In this document: positions 1 through 64,000 of the stretch, in pieces
Layout of the letters: every line of letters begins with the position of its first letter
How positions within the stretch are numbered: position 1 is the stretch's first letter
NCBI RefSeq assembly: GCF_000797465.1
Contig: NZ_JSWG01000009.1
Location: 62,001 to 126,000, forward strand
DNA: 64,000 nucleotides
DNA from: Psychroserpens jangbogonensis
GTDB lineage: Bacteria > Bacteroidota > Bacteroidia > Flavobacteriales > Flavobacteriaceae
Direction: 5' to 3'
Position numbers and translations under genes: made by a program
Notes under the pieces: model-generated
What the model saw: only the letters and a program-made list of their open reading frames with translations
Database searches by the model: none
Told to the model about the DNA's origin: nothing

Positions 1-1619
1 GTAATGTTTCAGATAAAATTATTTATGAAATCCAACAAAATAACATTAGTTATATTTCAATCGATAAGTTAAAAACACTTGGTAGTACTAAGTCTGAAAT
101 TCTAGAATTACTATTTGGCTCATGGCAAAACAATTCAGAAAATGCTTTAAAAAAATGTACACAGCTCATTTTAGAAATAAAAGATTCATTAGATCAGAAT
201 AAGCATGATAATTTATTAGCATTAGAATACTTATATCGATTTAATGTCATTTTTAATGAACTGAATAATTTAAACAACACGTATTCATATATAAATAGCA
301 TCTCTGTTCTTTTCGGGCTTTATAAAGAGCTTTTGAAGAGTGAGACTTTAGACTTTAAGGGAGAGCCTCTTAAAGGTCTTCAAATAATGGGAATGCTAGA
401 GTCTAGAGTTCTAGACTTTGAAACGGTTATTATTACTTCAGTTAACGAAGGTGTTCTGCCAGCAGGTAAAAGTAACAACTCCTTTATTCCGTTTGATGTA
501 AAGCTTGAAAACAACATGCCAACCTATAAAGAAAAAGATGCAGTATACACTTACCATTTTTATAGATTGCTGCAACGTGCTGAAAACATACACATCATTT
601 ATAATACTGAACCTGACGTTTTAAATGGAGGTGAAAAAAGCCGCTTTATAACACAATTAGAGATTGAAAAAACTCATGACATTACACATGTAGTAGTCAC
701 CCCAAAAGTTCCAATAACTGAACAAAATCTTATTGAGGTTTCAAAATCATCAGATGTTATTGAAGGGCTTAAACGATATTCTAAATCAGGGTTTTCACCA
801 TCATCACTTACAAACTACATTAGAAATCCTATAGCATTCTACTATGAAAAAATACTAGGAATAAAACAATATGAAGATGTAGAAGAAAGTGTTGCCTTAA
901 ATACTTTAGGAACTATAATTCACAACACTCTTGAAGATTTTTATAAACCTCTTGAAGGTCACATCTTAACTCTCGAGGAAATTACTAAAATGGTGTCAAA
1001 AATAGACGCTATTGTTGGACATCATTTTAAAACCGAATACAAACAAGGTGATGTTACTAGAGGGAAAAACCTTATAATTTATGAAATAGCTAAACACTAT
1101 ATATCAAATTTCTTAAGCCTTGAAAGTAAGGCTATCAAAGAAGGGAATTCCATTAAAATCTTGGCTATTGAAACGAAAAATGACGTATCATTGGAAATTG
1201 ATGGTTTAAGTTTTCCCATTAATTTAACTGGAAAAGTAGATCGTGTAGATAGTTATAATGGCGTCACAAGGATTATCGATTATAAAACTGGTCGCGTTGA
1301 ACAAAACAAAGTCGAAATTGTAAATTGGGAAGACATTACAACAGATTATGATAAGTATAGCAAAAGTTTTCAAATATTAATGTATGCCTATATGATGCAT
1401 AAACAGAAAAAGATAGAGTTGCCTGTTGAAGCCGGAATTGTATCATTTAAAAAATTGGGTTCAGGGTTTATAAAATTTGGAAAAAAAGAAACTCAAGGAA
1501 CAAGAACTAAAGACAATTCTATAACAGAAGAAACATTAATAGCTTTTGAAATAGAATTGAAAAAACTCATCTTCGAAATCTGTAATCCCAGTACTAATTT
1601 TGTAGAAAAAGAAGTTTAA
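1..1619 (+). CDS. AddB-like helicase/PD-(D/E)XK nuclease, C-terminal part (5' end outside window)
   Basis: The frame is open from the first bases (codons from position 3), so this is the C-terminal ~538 residues of a longer protein; the first ATG/TTG codons inside it are not starts. The middle holds a UvrD-like C-terminal helicase signature (ESRVLDFETVIITSVNEGVLP-type, about nt 390-465). The end holds a RecB-family nuclease core: a helix with IIHNTLEDF (about nt 915), GKVDRVD, then IIDYKTG (Asp and Lys, nt 1278-1292) and the FQILMYAYM helix. By family this is the AddB partner of a double-strand-break resection enzyme; an AddA partner would lie outside the window. The stop is 2 nt before the next gene, suggesting cotranscription. 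Confidence 0.85.
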   Translation, partial: NVSDKIIYEIQQNNISYISIDKLKTLGSTKSEILELLFGSWQNNSENALKKCTQLILEIKDSLDQNKHDNLLALEYLYRFNVIFNELNNLNNTYSYINSISVLFGLYKELLKSETLDFKGEPLKGLQIMGMLESRVLDFETVIITSVNEGVLPAGKSNNSFIPFDVKLENNMPTYKEKDAVYTYHFYRLLQRAENIHIIYNTEPDVLNGGEKSRFITQLEIEKTHDITHVVVTPKVPITEQNLIEVSKSSDVIEGLKRYSKSGFSPSSLTNYIRNPIAFYYEKILGIKQYEDVEESVALNTLGTIIHNTLEDFYKPLEGHILTLEEITKMVSKIDAIVGHHFKTEYKQGDVTRGKNLIIYEIAKHYISNFLSLESKAIKEGNSIKILAIETKNDVSLEIDGLSFPINLTGKVDRVDSYNGVTRIIDYKTGRVEQNKVEIVNWEDITTDYDKYSKSFQILMYAYMMHKQKKIELPVEAGIVSFKKLGSGFIKFGKKETQGTRTKDNSITEETLIAFEIELKKLIFEICNPSTNFVEKEV

Positions 1620-1621
1620 CA

Positions 1622-2461
1622 ATGATTACAAAAAATCAGATACTTCACAGAAAAAACAACAAACCTATTGTTTGGGATGCCTATTTTAAATCTGATGGTG
1701 TAAAAAAACCTATAGTCATCTTTTGCCACGGTTATAAAGGGTTTAAAGATTGGGGAAGTTGGGATTTAGTAGCAAAAACTTTTAGTAATCAGAATCTGTT
1801 TTTTGTGAAATTTAATTTTTCTCATAATGGAGGAACTATAGATAACCCTATAGATTTCCCTGATTTAAAAGCTTTTTCTGAGAACAACTACACAAAAGAG
1901 CTTATCGACCTAGATGATATCCTCAACCTTATTCTTTCTGAAAACTTCAAACATAAAAACGAAATTGACATCTCAAATATCACGCTTATTGGGCATTCTA
2001 GAGGTGGCGGAATTTCAATTATAAAAGCTTCAGAAGATCAAAGAATCACAAAACTTATCACTTGGGCAAGCGTAAGTGATTATGGCTCTCGTTTTGGCTC
2101 AAGTATTGAGATAATTGAATGGCAAGAAAATGGTGTAAAGTATGTTTTAAATGGTAGAACAAAACAAAAAATGCCTCATCTCTATCAATTTTATGAAGAT
2201 TTTCAAATAAATAGAGAACGTCTTAATATTGAACACTCAGTAAAAAAACTAGAAATACCATTTTTAATTATTCATGCAAAAGGAGATTCTTCTGTTACTA
2301 TTAAGGAGGCAGACTCTCTAAATTCGTGGAATTCTAAAAGTGAACTACTTAAAATCGAAGACAGCAATCATGTTTTTGGAGCATCTCATCCTTGGGGAAA
2401 AGATAAGCTTCCAGAAAACTTAAAAAGTGTTGTAGAAAAAAGCATTGAATTTATAACTTAA
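1622..2461 (+). CDS. alpha/beta hydrolase (dienelactone hydrolase/acyl-peptidase-like)
   Basis: 279-residue cytoplasmic alpha/beta hydrolase with no signal peptide. The oxyanion strand VIFCHGYKGF is near residue 35. The nucleophile elbow GHSRGGG puts Ser126 as nucleophile; Asp222 (in KGDSSVT) and His250 (in SNHVFG) complete a plausible Ser-Asp-His triad. The substrate cannot be told from sequence; serine esterases of this fold act on small esters or peptides. It starts 2 nt after the nuclease stop, so it is probably translated from the same message, though the functions show no obvious link. Confidence 0.85.
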   Translation: MITKNQILHRKNNKPIVWDAYFKSDGVKKPIVIFCHGYKGFKDWGSWDLVAKTFSNQNLFFVKFNFSHNGGTIDNPIDFPDLKAFSENNYTKELIDLDDILNLILSENFKHKNEIDISNITLIGHSRGGGISIIKASEDQRITKLITWASVSDYGSRFGSSIEIIEWQENGVKYVLNGRTKQKMPHLYQFYEDFQINRERLNIEHSVKKLEIPFLIIHAKGDSSVTIKEADSLNSWNSKSELLKIEDSNHVFGASHPWGKDKLPENLKSVVEKSIEFIT

Positions 2462-2504
2462 ATAATTTGTAGTTTTAAAGAACCTAGATGTATTCTACAG
2501 AAGT

Positions 2505-3359
2505 ATGAACAGAGATATTATTGATATAAATGATTTTACCATTTTGGTAGAAGAAGCTAAGGTTGATGAAGCAACAACAGATTCATGCTTTTTTGATGAA
2601 CCAATAATTGCTGTGGCTTTTTATGGTGAAGGCAATGTAGATTTAACAGTGAAATATGGTGACAAACAAAAAGAATTTAACCACACTAAAGGGTTAGCGC
2701 TCTCATTTTATGCCGATGATAGGGTAGAATTCACACATGCTGTGTCTGCTGCCAAACCATTAGAATGCATTGTAATAGCAACTACTGCAAATGCAATACA
2801 TCAACTTCCAAACCATGAAGGAGAGTTATTTGGAGAAATGCTCAATCAACTCGTTAATCCTAAAGATCATTATGTAGAAGGACCAAGTTTTATAATGACT
2901 CCAGAAATGCAAACCATTGTAGATTCATTATTCAATATTCAGTATGAAGGTAAAACCAAAATGATGTTTTTTAGAAGTCAGATAACAACACTTCTCTCTC
3001 ATTTTTTTGGACAAATAGCAAGTTTAAAAACTGAAAAAATAAAGACTCCTGAACGCGAGAAATTAAATCAAGCTAAAGATATTTTGCTCAAAAACATTGA
3101 CAATCCACCTTCGTTAAGTGAAATCTCTAAACAAATTGGTTTAAATACTTTTAAATTAAAAAAAGATTTCAAGGAATTCTTTGGAGTCCCAGTTTTCAAA
3201 TACCTCCAAAATGAGCGACTTACTTTGGCTCATAAATTGATTAGAAATCAAGATTCAACGGTTCAAGAAGCTGCATGGCATGTTGGCTATGATAGTTTGA
3301 GCTCCTTCTCAAACGCCTTTGAAAAAAAGTTTGGATACAGACCAAGCCAAATTAAGTAA
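2505..3359 (+). CDS. AraC-family transcriptional regulator
   Basis: 284 residues. Residues about 185-284 form the two-helix-turn-helix AraC/XylS DNA-binding domain: LSEISKQIGLNTFKLKKDFK is the first HTH, and VQEAAWHVGYDSLSSFSNAF followed by the family tail FGYRPSQIK is the second. The N-terminal ~170 residues look like a cupin-type sensing domain without a clear ligand signature. It directly precedes two small membrane proteins and an NmrA-like oxidoreductase on the same strand, which makes that set the likely target. Repeats of TTGTCTT in the 91-nt gap that follows are candidate operators. Confidence 0.9.
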   Translation: MNRDIIDINDFTILVEEAKVDEATTDSCFFDEPIIAVAFYGEGNVDLTVKYGDKQKEFNHTKGLALSFYADDRVEFTHAVSAAKPLECIVIATTANAIHQLPNHEGELFGEMLNQLVNPKDHYVEGPSFIMTPEMQTIVDSLFNIQYEGKTKMMFFRSQITTLLSHFFGQIASLKTEKIKTPEREKLNQAKDILLKNIDNPPSLSEISKQIGLNTFKLKKDFKEFFGVPVFKYLQNERLTLAHKLIRNQDSTVQEAAWHVGYDSLSSFSNAFEKKFGYRPSQIK

Positions 3360-3389
3360 ACTACTTTTCGAACAAATCTTTATCCTTTT

Positions 3390-3429
3390 AAGACAAGCCG
3401 TTATTTTGTCTTCAACATAATTTTGTCTT
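3390..3429 (+). promoter_or_regulatory. TTGTCTT repeat cluster downstream of the AraC gene
   Basis: Between the AraC-type gene and the next gene the 7-mer TTGTCTT occurs at 3406-3412 and 3423-3429 (17-bp period), and its complement AAGACAA at 3390-3396. The first inverted pair (arms 3390-3396 and 3406-3412) could also form a weak terminator hairpin for the regulator gene. A binding site for the adjacent AraC protein is an inference. Confidence 0.4.
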
Positions 3430-3450
3430 GTAATTTAAACTTATAAAGAC

Positions 3451-3852
3451 ATGAAAACTAAACGCGCCATATTACTCGGCAGCATCATTTGGGTAATCGG
3501 GATACTATTTTATTCTTTTTCTTATTACGTACCCATTTTAGAACCTGCAGATACACAATCGAACATCGTATTGTTTGTGGTTGTGATGCCATTAGTTTGG
3601 CTTGCTTGTTATTTCTATTACAAAAAGGATAACAAAACCCATGGTCTTAAAGTGGGCCAAACAATGCTACTAACTGCTGTTGCATTAGATACGCTCATAA
3701 CAGTCCCACTTTTTATAATGCCCAATGGAGGAAATCACTACAGTTTTTTCACCTCTCTAGGGTTTTGGATCATTGCCTTTGAATTTCTAATTGTAGCCAG
3801 TTTATATTGGTATGTACGTGTGTTCTCCAAACACACTACTTTAAATCAATAG
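3451..3852 (+). CDS. small four-helix membrane protein, DUF5367-like
   Basis: 133 residues with four hydrophobic segments (about residues 8-28, 38-57, 70-88 and 100-124), so an integral inner-membrane protein. Pattern and length resemble the uncharacterised DUF5367 family; no catalytic motif is visible. The ATG lies 91 nt after the AraC gene and the stop is 4 nt before the next gene, so it is the first gene of a probable AraC-controlled three-gene unit. Function unknown. Confidence 0.7.
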   Translation: MKTKRAILLGSIIWVIGILFYSFSYYVPILEPADTQSNIVLFVVVMPLVWLACYFYYKKDNKTHGLKVGQTMLLTAVALDTLITVPLFIMPNGGNHYSFFTSLGFWIIAFEFLIVASLYWYVRVFSKHTTLNQ

Positions 3853-3856
3853 TACT

Positions 3857-4369
3857 ATGGAATATTCAATTCAACATATTGTCACTATTACGCTTGTCTT
3901 ATTAACAGGCTTATCTGCAGGCTTATGTTTTACATGGTCTAATGCAATAACACCAGGAATTGGGAGGTTAGATGACTTGAGTTATTTAAGTGCATTCCAA
4001 CAGATGAATAGAAGCATTTTAAACCCCCTTTTTATCCTTGTTTTCTTTGGTCCATTCTTCTTGGGTCTCATTAATTTATATCTATTTAAAAATGCCTCGA
4101 ATCCAATGATTTGGTTAATGTTCTTAGCTATAGCCTTCTACTTTTTTGGAGTTGTATTAGTTACCATTTTCGGAAATGTTCCACTAAATGAGATTTTAGA
4201 TAAAACAGATTTGGCTTCGTCAAGTATAGAAGAATTAAAACAACATCGAAGTGTGTTTGAAGTAAAATGGAATCGCTTGCATTTAATTAGAACTGCGACA
4301 TCTATTATATCATTTCTATTTCTACTATTTAGCCTTACCCAATCTTTTAAAATAACATCGAAACTATAA
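3857..4369 (+). CDS. DUF1772-type integral membrane protein
   Basis: 170 residues with four hydrophobic helices. The N-terminal segment TGLSAGLCFTWSNAITPGIG followed by LSYLSAFQQMNRSILNP is characteristic of DUF1772 (anthrone-oxygenase-like) proteins. In fungi relatives act on anthrones; bacterial members are mostly uncharacterised, so no reaction is assigned. It follows the preceding membrane gene by 4 nt. An inverted repeat lies just after it, before the NmrA-like gene. Confidence 0.75.
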   Translation: MEYSIQHIVTITLVLLTGLSAGLCFTWSNAITPGIGRLDDLSYLSAFQQMNRSILNPLFILVFFGPFFLGLINLYLFKNASNPMIWLMFLAIAFYFFGVVLVTIFGNVPLNEILDKTDLASSSIEELKQHRSVFEVKWNRLHLIRTATSIISFLFLLFSLTQSFKITSKL

Positions 4370-4375
4370 ATAATA

Positions 4376-4390
4376 AGGTCAAAATGACCT
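4376..4390. promoter_or_regulatory. perfect inverted repeat AGGTCA-N3-TGACCT
   Basis: A 6-bp perfect dyad with a 3-bp AAA spacer sits between the DUF1772 gene and the NmrA-like gene, 21 nt before the latter's ATG. No T-run follows, so it is not a canonical terminator. It looks like the operator of a small dimeric regulator; the binding protein is unknown. Confidence 0.4.
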
Positions 4391-4411
4391 AGATAATAAA
4401 TCATATTAAAA

Positions 4412-5257
4412 ATGAAAAACAAAAGCAATATTTTAGTCATTGGCGGAACAGGAAAAACTGGCCGTAAAGTAGCACGTAAGCTAATTGAAATTGGACATAA
4501 TGTTAGAATCGGTTCGCGATCAGCATCTCCTTCCTTTGATTGGGATAATTCTGAGACATGGTCTGAGAGCATGCAAGGAATGGACAAAGTTTACATTACA
4601 TTTCAGCCTGACTTAGCTGTGCCAGGAGCATTAGAAGCAATAGAGGAACTCACAAAACAAGCAAAGAGGTGTGGCGTGAAAAAACTAGTGCTTTTATCAG
4701 GAAAGGGGGAGCGTGAAGCTGAACTTTGCGAACAAGTAGTAATCCATTCTGGTTTAGACTATACTATAGTAAGAGCGAGTTGGTTCAATCAAAACTTTAG
4801 TGAAAGTTTCTTTTTAGAACCTATTCTTGAAGGATTTGTTGCATTGCCACAGGCAGATGTGAAAGTACCTTATGTTGACACGGATGACATAGCTGATGTT
4901 GCGGTAGTTGCCTTAATAAACAAAGAACACAACGGAAAAATATATCAACTTACTGGACCAAGAGTCTTGACTTTTAAAGACGTTATTAAAGATATTTCTG
5001 AAGTAACCGGAAGAGACATAGCCTTTACTCCTATTGCCTTGCCAGCTTACACAAAGGTAATGAAGCAACAGGGTGTTCCTGCTAATTTTATTTGGCTAGT
5101 TGAATATTTATTTTCGGAAGTTCTAGGGAATCCTAATAATTCTGAAATCACCAATGATATTGAAAACGTATTAGGAAGAAAACCAAAGGATTTTTCAGAG
5201 TACATAAAAGAAACAGCAGCAACTGGAATTTGGAATTCAAAAGTTGAGAGCGTTTAA
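4412..5257 (+). CDS. NmrA-like NAD(P)-binding oxidoreductase
   Basis: 281 residues. The N-terminus ILVIGGTGKTGRKVARKL is a Rossmann GxxGxxG motif of the atypical SDR/NmrA group; the middle VVIHSGLDYTIVRASWFNQNF and the C-terminal region IYQLTGPRVLTFKDV match NmrA/NAD(P)H-azoreductase-like proteins. Such proteins bind NAD(P)(H) and act as redox sensors or quinone/azo reductases; the substrate is not predictable. It is the third gene after the AraC regulator. A decayed coding fragment follows its stop in the same frame. Confidence 0.85.
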   Translation: MKNKSNILVIGGTGKTGRKVARKLIEIGHNVRIGSRSASPSFDWDNSETWSESMQGMDKVYITFQPDLAVPGALEAIEELTKQAKRCGVKKLVLLSGKGEREAELCEQVVIHSGLDYTIVRASWFNQNFSESFFLEPILEGFVALPQADVKVPYVDTDDIADVAVVALINKEHNGKIYQLTGPRVLTFKDVIKDISEVTGRDIAFTPIALPAYTKVMKQQGVPANFIWLVEYLFSEVLGNPNNSEITNDIENVLGRKPKDFSEYIKETAATGIWNSKVESV

Positions 5258-5260
5258 CTA

Positions 5261-5413
5261 CAATTGCTCTATTTCCAACAAATGCTTATTGCAAATAATA
5301 TTGCAACCAATAGCCATTCAGGATGAGTGTTAGTCGCCAAAAAAGGAAAAATTATTTTGTCAAAAGGTTATGGATGATCTGATAGAGAAAAGAAAATTAA
5401 CAAGTTAACTTGA
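5261..5413 (+). pseudogene. remnant of a serine beta-lactamase-like (S12) hydrolase N-terminus
   Basis: In one frame (codons aligned to 5327) the gap after the NmrA-like gene reads ...NNIATNSHSG-stop-VLVAKKGKIILSKGYG-stop-SDREKKIN. This matches the conserved start of beta-lactamase/D-Ala-D-Ala carboxypeptidase-like proteins (FSGSVLVAKKGKIILSKGYGWSD-type). Both in-frame stops (TGA at 5324-5326 and 5375-5377) can arise by one change each, from TCA (Ser) and TGG (Trp). The catalytic SxxK region and all downstream sequence are missing, so this is a deleted relic about 50 codons long. Confidence 0.65.
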
Positions 5414-5433
5414 TATGAAAAATCATCCCCAAA

Positions 5434-6228
5434 TTACTTGAGTCCTCTTAATACTAAAACAGGTAAATTACTCGTAAAGTCTTTTTTAAGAATCGTGTTC
5501 TTTTCCCATTTCTTTACAAAGAAACCTCGCTTACGTCTTACAACACAAAGTAAGTCTGGATTGTTTTCTTTATAATGCTCTAAGACACCTTGATAGGTCG
5601 TTGGGTTTTCACTAGTAGTCGTATTTGTTATATGACTTGACAATTCATCACTAACATTAAAATCACCTTCATTATGGAATTGAGTTTTAACCAATAGTAA
5701 ATTTAAAACTGCCTTATATTGGTTTTTAATCTCCATTAAAGGAATTAAAGCGTTTTCTTTTCTGATGATAGCCGACTTCATAGCTAATAAAATTTTCACA
5801 ATAGGTTTGTAAGCATAACCTTCAGGAACAATTAAAGCTGGAATATTAGTTTGCTTCACGATCTTACCTGAAGTTTTTCCTAAATACACCTCATCCTTTA
5901 TAGAATTCGTTCTAGGTTCTAAAATAATTAAATCTACATTTAAGTCTTCACCAACTGATTCCAATGTATCTACAAGTTTGCCTTTAAATGTTTTTAAAAT
6001 AATTTCAACATTCCTTGAATTAACTTTAGCGATATGACTCTTTAAAAAACCTAAACTTTCGCGTTCTATCATTTCATCTAATTTCATCATCGTACCTGCC
6101 TTTGTCTCTACATTATAGACTTGAACAACATATAATTTTGCGCCAAAAGCATTTGCAAAATCAACTGCGTATTGTAAATGACTTACTGCGTTTTTGGATG
6201 AACCAACTGGAACTAAAATAGACTTCAT
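5434..6228 (-). CDS. universal stress protein (UspA family)
   Basis: 264 residues from the ATG at 6228 (MKSILVPVGSS); a longer frame reaching 6303 would run into the divergent GNAT gene and lacks homology. The first Usp domain (about 1-145) has the ATP-loop signature in LGKTSGKIVKQTNIPALIVP; the second half is a weaker Usp-like domain ending VLVLRGLK. UspA proteins bind ATP and help survival under starvation or oxidative stress. A well-spaced TTTG-N19-TACTTTTA promoter precedes it. It converges on the NmrA gene and the hydrolase relic. Confidence 0.88.
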   Translation of the reverse strand: MKSILVPVGSSKNAVSHLQYAVDFANAFGAKLYVVQVYNVETKAGTMMKLDEMIERESLGFLKSHIAKVNSRNVEIILKTFKGKLVDTLESVGEDLNVDLIILEPRTNSIKDEVYLGKTSGKIVKQTNIPALIVPEGYAYKPIVKILLAMKSAIIRKENALIPLMEIKNQYKAVLNLLLVKTQFHNEGDFNVSDELSSHITNTTTSENPTTYQGVLEHYKENNPDLLCVVRRKRGFFVKKWEKNTILKKDFTSNLPVLVLRGLK

Positions 6229-6239
6229 AATCAAATATT

Positions 6240-6270
6240 TAAAAGTAACTTTGTGTAAATTTTTGACAAA
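6240..6270 (-). promoter_or_regulatory. Bacteroidota-type promoter of the universal stress gene
   Basis: On the minus strand TTTG (6270-6267) is followed by exactly 19 nt and TACTTTTA (6247-6240), matching the -33/-7 layout of Bacteroidota sigma-ABfr promoters (TTTG-N19-TAnnTTTG) except for the last base. It ends 11 nt before the start codon. The divergent GNAT gene begins 15 nt beyond its far end. Confidence 0.6.
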
Positions 6271-6284
6271 GGTAACTATTAAAA

Positions 6285-6785
6285 ATGATACGAAAAGCAA
6301 CACTAAAAGATATTGATAGCATTATAGATATTACAAGAGCTTGTGCGAGATATATGATTGCTCGAAACATATTTCAATGGAACGAACACTATCCAAATAG
6401 AACGCCTTTTGAAAATGATGTTAAACGAGATGAACTTTATGTTTTAGAAGTTGAAAATACTATTATAGGTTGTATCGTCATCTCAATACTCATGGATGAA
6501 GAGTACATTCCAATACAATGGTTAACACCTAATGAGAATAACATCTATATTCATCGTTTGGCAATTCATCCGAAGCATCAAGGAAAAGGATATGCTCAAG
6601 ATTTAATGAATTTTGCTGAAAATTATTCAATAGAAAATAACCATACATCTGTGAGATTAGATACCTTTTCTCAAAACAGCAGAAATCAAAAATTTTACGA
6701 ACTTCGTGGATATCAAAAATTGAGTAATATCTTTTTTCCGAAGCAAAGCAAACATCCTTTTTATTGTTATGAACTAGTCCTTTGA
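6285..6785 (+). CDS. GNAT-family N-acetyltransferase
   Basis: 166 residues. The acetyl-CoA motif A reads LAIHPKHQGKGYAQDLM (Q-x-x-G-x-A type), followed by VRLDTFSQNSRNQKFYELRG, the motif B region with the typical N..A/KFYE.RGY pattern. GNAT enzymes transfer acetyl from acetyl-CoA to an amine; the target here is unknown. It is divergent from the stress protein gene, with a start-to-start gap of 56 nt, and overlaps the MATE gene by 4 nt, implying translational coupling. Confidence 0.88.
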   Translation: MIRKATLKDIDSIIDITRACARYMIARNIFQWNEHYPNRTPFENDVKRDELYVLEVENTIIGCIVISILMDEEYIPIQWLTPNENNIYIHRLAIHPKHQGKGYAQDLMNFAENYSIENNHTSVRLDTFSQNSRNQKFYELRGYQKLSNIFFPKQSKHPFYCYELVL

Positions 6786-8116
6786 AAACAGAAATCACAT
6801 TAAAAAATATCAACAAACTAGCCATTCCTGCATTAATTGCTGGAGTTGCGGAGCCTATTCTATCTTTAACTGATACTGCAATTATTGGTAATGTAGATTA
6901 TAATGCTGCTGAATCATTAGCAGCTGTTGGTATTGTTGGAACTTTTATTTCTATGCTCATTTGGGTCTTAGGTCAAACAAGAAGCGCAATATCGTCTATT
7001 GTTTCACAGCACCTTGGCGCTAATGAATTGGATAAAGTGAAAAACTTACCTGCACAAGCCATTTTTATCATAACCTCTTTAAGCATTCTTATAATAATTA
7101 CAACATGGCCATTTGCTTCTCAGATTTTCAAACTCTATAATGCGTCAAATCTTATTTTAGAGTATAGTATAGACTATTATCATATTCGAGTTTTCGGATT
7201 TCCATTTACTCTATTTACTATTGCAATTTTTGGAACTTTTAGAGGTCTTCAGAACACCTTTTATCCAATGATAATTGCCATAATTGGAACTATAGTAAAC
7301 GTTATTTTAGATTTTGCTTTAGTTTACGGTATTGAAGGTGTTGTTAGTCCAATGCATATTAAAGGTGCAGCTTATGCAAGTGTCATTGCTCAAATTATTA
7401 TGGCATTATGCTCGGCTTACTTCTTATTGAAAAAGACAGATATTTCTTTAAGAATTACGTTTCCTTTTAATTCAGAAATCAAGAATTTCACCATAATGAT
7501 TCTCAACTTATTTGTGAGAACATTAGCTCTAAATGCAACATTGTATTTTGCAACGCGTTTTGCAACTTCTTATGGAACTGAATATATTGCAGCGTATACC
7601 ATTGCCATTAATCTTTGGTTCTTGGGTGCTTTTATAATTGATGGTTATGCCAGCGCTGGAAATATTCTATCTGGTAAATATCTAGGCGCTAAAAACTATA
7701 AGAAATTGGTTGAACTCAGTCAATTCTTAATTAAATGTGGAATTGGTGTCGGAGTTATTTTAACTGCTTTAGGGTTGCTTTCTTATAATTTTGTGGGTTC
7801 CATTTTTACTCAAGATCAATTGGTCTTAGATGAATTTTATAAAGTCTTTTGGATTGTATTAGTAATGCAACCTTTTTGTGCTTTAGCCTTTATTTTTGAT
7901 GGCATATTTAAAGGCATGGGCAAAATGAAATTTTTAAGAAACTTATTAATACTATCAACAGGATTAGTTTTCATACCTGTTTTGTTCTTGCTCGACAGTT
8001 ATAACCTAAAACTTTACGCTGTATTTATTGCTTTAACACTATGGATAATTGCAAGAGGAATACCTTTAATCATAAAATTCAGACAACAATTTTTATCGCT
8101 TTCCCAAAAGACGTAA
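6782..8116 (+). CDS. MATE-family multidrug/Na+ efflux transporter
   Basis: 444 residues with about 12 hydrophobic helices. The N-terminal pattern LAIPALIAGVAEPILSLTDTAIIGN and the internal repeat about residue 230 fit the DinF/MatE branch. Members export drugs or metabolites against Na+ or H+ gradients across the inner membrane. The start is a TTG inside the overlap TTGA with the stop of the GNAT gene; no in-frame ATG occurs until well inside the first helices, so TTG is preferred. Confidence 0.88.
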   Translation: MKTEITLKNINKLAIPALIAGVAEPILSLTDTAIIGNVDYNAAESLAAVGIVGTFISMLIWVLGQTRSAISSIVSQHLGANELDKVKNLPAQAIFIITSLSILIIITTWPFASQIFKLYNASNLILEYSIDYYHIRVFGFPFTLFTIAIFGTFRGLQNTFYPMIIAIIGTIVNVILDFALVYGIEGVVSPMHIKGAAYASVIAQIIMALCSAYFLLKKTDISLRITFPFNSEIKNFTIMILNLFVRTLALNATLYFATRFATSYGTEYIAAYTIAINLWFLGAFIIDGYASAGNILSGKYLGAKNYKKLVELSQFLIKCGIGVGVILTALGLLSYNFVGSIFTQDQLVLDEFYKVFWIVLVMQPFCALAFIFDGIFKGMGKMKFLRNLLILSTGLVFIPVLFLLDSYNLKLYAVFIALTLWIIARGIPLIIKFRQQFLSLSQKT

Positions 8117-8141
8117 CTTTGAGCGATAATTTACCTTAAAC

Positions 8142-8297
8142 ATGAATATGCTTTTGATATCTCTATTTCAAGATTCAGAATCTAATAACTCAAGTTATGA
8201 TGTTGGTTATGCTATTGGACAAAACTTGCCTTATGTCATTATTTTAGTGTTAGCGTTTTTTGTGTTCAGGTATTTTAAAAATAAATCTAAAAAATAG
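8142..8297 (+). CDS. small single-pass membrane protein, 51 aa
   Basis: An ATG-to-TAG frame of 51 codons fits the gap between the MATE gene and queD. It has a polar N-terminus (LFQDSESNNSSYDVGYAIG), one hydrophobic segment (about residues 29-44, PYVIILVLAFFVFRYF) and a basic tail (KNKSKK), the expected pattern for a small inner-membrane protein with its C-terminus in the cytoplasm. It ends 3 nt before a second small frame of similar design. No family recognised; function unknown. Confidence 0.55.
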   Translation: MNMLLISLFQDSESNNSSYDVGYAIGQNLPYVIILVLAFFVFRYFKNKSKK

Positions 8298-8300
8298 TTT

Positions 8301-8399
8301 ATGGATTTTATGTCTTTTTTAAGTGGAAGTGGTTTGTTTCTTATTTTAGGAATAGTACTCGTTGTTATATATTTCATTAACCGGAACAAAAAACGATAA
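8301..8399 (+). CDS. tiny single-pass membrane protein, 32 aa
   Basis: ATG-to-TAA frame of 32 codons: a short polar start (MDFMSFLSGSG), a hydrophobic helix (LFLILGIVLVVIYFI) and a basic end (NRNKKR). Its stop codon TAA overlaps the ATG of queD by one base (8399), and it follows the 51-aa frame by 3 nt. The tight packing and repeated helix-plus-basic-tail design support real translation. Function unknown. Confidence 0.5.
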   Translation: MDFMSFLSGSGLFLILGIVLVVIYFINRNKKR

Positions 8400-8851
8400 T
8401 GAGCAATATTCGTATTACAAAACAGTTTTCTTTTGAAACAGGTCATGCCTTATATGGTTATGATGGAAAATGCAAAAACGTTCATGGACATAGTTACAGA
8501 TTAGATGTGACTGTTATTGGTCAACCCATTTCAGATAGTACCAATGTGAAGTTCGGAATGGTTATAGATTTTAGCGATCTAAAGAAAATAGTGAAAGAAG
8601 ACATTGTAGATGTCTTTGACCATGCAACGGTTTTTAATAAAAACACGCCTCATGTTGAACTTGCAAGGGAACTTCAAGCACGAGATCATAATGTATTGCT
8701 TGTAGATTATCAACCAACTAGTGAAATGATGGTGATTGATTTTGCGAAAAAAATAAAAAACAGATTACCAAAGAATATAAAACTACACTCTTTAAAACTA
8801 CAAGAAACAGCAACCTCATATGCGCAGTGGTTTGCTTCAGATAATGATTAA
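8399..8851 (+). CDS. queD: 6-carboxy-5,6,7,8-tetrahydropterin synthase (6-pyruvoyl-tetrahydropterin synthase family)
   Basis: 150 residues. Zinc ligands His16 (FETGHAL), His29 and His31 (VHGHSYRL), and the catalytic Cys25 are present; DFSDLK, FDHATVFN, PTSEMMVIDF and the C-terminal glutamate in LQETATS are all family signatures. QueD makes 6-carboxytetrahydropterin from 7,8-dihydroneopterin triphosphate, the second step of queuosine/7-deazaguanine synthesis. The other queuosine genes are not in the window. It overlaps lpxH by 8 nt. Confidence 0.93.
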   Translation: MSNIRITKQFSFETGHALYGYDGKCKNVHGHSYRLDVTVIGQPISDSTNVKFGMVIDFSDLKKIVKEDIVDVFDHATVFNKNTPHVELARELQARDHNVLLVDYQPTSEMMVIDFAKKIKNRLPKNIKLHSLKLQETATSYAQWFASDND

Positions 8852-9617
8852 ACCAACATACATAAAAATCCCTGAAGGGAAATCTATCTATTTTGCTTCA
8901 GACAACCATTTGGGAGCACCAACGATGGAAGCTTCTCTGCCTCGCGAAAAGAAATTTGTAGCTTGGTTAGATGAAGTTAAAACTGATGCTGCTGCCATTT
9001 TTTTATTAGGTGATTTATTTGATTTTTGGTTTGAATATGGAACAGTTGTTCCTAAGGGCTTTGTAAGAACTTTAGGAAAACTCGCTGAAATAAGTGATTC
9101 TGGAATTCCGATTTATTTCTTTGTTGGTAATCACGATTTATGGATGAATGGTTATTTTGAAAACGAACTCAATATTCCTGTATTTCATAAACCTAAAGAA
9201 TTTGTTTTCAACGACACCTCTTTTTATATTGCTCATGGAGATGGGTTAGGACCTTTTGACAAAGGTTATAAACGCATGAAAAAAGTATTTACTAATCCTG
9301 TATTTAAGTTTCTGTTTAAGTGGCTACATCCAGATATTGGGATGAAGGTTGCCCAATATCTTTCAGTTAAAAATAAATTGATTTCAGGAGAGCACGATGC
9401 CACCTATCTAGGTGCAGACAAAGAATGGCTCATTCAGTATAGTGGTACAAAATTAAAGGAAGCTCATCGCGACTATTTCGTATATGGACATCGTCACTTA
9501 CCAATGACTGTCGATTTAGAAAACGACTCTAAATATGTAAATCTTGGTGATTGGATTCAATATTATACTTATGGTGTTTTCGATGGCAAAGACTTTGAGT
9601 TAAAAAACTTTAAGTAG
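8844..9617 (+). CDS. lpxH: UDP-2,3-diacylglucosamine diphosphatase
   Basis: 257 residues from ATG 8844 (MIKPTYIKIPEG); an ATG at 8820 would lie wholly inside queD and adds no homology. Calcineurin-like phosphoesterase motifs appear in order: SDNHLG (Asp20, His22), LGDLFDFWFE, VGNHDLW, HGDGLG and YGHRHLP, supplying the two-metal centre. LpxH cleaves UDP-2,3-diacylglucosamine to lipid X in lipid A synthesis at the inner membrane. It is translationally coupled to queD by an 8-nt overlap. Confidence 0.9.
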   Translation: MIKPTYIKIPEGKSIYFASDNHLGAPTMEASLPREKKFVAWLDEVKTDAAAIFLLGDLFDFWFEYGTVVPKGFVRTLGKLAEISDSGIPIYFFVGNHDLWMNGYFENELNIPVFHKPKEFVFNDTSFYIAHGDGLGPFDKGYKRMKKVFTNPVFKFLFKWLHPDIGMKVAQYLSVKNKLISGEHDATYLGADKEWLIQYSGTKLKEAHRDYFVYGHRHLPMTVDLENDSKYVNLGDWIQYYTYGVFDGKDFELKNFK

Positions 9618-9657
9618 GTTTACACTAACTCCTTCGACCAAAAGGGAAACTAATATC

Positions 9658-10506
9658 ATGACATATTCTCAATTTAGGGATACGCAACAATCCTTTCTGT
9701 CTTCCAACGGAACCCTAAAATATATTGATAAAGGTGAAGGTGATGTTTTGCTTTTACTTCATGGTATTCCAACTTCTGGTTGGCTCTTCAGAAAGATGAT
9801 AGATGAATTGTCAAACAATTATCGTGTAATTGTTCCAGACATGTTAGGTTTTGGCTCGAGTGATTCACCAAAAGGATATGACATTTATGCGCCTCAAGAA
9901 CATGCAAAAAGATTACTTGAATTAATGTCGTTTCTTAACATAAACTCTTGGAACCATGTATTTCATGATGCAGGCGGTTTATGGACTTGGGAACTTATAA
10001 AGGTTGCTCCAGAAAAAATTAATGCGTTAATCATTTTAAACACCATTATTTTCAAGGAAGGATTTAATCCACCTATTCGCTTCAAAAAAGGAATTATTGC
10101 TAAGTGCATTATGGCGATGTATAGCACCGGAATTACAACGAATGTAATGCTAAATGGCTTGTTTAAAACTGGTCTAAAGAGTGATACAGAACTAACCCAG
10201 TTAGATATTGAAGGCTATAAAACACCTTTACTAGAAGGCAAAACAAAAGCTATGTATCAGTTCTTCAGTAATACATGTAATGATTTACCTGATTACACTA
10301 ACATTGTGAGTCAATTAAACATGCCAAAATTAATAATTTGGGGTAAAGAGGATGATTTTTTAGTCTTTGATAAAATGAAGGATAAGGTGAATGAATTTTT
10401 AATCTCTTCGCAAAAAAATATTCATCTGATAGATGCAAAACATTTCATTCAAGAAGAACAACCTAAGCAAATAAATAGCTTAATTCTAAAATTTTTAAAA
10501 AACTAA
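9658..10506 (+). CDS. alpha/beta hydrolase with Asp nucleophile (epoxide hydrolase/dehalogenase-like)
   Basis: 282 residues. LLLLHGIPTSGWLFR is the oxyanion region; the nucleophile strand reads HVFHDAGGLWTWE with Asp104 where serine esterases have Ser. An Asp nucleophile after His is the epoxide hydrolase/haloalkane dehalogenase pattern, but the neighbouring Trp that binds halide in dehalogenases is Ala here. An acid in WGKEDDF and His in DAKHFIQEEQP complete the triad. Its stop overlaps the stop of the convergent MFS gene by 4 nt. Substrate unknown. Confidence 0.8.
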   Translation: MTYSQFRDTQQSFLSSNGTLKYIDKGEGDVLLLLHGIPTSGWLFRKMIDELSNNYRVIVPDMLGFGSSDSPKGYDIYAPQEHAKRLLELMSFLNINSWNHVFHDAGGLWTWELIKVAPEKINALIILNTIIFKEGFNPPIRFKKGIIAKCIMAMYSTGITTNVMLNGLFKTGLKSDTELTQLDIEGYKTPLLEGKTKAMYQFFSNTCNDLPDYTNIVSQLNMPKLIIWGKEDDFLVFDKMKDKVNEFLISSQKNIHLIDAKHFIQEEQPKQINSLILKFLKN

Positions 10507-11789
10507 TCTGCATTTTCATGCTCTTCTATATCTTTTGTTAAGTCTAATTTCCTAAACGAAGGCAATACCGTAGCCGTTGTTATCACAGTAATTAAAGTCA
10601 TTGTGCCTCCAAAGACTACAGCAGTAGCTGTTCCCATAATTTTAGCTGTTAATCCGCTTTCAAAAGCACCTAATTCATTTGAAGATCCAACAAACATAGA
10701 ATTCACAGAAGATACACGACCTCGCATATGGTCTGGTGTTTTCAACTGAAGAATAGTTTGACGAATCACCATAGAAACACCATCAAAAATACCACTAAGG
10801 AATAAAGCAATAACAGAAATCCAAAACACTGAGGACAATCCAAAAGCGATAATACTTAAACCAAATCCGAAAACAGCAACAAGTAACTTTATACCTGCCT
10901 TTTTAACAATTGGAATATATGCAGTAACCAACATTGTTAAAAATGACCCAACATTTGGTGCAGCAACCAAAAGACCAAAGCCTTCTGGACCTACATTTAA
11001 AATGTCTGTAGCAAATACAGCAGCTAAAGCGATTGCGCCTCCAAACAATACAGAAATCATATCTAAAGTCAAAGCTCCTAAAATAGCCTTCGTTTTAAAC
11101 ACAAAATTGACACCTTCCTTTAAACTTTGAACTAGTGGTTCTCCAATATTCGGATTTAAAACAGGTTTCTTTTTAATTTGAAATAACATTACTAATGAAA
11201 ACATTACTAATCCGAAAACTATACAAAGTGACCAGTGGACTCCCATTTGATCATTTTCACCAAGCCAACTAATAGAAAATCCAGCAAAAGCTACACCTAA
11301 AACGCGAGCCATTTGCCACGTCGAACTATTCCAAGTGGCTGCATTGGGATAAACCTTTTTGGGAACAATTAAAGCTACTAATGAAAATATTGAAGGTCCA
11401 AAAAAGGATCGTAAAAGTCCACCAAAAAATACAAGCGCATAAATGGAATACAATATATGTTTAACAGACCATGTTTCAGATATTTCTGGAGATGTAATCC
11501 AAAACAGTCCAAAACTAATAATCGAAAACAAAGCAATACAAACCGCAAGTAGATTTCTCTTCTCTCTTTGGTCTACAATATGTCCAGCAAAAAGCGCCAT
11601 TCCTAAGGCTGGAATAATTTCCATTAACCCAATTAAACCTATATATAGAGGATCTTTTGTTAGCGCATAAACCTGCCATTCAATAATAACAAATTGCATA
11701 GACCAACCAAATACTAGAGCAAAACGGACCAATATAAAAATATTGAATTCTCGATACCGCAATGCTGCGTATGGGTCTTTTTTCGCCAT
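10503..11789 (-). CDS. MFS exporter (MFS_3/EntS-like)
   Basis: 428 residues with about 12 hydrophobic helices and the loop motif GHIVDQREKRNLL (motif A-like D-x-x-x-R-R region) between helices 2 and 3. The C-terminal half has MRGRVSSVNSMFVGSSNELG, typical of the EntS/MFS_3 branch that exports siderophores or drugs. No siderophore genes are nearby, so the substrate is open. It starts 2 nt after the recJ stop and is probably cotranscribed with it. Confidence 0.85.
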   Translation of the reverse strand: MAKKDPYAALRYREFNIFILVRFALVFGWSMQFVIIEWQVYALTKDPLYIGLIGLMEIIPALGMALFAGHIVDQREKRNLLAVCIALFSIISFGLFWITSPEISETWSVKHILYSIYALVFFGGLLRSFFGPSIFSLVALIVPKKVYPNAATWNSSTWQMARVLGVAFAGFSISWLGENDQMGVHWSLCIVFGLVMFSLVMLFQIKKKPVLNPNIGEPLVQSLKEGVNFVFKTKAILGALTLDMISVLFGGAIALAAVFATDILNVGPEGFGLLVAAPNVGSFLTMLVTAYIPIVKKAGIKLLVAVFGFGLSIIAFGLSSVFWISVIALFLSGIFDGVSMVIRQTILQLKTPDHMRGRVSSVNSMFVGSSNELGAFESGLTAKIMGTATAVVFGGTMTLITVITTATVLPSFRKLDLTKDIEEHENAD

Positions 11790-11791
11790 AT

Positions 11792-13480
11792 TTATCCCTT
11801 AATATCTCTAATTTTTAGCTGTAAACTCACCTTGCCTTGCCAATGGTTCTCGTCAATAGAATAGACTGTTTTAAATGGCTTTTTATTTTGAATCAACTCT
11901 AATTTATTTCCTAAATTGAATGCAATTCCAATGATTTTTTGAGACCCTTGCGATGCTGTTAAACGTAAATGTTTATCGTCTTCTCCAACACACTTACCAT
12001 AACCTGTATCCTGTACGTTTTCGGTCATGAAAATCGGTGTCATATTTCCAGGACCAAATGGCGCAAACTGACGGATGATCCGGTAAAACTTTGGAGTGAT
12101 GTCTCTCAATTCAATGAGTTCATCGATTTGAATTTCAGGAGTAAGTAAATTTCGGTCTATTGTTTTAGAAACTTCATCTTCAAATGCTTGTTTAAAAGCT
12201 TCATAATTTTCTTTTTTAAGTGTTAAACCTGCTGCATATTTATGACCACCAAATTGTTCAATATGTTCGCCACACGCTTCCAAAGCATTATAAACATCAA
12301 AGCCTTTAACCGATCTTGCAGAAGCAGCTAATTTATCTCCACTTTTAGTAAACACTAAGGTAGGTCTGTAATACGTTTCTATTAATCGAGAAGCCACAAT
12401 TCCAATAACACCTTTATGCCAAGACTCGTGGTATACTACAGAAGTTAGTCTATCTTCTTCTCCGTTTTCCTCAATTTGAATCAGTGCTTCTTTTGTGATT
12501 CTTTGGTCAGCTTCTCTTCTATCAAGGTTGAATTTATTAATATCTATAGCATATGCTGCTGCGAGGTTTAAATCCATTTCAGTAAGTAATGTCACGGCAT
12601 GATTACCGTGTTTCATTCTACCAGCTGCATTAATTCTTGGTGCTACTATAAACACAACATCGGTAATTGTTAGCTCTTTTTTATCTACTTCAGAAATAAT
12701 AACTTTGATTCCAGGTCTTGGATTATTATTTATGACTTGTAGTCCGAAATAGGCCAAAGCCCTATTTTCTCCAGTTATAGGAACTATATCTGCTCCAATT
12801 GCTGTGGCAACTAAGTCTAAGTATTCTGCTAATGCTTCAACTGACTGACCTTCTTTTGATGCTAAAGCTTGAATTAATTTGAATCCAACACCACATCCAC
12901 ATAAATCTTTATAAGGATATTCACAATCCTCCCGCTTTGGATCTAAAACCGCAATTGCTTTTGGAAGGTCATTTCCTGGTCTGTGATGATCACAAATAAT
13001 AAAATCGATGCCTTTTTCAGCAGCATAATTTACCTTATCAATAGCTTTTATTCCGCAATCTAATGCGACAATTAGTGTGAAATCGTTATCATGAGCAAAG
13101 TCAATTCCTTTATATGACACACCATAACCTTCGTCATATCGATCTGGTATGTACGTCGCGATATTATCGGACTTCGTTTTTAAATAAGATGACATTAGCG
13201 CTACGGAAGTTGTGCCATCAACATCGTAATCACCGTAAACTAGAATGTTTTCATTTTGAAGAAGTGCTGCTTCGATTCGCTCAACAGCCAAATCCATATC
13301 TTTCATTAAAAATGGATCATGTAAATCATCTAAACTCGGTCTAAAAAATGTTTTAGCCGCTTCATATGTATCTATACCTCGTTGAATTAATAACGTCGAA
13401 ACAGAACGATCTACCTGAAGTGCTTTTTGTAAGTCTTCAACAATCTTAGAATCTGGTTTTGGTTTTAAAGTCCACCGCAT
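11792..13480 (-). CDS. recJ: single-stranded-DNA-specific 5'-3' exonuclease RecJ
   Basis: 562 residues, typical RecJ length. DHH-superfamily motifs occur in order: VYGDYDVDGTTS (Asp84, 86, 88), ALDCGIK, ICDHHRPG and the DHHA1 domain with SARSVKGFDVYNAL and QFGGHKYAAGL; the C-terminal OB-like domain reads YGKCVGEDDKHLRL. RecJ degrades 5'-ended single strands in RecFOR recombination and mismatch repair, using Mn2+/Mg2+. It begins the two-gene minus-strand unit with the MFS exporter. Confidence 0.96.
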   Translation of the reverse strand: MRWTLKPKPDSKIVEDLQKALQVDRSVSTLLIQRGIDTYEAAKTFFRPSLDDLHDPFLMKDMDLAVERIEAALLQNENILVYGDYDVDGTTSVALMSSYLKTKSDNIATYIPDRYDEGYGVSYKGIDFAHDNDFTLIVALDCGIKAIDKVNYAAEKGIDFIICDHHRPGNDLPKAIAVLDPKREDCEYPYKDLCGCGVGFKLIQALASKEGQSVEALAEYLDLVATAIGADIVPITGENRALAYFGLQVINNNPRPGIKVIISEVDKKELTITDVVFIVAPRINAAGRMKHGNHAVTLLTEMDLNLAAAYAIDINKFNLDRREADQRITKEALIQIEENGEEDRLTSVVYHESWHKGVIGIVASRLIETYYRPTLVFTKSGDKLAASARSVKGFDVYNALEACGEHIEQFGGHKYAAGLTLKKENYEAFKQAFEDEVSKTIDRNLLTPEIQIDELIELRDITPKFYRIIRQFAPFGPGNMTPIFMTENVQDTGYGKCVGEDDKHLRLTASQGSQKIIGIAFNLGNKLELIQNKKPFKTVYSIDENHWQGKVSLQLKIRDIKG

Positions 13481-13502
13481 GCACTAATATAGAAAATTTT
13501 CG

Positions 13503-13925
13503 CTATATATTATGATAATGAATAGATGTTTTTACGTCTGCGAATCTTCTGAACATTTCCATCACACCACAATACTTTTCAATTGAAAGATCTACTGCTT
13601 TCTTAATCTTGCCTTCATCTAAATTATCACCATACAAATGATATTCAACAGAAACTGAATGGTAATATTTTGGGTGCTCATCTGTAAGCTCTCCATAAGT
13701 ATCAATTCTAAAATCGGAAAAAGGGACTTTCATTTTCTTCAGAATAGACACGACATCTAATCCAGAACAACCTGCAAGCGACGATAACATCAGGGCTTTA
13801 GGCGCTAATCCAGAATTATAACCTCCATTTTCAGGTGATGTATCCATAAGTAAGGTTTTCCCACTAGGATTATCTGAATCAAATTGTAAGTTTCCTTTCC
13901 AGTGTGTGACTACTTTATGAGACAT
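13503..13925 (-). CDS. OsmC-family peroxidase-like protein
   Basis: 140 residues with the two OsmC/Ohr cysteines, one in SLAGCSGLDVVSIL and one in IEKYCGVMEMFR. This places it in the OsmC branch (thiol-dependent reduction of organic or inorganic hydroperoxides, cytoplasmic). The short N-terminus GNLQFDSDN.. is typical of the stand-alone YhfA/OsmC-like subgroup. It is divergent from the CMD-type gene, with 57 nt between their starts; a redox role for both is plausible but inferred. Confidence 0.88.
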   Translation of the reverse strand: MSHKVVTHWKGNLQFDSDNPSGKTLLMDTSPENGGYNSGLAPKALMLSSLAGCSGLDVVSILKKMKVPFSDFRIDTYGELTDEHPKYYHSVSVEYHLYGDNLDEGKIKKAVDLSIEKYCGVMEMFRRFADVKTSIHYHNI

Positions 13926-13982
13926 ATCTAAAGAATTTTTCGTTACTTGTTAACTCAAAAATACCACTAAAAAAATAAACAT

Positions 13983-14585
13983 ATGGCATTAGTTACACCA
14001 TTATCTGCAGAGCACGATCCGGAAACAAAACAGCTTGCAGAGTTCTTTAATGAAACCCTTGGATTTTGTCCAAACTCAGTTCTAACAATGCAGCGACGTC
14101 CTGCAATTAGCAAGGCATTTATCAATTTAAATAAAGCTGTTATGGCTAACGAAGGTCGAGTGAACTCAGCCTTAAAACGCATGATTGCTTGGGTTAGTAG
14201 TAATTCTACTGGTTGTCGTTATTGTCAAGCTCATGCTATTCGTGCTGCAGAACGTTATGGTGCTGAACAAGAACAGTTAGATAATATTTGGGAATACAGA
14301 ACGCACTCTGCTTTTTCAGAAGCAGAACGTGCAGCTCTTGATTTTAGTTTAGCAGCTTCTCAAGTACCAAATGGTGTAGATGCTGATATTAAAAAACGCC
14401 TATACGAGCATTGGGATGAAGGTGAAATTGTAGAGATGCTTGGTGTAATTTCATTGTTTGGATATCTTAATCGTTGGAATGATTCTATGGGAACATCTAT
14501 AGAAGAAGACGCTGTAGAAAGCGGTAATCAATACCTAGGAAAACATGGTTTCGAAGTTGGAAAACATGATGGTTCTAAGTATTAA
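13983..14585 (+). CDS. carboxymuconolactone decarboxylase/AhpD-like protein (peroxidase-related)
   Basis: 200 residues. The active-site signature TGCRYCQAHAIRAAE supplies Cys78, Cys81 and His84 (CxxCxxH), the redox centre of AhpD-like CMD proteins. Two helical CMD units are visible, the second around ALDFSLAASQVPNGVD and EIVEMLGVISLFGYLNRWND. Members reduce peroxides through a thiol relay or act on lactones. It faces the OsmC gene across a short divergent spacer. Confidence 0.85.
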   Translation: MALVTPLSAEHDPETKQLAEFFNETLGFCPNSVLTMQRRPAISKAFINLNKAVMANEGRVNSALKRMIAWVSSNSTGCRYCQAHAIRAAERYGAEQEQLDNIWEYRTHSAFSEAERAALDFSLAASQVPNGVDADIKKRLYEHWDEGEIVEMLGVISLFGYLNRWNDSMGTSIEEDAVESGNQYLGKHGFEVGKHDGSKY

Positions 14586-14609
14586 ATTATAAGCTTTAGG
14601 TCTTAAACA

Positions 14610-15044
14610 ATGAGCAAAAGAACAATTCATCCTGATTTTTTAAATCATTTAAAGCATAAAGACCAATCGTTAATTGATTTATATACAGACTTACGTGAGT
14701 ATGTTTTAGAAATGCATCCTAAAAGCAATGAATTATTATATCATACGCATGCACTTACATCATTGTATACGGTTTTAGAAAAAATGGGTGACGGCTTTTG
14801 TATGATTCCTATATATACCAATCACCTCAATCTTGGATTTAACAAAGGAACTGTTATTAATGATCCTAAAAAGTTATTGCAAGGCACTGGGAAATGGATT
14901 CGTCATATTCCAATTAAAACAAAAAGTGACTACAGAAATAAAGATGTTGAAACCTTAATTAAATCTGCAATTGATTTGGCTCTAGAAGATACTACTGCAA
15001 AATACATCAATCAAGGATTGATTATTTCTAAAATAAAGAATTAA
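14610..15044 (+). CDS. DUF1801-type protein (YdhG-like)
   Basis: 144 residues. The pattern LYTDLREYVLEMHPKSNELLY then FCMIPIYTNHLNLGFNKG and GKWIRHIPI is that of the DUF1801/YdhG family, a small fold of unknown biochemical role. No signal peptide or membrane helix. It follows the CMD gene by 24 nt and converges with the UDG-family gene, 4 nt away stop to stop. No function assigned. Confidence 0.75.
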   Translation: MSKRTIHPDFLNHLKHKDQSLIDLYTDLREYVLEMHPKSNELLYHTHALTSLYTVLEKMGDGFCMIPIYTNHLNLGFNKGTVINDPKKLLQGTGKWIRHIPIKTKSDYRNKDVETLIKSAIDLALEDTTAKYINQGLIISKIKN

Positions 15045-15048
15045 TGTT

Positions 15049-15618
15049 TTAGAGCAGATTACTAATTTTCTCTTTCAACTTAGGAACAACTTCTCCTTCA
15101 AACCAAGGATTCTTAGTTAACCAAAATCGGTTTCTCGGACTAGGATGTGGTAATGTGAAATATTTAGGTAAGTAATCTTTATAATTCGCAACGGTTTCAG
15201 TTAAAGTGCGTTTAGCTTGATCTTTTAAATAATACTTCTGAGCATACATTCCGATTAAAATAACCAATTCCACATTATTCATATGGTCAAACAAAGGCTG
15301 ATGCCATTGTGGAGCACATTCTGGTCTTGGTGGTAAGTCGCCACTTTTCCCTTTTCCTGGATAACAAAATCCCATAGGAATAATTGCAAATTTAGTTTCG
15401 TCATAAAAGTCTTCATCAGAGACATTTAGCCATTTACGTAATTGTCTTCCAGATGCATCATCCCAGGGAATTCCAGAAGCATGTACTTTAGTTCCTGGTG
15501 CTTGACCAATAATAACAATTTTAGAATTTGGATGACCAGTAGCAATTGGTCTTGGACCAAGTGGTAAGTGTGCTTCGCAGGTACTGCATTGTCTTATGCT
15601 ATTTAATAATGCATCCAT
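15049..15618 (-). CDS. uracil-DNA glycosylase family protein
   Basis: 189 residues. Motif 1 reads IIGQAPG (Gln in place of the usual Glu of family 4 enzymes) followed by IPWDDASGRQLRKWL; motif 2 is HPSPRN. Cysteines in CSTC, FCYPGKG and PECAPQW could hold a 4Fe-4S cluster as in family 4/5 glycosylases. These enzymes remove uracil or related bases from DNA; the Gln in motif 1 leaves specificity uncertain. Confidence 0.8.
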   Translation of the reverse strand: MDALLNSIRQCSTCEAHLPLGPRPIATGHPNSKIVIIGQAPGTKVHASGIPWDDASGRQLRKWLNVSDEDFYDETKFAIIPMGFCYPGKGKSGDLPPRPECAPQWHQPLFDHMNNVELVILIGMYAQKYYLKDQAKRTLTETVANYKDYLPKYFTLPHPSPRNRFWLTKNPWFEGEVVPKLKEKISNLL

Positions 15619-15666
15619 AAAAACAAATTTACATTTGAGTGATAATAATTAAATGTCCATTAAGAA

Positions 15667-16338
15667 CTATTTGTTGCCAGCAACAACTATTACTATTTCG
15701 CCTTTTGGAGGTTTATTCGTGTAATAATCTAAGACTTCTTTTGCTGTGCCTCTTATTGTTTCTTCATAAAGCTTGGTTAACTCTCGTGATACAGAAACGG
15801 ATCTGTTTTCTCCAAAATACTCACAAAAACTTGCTAGTGTTTTTAGAAGTTTATGTGGACTCTCATAAAAAATAATAGTTCGAGGTTCTTCAGCTAATAA
15901 TAATAATCTGGTTTGTCTTCCTTTTTTCACGGGAAGAAAACCTTCAAATACAAACTTGTCATTTGGCAATCCAGAATTTACAAGTGCTGGCACAAAAGCT
16001 GTTGCACCTGGCAAACATTCTACATTAATTTGGTGTTCAACGCAAGCTCTCGTTAATAAAAATCCAGGATCTGAAATAGCAGGTGTTCCTGCATCACTAA
16101 TAAGTGCAATAGTTAATCCACTTTTCAGTTTCTGAATCAAACCTTCAACCATTCTATGCTCATTATGCATGTGATGACTTTGCATGTGTGTTCCGATTTC
16201 AAAATGCTTCAATAGTTTTCCTGAAGTACGTGTGTCTTCAGCAAGAATTAAATCGACTTCCTTTAGGACCTCAACGGCTCTAAAAGTCATGTCTTTTAAA
16301 TTTCCTATTGGAGTTGGAACAATATAAAGTTTACTCAT
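15667..16338 (-). CDS. rsmI: 16S rRNA 2'-O-ribose C1402 methyltransferase
   Basis: 223 residues from ATG 16338. The tetrapyrrole methylase fold shows TPIGNLKDMTFRA at the start, AEDTRTSGKLLKHF, ISDAGTPAISDPG and the C-terminal IFYESPHKL and KGEIVIVVAG. RsmI uses SAM to methylate the ribose of C1402 in 16S rRNA and contributes to decoding accuracy. Length is slightly short compared with ~280 in E. coli, because the extra C-terminal domain is absent, as is common in Bacteroidota. Confidence 0.93.
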   Translation of the reverse strand: MSKLYIVPTPIGNLKDMTFRAVEVLKEVDLILAEDTRTSGKLLKHFEIGTHMQSHHMHNEHRMVEGLIQKLKSGLTIALISDAGTPAISDPGFLLTRACVEHQINVECLPGATAFVPALVNSGLPNDKFVFEGFLPVKKGRQTRLLLLAEEPRTIIFYESPHKLLKTLASFCEYFGENRSVSVSRELTKLYEETIRGTAKEVLDYYTNKPPKGEIVIVVAGNK

Positions 16339-16428
16339 TAATAATTTTGATTGTTTTCAAATTTACAATCTTTAGTCTATATTAACGCAACCATTATCAC
16401 TATTTGGCATCTAGAAATAAACCAACCA

Positions 16429-19400
16429 ATGTTAAAAAGGTATCTTTTTTTTCTTTTTTTATGTGCTTCCTATTTTCAATCTGAAGCCCAAACTACAGAT
16501 TTAGCGGTATTGGTTGAAGCACAAAATACAAGTAATACAGAAGTATCCCAAGTTCATATTTACCAAGAATTCCAGTACATCATCACGATTCTTAATTCTG
16601 GTAATCTGGTTGACAATGCAACATTTACTCAAGAAATTAATGCTAATGTAAATGTCGTTTCTTTTGAATATCAAAATGCAACTGGTGGAGCTGGTATTGT
16701 TACAGACTTAGTTTTAGACGACAACACAAATGACTTATCTGGAAGCATAACAACACTCCCATCAAATTCTAGCATTGAAGTAAAAGTTACTGTAATTGCA
16801 CCAACATTCGTGGGCGGAATTGCAACTAATGTTTCTGTCTTTCCTCCTGTAAACACTACTGATGTTGATGAGGCTAATAACCAATCTATCATCTCCTTAG
16901 ATGTTACAGATATTGATATCGATTTTACGGTTACTCTTAATCAAATTACACCAAATGAAAGCACACCAATAAATGCTTGGGGAGACGATGTTACTTATCA
17001 GCTTACAATAAGTAATAACAGTATTATTGCGTTTCCAATAGATGTGTTCAATATGAATATGAATAGTAATCCTATAGAAAACGGAGAGCCAGACATACAA
17101 ATTCAATCTATAGAATGTATAGCCACAACAAATGGTGTCCTTTGTCCTGAATCTATTCCATTTTCGACAAGCATTGTAAGTCTAGAGAATACTTCTGAAA
17201 TTTTCGCATTTAATGAAGAGGTTGTGTTTCCAATTAATGGCACTATTAGTTTTGAAATCGTTGTTAAATTCCTTGAAGGTCGATGTGCTGAAACTCCTGA
17301 TGTTATTAATATCGAGAGTTTCGTGGAAATTGGACTAGATCACGACAATGTTTCTCCAAACGAATCAAATTTTGTCAATACCCTTTTGTTAACTCCTGAA
17401 GCTTGTTTGCTTACTGATGTTGCAATTGAAACCGAAGTGATTCAACCTGCAAGTGGAGGTATTAGTGATTGGAGTGATATTGTCATATTAGAAACCGTTG
17501 TCTCAAATCTTGGAACATTTGATGTGCCTATTCGATTCTTTCTTCAAAACTTAACCTCAGCAGCTGGAACCTGGAATTTAATAAGTGTGACTTGCCTAGG
17601 AACAACTGGTCCCTTTGTTTGCAGTGATGTTACGTTTAGCTTGAATGGAGAATCTTGGAATACTTTTGATTTTGATATTCCTGCAGGAGGAACAATTACT
17701 GTGGAAACGGTTTTAAATTATGTAGAACCTCAATGCAATCCTAACCCACAACTATTTACTTCACAAATAAGAAGCGCTATAAATATAATTCCTGACGATA
17801 TAATTGATATCGATTACAGCAATAATTTTGATGATGATTTTGTTGTCCTTTTTCCTGCTGAACAATGTGCGTTTTCAGATTTAGCCGTTACAAAAACCCA
17901 AATAGATCCTCAGTTACCTATTGGTGGTTCTGATCAAAATCCGATGCCTTGGGGAAATGTAACTTATGAAATTACAGCTAGTAACATTGGTGATGAAGAC
18001 ACCTTTATGACCTTGGTAGATTTATATGCCAATTCTGGATTTGGTGCCACGAGCATTTTAAGAAGTGTAGACTGTATATCTGCAACTGGAGGAGCATCTT
18101 GTGGCTCTATAACGATTCAAAATATTGATATAGAAATAGATCAAAACTCAGCAGATTCTACATTTTGGGAAATTACAGAAGATGATAATTGGTTCATGCC
18201 AGTTGGGTCTTCAGTTACATTTAGAACTGTTCATTCTTGGTTTCCCGATTGCAATAACGAGCCAATACCTGTTATCAATAATGTAAATGTATTGGCCTAT
18301 GGTGGAATTCCTGATGGTAATTTTACTAATAATGGGTTTTCTTCAACCACTTATTTCACACCATGTGTTGATTTAATTATTCAAACGTTTCCATCGTCGT
18401 CGTCTATTTCTGTAAATTCAACATTCAATTGGATTGTTGATATTACGAATAGTAATACAAGCTCTACAGCCATTGATGCTACATTCTCTAATGTTGTAAA
18501 TCCTGCGTTCACCATTATTGGACCTCCAACTTGTCAAGTAGAAACCGGAACAGCGACGTGTATTACTAACTTTAATGTAAATGGTTCTATAGTTACTGGA
18601 ACTATTCCTATACTTGAAGCAGGTTCAACCATACGAATTTTGATTCCTGTAATGGCTCCAAATTATGGAGGTGTTTTTAATAATACTGCAGATGTATTTC
18701 CTAGTGCCATTAATAATGAAGAATTGACGCCAGAAACTAATATTTCTATTAGTAACGCTCAAGTCGTATCACCAACTTTAACTAAAAGTTACAATCCTGA
18801 AACTATTATAACAGGAGCAATAAGTACTCTCACCTTTACCATTAATAATTTAGCCGTAAATCCTGCACAAACTGATATTGCGTATACTGACAATCTTGCT
18901 CCAGAGTTACGATTAGTTGGTTCTCCTGCTTGGTTAAATGCTAATGGATGTATCGCAAACTTCATTGGAAATACAGAAGACAGCTTTGTTGGTGTAACTG
19001 GTTTAACATTTCCCGAAGGTGTTAATAGTTGTACATTCTCTGTACAGGTGACTTCAGATATCATTGGAATATATCTAAATGACAACTCCAGTTTTAGTGA
19101 TCAGAATAATATTGACACGACGCAAACAGAAGCAACACTTACTGTTCTTGAGGACACTTCAGATGTTGACATTGAAGTATTAAAATCGGTATCCGAAACT
19201 TCCGTGTTTTTAAATGATGAAATAGATTTTACAATTACAACAACTAATATTGGTACAACAACCGCCACTCAAATTGAAATTTTAGAGAACCTACCTATTG
19301 GTTATCAATATACATCGCACACTGCCACACAAGGTCTTTTCGATACAGGATCTTCTATTTGGAGTCTATCTACTTTAAGCCCTAATCAATCTGAAAGTCT

Positions 19401-19806
19401 AACCATTACTGTTCGTGTGATTTCTTCAGAAGATTTACTAAACATTGCTGTTTTAAATCAGGTGAATGAAATTGATAGAGATGATACAAATAATGAAGAT
19501 TCCGCTGAAACTTCAGTTAATAATTGTTTAAATATTCCTGAAGGAATTTCTCCGAATAATGATGGTTTTAATGATTTTTTCATGATTCCTTGCTTGGAGC
19601 TTTATCCAGAAAATTCAATAAAAATATTTAATCGATACGGAACACTTGTATTCCAAACTAAAGCCTATAAGAACAATTGGAATGGTAGAGCAAACAAGGG
19701 ATTTCCTAATAATTCAGGCTTACTTCCTGTTGGAACTTATTTTTACATTTTAGAAATTTCAGAATCTATAAAACCGGTTATTGGTTGGGTATATTTAAAT
19801 TATTAA
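16429..19806 (+). CDS. large secreted DUF11-type adhesin-like protein with T9SS type B (gliding-motility) C-terminal domain
   Basis: 1125 residues from ATG 16429 (MLKRYLFFLFLCASYFQSEAQ, a clear signal peptide); the frame extends upstream to a TTG at 16351 but without signal-peptide logic. The body is a chain of Ig-like/DUF11 beta domains, e.g. LSFTINN-type and DIEVLKSVSETSVFLNDEID near residue 910. The last ~85 residues (GISPNNDGFNDFF, IFNRYGTLVF, LPVGTYFYIL) are the CHU_C gliding-motility C-terminal domain, a T9SS type B sorting signal. It is expected at the cell surface or secreted. The usual PorP/SprF partner gene is not adjacent. Its stop overlaps the convergent DoxX stop by 4 nt. Confidence 0.9.
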   Translation: MLKRYLFFLFLCASYFQSEAQTTDLAVLVEAQNTSNTEVSQVHIYQEFQYIITILNSGNLVDNATFTQEINANVNVVSFEYQNATGGAGIVTDLVLDDNTNDLSGSITTLPSNSSIEVKVTVIAPTFVGGIATNVSVFPPVNTTDVDEANNQSIISLDVTDIDIDFTVTLNQITPNESTPINAWGDDVTYQLTISNNSIIAFPIDVFNMNMNSNPIENGEPDIQIQSIECIATTNGVLCPESIPFSTSIVSLENTSEIFAFNEEVVFPINGTISFEIVVKFLEGRCAETPDVINIESFVEIGLDHDNVSPNESNFVNTLLLTPEACLLTDVAIETEVIQPASGGISDWSDIVILETVVSNLGTFDVPIRFFLQNLTSAAGTWNLISVTCLGTTGPFVCSDVTFSLNGESWNTFDFDIPAGGTITVETVLNYVEPQCNPNPQLFTSQIRSAINIIPDDIIDIDYSNNFDDDFVVLFPAEQCAFSDLAVTKTQIDPQLPIGGSDQNPMPWGNVTYEITASNIGDEDTFMTLVDLYANSGFGATSILRSVDCISATGGASCGSITIQNIDIEIDQNSADSTFWEITEDDNWFMPVGSSVTFRTVHSWFPDCNNEPIPVINNVNVLAYGGIPDGNFTNNGFSSTTYFTPCVDLIIQTFPSSSSISVNSTFNWIVDITNSNTSSTAIDATFSNVVNPAFTIIGPPTCQVETGTATCITNFNVNGSIVTGTIPILEAGSTIRILIPVMAPNYGGVFNNTADVFPSAINNEELTPETNISISNAQVVSPTLTKSYNPETIITGAISTLTFTINNLAVNPAQTDIAYTDNLAPELRLVGSPAWLNANGCIANFIGNTEDSFVGVTGLTFPEGVNSCTFSVQVTSDIIGIYLNDNSSFSDQNNIDTTQTEATLTVLEDTSDVDIEVLKSVSETSVFLNDEIDFTITTTNIGTTTATQIEILENLPIGYQYTSHTATQGLFDTGSSIWSLSTLSPNQSESLTITVRVISSEDLLNIAVLNQVNEIDRDDTNNEDSAETSVNNCLNIPEGISPNNDGFNDFFMIPCLELYPENSIKIFNRYGTLVFQTKAYKNNWNGRANKGFPNNSGLLPVGTYFYILEISESIKPVIGWVYLNY

Positions 19807-20156
19807 GACCTTACTTCTTTCCCAAGAAAGTATGAGACAAAAAGAATTGGCATCGCAAACACAGATAGCCCAATTGCGTGTCCAGCGTTAGCATGTGCTG
19901 CAGTAGCCAAAACTAAATCAAAGAAAAAACCAGCATATGCCCATTCTGTAAGCCAATTACTTTTACGCCATAAAATCATTACAACCCCTAAAATCTTTAC
20001 AAGAGCTAAAGGAATTACAATGTAGGTTGGGTAATTAAAGCTTTCGAAAAAACCTTTAATCATTTCTGTTTTAAAAACATACATCTGAGCCGAGTATAGA
20101 AACACTAAACTCAATGCAATTGTACTTATCCAGTAAATTATATTTTTAATTTTCAT
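19803..20156 (-). CDS. DoxX-family membrane protein
   Basis: 117 residues with four predicted membrane helices (about 8-25, 46-62, 70-88 and 94-112); pattern FVFLYSAQMYVFKTEMIKGFF.. SFNYPTYIVIPLALVKILGV is DoxX-like. DoxX relatives are small quinone-associated or redox-stress membrane proteins, mostly of unknown role. It follows the 242-aa hypothetical gene by 20 nt on the minus strand. Confidence 0.8.
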   Translation of the reverse strand: MKIKNIIYWISTIALSLVFLYSAQMYVFKTEMIKGFFESFNYPTYIVIPLALVKILGVVMILWRKSNWLTEWAYAGFFFDLVLATAAHANAGHAIGLSVFAMPILFVSYFLGKEVRS

Positions 20157-20176
20157 TTATTGAAAGTCGTTCTTTG

Positions 20177-20905
20177 TTAGGCAAACTTACTTTCAACAAT
20201 TTCCATAAAACGTTTTTCTACCTCTTCTTTTCCAGACCAATCATTATAATCTGGTTTTACAATATCGTTTATAAGTCGAGTGGCATCTTCAAAAGATTGT
20301 GTAGTATTTAATTGAGAAACGACACGATCATAGTCTTCAGTTTTACCATCAAAAAGTTGTTTTATAAATGCTAGCTTATCATTAAGACCGATATTTAAAG
20401 TACCTTTTTTAAGTTCATCATTTAATGATTTTTTAGCATTAGCTTCCGAAACAGGTTCAAATTCTGGCATTTCCTCAAAACCAGCAGTAATATCTTCTAA
20501 ATGTGTTACTGGGTTTTCCTTTTCGGAAACCACAGTTTCTATCATCTCATCAACCTGCTGAGACTCCTGAGGCATTTGGGCTACCATATCTTTTATTTTT
20601 TCCATTACTGGCTCATAGATATGATCATCTTCATTTTCGTCAAGATTAACATAGATCTTGTCCTCAATTTCAATATTATCACTTACTTTATTATTAAAAG
20701 CAGTATCCAACATACCAAAGAAAGAAGAATTACTTCCAATGGTAGGCAGGTCTCCATCGAAATTTTGATGTGCAAATTTTAGAACACTCAACTTTTCATA
20801 TAGAGCAGAAACTTCTGTATGCATTTTTGAAACATCCTCCTGCCCTTTTAGTTTTAAAATTCTGTGAGCAATGCTTACTAATTCAGATTCTAGCTTCTTC
20901 TTCAT
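20177..20905 (-). CDS. conserved hypothetical protein, acidic, Bacteroidota-type
   Basis: 242 residues, acidic, with no signal peptide and no membrane helix. An N-terminal helical segment (LVSIAHRILKLKGQEDVSKM..) is followed by a low-complexity acidic linker, then a C-terminal helical domain (LNDKLAFIKQLFDGKTEDYDRVVSQLN) ending WSGKEEVEKRFMEIV. I do not recognise a characterised family; the layout recalls small conserved flavobacterial proteins found beside housekeeping genes. It is divergent from tdk. No function proposed. Confidence 0.75.
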   Translation of the reverse strand: MKKKLESELVSIAHRILKLKGQEDVSKMHTEVSALYEKLSVLKFAHQNFDGDLPTIGSNSSFFGMLDTAFNNKVSDNIEIEDKIYVNLDENEDDHIYEPVMEKIKDMVAQMPQESQQVDEMIETVVSEKENPVTHLEDITAGFEEMPEFEPVSEANAKKSLNDELKKGTLNIGLNDKLAFIKQLFDGKTEDYDRVVSQLNTTQSFEDATRLINDIVKPDYNDWSGKEEVEKRFMEIVESKFA

Positions 20906-21008
20906 AACTTTTAAATTTAAAACCGATTTTTGCGATTGATTTTTAATAAATTTACGCCACCTATATTCAAAACGAGCAAAGGGTTTGTTTTAGTGTTAAA
21001 ATTACAAA

Positions 21009-21656
21009 ATGTTTCTTGAAAATACAGTAAATCATAAAGAACAATTTGGATGGATTGAAGTTATTTGTGGCTCAATGTTTTCTGGTAAAACAGAAGAACT
21101 GATACGCAGACTCAAACGTGCCAAATTTGCTAGACAAAAGGTTGAAATCTTCAAACCTGCGATTGACGTACGTTATGACGAAGAAATGGTTGTGTCTCAT
21201 GACTCAAATGAAATCCGTTCAACACCTGTTCCTGCAGCTGCTAATATTCCTATTTTAGCAGATGGCTGTGACGTTGTTGGTATTGACGAAGCTCAGTTTT
21301 TTGATGATGAAATTGTTCGCGTATGTAATGATTTAGCTAATAAAGGTGTTCGTGTAATTGTAGCTGGTTTAGATATGGATTTTAAAGGTAATCCGTTTGG
21401 ACCAATGCCAAATTTAATGGCAACGGCAGAATACGTAACTAAAGTGCATGCCATTTGTACACGCACTGGGAATTTAGCACAATACAGTTACAGAAAATCT
21501 GCTAGTGATAGCCTTGTTCTTCTTGGTGAAGTTGATGAATATGAACCATTAAGTAGAGCAGCATATTATAAAGCAATGCTTCGTGATAAAGTAAGAAACA
21601 TGAAAGTCAATGATGCGGAAGAAGTAGAGGCAAAAAAAAACAACTCTAATGCCTAA
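21009..21656 (+). CDS. tdk: thymidine kinase (type II)
   Basis: 215 residues. Walker [16 protein letters not shown], Walker B-like GIDEAQFF and the lasso region [19 protein letters not shown] match type II TK. The zinc-binding CxxC normally seen in the lasso is degenerate (only one Cys in AICTRTG), as seems usual for this lineage. It phosphorylates thymidine with ATP in pyrimidine salvage. It overlaps alr by 8 nt, so the two are probably cotranslated. Confidence 0.93.
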
Positions 21657-22758
21657 AGCGCAAGAAACTGTACTTGAAATAGATTTAAAAGCGCTCAAAC
21701 ACAACTTCGAGTATCTAAAATCTATAACACAAAAAGATACAAAAACCTTGGCTGTAGTGAAGGCTTTTGCATACGGAAGTCATCCAGGCACAATTGCAAA
21801 CTATCTACAAGATTTAAACGTTGATTATTTTGCAGTAGCGTATGTCTCTGAAGGCGTCGCTCTTAGAGATGCCGGAATTGTAAAACCAATTTTAGTCCTA
21901 CATCCTCAAGCTATAAATTTCAAAACACTTATTGAAAAGTGTCTTGAACCAAGTCTATATAATGCAAAGATTTTAAATGAATTTATTTCTGTAGCTAAAG
22001 AAGAAGAGCAGAGCAATTATCCTGTTCACATTAAATTTAATACTGGTTTAAATAGGTTAGGGTTTGGCGCAAATGATGTGGACTATATCATTTCAAAATT
22101 AGAAGAGACAAATTCTATAATCACTAAATCTGTGTTTTCACATTTAGCAGCTAGTGAAGATCTTTCGGAAAAAGACTTTTCTCGTCAACAAATTCAAAAT
22201 TTTGAATCAATCGCAAAAGAGTTTTCTAAAAAGATAGGATACCAACCCATGCTTCATATTTGTAACACATCGGGAATTATAAATTATCCTGAAGCTCATT
22301 TAGATATGGTAAGAATTGGTATTGGATTATATGGCTTTGGGAATTCGGAAAAAGAAAATAAAAACTTCAAACCAATTGCAACATTAAAATCTTTGATTTC
22401 ACAAATTCATCATGTTGAAAAAGGTGAAACTGTAGGTTATAACAGAGCTTATAAAAGTGAGCGTTTTATTAAAACGGCAACTATTCCTATTGGTCATGCA
22501 GATGGTATTGGTAGGCAATATGGTAATGGAAAAGGCTATGTCATCATTAATGACAAACCAGCACATATTATAGGTAATGTTTGTATGGATATGATTATGG
22601 TAAATATTACAAATATTGATTGCAAAGAAGGAGATGAGGTCATTATTTTTGGAAATCATCCTCACTCAGCATCCGAGTTTTCCAAAACTGCTCAAACGAT
22701 TTCCTACGAAATCATAACCGCTATTTCCTTAAGAGTTAAGCGTTTGTTTTTGATATAG
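21649..22758 (+). CDS. alr: alanine racemase
   Basis: 369 residues. The PLP lysine is Lys38 in [12 protein letters not shown] (canonical VVKADAYGHG; the DxxG region is altered but this is common in Bacteroidota). [10 protein letters not shown], the catalytic Tyr in [21 protein letters not shown] and [10 protein letters not shown] are all present. It converts L-alanine to D-alanine for peptidoglycan. The start lies inside the tdk reading frame, 8 nt overlap. Confidence 0.95.
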
Positions 22759-22845
22759 TTAACCTTTCTAATCATCGTTTGTGACTTTTTAACTAAATTA
22801 GGGTCTTAATAATATATATTAACTAACTATTAAAACACTAAAATT

Positions 22846-23250
22846 ATGTTGAAAGAATTTAAGAATTTTATCATGACAGGTAACGTGATTGATTTCGCTG
22901 TTGCAGTAATTATGGCAGGTGCATTAGGTGCTGTTATTAACGGATTTGTATCTAACATTGCTATGCCTTTCATTGGGTATTTTGCCGGTGGAATGAATTT
23001 TGAAGACCTTCATTATGCAATGGACGGAACAGAGTATGCATCATTAGCAGCTGCTAAAGAGGCTGGTGCAGCAGTAATTGCTTACGGATCTTGGATTAAT
23101 ACTATTATCAACTTACTTATTGTAGGACTTGTAATGTTTATGATTGTAAGATCATACAATAAAACAAAAGCTCCAGTTGCAGAAGCGGCTCCAGCAGGAC
23201 CATCAGACAATGATTTACTTGCTGAGATTAGAGATTTACTTAAAAAATAA
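22846..23250 (+). CDS. mscL: large-conductance mechanosensitive channel
   Basis: 134 residues. N-terminal FIMTGNVIDFAVAVIMAGALG is TM1 with the pore-lining glycines; TM2 is about residues 84-105 (WINTIINLLIVGLVMFMIV); a charged C-terminal helix (NDLLAEIRDLLKK) forms the cytoplasmic bundle. MscL opens under membrane tension to release solutes in osmotic downshock. It is a stand-alone gene followed by a strong terminator. Confidence 0.95.
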   Translation: MLKEFKNFIMTGNVIDFAVAVIMAGALGAVINGFVSNIAMPFIGYFAGGMNFEDLHYAMDGTEYASLAAAKEAGAAVIAYGSWINTIINLLIVGLVMFMIVRSYNKTKAPVAEAAPAGPSDNDLLAEIRDLLKK

Positions 23251-23288
23251 GATGGCTTACCGCTACATTACATGTTTTTTAAACCTTA

Positions 23289-23319
23289 ACCACCTCCTTA
23301 TAAAGAGGTGGTTTTTTTA
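23289..23319 (+). terminator. rho-independent terminator after mscL
   Basis: Perfect 8-bp stem ACCACCTC (23289-23296) / GAGGTGGT (23305-23312) with an 8-nt loop, followed directly by a run of T residues. Confidence 0.9.
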
Positions 23320-23354
23320 TGTCTTTTTTTAGATTATAAAAATGAATAAATCGC

Positions 23355-23362
23355 TACTTTTG
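23355..23362 (+). promoter_or_regulatory. -7 box of asd promoter (TACTTTTG)
   Basis: TACTTTTG matches the Bacteroidota -7 consensus TAnnTTTG and sits 20 nt before the asd ATG, just after the mscL terminator. No convincing -33 TTTG at 19-nt spacing. Confidence 0.5.
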
Positions 23363-23382
23363 TTTATCAAAACAAAATTATA

Positions 23383-24372
23383 ATGAAAGTAGCAGTAGTT
23401 GGTGCCACTGGTTTAGTAGGTGAAGTCATGCTTAAAGTTCTTGAAGAACGTAATTTTCCTGTTTCAGAATTAATTCCTGTCGCTTCTAAGCGATCTATTG
23501 GTAAATTGATTTCGTATAAAGGAATAGATTACAAAGTGGTTGGTATGCAAGATGCAATTAATATGAAACCCAATGTAGCTTTGTTTTCGGCTGGAGGAGA
23601 CACATCATTAGAATGGGCTCCGAAATTTGCTGAAGCTGGGATTACTGTTATTGATAATTCTTCAGCTTGGAGAATGGATCTATCAAAACAATTAGTTGTA
23701 CCAGAAATTAATGCTAATAAATTATCATCTAAAGATAAAATAATTGCTAATCCAAACTGTTCTACTATTCAAATGGTTCTGGTTTTGGCACCTCTTCATA
23801 AAAAATATAAAATCAAACGTATTGTTGTCTCAACTTACCAATCTATATCTGGAACAGGTGTAAAAGCTGTAAAACAATTAGAAAACGAACTTGCAGGTAT
23901 TAAAGGAGAGATGGCTTACCACTATCCTATTCACCAAAATGCCATTCCGCATTGCGATGTTTTTGAAGAAAATGGTTATACCAAAGAGGAAATGAAATTG
24001 GTGCGTGAAACTCAAAAAATCTTAGATGATCGCACAATAGCCATTACTGCAACTGCTGTAAGAATACCAACCACTGGTGGACACAGTGAAGCTGTAAATG
24101 TTGAGTTTGAAAACGATTTTGACATATCCGAAGTGAGACAAATACTAAACAACTCTGAAGGTATTGTTGTTCAAGATAACATTGATGTAAACACATACCC
24201 AATGCCTATTTATGCAAATGGAAAAGACGATGTTTTTGTTGGTAGAATTCGCAGAGATGGGTCTCAACCCAATACTTTAAATATGTGGATTGTTAGTGAC
24301 AATCTGCGTAAGGGAGCTGCAACAAACACGGTTCAAATTGCTGAGTACTTATTAAAAAACAATCTTCTTTAA
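23383..24372 (+). CDS. asd: aspartate-semialdehyde dehydrogenase
   Basis: 329 residues. The N-terminal VGATGLVGEVMLKVL binds NADP; ANPNCSTIQMV carries the catalytic Cys; GGHSEAVNVEF contains the active-site His. It reduces aspartyl phosphate to aspartate semialdehyde, feeding lysine/diaminopimelate, threonine and methionine synthesis. It has its own upstream promoter box and no terminator is obvious after it. Confidence 0.95.
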   Translation: MKVAVVGATGLVGEVMLKVLEERNFPVSELIPVASKRSIGKLISYKGIDYKVVGMQDAINMKPNVALFSAGGDTSLEWAPKFAEAGITVIDNSSAWRMDLSKQLVVPEINANKLSSKDKIIANPNCSTIQMVLVLAPLHKKYKIKRIVVSTYQSISGTGVKAVKQLENELAGIKGEMAYHYPIHQNAIPHCDVFEENGYTKEEMKLVRETQKILDDRTIAITATAVRIPTTGGHSEAVNVEFENDFDISEVRQILNNSEGIVVQDNIDVNTYPMPIYANGKDDVFVGRIRRDGSQPNTLNMWIVSDNLRKGAATNTVQIAEYLLKNNLL

Positions 24373-24424
24373 TTAAGTCAAAAAAATCATTAATCCCCTT
24401 AGGGTTTTGGTCATTTGAGTTGTT

Positions 24425-24444
24425 ATATTGATATAAATCAATAT
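24425..24444. promoter_or_regulatory. inverted repeat ATATTGAT-N4-ATCAATAT
   Basis: An 8-bp perfect dyad with a 4-bp spacer lies mid-way between asd and the diheme lipoprotein gene, about 95 bp upstream of a candidate -7 box. AT-rich dyads arise by chance in this background, so an operator role is only possible. Confidence 0.3.
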
Positions 24445-24537
24445 TGAATTAATCATAGAAACGTTATTTTAGTATTCTTGTTGTCTGACAAAAAGGCTAT
24501 TACGTCTAATTAATTGTTCAAACTTGTAGCTTATAAC

Positions 24538-24545
24538 TATATTTA
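24538..24545 (+). promoter_or_regulatory. candidate -7 box (TATATTTA) for the diheme lipoprotein gene
   Basis: TATATTTA differs from TAnnTTTG only at the last base and is 19 nt before the ATG at 24565. The -33 element is not clear. Confidence 0.35.
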
Positions 24546-24564
24546 CTATCCAAATTTATTATAA

Positions 24565-25947
24565 ATGCTTAAAAATTACCTTAAATCGTCATTACTAATT
24601 GTGTTGATATTCTCAATTCAATCTTGTGGTGATGATGATAAAAGTGACGATTATATTCCTATTGTTATAGAAACATCTCCAGATCTTGCTGTGGTTGTAG
24701 AAAATAGCGCTATTGAAATAGACGTTTTAAGTAACGATACTAATGTGCCAACATCTGGTAGTTTAGTTACAAGCAATGCTGCAAATGGAACTATTGAGGT
24801 GTTAGACATAAATAACACACCTAATACCCCTTCAGATGACATGGTTTTATACACACCAAATACTGATTTTGTAGGCACCGATACTTTTACATATACAATT
24901 TGTAACAACTTAGATCCAATTAGTTGTTCAACTGAAGATGTAAGCGTAACAGTGACTCCTGAGTTGTTAGTTGTATATAATCCTGAAGACCTTCCTTACC
25001 AAACACTTTCAGAGTATAACTTTTTTGTAGGTGATTTAAAGAATTTAGACCCTATTCCAGGGGTTTTACCTTACGATTTAAACTCTCCTCTTTTTAGTGA
25101 CTATGCTCACAAGAAACGTTTTGTTTGGATGCCTGACGGGACAACAGCTAATTATAATAGTGATTTTACACCTTTAGATTTTCCAGTTGGAGCAATGTTA
25201 ATAAAGAATTTTTTCTATGACAATGTTCAACCTGAAAACACAACGAGAATCGTTGAAACTCGTTTAATGTATATGACAGAAGAGGGTTGGGATTTCGCAA
25301 AATATGTTTGGGATGATGAACAAACAGAAGCAACATTTACAAACGATGGAAGTTTTATTGAGATTGATTGGATAGAAAACGGGGCAACAAATTCTGTAAA
25401 CTATAGAATTCCATCACGTAATGAATGTTTCACATGTCATAATAAATTTGGAACACCATTACCTATTGGTCCAAAACCTCAAAACTTAAATAAAGAGTAT
25501 AACTATACTGATGGTGCACTTAATCAATTGAGTAAGTGGGTTGATGTAGGCTATTTAGAAAGTAATGTGCCTGCAACTATTGTTTCAACTGTTGATTGGG
25601 AAGACGATTCTCTGTCTTTAGAACTTAGAGTTCGTTCATATTTAGATATTAACTGTGCACACTGTCACTCAGAAGAAAGCTATTGTGAATATCGTCCTTT
25701 GCGATTAGCATTCAATGAAAATGATGATGATGTGAATAAAGGTGTGTGTGTAACTCCAGACACTCAAATTTCACCATATACCCATATTATTTCAAGTGGT
25801 CAAATAGATAAATCCATTTTACACTTTAGAATTAGTTCAATAGAAGAACAAAATAGAATGCCGCTTTTAGGGAGAACACTTCAGCATACTGAGGGAGTTA
25901 GACTTATTGAAGAGTGGATAAACTCCTTAGAAGGAGTATGTGAATAA
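24565..25947 (+). CDS. diheme lipoprotein with N-terminal Ig-like domain (HNE_0200-type)
   Basis: 460 residues. The leader ends LIFSIQSC (lipobox, lipidated Cys21) followed by an acidic GDDDKSDD stretch, as in exported surface lipoproteins. Residues about 40-130 form an Ig/cadherin-like domain (ENSAIEIDVLSNDT .. TDFVGTDTFTYTICN). From about 155 the sequence LPYDLNSPLFSDYAHKKRFV matches a conserved bacterial family (HNE_0200 type), here with two c-type heme motifs, CFTCH (near residue 290) and CAHCH (near 369). It is likely an outer-membrane-anchored electron-transfer or redox protein. It precedes three secreted propeller genes (next start 28 nt away) and may be cotranscribed with the first. 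Confidence 0.85.
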   Translation: MLKNYLKSSLLIVLIFSIQSCGDDDKSDDYIPIVIETSPDLAVVVENSAIEIDVLSNDTNVPTSGSLVTSNAANGTIEVLDINNTPNTPSDDMVLYTPNTDFVGTDTFTYTICNNLDPISCSTEDVSVTVTPELLVVYNPEDLPYQTLSEYNFFVGDLKNLDPIPGVLPYDLNSPLFSDYAHKKRFVWMPDGTTANYNSDFTPLDFPVGAMLIKNFFYDNVQPENTTRIVETRLMYMTEEGWDFAKYVWDDEQTEATFTNDGSFIEIDWIENGATNSVNYRIPSRNECFTCHNKFGTPLPIGPKPQNLNKEYNYTDGALNQLSKWVDVGYLESNVPATIVSTVDWEDDSLSLELRVRSYLDINCAHCHSEESYCEYRPLRLAFNENDDDVNKGVCVTPDTQISPYTHIISSGQIDKSILHFRISSIEEQNRMPLLGRTLQHTEGVRLIEEWINSLEGVCE

Positions 25948-25975
25948 TTAAATTAAAATTAGAAAATAAGTTATT

Positions 25976-27991
25976 ATGAAAACAAAATTACTTTTTATAT
26001 CAATGGCATTTATGGCATTTAGCTTTCAGGCATTTGCTCAGCCAGCAAATGATAATTTTTCAGGCGCAATTCCTATTACTCCTGCTGCAGATGGGGCTTG
26101 TAGTACACCTTTTACTCTTCCGTTTTCAACTGATGGAACTACAGATAGTGGAGTGCAAGGTTCTTGTAGAGCTTCTGGTTTAGACCAGTTTTTCACTTGG
26201 ACTGCAACTGCTTTAGGTTTGAATTTTTTCTCTCAAAACCCAGGTAATCCTGGTATTGTAGTTTTTAATTCTACAGGTACCATAGAGATTGCTTGTACAA
26301 ACACCTTTGCTACAGAGACTATTGGTGGATGGGATATTGGAGATGATTTAGTTATCCAAATTTATGATTTTGAAGGTACTGGACTTTCAGATGTTGCATT
26401 TTGTTTAGAAGCTACAAACAATGCTCCATTACCAACTCCTGTAACATTTACATCAAGTTCTTCAGGGTCTTCAGGATCTTACAGACTTGCTTGTGTTGAT
26501 ATGAATGGAGATAACTTAGATGATTTAGTATCTATATCTTCTACTAATGTTAATATTAGAGAACAAACTGTAGGTGGATTTACAACAAAAAACATCCCAA
26601 CAACAGCTGCTAACTACGAACCTTCTTGGAGTTTGGCTGCTGCAGATTACAACAAAGATGGTTATACCGATTTACTTTATGGTGCCGGAAATGGTGTGAC
26701 ATTTATGAGAAGTAATAGCACTGGAACTGCATTTACTGAAGTTTCTGGACCTCAAGATGTATTTTCTCAACGTTCTAACTTTGTTGATATAAATCAAGAT
26801 GGTCATTTAGACGCATTCGTTTGTCATGATGTAGCTCCTAATGTATATTATATGAATGATGGTTCTGGAAACCTTACTTTTAACCAAGGTGGTTTAGGAG
26901 ACTATTCTTCAGGAGGTAATTATGGTTCTATCTGGATTGACTACGATAATGATAGAGATTTAGATTTATTTATTGCTAAGTGTGGTGGTGAAACAGCAAG
27001 AAGAACTAATCAAATGCATACTAATGATGGTAGTGGAAACTACAGCGAAAATGCTGCAGCGATTGGTTTAGCTGATCCAATGCAAACATGGTCTTCTGCT
27101 TGGGGAGATTTTGATAATGATGGTGATATGGATGTTTTTGTAGGTGCTAGTTCAGGTAGCCACAAACTTATGAGAAATGATGGTGGTACTTTTGTTGATA
27201 TCTCGGCAGGTACAGGTGTAGATTTATTATCACTTACTTCTACAGAAACTGTAACTTATGATTTTGATAATGATGGTAATCTTGACCTCGTATCTGGTGG
27301 TAATATGCTATTTGGAGATGGAAACATGAATTTCACAGTTCATACTGGAGTTTTTCCAGGAGCAGGAGCTTATGGAGATGTGAATAATGATGGTTACATC
27401 GATGCCTTCAATTCTAGTAACATTTATACAAATAATAAAGAAACAAATAATAACTGGATTAAAATCCACACTGTTGGAACTACTAGTAACATAGATGCTA
27501 TTGGTGCTCGTGTTGAAATTTACACTGACTCTGGTATTCAAATTAGAGATGTGAAAAGTGGTGACGGTTTCAGGTATATGAGTTCAATGAATACACATTT
27601 CGGTATTGGTACAGATTCAAGTATCTCGCATATTATTGTGTATTGGCCAAACTCTGATTGTGAGACTTTCTTAAACCCAGCTATTAATCAAGCATTTAAT
27701 GCTGTTGAAGGTTCTGGTTTATCTTGTGATACCTTAGGAGTTGATGACGAAACAATCGGTTTAGATTTAACTTTATCTCCAAACCCTGCAAAAGATCTTT
27801 TAAATATAACTACTAAAACGCCCTTAGATAATGATGCTATTTACACTATCTTCGATATCAATGGAAGGCAAGTTATAAGTACTAAATTAGAAACTCAGAC
27901 TATAAATGTTTCTTCTTTAAGTTCTGGAAATTATATTCTTAGAATTATATCTAGTGAGAATATAATTACTCAGAAATTTATAAAGCAATAA
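25976..27991 (+). CDS. secreted FG-GAP/ASPIC propeller protein with T9SS type A tail (copy 1)
   Basis: 671 residues. Signal peptide MKTKLLFISMAFMAFSFQAFAQ, then a beta domain starting PANDNFSGAIPI (residues about 25-145). Next come seven calcium-type DxNxDGxxD loops (e.g. DYNKDGYTD, DINQDGHLD, DFDNDGDMD, DVNNDGYID), consistent with a seven-bladed FG-GAP/VCBS propeller. An ASPIC/UnbV module follows (GARVEIYTDSG, GIGTDSSISHIIVYWPNSDC) and then a Por-secretion tail (SPNPAKDLLNIT .. NYILRII). It is expected to be T9SS-exported to the surface. It shares everything but the N-terminal domain with the next two genes. Confidence 0.9.
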   Translation: MKTKLLFISMAFMAFSFQAFAQPANDNFSGAIPITPAADGACSTPFTLPFSTDGTTDSGVQGSCRASGLDQFFTWTATALGLNFFSQNPGNPGIVVFNSTGTIEIACTNTFATETIGGWDIGDDLVIQIYDFEGTGLSDVAFCLEATNNAPLPTPVTFTSSSSGSSGSYRLACVDMNGDNLDDLVSISSTNVNIREQTVGGFTTKNIPTTAANYEPSWSLAAADYNKDGYTDLLYGAGNGVTFMRSNSTGTAFTEVSGPQDVFSQRSNFVDINQDGHLDAFVCHDVAPNVYYMNDGSGNLTFNQGGLGDYSSGGNYGSIWIDYDNDRDLDLFIAKCGGETARRTNQMHTNDGSGNYSENAAAIGLADPMQTWSSAWGDFDNDGDMDVFVGASSGSHKLMRNDGGTFVDISAGTGVDLLSLTSTETVTYDFDNDGNLDLVSGGNMLFGDGNMNFTVHTGVFPGAGAYGDVNNDGYIDAFNSSNIYTNNKETNNNWIKIHTVGTTSNIDAIGARVEIYTDSGIQIRDVKSGDGFRYMSSMNTHFGIGTDSSISHIIVYWPNSDCETFLNPAINQAFNAVEGSGLSCDTLGVDDETIGLDLTLSPNPAKDLLNITTKTPLDNDAIYTIFDINGRQVISTKLETQTINVSSLSSGNYILRIISSENIITQKFIKQ

Positions 27992-27999
27992 TAACTTTA

Positions 28000-28032
28000 A
28001 AAACCTTCAAATTAAATTTGAAGGTTTTTTTA
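28000..28032 (+). terminator. rho-independent terminator after propeller copy 1
   Basis: Long stem formed by AACCTTCAAA and TTTGAAGGTT around a short AT loop, continuing into seven T residues; it separates copy 1 from copy 2. Confidence 0.85.
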
Positions 28033-28071
28033 TGTTTTTTTTATAAACTACATACAAAAATCTCAATTATT

Positions 28072-30549
28072 ATGAAAAAAATTACTCTATTAGCATTTCT
28101 TGTAATGTCTTATTGTTCAGTAGCTCAGGTCTTAAATGAATCAGCTAACTGGCCAAACAATAACTGGGCAATTACAGGTTCATATGACGCTAATCCAGTT
28201 ATCTTTACTGACAACCCAACGGATAGTTCATCTAATTTTTCATTTGATGATGATGAAGCTGGTGGAGCTTCAGTAAATAATATCGCTGCAGAATCGAATA
28301 CCATTGATTTAACTGCCGCTCATAATGCTGGAGAAACTTCGGTTACTGTAGTTAGCACATTTGTCTTTAATATTTATGAAGATGAAGACTTAAAGCTTCA
28401 GTATTGGGATAATGACGCTGCTATCTGGCAAGATTTTGGTCTTGAATTAGAACAGACTAATAATGCGCCTAATGTAAATTTTTGTAATGGAACTGCTGAG
28501 CAATTAAATCAAACATTAGATATAGCGGCATTTACAGCATCACAATTAACTAACTTTAAATATCGCATCTTATATGACGATAATGGTTCTTTCGGTTGGG
28601 GGTTTTGTTTTGATTCTCCTACAATACATTCTTTAACTCCTCCTGCTTGTCCAAATATTAGCGACTTATCTGTGACTTTTGTTACTTTAGATGGGGCTAA
28701 TGTCTTTTGGGAAACTGGAGACGTAGAGCCTTCATGGGAAATAGCTGTTCAAGCTCCAGGTACAGGAATTCCTGCTGGATCTGGAACATCAACAACTTCA
28801 AATAGTCCACATGTTTTAAGTGGATTAAATTCAAACACTTCATATGAAATTTATGTTAGAGGTTTTTGTGGAGGAACAGATTTCAGTAATTGGATTGGAC
28901 CAGTGAACTTTACAACCCTAATTCCAGCTAGAGTTAATTATACTCTGCAAGCTATGGATATAACTGGTTACGACCTGACTGTTGTGGATATGAATGGTGA
29001 CAACCTTGATGATATTGTTTCTGCATCTAATAGTAATGTTAATATTCATTACCAATTAAACTCAGGAGGATTCAACGAAGTAGATCTTCCTACGCCAAGT
29101 GCTGATTTTTTACCTGGCTGGAGTATGGCTGCTGCCGATTTTGATAAAAATGGTTATACCGATTTATTATATGGTTCTGGTAGTGGAGTTACTTTTATGA
29201 AAGCTAATAATACTGGAACAGGATTTACAGAAATCTCTGGTCCTGAATACGTGTTTTCACAACGCTCAAACTTTGTTGACATAAATAATGATGGTCACTT
29301 AGATGCTTTTGTATGTCATGATGTTGCTCCTAATGTATATTACATAAATGATGGGTCAGGGAATTTAACCTTCTATCAAGGTGCACAATACGATGATGGT
29401 TGTGATGATGCGCCAACCTCTGTAGATGATACTGGAGCTGTAGGTGGTTTAGGAAATTACTGTTCTGGAGGTAATTATGGGTCTATATGGATAGATTATG
29501 ATAATGATAGAGATATGGATATGTTTATCGCTAAATGTGGAGGAGAGACTGCTAGAAGAACTAATCAAATGTTAACCAATAATGGTGATGGTAGTTTTAC
29601 TGAAAATGCAAACGCTCTAGGTCTTGCTGATCCAATGCAAACATGGTCGTCGTCTTGGGCTGATTATGATAACGATGGTGATATGGATCTTTTTGTAGGC
29701 GCTAGTTCAGGTTCACACAAACTTATGCGTAACAATAGTAATGGTACCTTCACAGATGTAACATCTGGTGCTGGCGTAAGTGGTGCTCCTAATGGTCATG
29801 AAAGTGTTAGTTATGACATCGATAATGATGGCTATTTAGACATTTTATGTAATGGTACAATTATGTACGGAAAAGGTGATCTTACTTTCGAAGATGCAGA
29901 TAGTAATCAAATCGATTACAAAAATGGTTCTTTAGGTGATTTAAACAATGACGGATTTATTGATACTTATTATAATGGTAATATTTATTGGAATCTTACT
30001 ACCAGTAACAATTGGATTAAAATAAACACTATTGGTACTGCAAGTAATATTGATGGTATTGGTGCACGAGTTGAAATCTACACAGATAGCGGAGTTCAAA
30101 TTAGAGATGTACGAAGTGGTGAAGGTTTTGAATATATGAGTTCTTTAAATACTCACTTTGGTATTGGAAGCGACACAAGTGTATCTCATATTGTTGTATA
30201 CTGGCCAAATTCTGATTGTGAAATGTATTTAAACCCAGGTATCAATCAAGCATTCAATGCTGTTGAAGGTGCGGGTGATTCTTGTGATACTTTAGGGGTT
30301 AATGATGATGAACTTGCGCCTGATTTCATGTTGTCACCAAACCCAACTAAAAATGTTTTAAATATTACAACTGGACTGCAATTAGAAAATGCATTCTATA
30401 ATATTTATGATATGAGTGGTAGACGTGTAATGACAAATAATTTAAATAATTCTAAAACAATTGATGTGTCCCAATTAACAGCTGGGAATTATATCATTAG
30501 TATTGTCTCTGAAAATACTATTAGAAATCAAAAATTTATTAAGCAATAG
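28072..30549 (+). CDS. secreted FN3-FG-GAP-ASPIC propeller protein with T9SS tail (copy 2)
   Basis: 825 residues from ATG 28072 (MKKITLLAFLVMSYCSVAQ signal peptide); a frame extension to 28018 starts inside the terminator and was not used. Domains in order: an N-terminal jelly-roll-like domain (20-190), a fibronectin type III domain (about 195-285, WEIAVQAPGTGIPAGSG .. SYEIYVRGFCGG), seven DxDxDG calcium loops (290-640), ASPIC/UnbV module (650-725) and Por tail (755-825). It carries a 21-residue insertion absent from copy 3 (nt 29383-29445) that adds a Cys, with a second new Cys just after (NYCSGG). No -7 box recognised upstream. Confidence 0.9.
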   Translation: MKKITLLAFLVMSYCSVAQVLNESANWPNNNWAITGSYDANPVIFTDNPTDSSSNFSFDDDEAGGASVNNIAAESNTIDLTAAHNAGETSVTVVSTFVFNIYEDEDLKLQYWDNDAAIWQDFGLELEQTNNAPNVNFCNGTAEQLNQTLDIAAFTASQLTNFKYRILYDDNGSFGWGFCFDSPTIHSLTPPACPNISDLSVTFVTLDGANVFWETGDVEPSWEIAVQAPGTGIPAGSGTSTTSNSPHVLSGLNSNTSYEIYVRGFCGGTDFSNWIGPVNFTTLIPARVNYTLQAMDITGYDLTVVDMNGDNLDDIVSASNSNVNIHYQLNSGGFNEVDLPTPSADFLPGWSMAAADFDKNGYTDLLYGSGSGVTFMKANNTGTGFTEISGPEYVFSQRSNFVDINNDGHLDAFVCHDVAPNVYYINDGSGNLTFYQGAQYDDGCDDAPTSVDDTGAVGGLGNYCSGGNYGSIWIDYDNDRDMDMFIAKCGGETARRTNQMLTNNGDGSFTENANALGLADPMQTWSSSWADYDNDGDMDLFVGASSGSHKLMRNNSNGTFTDVTSGAGVSGAPNGHESVSYDIDNDGYLDILCNGTIMYGKGDLTFEDADSNQIDYKNGSLGDLNNDGFIDTYYNGNIYWNLTTSNNWIKINTIGTASNIDGIGARVEIYTDSGVQIRDVRSGEGFEYMSSLNTHFGIGSDTSVSHIVVYWPNSDCEMYLNPGINQAFNAVEGAGDSCDTLGVNDDELAPDFMLSPNPTKNVLNITTGLQLENAFYNIYDMSGRRVMTNNLNNSKTIDVSQLTAGNYIISIVSENTIRNQKFIKQ

Positions 30550-30570
30550 AGCTTTAAGATTTTTACTACA

Positions 30571-30606
30571 AAAAAGCCACTACATTGAATGTAGTGGCTT
30601 TTTTTT
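30571..30606 (+). terminator. rho-independent terminator after propeller copy 2
   Basis: Stem AAAAAGCCACTACAT (30571-30585) / ATGTAGTGGCTTTTT (30589-30603) with a TGA loop and T-run. It is homologous to the terminator after copy 3, with base-pair-preserving change. Confidence 0.9.
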
Positions 30607-30608
30607 AT

Positions 30609-30616
30609 TACTTTTG
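30609..30616 (+). promoter_or_regulatory. -7 box (TACTTTTG) of propeller copy 3 promoter
   Basis: Exact TAnnTTTG match directly after the terminator of copy 2 and 29 nt before the copy 3 ATG, implying that copy 3 is transcribed independently. Confidence 0.5.
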
Positions 30617-30645
30617 CAAATTACTTACCTAATATTTAAATTATT

Positions 30646-33066
30646 ATGAAAAAAATTACATTATTAGCATTTCTTGTGATGTCTTATTGTTCAGTTGCAC
30701 AGGTTTTAAACGAATCAGCTAACTGGCCAAACAATAACTGGACAATTACGGGCTCATATGACACTAATCCAGATATCTTTACTGACAATCCAACAGATAG
30801 TTCATCTAACTTTTCATTTGATGAAGATGAAGCTGGACCAAATTCAGTAAATAACATAGCTGCCGAATCTAATACTATTGATTTAACTGCGGCTCATAAT
30901 GCTGGAGAAACGTGGGTTACTGTAGCAAGCTCTTATGTTTTTAATATTTTCGCAAATGAAGAACTAAACATACAATATTGGGATAATGATGCTGGAAACT
31001 GGCAAGATTTTGGTGATGAATTAACACAGACCAATAACGCGCCAAATGTGAATTTTTGTAATGGAACTCCAGAACAAGTAAATCAAACAATAAGTATTAC
31101 TTCTTTTACAGCATCTCAATTAGCCAACTTCAAATACCGCATCTCATATGATGATAACGGATCTTATGGTTGGGGATTTTGTTTTGAATCTCCTACAATA
31201 TATTCAGAAACACCTCCAGTCTGTCCAAATATTAATAATCTTATAGTTAATTTTATTTCTTCAGATGGTGCTAATGTTATCTGGGAAGCTGGAGACGCAG
31301 AAACTTCATGGGAAATAGCTGTTCAAGCTCCCGGAACTGGAATTCCTGCTGGATCTGGAACATCAACAACTACAAATAATCCACATGTTTTAAGTGGGTT
31401 AAACCAAAACACAACATACGAAGTTTATGTTAGAGGTTTTTGTGGAGGAACAGATTTCAGCAATTGGGTTGGACCAGTAAACTTTACAACACTAATTCCA
31501 TCTAGAGTTAATTTTTCTCTCCAAGCTATGCCAATTGGTGGTAGTTACGACTTGACAGTTGTGGATATGAATGGTGACAATCTAGATGATATTGTTTCCG
31601 TTTCTAATACCAATGTTAATATTCATTACCAATTAAGCACTGGTGGTTTCAACGCAGTTGATCTACCAACTCCAAATGCTGACTTTATGCCTAGTTGGAG
31701 TATGGCTGCTGCAGATTTTGATGAAAATGGTTATACTGATTTATTATACGGAAATGGTAGTGGAGTTACATTTATGAAAGCTAATAATACTGGTACAGGG
31801 TTTACAGAAATCTCTAGCCCTGAATATGTATTTTCACAACGTTCAAACTTTGCTGATATAAACCAAGATGGTAATTTGGATGCTTTCGTTTGTCATGATG
31901 TTGCTCCTAACGTTTATTATATAAATGATGGAAATGGAAACCTTGCGTTTAATCAAGGAGGTTTAGGCGACTATTCTTCAGGAGGTAATTATGGGTCTAT
32001 ATGGATAGATTATGATAATGATAGAGATTTAGATATGTTTATTGCTAAATGTGGTGGAGAGACTGCTAGAAGAACTAATCAAATGTTAACCAATAATGGC
32101 GATGGTACTTATACAGAAAACGCTAATGCTTTAGGTCTTGCTGATCCAATGCAAACATGGTCGTCGTCTTGGGCTGATTATGATAACGATGGTGATATGG
32201 ATGTTTTTGTTGGTGCGAGTTCTGGCACACACAAACTTATGCGTAACAATGGTGATAGTACTTTCACGGACGTTACGTCTGGAGCTGGTGTAAGTGGTGC
32301 TCCTAATGGTCATGAAAATGTTAGTTATGATATTGATAATGATGGATACTTAGATATTTTATGTAATGGTACAATTATGTACGGAAAAGGTGATCTTACT
32401 TTCGAAGATGCAGATAACACTCAAATCAATTACAAAAATGGATCTTTAGGTGATTTAAATAATGACGGATTTATTGATGCTTATTATAATGGGAATATTT
32501 ATTGGAATCTTACTACCAGTAACAATTGGATTAAAATAAATACCGTTGGTACTGCAAGTAATGTTGATGGTATTGGTGCGCGTGTTGAAATCTACACAGA
32601 TAGTGGAGTTCAAATTAGAGATGTACGCAGTGGAGAAGGATTTGAATACATGAGTACTTTAAATACTCACTTTGGTATTGGAAGTGACACAAGTGTCAAT
32701 CATGTTATTGTATACTGGCCAAATTCTCCATGTGAAGTGTTTTTAAACCCCGACATTAATCAAGCATTTAATGCTGTTGAAGGTTCAGGAGATTCTTCCT
32801 GTGATGCACTTGGAGTTGATGATGAAGAACTTGCTTCAGATTTCATTTTATCACCAAATCCAACTAAAAATGTTTTAAATATTACTACTGGATTGCAGTT
32901 AGAAAATGCATTCTATAATATTTATGATATGAGTGGTAGACGTGTAATGACAAACTCTCTTAGTAATTCTAAGACAATTGATGTGTCTCAATTAACTGCT
33001 GGAAACTACATTGTAAGTATTGTCTCTGAAAATACTATTAGAAATCAAAAATTTATTAAGCAATAA
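30646..33066 (+). CDS. secreted FN3-FG-GAP-ASPIC propeller protein with T9SS tail (copy 3)
   Basis: 806 residues, near-identical in domain plan to copy 2: signal peptide MKKITLLAFLVMSYCSVAQ (same residues), jelly-roll domain, fibronectin III (about 195-285), seven calcium loops (DMNGDNLDD to DLNNDGFID), ASPIC/UnbV module and Por tail ending IRNQKFIKQ as in copy 2. Synonymous and some non-synonymous differences along the whole length show this is an established duplication, not an assembly echo. The duplication unit includes the terminator. Role unknown; calcium-stabilised surface adhesion or binding is plausible from the fold. Confidence 0.9.
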   Translation: MKKITLLAFLVMSYCSVAQVLNESANWPNNNWTITGSYDTNPDIFTDNPTDSSSNFSFDEDEAGPNSVNNIAAESNTIDLTAAHNAGETWVTVASSYVFNIFANEELNIQYWDNDAGNWQDFGDELTQTNNAPNVNFCNGTPEQVNQTISITSFTASQLANFKYRISYDDNGSYGWGFCFESPTIYSETPPVCPNINNLIVNFISSDGANVIWEAGDAETSWEIAVQAPGTGIPAGSGTSTTTNNPHVLSGLNQNTTYEVYVRGFCGGTDFSNWVGPVNFTTLIPSRVNFSLQAMPIGGSYDLTVVDMNGDNLDDIVSVSNTNVNIHYQLSTGGFNAVDLPTPNADFMPSWSMAAADFDENGYTDLLYGNGSGVTFMKANNTGTGFTEISSPEYVFSQRSNFADINQDGNLDAFVCHDVAPNVYYINDGNGNLAFNQGGLGDYSSGGNYGSIWIDYDNDRDLDMFIAKCGGETARRTNQMLTNNGDGTYTENANALGLADPMQTWSSSWADYDNDGDMDVFVGASSGTHKLMRNNGDSTFTDVTSGAGVSGAPNGHENVSYDIDNDGYLDILCNGTIMYGKGDLTFEDADNTQINYKNGSLGDLNNDGFIDAYYNGNIYWNLTTSNNWIKINTVGTASNVDGIGARVEIYTDSGVQIRDVRSGEGFEYMSTLNTHFGIGSDTSVNHVIVYWPNSPCEVFLNPDINQAFNAVEGSGDSSCDALGVDDEELASDFILSPNPTKNVLNITTGLQLENAFYNIYDMSGRRVMTNSLSNSKTIDVSQLTAGNYIVSIVSENTIRNQKFIKQ

Positions 33067-33080
33067 TACTTTAAGATTTT

Positions 33081-33127
33081 TACTACAAAAAAGCCGCTAC
33101 AGTGATTGTAGCGGCTTTTTTGTAGTA
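33081..33127 (+). terminator. rho-independent terminator after propeller copy 3, with very long stem
   Basis: Perfect 21-bp inverted repeat (arms 33081-33101 and 33107-33127, 5-nt loop GTGAT) built round GCCGCTACA/TGTAGCGGC with A and T tracts. The dyad could terminate in both directions. Its right arm overlaps the -7 box of the following ABC gene. Confidence 0.9.
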
Positions 33128-33133
33128 TTTTTG
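33126..33133 (+). promoter_or_regulatory. -7 box (TATTTTTG) for the ABC ATPase gene
   Basis: Exact TAnnTTTG match ending 4 nt before the ATG at 33138, which would give a nearly leaderless message. It overlaps the last 2 bp of the preceding terminator dyad. Confidence 0.4.
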
Positions 33134-33137
33134 CTTT

Positions 33138-34049
33138 ATGCTTCAAGTCAAAGACCTCACTTTTAGTTACAAAAAAACTAAGATTTTAAATGATCTAAAC
33201 TTCTCTGTAAATCTAGGCGAAAATATCTCGATAATTGGTGAAAGCGGCTCAGGAAAAACGACACTTCTCAAACTTCTTTATGGTGAATTTGACATAAATC
33301 ATGGTACTATATTTTGGAAACAACAACAAATTTTAGGTCCAAAATATAATCTTGTGATTGGTTATGACTTTATAAAGTACGTAGCCCAAGAATTTGATTT
33401 AATGCCATATATAAGTGTCGAGGAAAATATTGGTAAGTTTCTCTCAAATTTCTTTCCAGAAGAAAAACAAATACGAACACAAGAATTGCTAGAAGTTGTT
33501 GAGCTTACTAAGTTTGCACATGTAAAAGTGAAAACCCTAAGTGGTGGACAAAAACAACGTGTTGCACTTGCTCGTGCATTAGCAAAACAGCCTGAAATTC
33601 TTTTGTTAGATGAACCCTTTAGTCACATTGACAATTTTAAAAAACAGTCGCTTAGACGTCGTGTTTTCAAATATTTAAAAGAAAAGAAAATAACGTGTAT
33701 TGTTGCTACTCACGATAAAAATGATGTCTTAGGATTTGCGGATCGTGTGATTCTTTTAAACAATGCAAAAATAGAAGCAAACGATTCTCCAGAACATTTG
33801 TTTAAACATCCAAAAACGCCTCTTGTTGCATCCTTTTTTGACGAGTTTAATGTCATTAAAAATGAAATCGTTTATGCGCATCAACTCAATGTTGTTGAAC
33901 AATCAAATATTAAAGTAACGGTGAATAAAAACTATTTTAAAGGAACCTATTATTTAATTGAATCTAGCTTTGAAAACGAAACTGTATTTTTTGAATACAC
34001 TGAAAAATTGACCGAAGGAAGTATCGTTTATTTAGACATTAACAAATAG
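33138..34049 (+). CDS. orphan ABC transporter ATP-binding protein
   Basis: 303 residues. Walker A GESGSGKTTLLK, Q-loop YVAQEFDLMPY, signature LSGGQKQRVALARAL, Walker B ILLLDEPFS and the H-loop His in IVATHDK are all intact, so it should be an active ATPase. An extra C-terminal domain (about 215-303) resembles the regulatory or TOBE-like tail of importer ATPases. No permease or binding protein gene is adjacent, so its partner must be elsewhere or it is a non-transport ABC protein. It converges with the PPTase gene with an 11-nt overlap. Confidence 0.88.
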   Translation: MLQVKDLTFSYKKTKILNDLNFSVNLGENISIIGESGSGKTTLLKLLYGEFDINHGTIFWKQQQILGPKYNLVIGYDFIKYVAQEFDLMPYISVEENIGKFLSNFFPEEKQIRTQELLEVVELTKFAHVKVKTLSGGQKQRVALARALAKQPEILLLDEPFSHIDNFKKQSLRRRVFKYLKEKKITCIVATHDKNDVLGFADRVILLNNAKIEANDSPEHLFKHPKTPLVASFFDEFNVIKNEIVYAHQLNVVEQSNIKVTVNKNYFKGTYYLIESSFENETVFFEYTEKLTEGSIVYLDINK

Positions 34050-34605
34050 CATAAGCGCCATATTCACCATGATGCGATATGGACAACGCTTCAAAAATTT
34101 GTTGATTATTTAAAAACAAGTTTGGAACTCCTAATGCTGTCTTTTTAAGCTTCAGTGAATTTAAATTACGCTTTTTATCATTAGAAACTTGTTTTATTAA
34201 TCGCGTTCTTACCGCTTCACTTTGATTAGCTTCACTTAATTTAAAAAGCTCAATTTTCGGGAGCTTTCCTTTATTATTACTAGCTGTGCTGTGCACATAT
34301 TCTGAAGTAATTATTGATCTTGAATAATATATCTTATCATCAATATTAACAACACTTTCATTGTTTAAACCCAATTGACATTGAATTCGTTTGGGATTGA
34401 AAAAGCTGTGTTCAAATTCCCTTACGTAAGCTTTATACGCTGCTTCTTTTATGCTCCAAAGCAACCAAACCGTTTGATCTTTATTTTCTGAAGACAAAAT
34501 AATTGATTGTTCTTTTTGGGTAAATGTTTTGTCTAAAAATCGAGGTCGTTTCCAATTAGAATCTTTTGCTGCTTGCTTAAAATCAACAATGTCATTGCCT
34601 ATCAT
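34039..34605 (-). CDS. 4'-phosphopantetheinyl transferase (type III PKS cluster)
   Basis: 188 residues. MIGNDIVDFKQA carries the first Mg-binding Asp, and WSIKEAAYKAY is the catalytic (W)-x-x-KE-A-x-K signature of the Sfp/AcpS superfamily. It would transfer 4'-phosphopantetheine from CoA onto the ACP encoded directly upstream; the 4-nt overlap with that gene argues for a dedicated pair. It is the last gene of the eight-gene minus-strand operon. Confidence 0.88.
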   Translation of the reverse strand: MIGNDIVDFKQAAKDSNWKRPRFLDKTFTQKEQSIILSSENKDQTVWLLWSIKEAAYKAYVREFEHSFFNPKRIQCQLGLNNESVVNIDDKIYYSRSIITSEYVHSTASNNKGKLPKIELFKLSEANQSEAVRTRLIKQVSNDKKRNLNSLKLKKTALGVPNLFLNNQQIFEALSISHHGEYGAYAIC

Positions 34606-34856
34606 TTTTGAGCCAATTTTTCATTAATAATATCCATAGCGCTTTTTACGGAAATCATTTTTTCCATATCATCATTTTCTATTCTAATATCAAATTCATC
34701 TTCAACATCCAGTATAACGTCAACTAGATTTGCTGAATTAATTTTTAAATCACTAATAAAATCAGTGTTTTCAGACAAGTTAGCAAAAGCAGTTTCATCT
34801 TGAATATAGGGTTGAACAATTGTTTTTAGTTTGGCAATAAGTTCGTCTTTGGTCAT
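34602..34856 (-). CDS. acyl carrier protein, atypical DSL motif
   Basis: 84 residues from ATG 34856 (MTKDELIAKL); an upstream start would overlap the ketosynthase stop. It has the ACP helix pattern with the phosphopantetheine Ser at Ser41 in LKINSANLVDVILDVEDEFD, so the usual DSL is replaced by NSA. The housekeeping ACP gene is not in this window. It sits 4 nt after the ketosynthase gene and overlaps the PPTase gene by 4 nt; it is inferred to carry the acyl chain for the cluster. Confidence 0.85.
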   Translation of the reverse strand: MTKDELIAKLKTIVQPYIQDETAFANLSENTDFISDLKINSANLVDVILDVEDEFDIRIENDDMEKMISVKSAMDIINEKLAQK

Positions 34857-34860
34857 GGGC

Positions 34861-36132
34861 TTAATTATATCTTTTAAAGATAATACAACCATTTACATCA
34901 CCAAAACCAAAACTTGCTTTTGCAGCAATATTCAATTCAGTATGCAATACCTGCTTTACAATTTTATCTTCAGAAATTAATACGGGAATTTCTTCGTGTA
35001 CATCTTCACAATTGATGTTTGGAAATACAAATTGTTCTTTCAACTGAAGAACAGTGGCAACGCTTTCAATACTACCTGCAGCAGCCAAACAATGACCAAC
35101 CATCGATTTTAATGAATTAATATAAGGGAAATTTTCGCCTTTTCTACTCAAGGCTTTTGTCCAATTCTCTATTTCAAGACCATCTTTTGAAGTCGCTGTT
35201 AAATGGCCATTAATTGTGTCTATTTGATTTGCTGAAATATTAGAATTTGAAAGGGCTTCCTTAATGCAACGTTGCACTGCCACAGCATTTGGAGCTGTCA
35301 TGGTTCCACCTTGTCGTTGTCCTCCAGAATTAATATTTCCACCTAAAACCTCAGCATGAATAGTTGCATTTCGATCTAAAGCACTCTCCAAAGACTCTAA
35401 GACTAAAGCTCCTGCTCCTGCTCCTGGAACAAAACCTGATGCGCTTTTGCTCATTGGTCTTGAACCTTGTTCTGGTGAATCATTATGTTTGTAAGTCATA
35501 ACTCTCATGGCATCAAATCCGCCCCAAATATAAGGCCCATCATCACTACAGCTTCCAACTAGCATACGTTTTGCTTGACCATTTTTTATGCGTTCATAAC
35601 CCATTAAAATGGCTTCAGTTCCCGTTGTACATGCTGATGAATTTGTAGTAACTTGATTTCCCAAACCTAAAATCCCACCTAAAAAAGCACTTATTCCGCT
35701 AGTCATAGTTTGTACAACAACAGTACTTCCTAAACGTTTTACTTGATTATCGTCTAATTTGTAAATAGCCTCTCTGAACTTTTCAACTCCAGATGTACCA
35801 GTCCCGAAAACCGTTCCGCTATCAAAATCTAATTCACTATCAGCATCTACTGAAAAACCAGCATCTTTCCAGGCATCAATTCCGGCAATACATCCATATA
35901 AAATTCCAGAACTATTAAAACCTCTTAGTTGCAAAGGCGTTAGATATTCAAGTTTTTTTTCTTCAGAAATTTCTGGAATTCCACCAATACAACACGAAAA
36001 ATTTAAGTCAGCCAATTGTTGATGAAAGGTAATACCAGACTCTCCTTTTTTAATCGCTTTTGAAAACGCATCGATTCCTACTCCGTTTGGTGCTACTACT
36101 CCTAGACCTGTAATGACTACTCTGTTTTTCAT
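34861..36132 (-). CDS. beta-ketoacyl-ACP synthase (FabF-like, cluster ketosynthase)
   Basis: 423 residues from ATG 36132 (MKNRVVITGLGVVAP); the longer frame starts inside the dehydratase gene. Catalytic Cys168 lies in NSSACTTGTEAI, His310 in INGHLTATSKDG (FabF NAHGTST-type) and His347 in KSMVGHCLAAAG, so the Cys-His-His triad is complete. It should condense malonyl-ACP onto a growing acyl chain. It overlaps the dehydratase gene by 4 nt (ATGA) and is 4 nt from the ACP gene. Confidence 0.88.
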   Translation of the reverse strand: MKNRVVITGLGVVAPNGVGIDAFSKAIKKGESGITFHQQLADLNFSCCIGGIPEISEEKKLEYLTPLQLRGFNSSGILYGCIAGIDAWKDAGFSVDADSELDFDSGTVFGTGTSGVEKFREAIYKLDDNQVKRLGSTVVVQTMTSGISAFLGGILGLGNQVTTNSSACTTGTEAILMGYERIKNGQAKRMLVGSCSDDGPYIWGGFDAMRVMTYKHNDSPEQGSRPMSKSASGFVPGAGAGALVLESLESALDRNATIHAEVLGGNINSGGQRQGGTMTAPNAVAVQRCIKEALSNSNISANQIDTINGHLTATSKDGLEIENWTKALSRKGENFPYINSLKSMVGHCLAAAGSIESVATVLQLKEQFVFPNINCEDVHEEIPVLISEDKIVKQVLHTELNIAAKASFGFGDVNGCIIFKRYN

Positions 36133-36566
36133 GCTTTTATCATTCCTGAAATCGTTCCTCGACACACTAACTCTTCTTTTTCGTTATATAATTTGACCTT
36201 ACATTTAAGCTTGTTAAAACGGAAGACTTCTTTCTCTGAAATCACAGTCACTTTCTCTCCTGGAAGAACTGGTAAAAAGAAATCAACTTGACTTGAGGTC
36301 AAAGCAATTTGCGGATGGCTATTTTCTGAAACCTCATCTTTCATTATATAAATTCCTAAACACACCACGCCTATTTGTGCCATGCATTCCGTTAGAATTA
36401 CTCCTGGTGTAATAGGGTTGTCTTTAAAATGACCTTCATAAAAATACGCGTCTTTTTTAAACGAGTAATACCCTTTTATACCGTCGGAAGATATTGAAGT
36501 CAATTCGTCAACGAACAAAAATGGTTCTTGATATGGTAATAATGATATGATTTGGTTTGATGTCAT
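36129..36566 (-). CDS. FabZ-like beta-hydroxyacyl-ACP dehydratase (hotdog fold)
   Basis: 145 residues. The hotdog signature EGHFKDNPITPGVILTECMAQ supplies the active-site His46 and Glu60 of the FabA/FabZ type. It would dehydrate a beta-hydroxyacyl chain to the trans-2-enoyl form on the cluster ACP. The starting ATG is 3 nt downstream of the SDR stop. No separate beta-ketoacyl reductase gene is in the operon. Confidence 0.85.
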   Translation of the reverse strand: MTSNQIISLLPYQEPFLFVDELTSISSDGIKGYYSFKKDAYFYEGHFKDNPITPGVILTECMAQIGVVCLGIYIMKDEVSENSHPQIALTSSQVDFFLPVLPGEKVTVISEKEVFRFNKLKCKVKLYNEKEELVCRGTISGMIKA

Positions 36567-36569
36567 TTG

Positions 36570-37367
36570 TTAACTTATATGTTCACCTCCATCTACAGGA
36601 ATGACACAACCATTTATCCAAGATGCTTCATCTTTAGATAAAAGATAAACAGAATTTGCTATGTCTTCAGGTTGTGTTAATCTTTTGAATGGATTACGCT
36701 TCAAACTGTGTTCTTTTATTTTATCGCTTCCAGGAATCATTCGTAAAGATGCGGTGTCTGTAACTCCAGCTTGAATGCAGTTTGCTCTAATTCCAAAAGG
36801 CGCAAACTCTAAAGCAATATTTCTTGTTATAGCCTCTAAGGTAACTTTTGCAGCAGAAACAGCTGCATAATTTTTCCAAGCCTTCGTATTCCCTTCACTC
36901 GTAAAACTTAAGATTCTAGCATCTTCTGTAAACAATTGAGCTTCAAAAATGGCTTTTGTCCAATCGTATAAACTAATTGCCATTGCATTAATAGTAAGAC
37001 TGAAATCATCATTTTTTAATGTTGGTGTTTCTTCAGAAATCATTGGTTTTAGATTTCCTTTTGCAACGCTATGAACGAGTGTTCTTATTTTTCCTTCTGG
37101 TCCAAATAAGTCTATCAAATCTGATAAAATTTGATCACGTTTTTCAGATTTAAAAGCATCTACATTAAACGCTTTGAATTGTACATTTTCAGCTTTAATT
37201 TCATCAAATTCAGCATTAATCTCATCTTCCTGAATTCTAGAGTTTCTGTGAATGACACAAATATTCATTCCATGTTTTGCAAGTTTTTTAGCCGTTGCTA
37301 AACCCAATCCGCTAGAACCACCCAAAATGAGTGCCCAATAGTTTTTATCTTGAAATTCTTTTACCAT
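36570..37367 (-). CDS. SDR oxidoreductase with Y-x6-K active site (enoyl-ACP reductase-like)
   Basis: 265 residues. Nucleotide-binding LILGGSSGLGLATAKKL; the catalytic pair is Tyr167 and Lys174 in NYAAVSAAK, a Y-x6-K spacing that is the mark of FabI/FabL enoyl reductases and not of classical Y-x3-K SDRs. RANCIQAGVTDT and the C-terminal IPVDGGEH are typical of the family. It is inferred to reduce the enoyl intermediate made by the adjacent dehydratase. It overlaps the type III PKS gene by 7 nt. Confidence 0.82.
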   Translation of the reverse strand: MVKEFQDKNYWALILGGSSGLGLATAKKLAKHGMNICVIHRNSRIQEDEINAEFDEIKAENVQFKAFNVDAFKSEKRDQILSDLIDLFGPEGKIRTLVHSVAKGNLKPMISEETPTLKNDDFSLTINAMAISLYDWTKAIFEAQLFTEDARILSFTSEGNTKAWKNYAAVSAAKVTLEAITRNIALEFAPFGIRANCIQAGVTDTASLRMIPGSDKIKEHSLKRNPFKRLTQPEDIANSVYLLSKDEASWINGCVIPVDGGEHIS

Positions 37368-38413
37368 TCTAATAGTATTCGTTGTGCTGAAAACCCTGGC
37401 CCAAAGCTTAGCATTAACCCTCTATCTCCTTTCGGTAATTGCTTATCCATAAAGCGTTCTAAAACATAAAGCACAGTTGCGCTACTCATGTTTCCGTACA
37501 GTTTAAGAACGTCTTTAGTGTCATCAATATTCTTTCCAAGCGAACCAAATAAATCTTCAACGGTTTGCACGATTTTCTTTCCTCCTGGATGAAAAATAAG
37601 ATGGTCTACATCTTCAATTGTGATGTTATTTCGTTCTAAAAAGGGGTGCACAATCATGGGGAAATGTTCTGAAATCGTCTCAGGAACAGCCTTATCTAAA
37701 ATCATTTGCAAACCTGTATTCACCAATTTAAAACCCATCATTGTTTCAGCGTCATAAAAATGATACATGGCTTCATCAACTATTTTGGGACCTTCTTCAT
37801 TGTCATAGGATGATAAAATAACACTCGATGCTCCATCACCAAAAATCGCCGCACTAACGATATTAACCATAGAAAAATCATCTAGTTGAAAGGTTGCTGT
37901 TGGAGATTCTACTGCAATAACTGCGGCACGTTTATTTGGATTTGCTTTTAAAAAATTCTTGGCATATATAATTCCTGAAACTCCAGCCGCACAACCCATT
38001 TCGGTAACAGGAAGTCGTACTATATCCTGTTTCATTTTAAGGCTATTGATTAAATAAGCATCCATTGACGGAATCATAATTCCGGTGCAACTAACCGTAA
38101 TAATATAATCAATATCTGTTGGCTTTAGGCTGGCTTTGTCTAAGGCTTTAACCAAAGATTGTTCAGCTAACTTTACAACTTCACGCGAATAGATGTTATT
38201 TTTCTCTTCAAAAGAAGTGTTTAAAAACACCTCTTCAGCATCCATAATTGAATAGCGTCTATCGACTCCTGCGTTTTCAAACAGCTTAATTACTTTTCGT
38301 TGAAACCGCTCTTCTTGTCCAGACATCCATATATTTAAATACGGGATAATATCCTTAGTTTCTCTAGTATATTTTGGTAACTGTTTAGCTACTGATGTGA
38401 TTTTTACACTCAT
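37361..38413 (-). CDS. type III polyketide synthase (chalcone/stilbene synthase family)
   Basis: 350 residues from ATG 38413 (MSVKITSVAK); the extra upstream residues would overlap the methyltransferase gene by more than its stop. Catalytic triad is visible: Cys141 (TEMGCAAGVSG), His275 (HLIFHPGGKK) and Asn308 (YGNMSSATVLY). Such enzymes extend an acyl starter with malonyl-CoA and cyclise to resorcinols or pyrones; bacterial members often use long acyl starters. It overlaps the methyltransferase stop by 4 nt (ATGA) and is the core gene of the cluster. Confidence 0.93.
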   Translation of the reverse strand: MSVKITSVAKQLPKYTRETKDIIPYLNIWMSGQEERFQRKVIKLFENAGVDRRYSIMDAEEVFLNTSFEEKNNIYSREVVKLAEQSLVKALDKASLKPTDIDYIITVSCTGIMIPSMDAYLINSLKMKQDIVRLPVTEMGCAAGVSGIIYAKNFLKANPNKRAAVIAVESPTATFQLDDFSMVNIVSAAIFGDGASSVILSSYDNEEGPKIVDEAMYHFYDAETMMGFKLVNTGLQMILDKAVPETISEHFPMIVHPFLERNNITIEDVDHLIFHPGGKKIVQTVEDLFGSLGKNIDDTKDVLKLYGNMSSATVLYVLERFMDKQLPKGDRGLMLSFGPGFSAQRILLEW

Positions 38414-39129
38414 ATGTTTTTTTGTTTCAAAATCCATTGAAAACGAAAAGCCCATTTCCACTGTATGTGATAATTTGCTTCTAACTTTTCTGATATAGAT
38501 TTCAACTCTTTTCTTTTAAATCCTCGTAATACTGATGTTAATCCGTCTTCAATAATGGTTTTGTTTGTAATAGTTGTACATAACAACTTAAACAAATAGT
38601 AAGCAAGTTTGTGTCTATGTAAATCGTTTACAACGATCCCTAATTTTGATTTTTCCAAGACTGGTTTTAAAAACGACACCAATTCATCATTCTTAAAGTG
38701 ATGCAAAAATAAGGTTGTTAATACCAAATCGTAGTTTAGTGATTTAAACTCTTCTGAAAAAATATCAATCGCTTTAAATTCTATATTATCATAAGCTTCT
38801 GACAATGTATTGGCATAATCAACTGTATGCTGATTGGCATCTATTCCAATTAAGTGAAATTGATAGCCATTCTTCTTTCCAAATAATGAGACTTCTCGCA
38901 AAATATCACCTCCTCCACAACCTAAATCAACAATAGTTATGGCTTCGTTTTTTGAATGATTTTTGAGCGTTTTTTTAAGTCCGTTAACTGTGACTATATT
39001 TCCGCCCAACCATTGATTTATTTTGGCCAGCTTATCAAGGGCATCATGAAGTATCGGACCATTATAGTCCAAATCATCCATAATTTCTTCAGCTTCACTT
39101 CTGTATTTCGTACTCACTAACAAACTCAT
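38410..39129 (-). CDS. SAM-dependent methyltransferase (type III PKS cluster)
   Basis: 239 residues. Class I SAM fold with motif I IVDLGCGGGDILREV and a downstream motif QFHLIGIDANQHTVDYAN. By position between the PKS and the FAD enzyme it is inferred to be a C- or O-methyltransferase acting on the polyketide. In Streptomyces griseus srsA-srsB-srsC has the same three enzyme types (type III PKS, methyltransferase, flavoprotein hydroxylase). It overlaps both neighbours by 4 nt. Confidence 0.8.
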   Translation of the reverse strand: MSLLVSTKYRSEAEEIMDDLDYNGPILHDALDKLAKINQWLGGNIVTVNGLKKTLKNHSKNEAITIVDLGCGGGDILREVSLFGKKNGYQFHLIGIDANQHTVDYANTLSEAYDNIEFKAIDIFSEEFKSLNYDLVLTTLFLHHFKNDELVSFLKPVLEKSKLGIVVNDLHRHKLAYYLFKLLCTTITNKTIIEDGLTSVLRGFKRKELKSISEKLEANYHIQWKWAFRFQWILKQKNI

Positions 39130-40277
39130 TCCGCTTTCATTACTTTACCGTGTGTTCTTTTTATGATATAAGGTAAAATACCCGGAAACCATTTTAGACC
39201 TTGCATCAATACTTCTGATAATTTGGGTTGATTAAATAAATCTGCTATAATATGACCTGTTTTTAAGCGCAATTTAAACGCTGTATTCCATGCTCTAAGG
39301 TACTTCTTTTCTAATGTTTCTCTATCAAGGTTTTCCGAATTAAAATAATTAATAATTAATGTTGAAGCTATTTGAGCACTTCTTATTGCCATGCTCATCC
39401 CATTTCCACTAAGCGGATGAATCAAAGCTGCGGTATCACCACACATAATGATGTGGTTTTCTATAGGCTTTTTACTATCAAATGAAATTTGACTTATAGT
39501 TAGAGGTTCTTTAAATACTGGACTCGAATTAGTAAAGATATCTTTAAGAAATGTATTTTTATATAGGACTTTCTGCTGAAACTCGTCAATGTCCTTATAG
39601 GTTTTAAAGGAATTGAAATTGGTGATATAACATAAATTAATACTGTCATTTTCTACTTTAGAAACACCACAATAACCACCTTCAAAATTATGTAGCGCAA
39701 CTACATCTTCAGGGAAACTTCCTTTAACGTGAGTTTTCACTGCTAAATATGGGGACTTGCTTTTTATGAATTGACGTTTAAGTTTGATATCGAGATTAGA
39801 CCGTTTTCCATATGCGCCAATTACAATTTTAGCTTCAAACTGTTTATCGCTTTTTGTTACAACTGAAAACACATCATTTGAAAATTGAATATCTTCTACT
39901 GAATCCTGCAGAATTTCTGCTCCAGATTGAAGACCTCGTTTTGCTAAAGCGTTATCTAAACAAAACCGGCTAATCCCAAAACCACCTAATGGTAATGCTG
40001 TAGAAATAAGTTTGCTTTTCGTAGTAGATAATTGAAATTTATCAATTTTTTTAGCGCCTAATTTAAAGACGTCAATGTCTAAAAAATCAAGGTAAGGTAA
40101 GACTTCATTAGAAATATATTCACCACAAACCTTGTGTTTTGGAAAGCTGTTTTTTTCAATCACTAAAACACTCAAATTTGCTTTGGATAAATGAATTGCG
40201 CTAGATAAACCTGCTAATCCACCACCAACAACAATGACATCAAAAGTTCTATTTGCTGTGCTCAATTTCTTTTTCAA
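39126..40277 (-). CDS. FAD-dependent oxidoreductase (geranylgeranyl reductase/aromatic hydroxylase-like)
   Basis: 383 residues. VIVVGGGLAGLSSAIHLSKAN is the FAD-binding GxGxxG, GKRSN.. the middle region, and CGDTAALIHPLSGNGMSMA the second FAD motif (GD..P..GNG). These are found in flavoprotein monooxygenases and geranylgeranyl-type reductases; sequence does not decide between ring hydroxylation and lipid reduction. It is the first gene of the operon and overlaps the methyltransferase gene by 4 nt. Confidence 0.82.
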   Translation of the reverse strand: MKKKLSTANRTFDVIVVGGGLAGLSSAIHLSKANLSVLVIEKNSFPKHKVCGEYISNEVLPYLDFLDIDVFKLGAKKIDKFQLSTTKSKLISTALPLGGFGISRFCLDNALAKRGLQSGAEILQDSVEDIQFSNDVFSVVTKSDKQFEAKIVIGAYGKRSNLDIKLKRQFIKSKSPYLAVKTHVKGSFPEDVVALHNFEGGYCGVSKVENDSINLCYITNFNSFKTYKDIDEFQQKVLYKNTFLKDIFTNSSPVFKEPLTISQISFDSKKPIENHIIMCGDTAALIHPLSGNGMSMAIRSAQIASTLIINYFNSENLDRETLEKKYLRAWNTAFKLRLKTGHIIADLFNQPKLSEVLMQGLKWFPGILPYIIKRTHGKVMKAE

Positions 40278-40307
40278 ATTTTTTTCTAAAGATAAGTCGA
40301 AATTAAT

Positions 40308-40760
40308 TTAGATAACCTCAGTAATTTTAAACTCTTGGTCTCTAAATTTAATTTGATCGTCTTTTTGTTTACCCATGAGTAATGAAGCAATAGGAGTGTT
40401 TGCAGAAATCGCATAGAATGACTGATTCTCTGCTTTTATTTCACCAGCACTTAGAGCAATGAAATAGTTGGCTTGAGATGTAAAAATAACACTTCCTAGC
40501 GCGATGGTTTGTGATGATTTTGAGACATCAATTTTAGATAGCAATTGGTTAAGTTTCTGAATTTCGGCTAATTGATGTCCTGCTTTTTCTCGTTCTATTT
40601 GTAACATCGCTCGTCCTGTCTCATGTTTATCTCCTGCAGAACTTTTTGTTTCAGATGTTAGAGATTCTTGAATCTCATCAATGGTTTTCTGGATAGTTTG
40701 TAGACGTGTATCCACGAATGCTTGACATTGAATGTATAATTCTTGCTTTAAGTTATTCAT
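40308..40760 (-). CDS. GreA/GreB C-terminal-domain-like protein
   Basis: About 150 residues from ATG 40760; an ATG at 40769 (MII..) is an alternative, both overlap mtgA. The N-terminal helical region (QTIQKTIDEIQESLTSETKS) is followed by a Gre-type C-terminal fold ending ANTPIASLLMGKQKDDQIKF, matching the SPLGxALLGKxxGD pattern. Gre factors bind RNA polymerase, but the catalytic N-terminal coiled coil is short here, so a role in transcript cleavage is doubtful. Not part of the PKS operon by function. Confidence 0.65.
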   Translation of the reverse strand: MNNLKQELYIQCQAFVDTRLQTIQKTIDEIQESLTSETKSSAGDKHETGRAMLQIEREKAGHQLAEIQKLNQLLSKIDVSKSSQTIALGSVIFTSQANYFIALSAGEIKAENQSFYAISANTPIASLLMGKQKDDQIKFRDQEFKITEVI

Positions 40761-41460
40761 AATTATCATCTCGCTTAGGATAATTTAATGGACCAAAATA
40801 ACGCATTTGCTTGACAACCCACGATTTTCTTCCTTCTATATATGATGTTGCTGGATTAGCTTTATATCTTAAAGGGTTCGGTAAAATTGAAGCAATTGCT
40901 GCTGCTTCATATTTTGATAGTTTGGATGCTGATTTTTTAAACCAATATTGAGAAGCTGCTTCCACTCCATAAATTCCTGGACCCATTTCTATACTATTGA
41001 GATAGACTTCCATAATGCGTTCTTTGCTCCAAATGAGCTCAATTAAGAACGTGAAATAGGTTTCTAATCCTTTTCGTAACCAGCTTCGGTTTGACCAAAG
41101 AAATACGTTTTTTGCTGTCTGTTGAGAAATTGTACTCGCTCCTTTTATTTTTTTTCCTTTTTTATTATTCTCATATGCTTTTTCGATAGCTTTAATATCA
41201 AAGCCATGATGTTTCAAAAAGTTCTGGTCTTCACTACAAATAACTGCTAATTGCACATTGGTTGACATGTCTTCAATAGGAATCCAATTATGTTCCCATC
41301 CTTTTTTATTGGTTTCTGTCTTCTGTATATTTCTTATTACCATTAGAGGTGTAATTGGCACAGGAGCCCATTTAAAAACAACCACAATGACCACAGAAAA
41401 CACGAACAGCCCAAACAGTGTTTTGAAGATAAACCTAAAGAAACGTTTTATGAATTTCAT
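40753..41460 (-). CDS. mtgA: monofunctional peptidoglycan glycosyltransferase
   Basis: 235 residues. Residues 13-30 are one membrane helix; the GT51 signature ICSEDQNFLKHHGFD contains catalytic Glu77, followed by GASTISQQTAKNVFLW and the LIWSKERIMEVYLNSIEMG segment. It polymerises lipid II glycan strands without a transpeptidase domain. It follows the FAD-oxidase gene by 9 nt and overlaps the Gre-like gene, so it is inside a run of minus-strand genes. Confidence 0.92.
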   Translation of the reverse strand: MKFIKRFFRFIFKTLFGLFVFSVVIVVVFKWAPVPITPLMVIRNIQKTETNKKGWEHNWIPIEDMSTNVQLAVICSEDQNFLKHHGFDIKAIEKAYENNKKGKKIKGASTISQQTAKNVFLWSNRSWLRKGLETYFTFLIELIWSKERIMEVYLNSIEMGPGIYGVEAASQYWFKKSASKLSKYEAAAIASILPNPLRYKANPATSYIEGRKSWVVKQMRYFGPLNYPKRDDNYE

Positions 41461-41469
41461 TGAAAATGA

Positions 41470-42579
41470 TTACAATAAATCAGCTAATTCTTTTCCTACG
41501 AAACTGCCAATTGCAACTCCCATACCACCCAAACGAACACCACAAAACACCTGATTACTCATTTGTTTTACTATCGGTTTCTTTTGTTGTCCAACTCCCA
41601 TAATTCCAGTCCAACGATGTTCTATTTCAAAAGATGTGTTGGGTAGAATTGTAGTTTTTAGAAGCTCTTCTAATTTATTTTGGATTAGCTCTGTTTGTTT
41701 TAGCTCGGTTGTTTCTTCGCCTTTAAAATCAAGATTTCGTCCACCACCAAATAGAATTCTGTTATCAATATTTCTGAAATAGTAATACCCTTTGTCTAAA
41801 TGAAACGTTCCTTTTATACTTAAATTATCTATTGGCTTTGTAATTAAAACTTGAGCTCTCGCTGGTTTCACTTCAGAAATACCTTGACTTGAAGCAAAGC
41901 CGTTAGTTGCTATTAATAGCTTGGACGTTGTGAATTCAAACTGATCTGTTTTAACTTTTACAAATTTTGAATCTTCGGAAAAGGACTCAACCTTTATATT
42001 GTTTAGAATTTTTATTCCCTTATTTAATACCAATTGCGTCAAAGATGTCATCATCTTTCCGGTGTCAAGTTGACCTTCAAACTGATTAACACTCATTGCG
42101 TCTTGACAGTTTTTAAACCCAAATGTGTTGGATTGAAAACTAAACACGTCTTGTCCAAACAATGGTTTTAAAAAAGAGTTTATACTATCTTGTTTTGCTC
42201 TGCATTGTTCTAGTAAATCGTTGGTATTAGAGAATAACTCATAGCCTCCTAATTGTTGATAATTGATCGCACTATCGCCTAATGTTTTTCGCAATAATTG
42301 TAAACCGTCAATACGCTTTTTAACGAGATGAAAGATCTCTTCTTCAGAATGTGATTTAAGATCGTCAATAATTTCGCTTAGACTACCAAAACAAGCAAAA
42401 CCTGCATTTTTTGTACTTGCGCCCTGTGGCAACATTCCTTTTTCAAGAATTAAGATATTCGCTTTTGGAAATCGTTGCTTTAATTGTAATGCACAATTTA
42501 AACCTACGATTCCACTACCAACAATTGTAAAATCGACATTGGTAAGCCATGATTTTATTTCCCAATAGGATAAGTTCAT
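41470..42579 (-). CDS. FAD-dependent oxidoreductase (DAO/DadA-type)
   Basis: 369 residues. N-terminal FTIVGSGIVGLNCALQLKQ is the Rossmann FAD motif; the middle shows FHLDKGYYYFRNIDNRILFG and the C-terminal MGVGQQKKP..VFCGVRLGGMGVAIG fits the D-amino-acid oxidase/glycine oxidase superfamily. Substrate unresolved (amino acid or amine oxidation). It starts 9 nt upstream of mtgA and a terminator of accC lies behind it. Confidence 0.8.
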   Translation of the reverse strand: MNLSYWEIKSWLTNVDFTIVGSGIVGLNCALQLKQRFPKANILILEKGMLPQGASTKNAGFACFGSLSEIIDDLKSHSEEEIFHLVKKRIDGLQLLRKTLGDSAINYQQLGGYELFSNTNDLLEQCRAKQDSINSFLKPLFGQDVFSFQSNTFGFKNCQDAMSVNQFEGQLDTGKMMTSLTQLVLNKGIKILNNIKVESFSEDSKFVKVKTDQFEFTTSKLLIATNGFASSQGISEVKPARAQVLITKPIDNLSIKGTFHLDKGYYYFRNIDNRILFGGGRNLDFKGEETTELKQTELIQNKLEELLKTTILPNTSFEIEHRWTGIMGVGQQKKPIVKQMSNQVFCGVRLGGMGVAIGSFVGKELADLL

Positions 42580-42698
42580 ATTGCTAATTTAACTGTTTTT
42601 CTGTTAAGTATAGAAGTGATATCCTTTTTTGCTTTTTCTAAAAAGATTTAACGGATAGCCTGACACTTTGTAGCTTAAGCGGAAAAGAGTAACAGCAT

Positions 42699-42729
42699 AA
42701 AAAAACTCCGAAACGTTAATTTCGGAGTT
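42699..42729 (-). terminator. terminator of the accC message
   Basis: Minus-strand stem AACTCCGAAA/TTTCGGAGTT (arms 42729-42720 and 42713-42704, 6-nt loop) followed on that strand by a T-run (A-run 42699-42705 on plus). It ends the acc block before the FAD-oxidase gene. Confidence 0.85.
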
Positions 42730-42735
42730 GATATA

Positions 42736-44085
42736 TTATTCTTCTTCAGGTTTGATTTCGAAATCTTCCATAAACTTGGTGGTGTAATTACCAGCCAGAT
42801 AATCTGGATGCTCCATCAATTGTCTGTGAAAAGGAATCGTTGTTTTAATACCTTCAATAACGAATTCATCTAAAGCACGCTTCATTTTATTGATTGCTTC
42901 ATCACGCGTTTGTGCGGTTGTAATCAACTTAGCGATCATAGAATCGTAATTTGGTGGAATTACATATCCTGCATATACATGTGTATCTAAACGTACTCCG
43001 TGACCACCTGGAGCGTGTAATGTCGTAATGCGACCTGGTGAAGGTCTAAAATCGTTAAATGGATCTTCTGCATTAATTCGACACTCAATTGAATGTAAGT
43101 TTGGTGTGTAGTTCTTACCTGAAATTGGCACTCCTGCAGCTACCAAGATTTGTTCGCGAATTAAATCGAAATCAATAACTTGTTCTGTAATTGGGTGCTC
43201 AACTTGGATACGAGTATTCATTTCCATGAAGTAGAATTTACGATGCTTATCTACTAAAAACTCCACAGTCCCTGCACCTTCATATTTGATGTATTCTGAA
43301 GCTTTTACAGCTGCGTCTCCCATTTTCTTACGCAAAGCAGTCGTCATGAAAGGAGAAGGTACTTCTTCTGTTAATTTTTGATGACGTCTTTGAATTGAAC
43401 AATCACGTTCTGACAAATGACAAGCTTTACCTGTAGAGTCTCCTACAATTTGAATTTCAATATGTCGAGGTTCTTCAATAAGTTTCTCCATGTACATATC
43501 GTCATTACCAAAAGCAGCTTTCGATTCTGCACGAGCAGATTCCCAAGCATTTTGAAGTTCTTCGGGTTTCCAAACAGCACGCATTCCTTTTCCTCCTCCA
43601 CCAGCTGATGCTTTAAGCATTACTGGATAACCGGTTTCTTTTGCTACTTTTTTACAATCTTCAAAATCCTCTATAACACCTTCACTTCCGGGAACACATG
43701 GCACTCCAGCTTCAATCATTGTCGCTTTTGCATTTGCCTTATCTCCCATTCTATCAATCATGTCTGGAGAAGCTCCAATAAATTTGATATCGTGTTCTTC
43801 ACAAATTTTTGAAAACTTAGCGTTTTCTGACAAAAATCCATAACCTGGATGTATGGCATCAGCATTTGTTATTTCTGCTGCTGCTATAATGTTTGGTATT
43901 TTTAAATAAGATTCGCTACTTGAAGGAGGTCCAATACAAACTGCCTCATCAGCAAATTTCACGTGTAAACTTTCGGCATCAGCTGTTGAATAAACTGCAA
44001 CAGTTTTGATCCCCATTTCCTTACAGGTTCTAATAACACGCAGTGCTATTTCACCTCTATTGGCTATTAATATTTTTTTAAACAT
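42736..44085 (-). CDS. accC: acetyl-CoA carboxylase, biotin carboxylase subunit
   Basis: 449 residues. N-terminal [26 protein letters not shown]-grasp loop [28 protein letters not shown]; the signature [13 protein letters not shown] and [14 protein letters not shown]. It carboxylates biotin on AccB using ATP and bicarbonate, the first half-reaction making malonyl-CoA. It lies 75 nt downstream of accB in a yceD-rpmF-fabH-accB-accC series. Confidence 0.96.
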
Positions 44086-44108
44086 AACTTATTGCTATTT
44101 AAAATCTC

Positions 44109-44151
44109 AAATTCCAAATCCCTATAAATTAGGAATTGCATTCTGGAATTT
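44109..44151. repeat. imperfect palindromic repeat in the accB-accC spacer
   Basis: AAATTCCA (44109-44116) and TGGAATTT (44144-44151) form an outer dyad, with CCAAAT/ATTAGG-type sequence between. It lies in the only sizeable gap inside the acc block. Possible RNA hairpin or degenerate intergenic repeat; function unknown. Confidence 0.4.
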
Positions 44152-44160
44152 TAAATTTGG

Positions 44161-44637
44161 TTATGATGGATCAACTAAGAATAGTGGTTGATCAAATTCT
44201 ACTGGTGAAGAATCGTCAACTAAAATTTTAACGATTTTTCCTGATACTTCAGATTCTATTTCATTAAACAATTTCATTGCTTCAATGACACAAAGTACAT
44301 CGCCTTCTCCTATTGAAGTTCCTACCTCAACAAACACTGGTTTGTCTGGAGACGGTTTACGATAAAACGTACCAATAATTGGAGATTTAATTGTTATGTA
44401 TTTTGAATCGTCAGATGCAGCAGGTGCTTCTGCTACTGGTTCTGCAGTAGGTGCTGCTGGCATAGCCTGAGCCACTGGTTGATTCATTGGTATTTGCTGA
44501 ACATAAGTGGTAGATTCCCCTTTATCATCTCCGCCAGTTTTTATGGTGATTTTAATATCATCCATTTCTAATTTAACCTCACTTGCGCCAGATTTGGCTA
44601 CAAATTTGATTAAGTTCTGAATTTCCTTAATATCCAT
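44161..44637 (-). CDS. accB: acetyl-CoA carboxylase biotin carboxyl carrier protein
   Basis: 158 residues. A C-terminal biotinyl domain carries Lys122 in the biotinylation motif IEAMKLFNEIE; the linker (residues about 50-75) is Ala/Pro-rich as in other BCCPs, and the N-terminal region KEIQNLIKFVAKSGASEVKLE is the usual first domain. It shuttles carboxybiotin from AccC to the transcarboxylase. It starts 34 nt after fabH. Confidence 0.95.
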   Translation of the reverse strand: MDIKEIQNLIKFVAKSGASEVKLEMDDIKITIKTGGDDKGESTTYVQQIPMNQPVAQAMPAAPTAEPVAEAPAASDDSKYITIKSPIIGTFYRKPSPDKPVFVEVGTSIGEGDVLCVIEAMKLFNEIESEVSGKIVKILVDDSSPVEFDQPLFLVDPS

Positions 44638-44671
44638 AATTTTTTAGTCTTTTAGTTAGTTAGTTAAAACG

Positions 44672-45667
44672 TTAGGAATTATAAGCCCATTTTAAATATA
44701 TTGAGCCCCAAGTAAATCCGCCTCCAAATGCTGCGAATATAATTTTATCATCTTTTTTTAATTGTGATTCGTAATCGTGCAATAGTAATGGCAATGTTGC
44801 CGATGTTGTATTTCCGTACTTATGAATGTTCATCATTACCTTAGCAGGATCTAAAGATACTCTTTTAGCCGTTGCCTCGATAATACGTTTGTTAGCTTGA
44901 TGAGCGGCTAACCAAGAAATATCATCATTTGTTAAGTTATTTCTTTCTATAATACGTTCAGTAACATCTGCCATGTTAAATACTGCATTTTTAAATACAG
45001 TTTTACCCTCCTGAAACACATATTGTTTTCCTTCATTAAATGTATCTGCCGTAATTGGATATGAAGATCCTCCATAAGTCGCTTGAAGAAACTCTCGTCC
45101 TTCACCATTACTTCTTAATAATTCATCTTGTAATCCTAGACCTTCATGATTAGGTTCAAATAGAACGGCTCCTGCTCCATCTCCAAAAATGATACAAGTT
45201 GCTCTGTCTTTATAATTTATAAATGATGAGTTTTTATCTGCACCAATAAGCAAGACATTCTTGTATTTACCAGATTCAATATAACTTGAAGCAACAGACA
45301 TTCCGAAGAGAAAACTTGAACAAGCAGCTTCCAAATCAAATGAAAATGCATTTGTAGCACCAATATTAGTTGCAGTAAAAGCTGCGGTTGAAGCAGCCTT
45401 CATATCAGGAGTTGCAGTAGCAACAATCACTAATTCTATATCTTTTGGGTCAATGCCTCTTTTATTAATAAGGTCTTTGGCTGCATTTATGGCAAGGAAT
45501 GATGTGCCTTTGCCTTCTTCTTTAAGAATCCTGCGCTCTTTAATACCTGTACGTGAAGTTATCCATTCGTCATTAGTATCGACCATTGTTTCCAAAATTT
45601 GGTTAGTCAATCTATATTCAGGCAAATAAGCTCCTACACCTGTAATCGCAGCTGTGATTTTACTCAT
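44672..45667 (-). CDS. fabH: beta-ketoacyl-ACP synthase III
   Basis: 331 residues. Triad visible: Cys116 (LEAACSSFLFG), His256 (WLAAHQANK) and Asn286 (HKYGNTTSAT). FabH initiates fatty-acid synthesis by condensing an acyl-CoA with malonyl-ACP. Its 5' leader carries a 16-bp imperfect direct repeat of 20-bp period, and a terminator separates it from rpmF. The genes it precedes (accB, accC) supply its malonyl substrate. Confidence 0.95.
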   Translation of the reverse strand: MSKITAAITGVGAYLPEYRLTNQILETMVDTNDEWITSRTGIKERRILKEEGKGTSFLAINAAKDLINKRGIDPKDIELVIVATATPDMKAASTAAFTATNIGATNAFSFDLEAACSSFLFGMSVASSYIESGKYKNVLLIGADKNSSFINYKDRATCIIFGDGAGAVLFEPNHEGLGLQDELLRSNGEGREFLQATYGGSSYPITADTFNEGKQYVFQEGKTVFKNAVFNMADVTERIIERNNLTNDDISWLAAHQANKRIIEATAKRVSLDPAKVMMNIHKYGNTTSATLPLLLHDYESQLKKDDKIIFAAFGGGFTWGSIYLKWAYNS

Positions 45668-45687
45668 ATTGTGTTTTTAAAAAACAG

Positions 45688-45723
45688 TCCAAAAAAGACA
45701 AAAATCATCCAAAAAAGGCAAAA
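45688..45723. promoter_or_regulatory. direct repeat TCCAAAAAAG-x-CAAAA in the fabH leader
   Basis: TCCAAAAAAGACAAAA (45688-45703) and TCCAAAAAAGGCAAAA (45708-45723) differ at one base and are 20 bp apart, two turns of the helix. They lie 21-56 bp upstream of the fabH start codon. Candidate operator for a lipid-synthesis regulator; an AT-rich background makes a chance origin possible. Confidence 0.4.
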
Positions 45724-45803
45724 TTTTAATGAATTTACTAAATTTTGAACGCATATGACGCAAATTAAGTCGTTTTTAAGACTTATAGAAATTAAACATA
45801 AAA

Positions 45804-45827
45804 AAAACGCTCATTGCTGAGCGTTTT
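45804..45827 (-). terminator. terminator-like hairpin between rpmF and fabH
   Basis: Stem AAAACGCTCA (45804-45813) / TGAGCGTTTT (45818-45827), 4-nt loop, with the T-run on the minus strand beyond the hairpin. It sits 21 nt after the rpmF stop. Because fabH needs a promoter or read-through, this could be a partial terminator. Confidence 0.75.
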
Positions 45828-45847
45828 ATTATATGCGTGCATAATAC

Positions 45848-46051
45848 TTATGCTAAATTTTCTTCTTTTTCAGAGTTGTCAATTAATACTTGACCTCTAT
45901 AATGCAATTTACCTTCATGCCAATGAGCTCTGTGGTAAAGGTGTGCTTCTCCTGTTGTAGGACACGTAGCGATAGTCGGAACTGATGCTTTATAATGAGT
46001 TCTTCTCTTATCTCTTCTTGTTCTAGATATTTTTCTTTTAGGATGTGCCAT
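45848..46051 (-). CDS. rpmF: 50S ribosomal protein L32
   Basis: 67 residues. [17 protein letters not shown] and [14 protein letters not shown].. are characteristic of bL32, with a basic N-terminus and no zinc cysteines beyond one. It is 8 nt after the yceD (DUF177) gene, the arrangement seen in many bacteria. Confidence 0.96.
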
Positions 46052-46059
46052 TTTATATG

Positions 46060-46614
46060 TTATTTATCCGTTAATAGTTTTTTTAATGTATTCCAACGAG
46101 GATCTATTTCCTCTGATGTTTCTTCTTTTTCTTTTAAGCCTTTTGGGCTTAACTCTTCTAATTTTTCAAGTATGTCTGAATCTATTGTACCATCTTCAAC
46201 TCCTGGATGAATACGTTTTGCTGGCATTGACAATATGATTAGCTCATATATATATTGCGCAACATTTATTTCGTAATCACCATGAGGTAAAATAACAATG
46301 TCTTCAAAATCATCATTATAATCATCTCCAAACTTAACAACCAAATTGAAATCTCCATTTACGTCTTGATTGTAAGGCTCATTTGTTAGGTCGCAATTGA
46401 CATTAACACTACCTGAAACTTGAAAATGTAACTCTAATAGTGTTGACTTCTTTTCGAAAACTAATTCTGTTTTGACGTCTACATTATTAAAATCATCATA
46501 CTCAAAATACTCAAAGAACTTTTTATCAATCTGATAATCAAAATGATGCTTTCCAAGCTTGAGACCAACATAAGGTATGGTATAGTCTTTTAAGGGCTTC
46601 ATCATCGCATTCAT
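46060..46614 (-). CDS. DUF177/YceD-family protein (23S rRNA accumulation protein)
   Basis: 184 residues. The core [16 protein letters not shown] and [18 protein letters not shown] match YceD/DUF177, whose members are linked to 23S rRNA accumulation and always sit before rpmF. Start uncertain: a promoter -7 box at 46625-46632 leaves only a few bases of leader, so the ATG at 46605 or 46602 (MKPLKDY) may be the true start. The bacterium's homologue is acidic at the C-terminus. Confidence 0.85.
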
Positions 46615-46624
46615 TTTGAGCCTG

Positions 46625-46632
46625 CAAATATA
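46625..46632 (-). promoter_or_regulatory. -7 box (TATATTTG) of the yceD-rpmF promoter
   Basis: Minus-strand TATATTTG is an exact TAnnTTTG match. It ends 11 nt before the ATG at 46614. No TTTG at 19-nt spacing. Confidence 0.45.
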
Positions 46633-46674
46633 TACATTTTTATTTATTTCTTATGTCTTATAAACAAAAAATGT

Positions 46675-47721
46675 TTATATCTTTTTTGGCCTTGATTTTA
46701 GTGGGTTACTGGAGATGTTTTCAAATTCATTTCTATTCTTAAAAATTTGAATGGCAGTAAAAACGGCTTCTTTAAATGAACCGTTATCAGCTTCACCTTT
46801 TCCTGCAATTTCGAAAGCAGTTCCGTGGTCTGGAGAAGTACGAACTCTATTAAGTCCTGCTGTATAATTTACGCCATTTCCAAAAGCTATGGTTTTAAAA
46901 GGAATTAAACCTTGATCGTGATAAGCGGCAATAACGGCATCAAAGTTTTTATAATTACCTGAACCGAAAAAACTATCAGCTGAATATGGTCCGTAAACAA
47001 GTTTTTTGTTTTCTCTGATTTTTTCTAAGGTTGGTTTTAATACATTATCATCTTCATTTCCAATAACACCATTATCTCCTGCGTGTGGATTGATCCCTAA
47101 AACTGCTATTTTGGGTTTACTAATTCTAAAATCTTTAATTAAAGAATTATAAACGGTTTCAACTTTTTCTTCAATGACCTCAGAAGTAATATGCTCAGGT
47201 ACATCTCCAACTGGGACATGATCTGTAAGTAAACCAACTTTTAAGTTATCAGTAACCATAAACATGAGGCTTTTACCTCCTAGTTTTTCTGCTAAATAAT
47301 TGGTATGGCCTGGGAATTTAAAACTTTCAGATTGGATATTGTGTTTATGTATTGGCGCAGTAACTAGTACATCTATAGATTCCCTTTTTAATGCTTGGGT
47401 TGCTGCCTCAAGAGATTTGACCGAATACTCTCCAACCTTTGCATTCTCTTCTCCAAAATTAATTATCACATTTTCTTTCCAAACATTAAGCACATTGATT
47501 TTGCCTTCAACAACCTGATCTATATGATTAATTCCGTGAAAACTTATAGCGCTTCCATAATGTTTTTTGAAAAAAGACATGGTCTTTATAGAGCCGAAAA
47601 TAACTGGTGTACAAAACTCCAACATTCTATTGTCTTCAAATGTTTTAATTATGATTTCCGATCCTATTCCGTTAAGGTCTCCAATCGAAATCCCTAATTT
47701 TATCTTGCTTTCTTTTTTCAT
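46675..47721 (-). CDS. pdxA: 4-hydroxythreonine-4-phosphate dehydrogenase
   Basis: 348 residues. Start KLGISIGDLNGIGSEIIIK; metal and substrate loops FPGHTNYLAE (His) and VIAAYHDQGLIPFK (His-Asp). PdxA oxidises 4-phosphohydroxy-L-threonine in DXP-dependent pyridoxal phosphate synthesis. Other pdx genes are absent nearby. It is divergent from ribE, which begins 128 nt away. Confidence 0.93.
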   Translation of the reverse strand: MKKESKIKLGISIGDLNGIGSEIIIKTFEDNRMLEFCTPVIFGSIKTMSFFKKHYGSAISFHGINHIDQVVEGKINVLNVWKENVIINFGEENAKVGEYSVKSLEAATQALKRESIDVLVTAPIHKHNIQSESFKFPGHTNYLAEKLGGKSLMFMVTDNLKVGLLTDHVPVGDVPEHITSEVIEEKVETVYNSLIKDFRISKPKIAVLGINPHAGDNGVIGNEDDNVLKPTLEKIRENKKLVYGPYSADSFFGSGNYKNFDAVIAAYHDQGLIPFKTIAFGNGVNYTAGLNRVRTSPDHGTAFEIAGKGEADNGSFKEAVFTAIQIFKNRNEFENISSNPLKSRPKKI

Positions 47722-47809
47722 GGATTTAATCTTAGTGCTTTAACACACACTCACGTCGATTTTGGCTAAAATTTATAAGTCCTTTTAATTAAATCCTATC
47801 TTTTGTGTG

Positions 47810-47817
47810 TATTTTTG
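47810..47817 (+). promoter_or_regulatory. -7 box (TATTTTTG) for ribE
   Basis: Exact TAnnTTTG match 31 nt before the ribE ATG. No FMN riboswitch fold was recognised in the 127 nt between pdxA and ribE. Confidence 0.45.
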
Positions 47818-47848
47818 TCATTGCAAATTTAACCATTTAATTGACATT

Positions 47849-48448
47849 ATGTTTACAGGTATTATTGAAGATTTAGGGATTGTGACCAAATTAGAAAATG
47901 AGAAAGAAAACCTTCATCTGACCATGCGTTCTAAAATAACACATGAATTAAAAATAGACCAAAGTGTTTCTCATAATGGTATTTGTTTGACTGTGGTACA
48001 TATCAAAGATGACGCCTATACAGTTACCGCAATTAAAGAAACATTAGACAAGACAAATCTTGGCGACATAAAAACTGGTGACCACGTAAATATTGAGCGC
48101 GCTATGAAATTAGGAGATAGGCTTGATGGCCATATTGTTCAAGGTCATGTTGATCAAGTCGCCGTTTGTAAATCTGTAGAAGAAGTTGAAGGCAGCTGGG
48201 TATTTACATTTGAATATGACAATGCTTTAAATAATATAACCATAGAGAAAGGGTCAATAACAGTTAATGGTGTGAGTTTGACTGTGGTGAATTCTAAAGC
48301 AAATACGTTTAGTGTAGCTATAATTCCTTTTACGTATGAACATACTAATTTTAATACATTTACCGCAGGAACTGTTGTGAATTTAGAATTTGATGTCGTT
48401 GGGAAATATATAAAGAGACTCTACGATATAAACGCAATCTCTTCTTAG
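47849..48448 (+). CDS. ribE: riboflavin synthase subunit alpha
   Basis: 199 residues from ATG 47849 (MFTGIIEDLGIV), the invariant N-terminus; an upstream extension to 47807 lacks homology. Two lumazine-binding domains repeat the pattern NGICLTV (residues ~45) and NGVSLTVV (~145), and RAMKLGDRLDGHIVQGHVD is the family signature. It dismutates 6,7-dimethyl-8-ribityllumazine to riboflavin. Its stop overlaps the convergent CTERM gene by 4 nt. Confidence 0.94.
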   Translation: MFTGIIEDLGIVTKLENEKENLHLTMRSKITHELKIDQSVSHNGICLTVVHIKDDAYTVTAIKETLDKTNLGDIKTGDHVNIERAMKLGDRLDGHIVQGHVDQVAVCKSVEEVEGSWVFTFEYDNALNNITIEKGSITVNGVSLTVVNSKANTFSVAIIPFTYEHTNFNTFTAGTVVNLEFDVVGKYIKRLYDINAISS

Positions 48449-48648
48449 CGTTTTAAAAATTTAAATCGCTTTACCACTCCGTAAATAAGCGCAACAATTA
48501 ATAAATAAGGTAAGAAATCATCAATAGGCATGCCCGGAGGTGGTGGTGGCGCTGGTGGTGGTGGCGTCCCATCGGTTTGTGCGTTGCATACAAAACTTAT
48601 TAATACAAATAAGATTGAGGCTATATATTTCCTGTTTTGTATTTTCAT
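48445..48648 (-). CDS. 67-aa CTERM-type sorting-signal protein (Pro-rich, PID-CTERM-like)
   Basis: 67 residues from ATG 48648. Signal peptide MKIQNRKYIASILFVLISF..NAQ, then a short proline stalk (TPPPPAPPPPPGMPID), a hydrophobic segment (FLPYLLIVALIYGV) and a basic tail (KRFKFLKR). The PGxPID-helix-basic layout matches the PID-CTERM sorting signals of Flavobacteriia, proposed substrates of exosortase/XrtF-like systems. Almost the whole mature protein is the sorting signal, so its role is unknown. The longer frame to 48795 has no signal peptide. Confidence 0.7.
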   Translation of the reverse strand: MKIQNRKYIASILFVLISFVCNAQTDGTPPPPAPPPPPGMPIDDFLPYLLIVALIYGVVKRFKFLKR

Positions 48649-48941
48649 TAGGCGGTAAAAGTATAAAAAAAACTGTGTCAACAAAATAAAATGTGAAAAC
48701 TCGTCCCTAAAAACCAAAAAACATCGATGAAATGTAATTTTTTGTATTAAAGTCGTTAAAATTTTCCTAATGTCAAATATATGCTTTTTTGACATAATTA
48801 AAAGTAATTCAACTTTATTTTACTTTTAATGCATTGTTATATTGTATTTTACTTTCAATATATATGCGATATTATTCATAATTAAGCTTTCTGTTTTATG
48901 ATTTAAAAAAACCACATGCATTCAGTACAAATAAATTCTTC
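48649..48941. other. AT-rich intergenic stretch, no feature seen
   Basis: The 293 bases between the CTERM-protein gene and the LytTR regulator hold no convincing reading frame, hairpin, tRNA or promoter box on either strand. They probably contain the CTERM gene's promoter, not recognisable here. Confidence 0.5.
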
Positions 48942-49691
48942 CTATCTGTGCATTTGATCTAAGACTTCAATAACCTCAGATTTTTTTCTAACCGAAACAG
49001 GGACGCTCTTTCCGTTTTTAAGCATTAAATAGCCTCCATCAGTTTTAATAAAAGCGCTTATGCATTGCAAATTCACTAAATGACTTTGATGCACTCTCAA
49101 AAAACCATAAGCCTTTAGCATGTCTGCAAAATACTTTAATGTTTTGGTTACGAATATTTTTCTTCCATCTTGAAGATGAAACATTGTGTTATTACTATCT
49201 GATTCACAACGAATAATATCATCTAAGTTGACTATTATGATTTTATCCAAAGTGTGTAAAGAGATTTTGTCTGGTTTCTTTTCAGGTGAACTTAAAGTCT
49301 GCTTTAAAATGTCAAGCCGCTCCTTATTGGGTTGGATTTGCTGCTTAGCTCTTTCTATTGCTTGTGATAATTCTTCTTGAGCATAAGGTTTTAAAACGTA
49401 ATCTATTGCTGCAAATTTGAATGCTTTGATTGCAAATTCATCACTTGCAGTAACAAAAATGATTTTCGCTTTTAATTCTGGAAAAATCTCAAGGACGTCA
49501 AATCCTGTGCCATCGCCTAACATGATATCTAAAAATAGAATATCTGGTTCATTATTGCGAAGCACCCTTGCAGCTTCAACTACACTTTTAGCGGTGTTTA
49601 TGATTTTTATCTCGGGATGATTATTTGCAATATCACTTTTTAAAAGCTGCATTGCATCCACTAAATCTTCTACTATTATTGCTGTCAACAT
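48942..49691 (-). CDS. LytTR-family response regulator
   Basis: 249 residues. The receiver domain has the phosphoacceptor Asp55 in LFLDIMLGDG, the switch Thr/Lys in FVTASDE and YVLKPYAQ; the C-terminal LytTR DNA-binding domain starts about residue 140 and ends VPVSVRKKSEVIEVLD, with FLRVHQSHLVNLQCI the family signature. It should be phosphorylated by the adjacent sensor kinase (2-nt gap, coupled). LytTR proteins bind direct repeats about 21 bp apart; one such repeat occurs 4 kb away at 53671. Confidence 0.92.
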   Translation of the reverse strand: MLTAIIVEDLVDAMQLLKSDIANNHPEIKIINTAKSVVEAARVLRNNEPDILFLDIMLGDGTGFDVLEIFPELKAKIIFVTASDEFAIKAFKFAAIDYVLKPYAQEELSQAIERAKQQIQPNKERLDILKQTLSSPEKKPDKISLHTLDKIIIVNLDDIIRCESDSNNTMFHLQDGRKIFVTKTLKYFADMLKAYGFLRVHQSHLVNLQCISAFIKTDGGYLMLKNGKSVPVSVRKKSEVIEVLDQMHR

Positions 49692-49693
49692 AT

Positions 49694-52600
49694 TTAATAA
49701 TCAGTTTCTAACGGAATTTTAAACACTATGGTTGTGCCCTCAATTGTTCCGTCGTCTTGTTTTATTTCTTTTATTTCCATGGCGCCTGCGCCCGAAATTG
49801 ATTCTAATCGTTCTCGTGTTACGTTAAGAGCCATTGATTGATGATCTGATTTTGGCTTTTGTTGTTGGGAATTATAAATTCCAATACCATTGTCTTCAAT
49901 GATTACTTTCAATTGTTCTTCTGTTGTGTCAAATTGAATCTTAAGCTCGCCTTTTCTTGGTCCTTTCAAAATTCCATGTCGAATTGCGTTTTCAACAAAA
50001 GGCTGAATTAACATTGGAGGTATTAAAATTTCCTCTACATCTAAGTCGGTATTCAAAACGATATCATAATCAAAAGATTCTTCAGTCATTAAACGCTCAA
50101 CTTCAATATAATGTTTTAATGTTTTGATTTCTTGATCTAAGCTAATCTTGTCTTTTCTAGAATTCACTAAAGTATCTCTTAAAAGTATTGCGAAACTGTT
50201 AACCGTATCATTCATTTTCTCAGGCTTTGTTTGCGCCATTGCTTTAATTCCATTAAGTACATTAAAAATAAAGTGTGGGTTCATTTGCAAACGCAAAGCT
50301 TTTTGTTCAAGTGTCAATAAATGATTCTCTAGTTGTAAGCGCTCTTGTTCTTTTATGTTCTTATTCTTCAAGCGTTTTATATACAGAACTATAAAAAGAA
50401 TTAGCATCAAAGCGACTATTCCAATAAGTATCCATTGAAACCATGCTTTTTTGTGTAGAGGCCTTTCAATATGAAATGAAAATCGTATTAGATCACTTTC
50501 AATCCATCTGTAATTTCTAGATTGTACAACAAAATCATGAGACCCATAATTAAGTTCGGAAAAATCCTGAGTATTACTTGCAGACCAAGGACTCCAATCG
50601 CCTTCATTTAATTTATAGTGATATTCTATTCCGTTTGGATGATCAACATCTATCGTTTTGAAAGAAAAACTGACTTGGTTTTGATTTGGGTTTAGACTCA
50701 ATATCTTATTTGAATTACTCCAAACAGATAGATTAATCGTATCTATACTTTTATAAGCAACTTTGACATCTTCTAAAAAGAGGTTAGGTTTTTTAGGGTT
50801 GAGGCTTATATCTATCGATTGATATTCGGTTAGACCATTAATAGAGCCAAACCATAAATGACCTTTATTGTCTTTGTCAACCGCATTTAAGCAAGTTTCG
50901 ATACCCAGAAACCCATCGTTTCTACCAAAGAAAAAAATATCGTTGATTTCAATATCTTTAGTTAATTCAATCTTATCTACACCTCGTTCTGAGCCGACCC
51001 AAAGATAGTCTTGATCATCAAAAATGAGCTGATAGATATTTTCTGAAGATAACGTTTTGGCTCCTTTCAATTTTTTAAACACACTGTAATTAGAATCGTC
51101 AGACCACCAAACTCCATTACCAGCAGTACCTAAAAATATAGTTCTGTTTTGAACTAAAATGGAATTAATTGATATGTTCTGATCTAAAACTAAACCTAAA
51201 TGTGTAACCCGATTTCCTTTTAAGTAACCCAAATGACCATTTTGAGTTGCATACCACAATCGATCCTGATTATCTTTAATCATGTCTTTTATATACAGAT
51301 CCTCAACGCCCTCAGGACCTGAATAAGTTTTAAAAATAGTTAAGTCATCTAACTTAGGGTTATAACTAAATTTGACAATTCCGCTAGAATACGTTGCTGC
51401 CCAAACAGTGTCATTTTCGGCGTGTATTGTTCTTATCCAATCAAAAGGAAAACCATTTTCTCTATTTAACACTTTAGTCTTGATGCGCTCAATAGGGATT
51501 CTCTTTTTTGATTTTTTTATGGTGTCCAAGACAATTGAATCTATTTGTACTTTTCCTTTAAAAAGGATACCTCTACCATCAGATCCTGCCCATATATGCC
51601 CTTTTTTATCACTTGTAATGGTCTTTATTTTTACTTCTGAAAAAGTTTTAGGCAATTCTATATTATGAATTCCCATTTGATCAATTCTCATTAATCCAGT
51701 TTCAGCGTTTGAAATCCAAATTCCATTATCACTATGATGAACAGCATAAATACGATTCCCGTTTAAACCTGTATCTGTATTAAAGTGCTTAAAACTATTT
51801 TGAAAATATTTATACAATCCACCTCCAGAGGTTCCAATCCAAATATTTCCTTGTTGATCTGACAACACATCTCTTACGTGCGACGTGGAAAGTCCGTTAG
51901 TGTTTTTGATTGTGAAAAGCTCCGTATACGTTTCCGTATCAATAACAGAAATGCCTTCGCTATCAGTAGCAACCCAAAGCTGGTTACTATTTTGAATAGA
52001 AATGTTATTAATTCGTAATGGCTCTCTAATTAAATAAGCGTCTTCAAAGTCTTGAGCTTCAATCACCAATATGCCACTATTAAATGTAGATGCAAAAATC
52101 TTTGAATCTAATATTGTAAGTCCTATATAATTAATAAAATCAAGTTGTTCTATGGTTCCTTCTTCAGAATCAAGAGAGCTTAATTTCCAAAGTCCATTAT
52201 TGGTGGCTAACCAGTAGTGATTCCCATCAAAAACCAAATCGTTGATCTGGCTATTATTTATGCCTGAATGTAAGTTTACTTTTTCTACGGAAACATCTTT
52301 GGAAAGTTTATAAACTCCTTTATTAGTCAGCAAATAAACAGTATTCCCAAACTTTAGAATTTCATTTACTTGAGGACTATCAATGTTGCGAAAAACATCT
52401 TTAGTCTTTACTGAAAGTCCTTTTTGGGTTCCTAAGTAAAGTGTGTCATTCGACGATTTAATCGCTTGAATATAATTAGATGCTAATCCATGAGTTTTAT
52501 TAAACACTTTGAAATCGCTTCCATCAAAACGTGCTAAACCTCCTCCCTGAGTACCTAGCCATAAATACCCTTTAACATCTAATGTCATAGCATATACCTG

Positions 52601-52741
52601 AGACTGAGGCAATCCGTCTTCTAGAGTATAGGCTCTAAGTTGTTTGTTTTGTGATTGTAAATCAGCAACAACAAACAGACAAAAAACAAAGAGGTAATAT
52701 GATAAAATATGTTTCAATATGGTATAGATATCTATTTGCAA
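49694..52741 (-). CDS. two-propeller sensor histidine kinase (Reg_prop, Y_Y_Y, LytS-type HisKA)
   Basis: 1015 residues. An N-terminal signal-like segment is followed by about 14 Reg_prop repeats (e.g. GLASNYIQAIKSS, NGLSTSHVRDVLSD) forming one or two extracellular propellers, a Y_Y_Y domain (about 690-760), a membrane helix (767-788) and a coiled-coil linker. The LytS-type kinase domain starts LQMNPHFIFN with His823, followed by an N-box (PFVENAIRH) and DNGIGI loop. Such kinases sense polysaccharides or surface ligands and phosphorylate LytTR regulators. It is upstream of the regulator gene with a 2-nt gap. Confidence 0.9.
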   Translation of the reverse strand: MQIDIYTILKHILSYYLFVFCLFVVADLQSQNKQLRAYTLEDGLPQSQVYAMTLDVKGYLWLGTQGGGLARFDGSDFKVFNKTHGLASNYIQAIKSSNDTLYLGTQKGLSVKTKDVFRNIDSPQVNEILKFGNTVYLLTNKGVYKLSKDVSVEKVNLHSGINNSQINDLVFDGNHYWLATNNGLWKLSSLDSEEGTIEQLDFINYIGLTILDSKIFASTFNSGILVIEAQDFEDAYLIREPLRINNISIQNSNQLWVATDSEGISVIDTETYTELFTIKNTNGLSTSHVRDVLSDQQGNIWIGTSGGGLYKYFQNSFKHFNTDTGLNGNRIYAVHHSDNGIWISNAETGLMRIDQMGIHNIELPKTFSEVKIKTITSDKKGHIWAGSDGRGILFKGKVQIDSIVLDTIKKSKKRIPIERIKTKVLNRENGFPFDWIRTIHAENDTVWAATYSSGIVKFSYNPKLDDLTIFKTYSGPEGVEDLYIKDMIKDNQDRLWYATQNGHLGYLKGNRVTHLGLVLDQNISINSILVQNRTIFLGTAGNGVWWSDDSNYSVFKKLKGAKTLSSENIYQLIFDDQDYLWVGSERGVDKIELTKDIEINDIFFFGRNDGFLGIETCLNAVDKDNKGHLWFGSINGLTEYQSIDISLNPKKPNLFLEDVKVAYKSIDTINLSVWSNSNKILSLNPNQNQVSFSFKTIDVDHPNGIEYHYKLNEGDWSPWSASNTQDFSELNYGSHDFVVQSRNYRWIESDLIRFSFHIERPLHKKAWFQWILIGIVALMLILFIVLYIKRLKNKNIKEQERLQLENHLLTLEQKALRLQMNPHFIFNVLNGIKAMAQTKPEKMNDTVNSFAILLRDTLVNSRKDKISLDQEIKTLKHYIEVERLMTEESFDYDIVLNTDLDVEEILIPPMLIQPFVENAIRHGILKGPRKGELKIQFDTTEEQLKVIIEDNGIGIYNSQQQKPKSDHQSMALNVTRERLESISGAGAMEIKEIKQDDGTIEGTTIVFKIPLETDY

Positions 52742-52803
52742 CTTACAATTTTGAACGCAGTTTTAAGCGTTGTAGTATATACATTTTTGATGTCATATAA
52801 AAA

Positions 52804-52834
52804 AGCGCTGCGCCCTTTAAAGAAACGCAGCGCT
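52804..52834 (-). terminator. terminator downstream of the SH3-protein gene
   Basis: Stem AGCGCTGCG (52804-52812) / CGCAGCGCT (52826-52834), with the A-rich left flank (52797-52804) giving a T-run on the minus strand. Confidence 0.85.
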
Positions 52835-52857
52835 AAAAACATCAACTACAACATTAA

Positions 52858-53595
52858 TTAATTCTCTTCATCATTACAAAAAACATAAGATAGTCCTGTG
52901 AAAGTTGGCTTGGTGCCGACGCTAGCCACTAAGGCACTTGTTTTTTGAAGTTTATTATTTTTAAATACTATGTAAGATGCAGAATCAGCGGCTAAAGTTT
53001 TTTGAGTTCCACTAAGTGTAATAACATCTACCTCTGACTTGGCATCTTTTTGATTCAATAATGAGATTTTACTTTGATTTAATCGCTCTGACTTGAAAAC
53101 AATTTTATCAATTTGAATACCGTTTTTTAAGGCTCTTACTTGAAATAGTTTGTTCCCTTTAAAGTCATACCCTGCTTCACCAAAAACAAATTTTATTTCT
53201 GGATTAGCATTGCTGACCATGGTTTTCTGGGAAATCATTCCTCCCCAAACCCATCCTACTTGTGGTCCCATTTTCACTTTGTACCATCTACTTTTAATTC
53301 CGTTGATAGTATGTGGTGTAGAACTTTTTGCTAATAATCTCACATTAGTTCCAATATTAATTGTTGTCAATTGTTCGCATTGAACTGATGGGCAATCACG
53401 AAGTGCAACATCATCTGCTAACAAATATTTTGAAGCTTTTGTAGCTGATGTTGTGTAGACATCAAATTCTACTTCTTTTGTTTGTGAAAAAACATCTGAA
53501 GCAATAAATAATACGGCTACAATTAAAAGGCTTTGAACTATTCTTTTTGAAATAGACATCGTTTCGTTTTTCTGGGTGTTCTTTAAGGTTTTCAT
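52858..53595 (-). CDS. exported SH3-domain protein
   Basis: 245 residues from ATG 53595; the ATG at 53559 (MSISKRIVQSLLIVAV) also gives a clean signal peptide (..FIASDVFSQ), so the start is uncertain by 12 residues. A bacterial SH3_3 domain spans about residues 55-125 (LADDVALRDCPSVQCEQL, WYKVKMGPQVGWVW, cysteines present). The rest is not recognised. Expected in the periplasm or at the surface, where SH3b domains bind peptidoglycan or peptide ligands. It shares a divergent promoter region with the propeller gene at 53794. Confidence 0.82.
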   Translation of the reverse strand: MKTLKNTQKNETMSISKRIVQSLLIVAVLFIASDVFSQTKEVEFDVYTTSATKASKYLLADDVALRDCPSVQCEQLTTINIGTNVRLLAKSSTPHTINGIKSRWYKVKMGPQVGWVWGGMISQKTMVSNANPEIKFVFGEAGYDFKGNKLFQVRALKNGIQIDKIVFKSERLNQSKISLLNQKDAKSEVDVITLSGTQKTLAADSASYIVFKNNKLQKTSALVASVGTKPTFTGLSYVFCNDEEN

Positions 53596-53631
53596 ATTAA
53601 TTTGATTTTATGGGTTTATACTTATTTGATT

Positions 53632-53639
53632 CAAATATA
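53632..53639 (-). promoter_or_regulatory. -7 box (TATATTTG) of the SH3-protein gene
   Basis: Exact TAnnTTTG on the minus strand, 36 nt before the ATG at 53595. The direct repeat at 53671 begins 32 bp upstream of it. Confidence 0.5.
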
Positions 53640-53670
53640 GGCTCGTGTTGAAGCTAAATTTGAGTGCTTT

Positions 53671-53703
53671 TAGAATTCGTAGGATGTAAACTAGAATTCG
53701 TAG
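53671..53703. promoter_or_regulatory. perfect 12-bp direct repeat (TAGAATTCGTAG), 21-bp period
   Basis: TAGAATTCGTAG occurs at 53671-53682 and 53692-53703 in the divergent region between the SH3-protein and sortilin-like genes. A 21-bp period places both copies on the same face of the helix, the layout used by LytTR regulators. It lies 18 bp upstream of the -33 box of the plus-strand promoter, a typical activator position. Confidence 0.55.
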
Positions 53704-53721
53704 ATATTTCATTTTATTGCA

Positions 53722-53752
53722 TTTGAAAAGTCTTAAATGATTTATATAAAAT
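53722..53752 (+). promoter_or_regulatory. promoter of the sortilin-like gene (TTTG-N19-TATAAAAT)
   Basis: TTTG (53722-53725), a 19-nt spacer and TATAAAAT (53745-53752). The -33 box and spacing fit the Bacteroidota consensus; the -7 box matches in the first TA only. Confidence 0.45.
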
Positions 53753-53793
53753 ATTCATCATATCTTTAGGTACCACTAACAAACGCTAACCAC

Positions 53794-56700
53794 ATGAATT
53801 CTTTTAAAATTATTCTATTTTGCCTCCTAGTCCTTCCAATAACCAGTTTTGGCCAAAAACAAAAAAAGCGAAGTAATCACTCCACAATTGTAGTTGAGGA
53901 CAGTCTTTTTCACGGATTGAAATGGCGAAATATTGGTCCATTTAGAGGCGGAAGAAGTGTCACTTCAACTGGAGTTATTGGTCAACCTCATACTTATTAT
54001 ATGGGTTCTACTGGTGGAGGTGTTTGGAAAACCACTGATGCAGGAATCACTTGGAAAAATATTTCAGACGGTTCATTTAAAACAGGGTCTGTTGGAGCAA
54101 TTGCAGTTTCAGAAAACGACATTAACATTATTGTTGTGGGCATGGGAGAACATGCAGCAAGAGGGGTAATGACTTCAATGGGAGATGGTGTTTATAAATC
54201 AATGGATGCTGGTAAAACATGGACACATTTGGGTTTAGAAAAATCACGTCATATATCAGATGTTATTATTCATCCAACCAATCCAGATATCATATACATA
54301 ACTGCTCAAGGTGCGCAATATGCACCTTCAAAAGAAAGAGGAATCTATAAAACTTCTGATGGTGGAAAAACTTGGAAAAATGTATTATTCATAGACCAAA
54401 TTACAGGAGCATCTTCATTATCTATGGATATGAATAATCCTCGCATTTTATATGCTTCTATGTGGCAACATCAACGCTATCCTTGGTATATGGAATCTGG
54501 TGGAGAAAAATCAGGTTTGTACAAATCAATAGATGGAGGTGAAACATGGGAACAATTAAAAGATGGGCTTCCAGAAGGCTTTGGTAAGTCTGGAGTTTCG
54601 GTTTCTCGAGCAAATTCAGAACGTGTTTTTGCAATAATTGAAGCCGAAGACAAAAAAGGAGGTGTTTACCGTTCTGATAATGCTGGAAAAACCTGGAAAC
54701 AAGTTAATAGTAATCGTGTTAATATTGCTCGTTCTTGGTATTATATGGAGGTTTTTGCTGATCCTCAAAATGAAAACATTGTTTATGTATTGAATGCACC
54801 AGTGATGAAATCAATCGATGGCGGAAAAAGCTTTAATAACATTTCTGTACCTCATGGAGATAATCACCATTTGTGGATTAATCCATATGATAATAACAAC
54901 CTCATCAATTCTAATGATGGAGGTGCTAATGTGTCTTTTAATGGAGGGAAAAGTTGGAGTACTCAAAAAAATCAACCTACTGCTCAATTTTATCGTGTGA
55001 TAACAGATAACCTTGTTCCATATAATGTGTATGGTGGTCAGCAAGACAATTCGGCCATTGCTATTGCCAGCAGAACTAGTGACGCTGGAATTGATTGGAA
55101 AGATTGGTATTCTGTGGCTGGTGGCGAAAGTGCTTTTATTGCATTCGACCCAGACAACCCAGAAACTGTTTATGGTGGAACATATCAAGGAAATATAGGT
55201 AAATGGACTAAAAGCTCTAGAGAACAAAAATCAATCAAAGAATATCCAGAATTAGGCTTGAGTATTGCACCCAAAGACTCTAAATACAGATACAACTGGA
55301 ATGCGCCAATCATTTCTTCTCCTCATGACAGAAATACAATTTACCATGCAGGAAATGTAGTTTTTAAAACGACTGATGGAGGAATTAATTGGACAACCGT
55401 AAGTCCTGATTTGACAAAAAACGAAAAGGACAAACATGGTCCAGGAGGTGGGCCTTTTACCAATGAGGCAGCTGGTGGCGAAAACTACAATACATTAACT
55501 TCTTTGGTAGAATCACAACACGAAGAAGGAGTGCTTTATGCTGGTAGTGACGACGGTTTGGTTCATATCACAAAAAACGGAGGACAAACATGGCAAAACA
55601 TAACGCCTAAAGGTTTGGTTGATGGTATTGTTAATAGTATTGATATTTCAGAACACAACCCTTCAACAGCATACGTTGTGGTTATGCGATATAAGTCTAT
55701 GGACTTAAATTCTCATGTTTTTAAAACTACTAATTATGGGCAAACATGGACAAAAATTGTAAACGGACTCGATGATCCAAACGGATTCGCTCGCGTTGTA
55801 AGAGCTGATAAAAAAAGAAAAGGTTTGCTGTATGCAGGAACGGAAACTGGTTTGTACCTCTCTTTAGATGATGGTATCAACTGGCAACCTTTTAAACTTA
55901 ATCTTCCTGTGGTTGCTATAAATGATTTGATTATTCAAGATAACGATTTGGTAGCCGCAACGTCTGGTCGAGGATTTTGGATTCTTGATGACATAAATGC
56001 GCTCCAAAACTTGAGTTTAGATAAAAAAGAAATAACCGTTTTTCAGCCTAAACCAACCTATCGTATTTTTGGTGGTACATCTAAAGGGATTGGTCAAGGC
56101 TTAAACCCAAAAACTGGAGTTACATTTGATTACTATCTGCCTAAAGATGCCGATACATTAGGTTTAAAACTTGAGGTGCTTCAAAATTCTAAGGTGATTA
56201 GAACTTATACTAACGAAAAGCCTAAAGGTTTTAAATCTTGGCCAGGAGGACCATCTGCACCACAAATATTACCTTCAAAAAAAGGATACAATCGATTTAC
56301 TTGGGACTTTAATCGTGAAGCACTTCCGTCAATACACAAAGTCTTTGTTTTTGGAGGACATAGTGGTTCAAGTGTAGCTCCAGGAAAATATGTGTTGAGA
56401 TTAACTCTTGAGGGTTTATCTTCTGAAACTGAAGTCACTATTTTGCCTAATCCTTCCGTAAAATCATCACCTCAAGATTTTAGTGAGCAGCAAGAGTTAT
56501 TGATTTCCATTGAAAATACGGTTCGAGAGATTCATGAGTCTGTTAATCAAATGCAATCAGCTAAAAAGCAGTTAAATAGTTATGCATCCCTTTTAGAAAA
56601 TAACGAAAACGTAAAACCTCTATTAGATAAAGGAGAAGAATTAATTGAACGCATTAATGTTTGGGAAGAAAACCTAATTCAATCCAAACAAAAAACATTC

Positions 56701-56934
56701 CAGGACGTCATTAATTTTAATAATATGCTTAACGCTCAACTCATGCAATTATTGGGTTATATAGATCAAGCTGAGCCGCAAGTAACAGAAGGTGCAAAAG
56801 AACGATTTAATGATTTAATGAAAGACTGGCAAGTATATAAAACGGAACGTGACGCCATCACAACGGCTGAAATGAATGCTTATAACGAATTGTATAAGTC
56901 GCTAAACATTCCAGCACTAATTATTGAGGATTAA
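53794..56934 (+). CDS. exported VPS10/sortilin-like beta-propeller protein
   Basis: 1046 residues. Signal peptide MNSFKIILFCLLVLPITSFGQ. The body is a run of BNR/Asp-box-like repeats (S-x-D-x-G-x-T-W: TTDAGITWKN, KTSDGGKTWKN, KSIDGGETWEQ, TKNGGQTWQNI, SLDDGINWQPF) typical of VPS10/sortilin and large photosystem-assembly-like propellers. From about residue 750 there is a beta-rich domain, then a helical C-terminus (EQQELLISIENTVREI..). Often annotated as glycosyl hydrolase, but no catalytic residues are evident. Located in the periplasm or on the surface. Confidence 0.85.
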   Translation: MNSFKIILFCLLVLPITSFGQKQKKRSNHSTIVVEDSLFHGLKWRNIGPFRGGRSVTSTGVIGQPHTYYMGSTGGGVWKTTDAGITWKNISDGSFKTGSVGAIAVSENDINIIVVGMGEHAARGVMTSMGDGVYKSMDAGKTWTHLGLEKSRHISDVIIHPTNPDIIYITAQGAQYAPSKERGIYKTSDGGKTWKNVLFIDQITGASSLSMDMNNPRILYASMWQHQRYPWYMESGGEKSGLYKSIDGGETWEQLKDGLPEGFGKSGVSVSRANSERVFAIIEAEDKKGGVYRSDNAGKTWKQVNSNRVNIARSWYYMEVFADPQNENIVYVLNAPVMKSIDGGKSFNNISVPHGDNHHLWINPYDNNNLINSNDGGANVSFNGGKSWSTQKNQPTAQFYRVITDNLVPYNVYGGQQDNSAIAIASRTSDAGIDWKDWYSVAGGESAFIAFDPDNPETVYGGTYQGNIGKWTKSSREQKSIKEYPELGLSIAPKDSKYRYNWNAPIISSPHDRNTIYHAGNVVFKTTDGGINWTTVSPDLTKNEKDKHGPGGGPFTNEAAGGENYNTLTSLVESQHEEGVLYAGSDDGLVHITKNGGQTWQNITPKGLVDGIVNSIDISEHNPSTAYVVVMRYKSMDLNSHVFKTTNYGQTWTKIVNGLDDPNGFARVVRADKKRKGLLYAGTETGLYLSLDDGINWQPFKLNLPVVAINDLIIQDNDLVAATSGRGFWILDDINALQNLSLDKKEITVFQPKPTYRIFGGTSKGIGQGLNPKTGVTFDYYLPKDADTLGLKLEVLQNSKVIRTYTNEKPKGFKSWPGGPSAPQILPSKKGYNRFTWDFNREALPSIHKVFVFGGHSGSSVAPGKYVLRLTLEGLSSETEVTILPNPSVKSSPQDFSEQQELLISIENTVREIHESVNQMQSAKKQLNSYASLLENNENVKPLLDKGEELIERINVWEENLIQSKQKTFQDVINFNNMLNAQLMQLLGYIDQAEPQVTEGAKERFNDLMKDWQVYKTERDAITTAEMNAYNELYKSLNIPALIIED

Positions 56935-56982
56935 AACTGAAACACACTAAAAGATTGATTGAATAAAAAATTTAATATTCTT

Positions 56983-58695
56983 TTACCAAGTTGACAAGAG
57001 AGCTCTAACCCATACATCAGTGGCTATACAAATATAGATATGTGTTGCTGTAATTCTAATTTCTCCTTCACTACCAGTATCAGTAGCAGGAGGAGTGTTT
57101 AAAGCCGAAACTTTATATTGAGTTGACTCCGTTGTGCCCTCTACTTCTAAAGTGTTGGTTGTAGCTAATTTACCAATTCCAACTAAATTAGTAGTAAAAT
57201 TTCCATGTATTAATGGTATGGCAGAATTAGAGTTTTGAATTACCAAAGTATTTGAACTTGTATTAAAACTAGTATCTAGCCCAGTGTTATAAACAATAAA
57301 TACGTTGTTACTTCCTGTAATATCTCGTGCTGCATTAACTCCGATTATTGTATTGTTATCGCCATCTAAACTCCAGCCAGCTTCATGGCCAAGCAATACA
57401 TTAGAACCACCATCAAGTGAGAAACCTGCTTGAGAGCCTATAACGGTATTATAAGTTCCCGTAGCAGTATTGGACATGGTTGCATTTCCTATTGCGGTAT
57501 TATCCCTACCTCCAATGTTAGAATTTAAAGCTCTGAATCCAAATGCTGAATTTCTGAAGCCTGTGGTATTTAATTGCAAAGCGAAATACCCAAAAGCTGT
57601 ATTATATGAACCTGTACTATTTGTGGATAGAGAAGTAAAACCCATCGCTGTATTTCCTAAACCACCTGTATTTCCTGTAAGTGACTGATAACCAAAAGCA
57701 GTACTTTCACTGGCTATATTACTTTGCAGTGCTTGAGCACCAACTGCCGTATTATTTATTCCAGCAGTATTGGAGGATAGTGCATTTATTCCAATAGCAA
57801 TATTTTCACTACCACTATCGTTTGCTGTCAGTGCTAAAGCTCCTATGGCTATATTTTGATCACCATCGTCATTAGCGGTTAATGCCACAGTGCCTATTGC
57901 TATATTTGAATTTCCTGAAGAATTGTCTTGAAGAGCTCTGTATCCAAAAGCTGAATTTCCATCTCCTGAGGAATTTAGTTGCAAAGCTTGATAACCAAAA
58001 GCCGAATTATAATTGCCAGTGAGATTCTCAACTAGAGTAGCATAACCCACAGCAGTATTACCAGCCCCATTTGTGTTTTTGAAAAGCGCATGCCAACCAA
58101 TTGCCGTAGCTTGATTAGCGATGTTATCTTGCAACGCTTGATTACCAACCGCTGTATTACCACTTCCCGCACTAGTTGATAACGCATCAGTACCTATAGC
58201 AACGTTATCGATGCCAACTAAATTAACACTTAATGAAGCATTACCTATCGCTGTATTTGAAGTTCCAGTAGTATTTAAACTCATAGAGTTATACCTAATA
58301 CCAATATTTCTACGATTATCACTATCGTCATTTAAATCCGCATCTATGCCAATAAAAACAGAAGAACCATTATCAGTACCACCAACATCTGATTTACCAT
58401 CAGTAAGGTCATTTAATCTTTCAACACTCGAAAATCCAATCCAACTTGTCGTTGCTTGATCCCAGTGATAAAATCCTTTTGGGTTTAATCCAACTGTTTT
58501 TGTAAGGTAAATAAGCATGCCTTGTTGTGCTGCAGTAGGATTTGCTGCAGGAAATGCATCAACTCTTGGAATTAATATTCCTTCCTCGTTTGAGGGTGTG
58601 GCTTGGTTTGAAGCTGTGATATCTAATGCTGCTTGTGGACTTGTATTACCTACGCCTACTTAAGCGTAAGAAAAAGAAATCATCATTAAAAACAT
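56983..58695 (-). pseudogene. YadA-head-like repeat surface protein interrupted in its signal peptide
   Basis: Minus-strand frame with MFLMMISFSYA-stop-VGVGNTSPQAALDI .. GILIPRVDAFPAANPTAAQQ continuing to LLSTW at 56983. A TAA at 58660-58662 replaces what should be CAA (Gln) right after the signal-peptidase site, and the expected start upstream (IKRNFVFY) has ATA where ATG would fit. Beyond the stop the body is intact: 19 copies of a 16-17-residue Hep_Hag-like repeat (NTAIGNASL, NVAIGTDAL, NTAVGNQAL..), then a typical flavobacterial C-terminus (ADTGSEGEIRI-type). Without read-through or re-initiation at 58518 it cannot be exported. Confidence 0.8.
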
Positions 58696-58970
58696 ATAAA
58701 AAACAAAATTTCTTTTGATTATATTTCTTAGTATATATATATTCTAATTTTCATGTCAATTGGGTATTTAATCTACATAAAGTTAGTGATTTACAGATTA
58801 CTCTTATTTTTTTACCATTCATTCCGGCTAATTGGTCTTACGAGTTATGACACTCTAATCTCATTTTTCGAATATCTAAAAGACACAAAATAAGAAAACG
58901 TAGATAAATTTACAACACACCCACTCTTCAAATATAACCAGCAGTTCTAGACCTCATAAGGTTGAGAAAT

Positions 58971-58999
58971 AAAAAAGCCTCACATCTCTGTAAGGCTTT
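58971..58999 (-). terminator. terminator downstream of the tRNA
   Basis: On the minus strand AAAGCCT and AGGCTTT (arms 58999-58993 and 58980-58974) form a 7-bp stem followed by six T residues, 15 nt beyond the tRNA end. The 270 bases between it and the broken gene start (58696-58970) hold no recognised feature. Confidence 0.7.
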
Positions 59000-59013
59000 A
59001 CGCTTATTAAAAG

Positions 59014-59087
59014 TGGTCCCACTTGGGCTCGAACCAAGGACCCTCTGATTATGAGTCAGATGCTCTAACCAGCTGAGCTATGGGACC
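59014..59087 (-). tRNA. tRNA with CAT anticodon (elongator Met or Ile2)
   Basis: The complement folds as a 74-nt cloverleaf: acceptor GGTCCCA/TGGGACC, D-arm GCTCAGCTGGTTAGAGC, anticodon stem TCTGA/TCAGA with loop CTCATAA (anticodon CAT), T-arm CTTGGTTCGAGCCCAAG. CCA is not encoded. The first pair G-C and no GGG/CCC anticodon-stem pairs rule out the initiator. Whether this is elongator tRNA-Met or the lysidine-modified tRNA-Ile2 cannot be settled by the primary sequence alone. Confidence 0.92.
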
Positions 59088-59133
59088 AATAAGGGTGCAA
59101 TATTACTACATATTTTAAAACTCTACAAGAAAT

Positions 59134-59538
59134 TTATTCCTTAATATCTTGACATAACTCAATGAGAACGCCATTTGTAGTTTTTGGGTGTAAAAAAGCT
59201 ATTAACTTATTATCGGCACCTTTCTTTGGTTTTTCATGAATCATCCTGAAGCCTTCATTGGTTAGTCTTTCAATTTCTGCCTCTATATCTTTTACGGCAA
59301 AGGCAATATGATGAATCCCTTCTCCTTTTTTCTCTATGAATTTTGCAATCGGACTTTCTTCATTTGTTGCTTGTAGTAGCTCTATTTTATTCGGACCAAC
59401 TTTAAAAAAAGATGTTATTACGCCTTCACTTTCTACGGTTTCCGCTTTATAGTGTTTTTTGTCAAATAGTTTTCCAAATAAATCATTAGAAGCTTCAATA
59501 TCTTTTACCGCAATACCTATATGTTCAATTTTTTTCAT
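59134..59538 (-). CDS. mce: methylmalonyl-CoA epimerase
   Basis: 134 residues, glyoxalase/VOC fold with two beta-alpha-beta-beta-beta halves. IEHIGIAVKDIEAS (His for metal), KVGPNKIELLQAT (Glu), GEGIHHIAFAVKDIEAEI (His) and GVLIELCQDI (Glu) give the metal site. It interconverts (R)- and (S)-methylmalonyl-CoA in propionate/succinate metabolism. It is next to the tRNA and divergent from rbfA. Confidence 0.93.
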   Translation of the reverse strand: MKKIEHIGIAVKDIEASNDLFGKLFDKKHYKAETVESEGVITSFFKVGPNKIELLQATNEESPIAKFIEKKGEGIHHIAFAVKDIEAEIERLTNEGFRMIHEKPKKGADNKLIAFLHPKTTNGVLIELCQDIKE

Positions 59539-59624
59539 CTTTAATGTACCGTGAAAACGGACTACCTTTTATTTATATTGACTCTTTTATCTGTTCAAAG
59601 TTAACATATTCCTCAATTATCGCC

Positions 59625-59632
59625 TATTTTTG
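59625..59632 (+). promoter_or_regulatory. -7 box (TATTTTTG) upstream of rbfA
   Basis: Exact TAnnTTTG in the mce-rbfA divergent gap, 86 nt before the rbfA ATG. The -33 element is not conserved. Confidence 0.4.
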
Positions 59633-59718
59633 CAGTTCGAAACCAAAACTTGGTTTCATTTTTGATAAAAGTCGTTATATTGGAATAACTGATGATGAAG
59701 TGATAACGACTTAAATTT

Positions 59719-60123
59719 ATGACAATGGAAGAATTAACTCAAAGACAGAAAAAAATTGGAGGACTTTTACAAAAAGACCTCGCAGACATATTACAAAAAG
59801 CAGCTACTGATGGTGGATTGCGAGGTGTAATTATTTCGGTAAGCAAAGTAAACGTAACCACAGATCTGTCAGTAGCCAAAGTATATCTTAGTGTCTTCCC
59901 TAACAAAGAGGGGCAAGCGCTTTTAGATGGCATTCGTTCAAATACTCCTTTAATTCGACATGAAATGGCACAACGTACCAAAAACCAATTGCGACGTATG
60001 CCTAATTTAGAATTCTTTATTGATGACTCATTAGAATATATTGACGGCATAGAAAAATCATTAAAAGGCGAAGAAAATCCTATAAAAGATGAAGACCTTT
60101 TAGGTAGACGTAAAAAATCTTAG
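59719..60123 (+). CDS. rbfA: ribosome-binding factor A
   Basis: 134 residues. QKKIGGLLQKDLADILQK, the ISVSKVNVTTDLSVAKVYLSV strand pair and the RRMPNLEFFIDDSLEYIDGIE motif (E/D-S-D-Y region) are RbfA signatures. It binds the immature 30S subunit and aids 16S rRNA 5'-end maturation. The ATG at 59719 or the next at 59725 may be used. It precedes the permease gene by 24 nt and may be cotranscribed. Confidence 0.92.
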   Translation: MTMEELTQRQKKIGGLLQKDLADILQKAATDGGLRGVIISVSKVNVTTDLSVAKVYLSVFPNKEGQALLDGIRSNTPLIRHEMAQRTKNQLRRMPNLEFFIDDSLEYIDGIEKSLKGEENPIKDEDLLGRRKKS

Positions 60124-60147
60124 GCGTTTATTTTCTAAAGCACAAGA

Positions 60148-61353
60148 ATGAACTTTTCATTATACATAGCAAAACGTTACTTGTTTTCAAAAAGCAGTAA
60201 TAATGCAATTAATATAATGACCATTATCGCAGCCTCAGGAACTATTATCGCTTCAGCGGCTTTATTCATAGTGCTTTCTGGTTTTGCTGGATTAAAAGAA
60301 TTCAGTCTTAAATTTTCTTCTTATGTCGATCCAGATTTAAAAGTTGTTGCTATTCAAGGCAAATCATTTTCCTTAACTGAACAACAATTAAAAGCTCTAA
60401 ATGCTATTGATGGAATCGCATCCTATTCTAAAATAATTGAAGAACGCGCTATTGTGCAGTTCGACCAAAAACAACAAATTGTTACAATAAAAGGAGTTGA
60501 TGCTAACTACAAAAAAGTAACTTCAATAGACTCCATGGTAATCTATGGTCGTTGGCTTGAAAACGGCACGTCTCAAATTGTGTCAGGAGGCGGAATTGCC
60601 AATAAACTATCCTTTGGTGTCTTAGATATGACGAAGAGCCTTACCATCTCTGTTCCTAAGCCTGGGAAAGGGCAAATCACTTCTGTAAAAAGTGCATTCA
60701 ATACGGTTAAAGTATTTAATATTGGTGTATTTAATATTAATGAAACACTAAATTACGAGTATATATATGCCGATATTGACACAGTAAAACAACTCCTAAA
60801 TTATAATGACAATCAAATCTCTGCTTTAGAATTTAAATTAAAACCTAATATAGACGAATCGGAAATTGCTCAAACTTTACAAACTGTTTTAGGGAACACC
60901 ATTCAAGTTAAAAACAGAACTCAACTAAACGATGCGCTCTACAAAATGTTAAACACTGAAAATGTAGCTGTTTATCTCATATTTACATTGGTCATCATTA
61001 TTGCATTGTTTAATGTAATTGGTGCCTTAATAATGATGATTCTTGACAAAAAGGAATCCTTACACACGCTTTTTAACTTAGGAGCAACAACAAAAGAAAT
61101 TAGACGTGTCTTTTTTCTTCAGGGTAGTTTGATGACCATTATTGGTGGAATAATCGGGTTGATTTTAGGCTTTTTCATTGTGTTTCTACAAAAGCAATTT
61201 TCCCTAGTTATGATTATCCCTTCAGAGCCATATCCAGTTGTAATTAAAGTCATCAACTTTATCATTGTTTTGGTTACCATAACAACGCTAGGCATATTAG
61301 CTTCAAAACTGGCTTCTCAACGCATTACAAAAAAATTAGTGAAATCTAATTAA
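60148..61353 (+). CDS. FtsX/LolE-type ABC transporter permease
   Basis: 401 residues. N-terminal helix (NAINIMTIIAASGTIIASAALFI, residues ~18-42), a large periplasmic domain (50-260), then three C-terminal helices (about 270-395) in the MacB/FtsX arrangement. It resembles lipoprotein-releasing permeases (LolC/E). The ATPase partner is not adjacent. It follows rbfA in the gene order often seen in flavobacteria. It converges with dusB. Confidence 0.88.
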   Translation: MNFSLYIAKRYLFSKSSNNAINIMTIIAASGTIIASAALFIVLSGFAGLKEFSLKFSSYVDPDLKVVAIQGKSFSLTEQQLKALNAIDGIASYSKIIEERAIVQFDQKQQIVTIKGVDANYKKVTSIDSMVIYGRWLENGTSQIVSGGGIANKLSFGVLDMTKSLTISVPKPGKGQITSVKSAFNTVKVFNIGVFNINETLNYEYIYADIDTVKQLLNYNDNQISALEFKLKPNIDESEIAQTLQTVLGNTIQVKNRTQLNDALYKMLNTENVAVYLIFTLVIIIALFNVIGALIMMILDKKESLHTLFNLGATTKEIRRVFFLQGSLMTIIGGIIGLILGFFIVFLQKQFSLVMIIPSEPYPVVIKVINFIIVLVTITTLGILASKLASQRITKKLVKSN

Positions 61354-61457
61354 CCTTATTTGGGCAAGTTGCTAACGCAAACAAGCTCTCGCAACTCGCT
61401 TCTAGACTAAGGTAGATCTAGAGAGCTCAAACAGATTGCTTAATCCTTCTTGCAAAA

Positions 61458-62456
61458 CTATTCAGTAGTAAATTCGTAACCAGAAAACTTGTTTAAGACC
61501 TCATCAAAAGCAGCAAATACATCTTTTGAATCGTCACTGGTAACCATTTTCATTCGGTGCTCCTTGAAGTTTGGAATCCCTTTAAAATAATTAGTATAAT
61601 GTCGTCTAGTTTCAAAAACACCTAATCTTTCACCTTTCCAATCTATAGACATCTGCAAATGACGTCTCGCAGCATCCACACGTTCTGCCAATGAAATCGG
61701 AGCTAAATGTTCTCCAGTTTCGAAATAGTGCTTTACTTGTTTAAAAAACCAAGGGTTTCCAATAGAAGCACGACCAATCATACATCCATCCAAACCGTAA
61801 CTATCTCTCATTTCGGCAGCACGTTCTGGTGTATTGACATCACCATTTCCAAACACTGGAATATGCATTCTTGGATTGTTTTTTACTTCAGCTATGGGTT
61901 TCCAATCGGCATCACCTTTATACATTTGAGCACGAGTTCTTCCGTGTATAGAAATCGCTTTACAGCCTACATCTTGCAAACGTTCAGCTACCTCAACAAT
62001 TTTTATAGAATCATGATCCCAACCCAATCGAGTTTTTACAGTAACAGGTAGATTCGTGCGTTTCACCATTTCTGCAGTCAGCTGTTCCATCAAACATATG
62101 TCTTTTAGAATTCCTGCGCCTGCACCTTTACTTACAACCTTCTTGACAGGACAACCAAAATTGATGTCAATAATGTCTGGGTTTGATTTCTCAACAATAT
62201 CAATAGTCTGCAACATGCTTTCCATATTGGCTCCAAAAATTTGAATACCAACAGGACGCTCTTTTTCATAAATATCGAGTTTCATAACACTTTTAGCAGC
62301 ATCACGAATTAGTCCTTCACTAGAAATGAATTCAGTATAAACAACATCAGCGCCTTGCTCTTTACATAATGCGCGAAACGGAGGATCACTAACATCTTCC
62401 ATTGGGGCTAAAAGCAATGGGAATTCTGAAAGTTCTATGTCACCAATTTTTACCAA
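61458..62456 (-). CDS. dusB: tRNA-dihydrouridine synthase
   Basis: 332 residues. TIM-barrel FMN enzyme: LLAPMEDVSDPPFRALC at the N-terminus, DINFGCPVKKVVSKGAGAGIL around the active site, TVKTRLGWDHDS, ISIHGRTRAQMYKGDADW and the phosphate-binding GNGDVNTPERA and GCMIGRASIGNPWF. It reduces uridine in tRNA D-loops with NADPH. The DusB/Dus subfamily cannot be fixed from sequence alone. Confidence 0.92.
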   Translation of the reverse strand: MVKIGDIELSEFPLLLAPMEDVSDPPFRALCKEQGADVVYTEFISSEGLIRDAAKSVMKLDIYEKERPVGIQIFGANMESMLQTIDIVEKSNPDIIDINFGCPVKKVVSKGAGAGILKDICLMEQLTAEMVKRTNLPVTVKTRLGWDHDSIKIVEVAERLQDVGCKAISIHGRTRAQMYKGDADWKPIAEVKNNPRMHIPVFGNGDVNTPERAAEMRDSYGLDGCMIGRASIGNPWFFKQVKHYFETGEHLAPISLAERVDAARRHLQMSIDWKGERLGVFETRRHYTNYFKGIPNFKEHRMKMVTSDDSKDVFAAFDEVLNKFSGYEFTTE

Positions 62457-62499
62457 ACTCGATTTATTTTGCGCAAAATTACAGTTTTTTAAATTGTAT

Positions 62500-62886
62500 T
62501 CAAGTTTGAAACCGTTTCAACACCCAAATACCATAAATTCCTAAAATTAATTCAGCAGCCGTTCCGAAAACATAGCCGAAAGTTGGTTGTCCGTCTAAAA
62601 TCAAGCTGAGGACTCTTCCACACCCTAAACCTAGCATAAAAATGATATTAGTAATAATGGCTGTTTTTAAGTAAATCGGCTTAAGAATGCCTAAAATCCA
62701 AAGTGCAGAAAACCCTAAATACAAACCCATAATAGCTTTGTAGAAGTTGTGTTCATCTAACGTTTTTGGAAATAATTCAAATTGTGAATCAGGATAAAAC
62801 CCATAAACAAAAGCTACCGGAACCACAATAACCACTGAAATGATTAAATGTATTTTGTTTATGAAGTCTTGTTTGGATTTTAACAC
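62500..62886 (-). CDS. DUF4345-type membrane protein
   Basis: 128 residues with four hydrophobic helices (about 9-30, 45-64, 72-92 and 100-122). Pattern GLYLGFSALWILGILKPIYL and GCGRVLSLILDGQPTFGYV is that of DUF4345, a small membrane family of unknown role. It follows the M28 peptidase gene by 9 nt on the minus strand, in a probable three-gene run with dusB. Confidence 0.75.
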   Translation of the reverse strand: MLKSKQDFINKIHLIISVVIVVPVAFVYGFYPDSQFELFPKTLDEHNFYKAIMGLYLGFSALWILGILKPIYLKTAIITNIIFMLGLGCGRVLSLILDGQPTFGYVFGTAAELILGIYGIWVLKRFQT

Positions 62887-62895
62887 TGATATGAT

Positions 62896-64000
62896 TTAAA
62901 ATTCTATATCTGCTTCAACCTCACCATCACCTCGTTTTACAGTTACTTTCGTTTTGTCTCCATTGTCAAAAGTAGATAGTGCTCTCATGTAACTCATCAT
63001 ATCAGTTACCAAGCTGTCGCCAAGCTTTACGACAATGTCTCCTTTTTGAAGTCCCGCTTTTTCAGCTGGTTTATCTTCACTAATACCATCAATACGCATG
63101 CCTTTTCCGTCGTATAAATAATCTGGAATAACTCCTAATCCAACTTTAAATCTTGGTACATCTTCGCTTTCATTTTTAGTTTTTCTAAATGGCAACTTTC
63201 CATTATCATCAAGGTCAGAAATGATATCGAAAATATAAGTCGAAATCGCTTCCATTCCTTCATAATTCAATTTCTGAGTATCGTCACCTGGCTTGTGGTA
63301 ATCTTCATGCTGACCTGTGAAAAGGTGTAATACTGGAATATCACTATTATAAAACGACGTGTGGTCGCTTGGTCCAACTCCAGATTCTTTTTGAATAATT
63401 TTAAACTTAATATTATTTGCCTTTACAACTTGTTTCAATATAGGAGATGTCCCAACACCATAAACAGCCAAGGTGCTATCTTGTTTTAAACGACCAACCA
63501 TATCCATATTCAACATGAAATTCGCTTTTGTTAAATCAATAGTAGGGTTTTTAGTAAAATAATTAGAGCCCAATAATCCCATTTCTTCTCCGGAAAAAGC
63601 CATAAATAGATAGTTGTTTCCAGTGTTTTTTTCTTTTAGTTTCTCCACTAAGTTTAACATTACAGCAACTCCACTTGCATTGTCATCTGCACCATTATGT
63701 ATTTCTTGAGATTCACCTCTAAATAATGAGCCTTCTGCTCCATACCCTAAATGGTCATAATGTGCTCCAATAATAATGGTATTCTCGGCTTTATTATCAA
63801 TAAATCCAATCACATTTGTTCCCGTAATTGTACTGTCTCCATCCTTAACCGTGTAGTTAACCTCTTGATGTGGATCTGTCTTAGGTTTAAAAGAAAAGGA
63901 TTGAAAATAATCTTTTGTGCCTTTAGCTTCAAGTCCAAGATTTTTAAATCGCAAAGCAATGTAATCAGCAGCAGCTTTCTCTCCATCACTTCCTGTTTGT
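62896..64000 (-). CDS. M28-family metallopeptidase with C-terminal PDZ domain (5' end outside window)
   Basis: The frame continues beyond the window edge (codons ..GSDGEKAAADYIALRF precede the first internal TTG), so only the C-terminal ~367 residues are seen. Zinc ligands lie in GAHYDHLG (His), NGADDNASG (Asp) and FSGEEMGLLGS (Glu-Glu), and a further His is in HLFTGQHEDYH. From about residue 270 of the visible part there is a PDZ domain (IDGISEDKPAEKAGLQKG). Probably an exported aminopeptidase; the signal peptide would lie outside the window. Confidence 0.88.
   Translation of the reverse strand, partial: QTGSDGEKAAADYIALRFKNLGLEAKGTKDYFQSFSFKPKTDPHQEVNYTVKDGDSTITGTNVIGFIDNKAENTIIIGAHYDHLGYGAEGSLFRGESQEIHNGADDNASGVAVMLNLVEKLKEKNTGNNYLFMAFSGEEMGLLGSNYFTKNPTIDLTKANFMLNMDMVGRLKQDSTLAVYGVGTSPILKQVVKANNIKFKIIQKESGVGPSDHTSFYNSDIPVLHLFTGQHEDYHKPGDDTQKLNYEGMEAISTYIFDIISDLDDNGKLPFRKTKNESEDVPRFKVGLGVIPDYLYDGKGMRIDGISEDKPAEKAGLQKGDIVVKLGDSLVTDMMSYMRALSTFDNGDKTKVTVKRGDGEVEADIEF

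Follow-up and report, generated by a model that had tools for sequence, protein, structure and literature searches.

Why should a flavobacterium keep a set of dissociated fatty-acid enzymes in one operon with a type III polyketide synthase (PKS)? The operon in question occupies positions 34039..40277 on the minus strand of the window, a 64,000-nucleotide stretch of the Psychroserpens jangbogonensis genome, and, read from its genes alone, it probably directs the synthesis of a modified ring-headed lipid, with a small dissociated fatty-acid module priming the type III PKS. The ORF list of the window gives eight ORFs, all with intact catalytic residues (Table 1), and Pfam places seven of the eight proteins above its cut-offs, as FAD oxidoreductase, class I methyltransferase, chalcone/stilbene synthase, SDR, FabA/FabZ-like hotdog protein, ketoacyl synthase and ACPS-type 4'-phosphopantetheinyl transferase (PPTase); the acyl carrier protein (ACP) scores just under (20.7 against 20.8 bits) and matches NCBIfam ACP models, likewise below cut-off. 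An earlier note on this DNA had listed these eight genes, their span and families, which our searches bear out, and had most of them overlapping by 4-7 nt; with the best starts, five of the seven junctions do overlap (by 4, 4, 7, 4 and 4 nt), while at the remaining two the genes stand 3 and 4 nt apart. Promoter-like sites show no excess over shuffled sequences (27 against 28.7); terminator-like sites number 10 against 3.4, and the three on the coding strand all lie within genes.

Table 1. Genes of the operon, in order of transcription, with the basis of each assignment
Product	Position	Strand	Basis
FAD-dependent oxidoreductase (geranylgeranyl-reductase / flavin monooxygenase / halogenase superfamily)	39126..40277	-	Pfam DAO and others
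Class I SAM-dependent methyltransferase	38410..39129	-	Pfam Methyltransf_31/25
Type III PKS, Cys141-His275-Asn308	37361..38413	-	Pfam PF00195/PF02797 over cut-off
Putative FabL-type enoyl-ACP reductase (SDR), Tyr167-x6-Lys174	36570..37367	-	PDB profile match, Foldseek, Tyr-Lys spacing
FabZ-like 3-hydroxyacyl-ACP dehydratase, His46 and Glu60	36129..36566	-	Pfam FabA-like, 52.6 bits
FabF/FabB-related ketosynthase, Cys168-His310-His347	34861..36132	-	Pfam
Acyl carrier protein, Ser41 in INSA motif	34602..34856	-	NCBIfam ACP models, below cut-off
4'-Phosphopantetheinyl transferase	34039..34605	-	Pfam ACPS, 55.1 bits

The PKS belongs to the type III class by both of its Pfam families and by its Cys-His-Asn triad; the residue numbers given earlier are right for the ATG at 38413, and the triad is invariant in all 24 PKSs aligned (this alignment, like those of the SDR, ketosynthase, dehydratase and ACP, takes a chosen subset of the fetched loci). 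Among the best 60 of 105 matches in a PDB search, its nearest solved relatives are Pks11, the putative PKS 1u0m and CylI, while its top NCBIfam model is DpgA (168 bits against a cut-off of 425). In a PKS tree whose deeper joins are open and from which HidC was left out, the flavobacterial sequences form a clade (99/100) apart from that of six PKSs encoded in plasmid loci of other phyla beside a methyltransferase and a flavoprotein (100/100), the combination called here the trio. We know of no characterised enzyme among the rows of the tree, save that the one from Rhizobium etli may be the pyrone synthase RePKS, and given this and the separation from the trio PKSs, ring chemistry cannot be carried across. 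Pks11 and PKS18 make pyrones. Both share with the operon PKS a Trp three residues ahead of the catalytic His, and no ring type is concluded from it. The residues described as determining ring type in ArsB (Trp281) and ArsC (Gly284) (PMC6274091) were also considered and set aside, the position being unmappable; ArsC is not among the matches listed from two PDB searches (the best 60 of 105 in one, all 46 in the other).

The catalytic residues of the ketosynthase (KS) are invariant in 20 of 20 sequences aligned, those of the dehydratase (DH) in 19 of 19 and Ser41 of the ACP in 22 of 22, where the motif reads INSA or INSS instead of the usual DSL. The KS is about 30% identical to FabB and FabF, as against 27% and 25% to two of the three aryl-polyene-like KSs of the host genome, and it has no significant match to the third. 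The SDR has the YX6K motif recognised earlier (Tyr and Lys invariant in 21 of 21), to which we add that it looks like a FabL-type enoyl-ACP reductase (ER): FabL is its top PDB profile match (145.8 bits; runner-up 99.7) and its top Foldseek match (3oid, TMt 0.92), and its Tyr-Lys spacing aligns with that of E. coli FabI, unlike that of FabG. The NCBIfam FabL model gives it 148.5 bits, under a curated cut-off of 328, and by that standard its sequence marks it as a relative of FabL, not an orthologue. A FabL-like SDR leaves the operon without a ketoreductase of its own, and the set becomes KS-DH-ER-ACP; Pfam and the SDR comparisons found neither a ketoreductase nor a malonyl-CoA:ACP transacylase among the operon genes. 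Of the 80 loci inspected, nine lack the SDR without replacement, so that saturation may vary among species or the SDR may have a different role, and a PPTase is recognised in only 26. The earlier note spoke of a full elongation set built around an ACP and equipped with an enzyme to activate it; we would keep the elongation set but not the word full, and would credit the activating enzyme to the operon in this window though not in general.

The distribution of the genes ties the two halves together. Roughly one in three of the family's genomes sampled (104 of 299) has a type III PKS, and 101 have the operon-type KS, every one within the PKS carriers; nowhere in the 299 genomes does the KS (E <= 1e-120) occur without a PKS. 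As for PKS carriers without an operon KS, one (G072) has a PKS of another lineage, only 31% identical, another (G293) has its KS match cut by the contig end (locus L056), and the third (G138), a nearly complete draft, keeps FAD-MT-PKS-SDR (MT, methyltransferase) with no KS found. The gene-neighbourhood survey for which the earlier note had called recovers the order FAD-MT-PKS-(SDR)-DH-KS-ACP-(PPTase) in 74 of 80 loci. In the other six the run breaks off at the SDR, the DH or the KS, and two of these six are on contigs shorter than 7 kb; three (G190, G144, G276) come from genomes that have DH-KS-ACP at a different place, so that both halves are kept, and for a fourth (G066) the remaining genes are on another contig. 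In the split genomes the SDR remains with the PKS half. Other families, too, have the cassette as a unit, in some cases lacking the SDR, and in nine carriers labelled as outside the family its flanking genes are unlike those of the window. The eight genes are a conserved, mobile operon, and the near-perfect co-occurrence, with the retention of both halves in three split genomes and the presence of the cassette in other families, upholds the earlier proposal of a link between a dissociated type II elongation set and the type III PKS. Pairwise-distance correlations among seven operon genes (r 0.28-0.78, 65 of 80 loci) fit co-inheritance but, having no housekeeping control, are given no weight.

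Homologues of the methyltransferase and of the FAD protein are present in all 80 loci. The methyltransferase matches NCBIfam PRK06202 (129 bits, under a cut-off of 243) and Pfam Methyltransf_31/25/11 and others, and no ICMT family; it is 27-33% identical to the methyltransferases of six plasmid trio loci in other phyla (E 2e-36 to 1e-22). The FAD protein is 21-28% identical to its six counterparts there (E <=4e-16 in five; 0.004 for Deinococcus) and scores 114.6 bits against the NCBIfam GG-red-SF model, below its cut-off of 158.8. Its AF2 model (pLDDT 87.4) has as top Foldseek matches the halogenases ChlB4 and PltA and 3nix, with 3-hydroxybenzoate 6-hydroxylase further down; because the 50 folds listed, at 13-21% identity, include halogenases and hydroxylases as well as a GG-reductase-like protein, the reaction of the flavoprotein cannot be fixed from them.

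These features have counterparts in several known systems. In Streptomyces griseus srsABC, to judge from the description of a homologous operon in Marisediminicola, a PKS, a methyltransferase and a monooxygenase share one operon (PMC6669644). The earlier note had found here the same enzyme types, a statement not supported as worded, the likeness being loose: the SrsB homologue is given as a methyltransferase of the isoprenylcysteine carboxyl type, in a description that mentions no dedicated synthase (PMC6669644), whereas the operon has a class I enzyme. The operon PKS, moreover, branches apart from the trio-type PKSs of other phyla. Judged by sequence, the class I methyltransferase, flavoprotein and PKS trio of other phyla is the closer tailoring match, its PKS being nonetheless a separate lineage. 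A methyltransferase, an oxidoreductase and a type III PKS are described together for hidABC (hierridins) and for a planctomycete operon, both making alkylresorcinols that are afterwards methylated (PMC8086630, PMC10896814); the comparison is one of descriptions, these mention no KS/DH/ER/ACP module, and the six plasmid loci, to which the operon's tailoring proteins are homologous and its PKS is not closely allied, served as proxies for the Hid proteins.

For the elongation module the parallels lie elsewhere. ArsA of Azotobacter vinelandii is a large type I multidomain synthase, and CylI of the cylindrocyclophane pathway takes its substrate from a line of modular type I PKSs that includes an activating ligase. 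ArsA, which has an ACP domain, is a dedicated fatty-acid synthase described as feeding the type III PKSs ArsB and ArsC by direct transfer from ACP to cysteine (PMC6274091), and CylI, also a type III PKS, is described as able to use ACP-bound substrates (PMC8086630). The operon resembles ars in that its acyl-chain enzymes are dedicated, co-encoded and co-inherited with the PKS (80 loci, 299 genomes), and differs from it in having separate KS, DH, SDR and ACP ORFs, a FabL-type reductase, no ketoreductase, and a methyltransferase and flavoprotein of its own; from the cylindrocyclophane pathway it differs in its dissociated fatty-acid set. Flavobacterial aryl polyene and flexirubin clusters likewise use dissociated KS, DH and ACP enzymes, and an Aequorivita cluster has been called 'T3pks-arylpolyene' (PMC6139392). 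Membership of that group, considered because of this label, is rejected on the KS identities given above and on the separate cluster of this kind in the host genome. A paper on koreenceine concerns an unrelated Pseudomonas type II PKS.

Outside the Bacteroidota, 10-15 kb was read at trio loci of Falsirhodobacter, Deinococcus, Psychrobacter, Roseomonas, Paracoccus and one Sphingobium, and showed no match to the KS or to the ACP. Three sphingomonad plasmids, however (Sphingobium yanoikuyae pKN1, Novosphingobium pentaromativorans pLA3 and that of Novosphingobium sp. RL4), do carry ACP and KS genes adjoining the PKS, methyltransferase and flavoprotein genes. Their KSs are different, being 24-25% identical to the operon KS, and that of Sphingobium is closer to FabF; neither a DH nor an SDR is annotated directly among the genes (two annotated records), and the PKSs, of which the tree includes two of the three, belong to a different clade. 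The sphingomonad arrangement suggests parallel recruitment. Across the plasmid records the best PKS match is 34%, with no KS match at 1e-60.

We propose a model in which the PPTase would activate the dedicated ACP, and the KS, FabZ-like DH and FabL-like ER, with the cell's ketoreductase and malonyl transacylase, would build or finish on it a specific acyl chain. The acyl-ACP, not an acyl-CoA, would then load Cys141 of the PKS directly, most likely as ArsA primes ArsB and ArsC; the PKS would add malonyl-CoA units and close them into a ring, either a phenolic one of the resorcinol type or an alpha-pyrone, and tailoring of the ring, or of the chain, would follow, the class I enzyme methylating it and the flavoprotein oxidising it. 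Besides the co-occurrence and conserved gene order, the carriers outside the family with their unlike flanks, the FabL-like SDR and the sphingomonad parallel, this is favoured by the absence of any acyl-CoA ligase or thioesterase from the operon in a Pfam scan of its genes, by the ACP-to-PKS transfers described for ArsA to ArsB/ArsC, GCS and SCO7671 (PMC6274091) and for CylI (PMC8086630), and by genes of a lipid-handling kind (MMPL exporter, YceI, lipocalin-like) that adjoin the operon in some relatives. Against it stand the missing ketoreductase and malonyl transacylase, the loss of the SDR in some loci, the separate lineage of the PKS, the draft in which no KS is found, and the absence of exporter and YceI neighbours from the window.

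The draft with no KS found (G138), and the retention of the SDR by the PKS half after a split, would also suit a PKS fed by housekeeping long-chain acyl-CoA or acyl-ACP, as proposed for HidC, with the KS, DH, SDR and ACP modifying the ring lipid or making a second chain joined to it; the trio loci without KS or ACP presumably draw on housekeeping chains. We consider this unlikely, although not negligible, since KS and PKS co-occur almost perfectly and neither an acyltransferase nor an enzyme that would form an ester turns up in the same Pfam scan. The flow might instead run in reverse, the PKS making an aromatic thioester from malonyl-CoA in the manner of DpgA, for transfer to the ACP and elongation by the KS, DH and ER into an aryl-headed fatty chain. 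The top NCBIfam model would agree with this, and aryl-primed KS systems seem to be present in the host genome (L250); yet the DpgA score is far below cut-off in a library that may contain few other type III PKS models, the Pfam scan shows neither an enoyl-CoA hydratase-like nor a thioester-transfer gene, the KS is less like the aryl-polyene-like KSs than like FabF and FabB, and an enoyl reductase is at odds with a polyene, all of which makes the reverse direction quite improbable. The KS, DH and ACP might also belong to an independent pathway with nothing but the operon in common with the PKS, as the physical separability of the modules in three genomes would allow, but both halves are retained there and the KS was not found without the PKS in the 299 genomes, and we regard such independence as very improbable indeed.

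Priming of the PKS by acyl-ACP, the reading we prefer, has a wider corollary, which we offer tentatively as possible rather than probable: a widespread class of flavobacterial envelope lipids may be made by dissociated synthases that hand acyl-ACP directly to a type III PKS, an architecture that would have arisen at least twice, once in Bacteroidota, as KS, FabZ-like DH, FabL-like ER and ACP, and once in sphingomonads, where the ACP goes with a different KS. The earlier note was right that related loci might be known from genome mining, inasmuch as the literature accessible to us has them only as uncharacterised "T3PKS" clusters. Among the open-licence PMC papers searched, we found none assigning a product to the operon. 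One survey, which took in 66 bacteria from Flavobacteriaceae and other groups, places T3PKS second in frequency among the cluster types of Flavobacteriaceae (9% of their clusters) and, in the text available to us, assigns it no product (PMC7440613). If most such labels denote this operon, one product, most likely a modified ring-headed lipid made by a fatty-acid machine and a ring-forming enzyme that are inherited together, would explain a large share of the polyketide capacity still uncharacterised in the family. Its small, separate proteins also offer a clean system for studying how a type III PKS takes up a chain from a carrier protein.

Domain scans agree with the earlier note on the gene content of 34039-40277, where eight minus-strand genes encode, in transcription order, an FAD oxidoreductase (FAD), a class I SAM methyltransferase (MT), a type III polyketide synthase (PKS), an SDR protein, a FabZ-like dehydratase (DH), a ketosynthase (KS), an ACP and a PPTase. 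The same note read most of these genes as overlapping by 4-7 nt, and five junctions do so. The next gene downstream encodes an ABC ATPase; it runs convergently, with an 11-nt overlap with the PPTase gene. A small protein with a weak, below cut-off match to the GreA/GreB C-terminal domain is encoded 30 nt upstream of the operon, whose transcript it could share. Elsewhere in the window, two adjoining tandem genes encode secreted-looking proteins of 843 and 806 aa that closely resemble each other and, by eye, have a C-terminal sorting-like end.

Locations of the features discussed; junctions are calculated from the best start codons
Feature	Location	Strand	Overlap or gap
FAD/MT junction	window	minus	overlap 4 nt
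MT/PKS junction	window	minus	overlap 4 nt
PKS/SDR junction	window	minus	overlap 7 nt
SDR-DH junction	window	minus	gap 3 nt
DH/KS junction	window	minus	overlap 4 nt
KS-ACP junction	window	minus	gap 4 nt
ACP/PPTase junction	window	minus	overlap 4 nt
GreA/GreB-like small protein	window 40308-40769		
Tandem secreted-looking proteins	window 28018-33066	plus	
Sphingomonad plasmid ACP-KS-PKS + MT/flavoprotein clusters	L259 3489-7808; L261 2713-7696; L263 2571-7681		
OmpA-family protein directly ahead of operon (example)	L099 4898-6076		
Small protein beside operon (example)	L049 12352-12819		
Aryl-polyene/flexirubin-like cluster	L250 (G000:C2:42000-61500)		

The PKS triad named in the earlier note, Cys141-His275-Asn308, is intact and invariant across all 24 sequences aligned, the relatives being 55-94% identical. 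Also invariant are KS Cys168-His310-His347 (20/20), DH His46/Glu60 (19/19) and ACP Ser41 (22/22), the last within an INSA or INSS motif that replaces DSL; each alignment is a chosen subset of the 80 loci surveyed below. The 'full ACP-based elongation set' first described stands as regards KS, DH and ACP, but there is no ketoreductase in it, the SDR looking like a FabL-type enoyl reductase. We base this assignment on active-site spacing and relative rank because overall identity to E. coli FabG (26%) and E. coli FabI (24%) is about equal and the NCBIfam FabL cut-off is not reached (148.5 versus 328 bits). In an alignment, Tyr167-x6-Lys174 coincides with the Tyr-Lys pair of E. coli FabI but misses that of FabG, where the Tyr lies four positions ahead of the Lys. 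Against the PDB, a profile of 21 SDRs matches B. subtilis FabL at 145.8 bits and the next entry at 99.7, while Foldseek with an AlphaFold2 model (mean pLDDT 91.6) places FabL (3oid) first, at TM 0.87/0.92 and 27% identity; FabI structures are high-ranking, yet a gluconate dehydrogenase stands at rank 3. If the SDR is an enoyl reductase, the operon is without a ketoreductase and would therefore borrow the cell's own.

We propose a mechanism in which KS, DH and enoyl reductase, working with the cell's own ketoreductase and malonyl transacylase, would generate an acyl-ACP that primes the PKS. A review (PMC6274091) describes such transfer from ACP to PKS between ArsA and ArsB/ArsC, and also for GCS and SCO7671, and direct transfer fits with there being no acyl-CoA ligase in the operon. 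Planctomycete type III PKSs yielded pentadecyl- and heptadecylresorcinols, and addition of one MT and FAD pair led to a single, probably C-, methylation (PMC10896814). The operon flavoprotein may catalyse ring hydroxylation, halogenation or double-bond reduction, which its predicted fold does not distinguish; the model (pLDDT 87.4) resembles ChlB4, PltA, Bmp2 and a Cytophaga flavoprotein, with 3-hydroxybenzoate 6-hydroxylase and a GG-reductase-like protein ranked lower, and identities are 13-21% among the 50 matches listed.

KS and PKS are co-inherited within the family. PKS is present in 104 of the 299 flavobacterial genomes sampled (84 of 236 genera), and the KS model matches 101 of the 299 at E <= 1e-120, all of them PKS-positive (Fisher p = 3e-77, a value inflated by shared ancestry and not readable as a probability). 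The three PKS-positive genomes without a KS match are G072, whose PKS is of another lineage (31% identical); G293, which is 76% complete and has a KS match running into a contig end (L056); and G138 (L040), a 99% complete draft that keeps FAD-MT-PKS-SDR and in which operon-type KS was not found at that threshold. In G190, G144 and G276 the operon breaks after SDR and DH-KS-ACP lies elsewhere in the same genome, and in G066 the missing part sits on another contig.

The gene-neighbourhood survey suggested in the earlier note was run on 80 of the 104 genomes (the 24 left out include G072, which was fetched later), and FAD, MT and PKS occur in all 80 loci, DH in 76, KS in 75, ACP in 74, SDR in 71 and PPTase in 26. 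The order FAD-MT-PKS-SDR-DH-KS-ACP is found in 43 loci, and with a recognised PPTase in 22; SDR is missing from nine otherwise in this order (five without PPTase, four with), and shortened operons end after SDR (four), DH (one) or KS (one). SDR and PPTase are optional members of the operon. Searched in full, the nine SDR-less genomes give a best match of 96.8 bits, against 409-462 bits for the orthologues of three genomes with SDR. The PPTase count comes from tblastn, which possibly missed divergent copies. A partly overlapping set comprises the best 80 of at least 567 relatives from named organisms, of which Psychroserpens and Lacinutrix match best; among the 74 tallied (six fall outside the tally) all eight genes occur in 47 and SDR alone is missing in 16. 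At one locus (L111, genome G150) PKS and FAD are each split into two ORFs, which may reflect a broken copy or a sequencing error.

Across a phylum-wide sample of 395 genomes the operon's PKS clade gives at least 639 bits and the next lineage 261. The cassette has nine carriers labelled as lying outside the family and appears mobile: three are genomes from other families in the class (L217-L219), one is the isolate Brumimicrobium mesophilum (L184, of the Crocinitomicaceae), and five are contigs of MAGs assigned to other groups (L164, L180, L189-L191), assignments that may reflect misbinning. Three (L184, L217, L218) are without SDR, and the flanks in all nine do not match those in the window. 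Near 17 PKSs that belong to other lineages (L220-L236, all from other families except L236, which comes from G072 within the family) there is no operon-type FAD, MT, KS or ACP homologue; immediately behind 13 of them comes a gene of 163-183 aa that by eye resembles one next to a plasmid PKS, the latter being annotated as isoprenylcysteine carboxyl methyltransferase.

The PKS-MT-FAD trio also exists in other phyla. The MT matches 32 plasmid records, and PKS, MT and FAD protein occur together in all nine regions read (the Deinococcus FAD by annotation). Three also carry ACP and KS, namely Sphingobium yanoikuyae pKN1, Novosphingobium pentaromativorans pLA3 and Novosphingobium sp. RL4; in the remaining six, no match to KS or ACP reached E <= 1e-5 within the stretch read. 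Like the operon, these sphingomonad clusters have ACP and KS adjoining PKS, MT and flavoprotein, but their KS seems, from sequence comparison, to be of different descent and the KS-ACP pair to have been recruited twice, since the window KS shares 24-25% identity with those of the sphingomonads, and the KS of the Sphingobium plasmid is 35% identical to E. coli FabF. In a 36-row PKS tree, whose deeper forks are poorly supported, six PKSs from such PKS-MT-FAD trios form one clade (100/100) and the flavobacterial sequences a separate one (99/100).

Same-strand neighbours within 300 bp, assigned to families by Pfam, were counted in the 80 surveyed loci and in a set of 100 (80 named loci plus L217-L236). 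An MMPL-family exporter lies behind the operon in 7/80 and 15/100 loci (ahead in one more), a YceI-like protein ahead in 8/80 and 28/100 (behind in three more), and an OmpA-family protein ahead in 48/80 and 1/100; of the 80 stretches surveyed, 48 encode a lipocalin-like protein. None of the four was found in the window at E <= 1e-5. Such lipid-binding and lipid-export neighbours fit an envelope lipid as the product, and shared ancestry of the neighbourhood explains them equally. In 13/80 and 5/100 loci the operon has a same-strand neighbour that encodes a small protein (about 150 aa), which by eye looks membrane-like and matches no Pfam family.

Loci of this kind are already known under the label T3PKS, and the published clusters may correspond to this operon. 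T3PKS makes up 9% of Flavobacteriaceae clusters (PMC7440613) and is described from Aequorivita, with 69% identity to a Zobellia PKS (PMC6139392), all nine Aquimarina genomes (PMC9323603), Leeuwenhoekiella, where it is similar to no known cluster (PMC9859067), Kordia (PMC7477175) and Bizionia (PMC12843772); the accessible portions of these six papers assign it no product. The present analysis adds the division into two modules, the assignment of the SDR as FabL-like and the joint inheritance of KS and PKS. The window's own genome also has a separate aryl-polyene/flexirubin-like cluster, with genes that we take to encode an ammonia lyase, FabG, an acyltransferase, dehydratases, three KS-like proteins, an ACP and an MMPL-like exporter.
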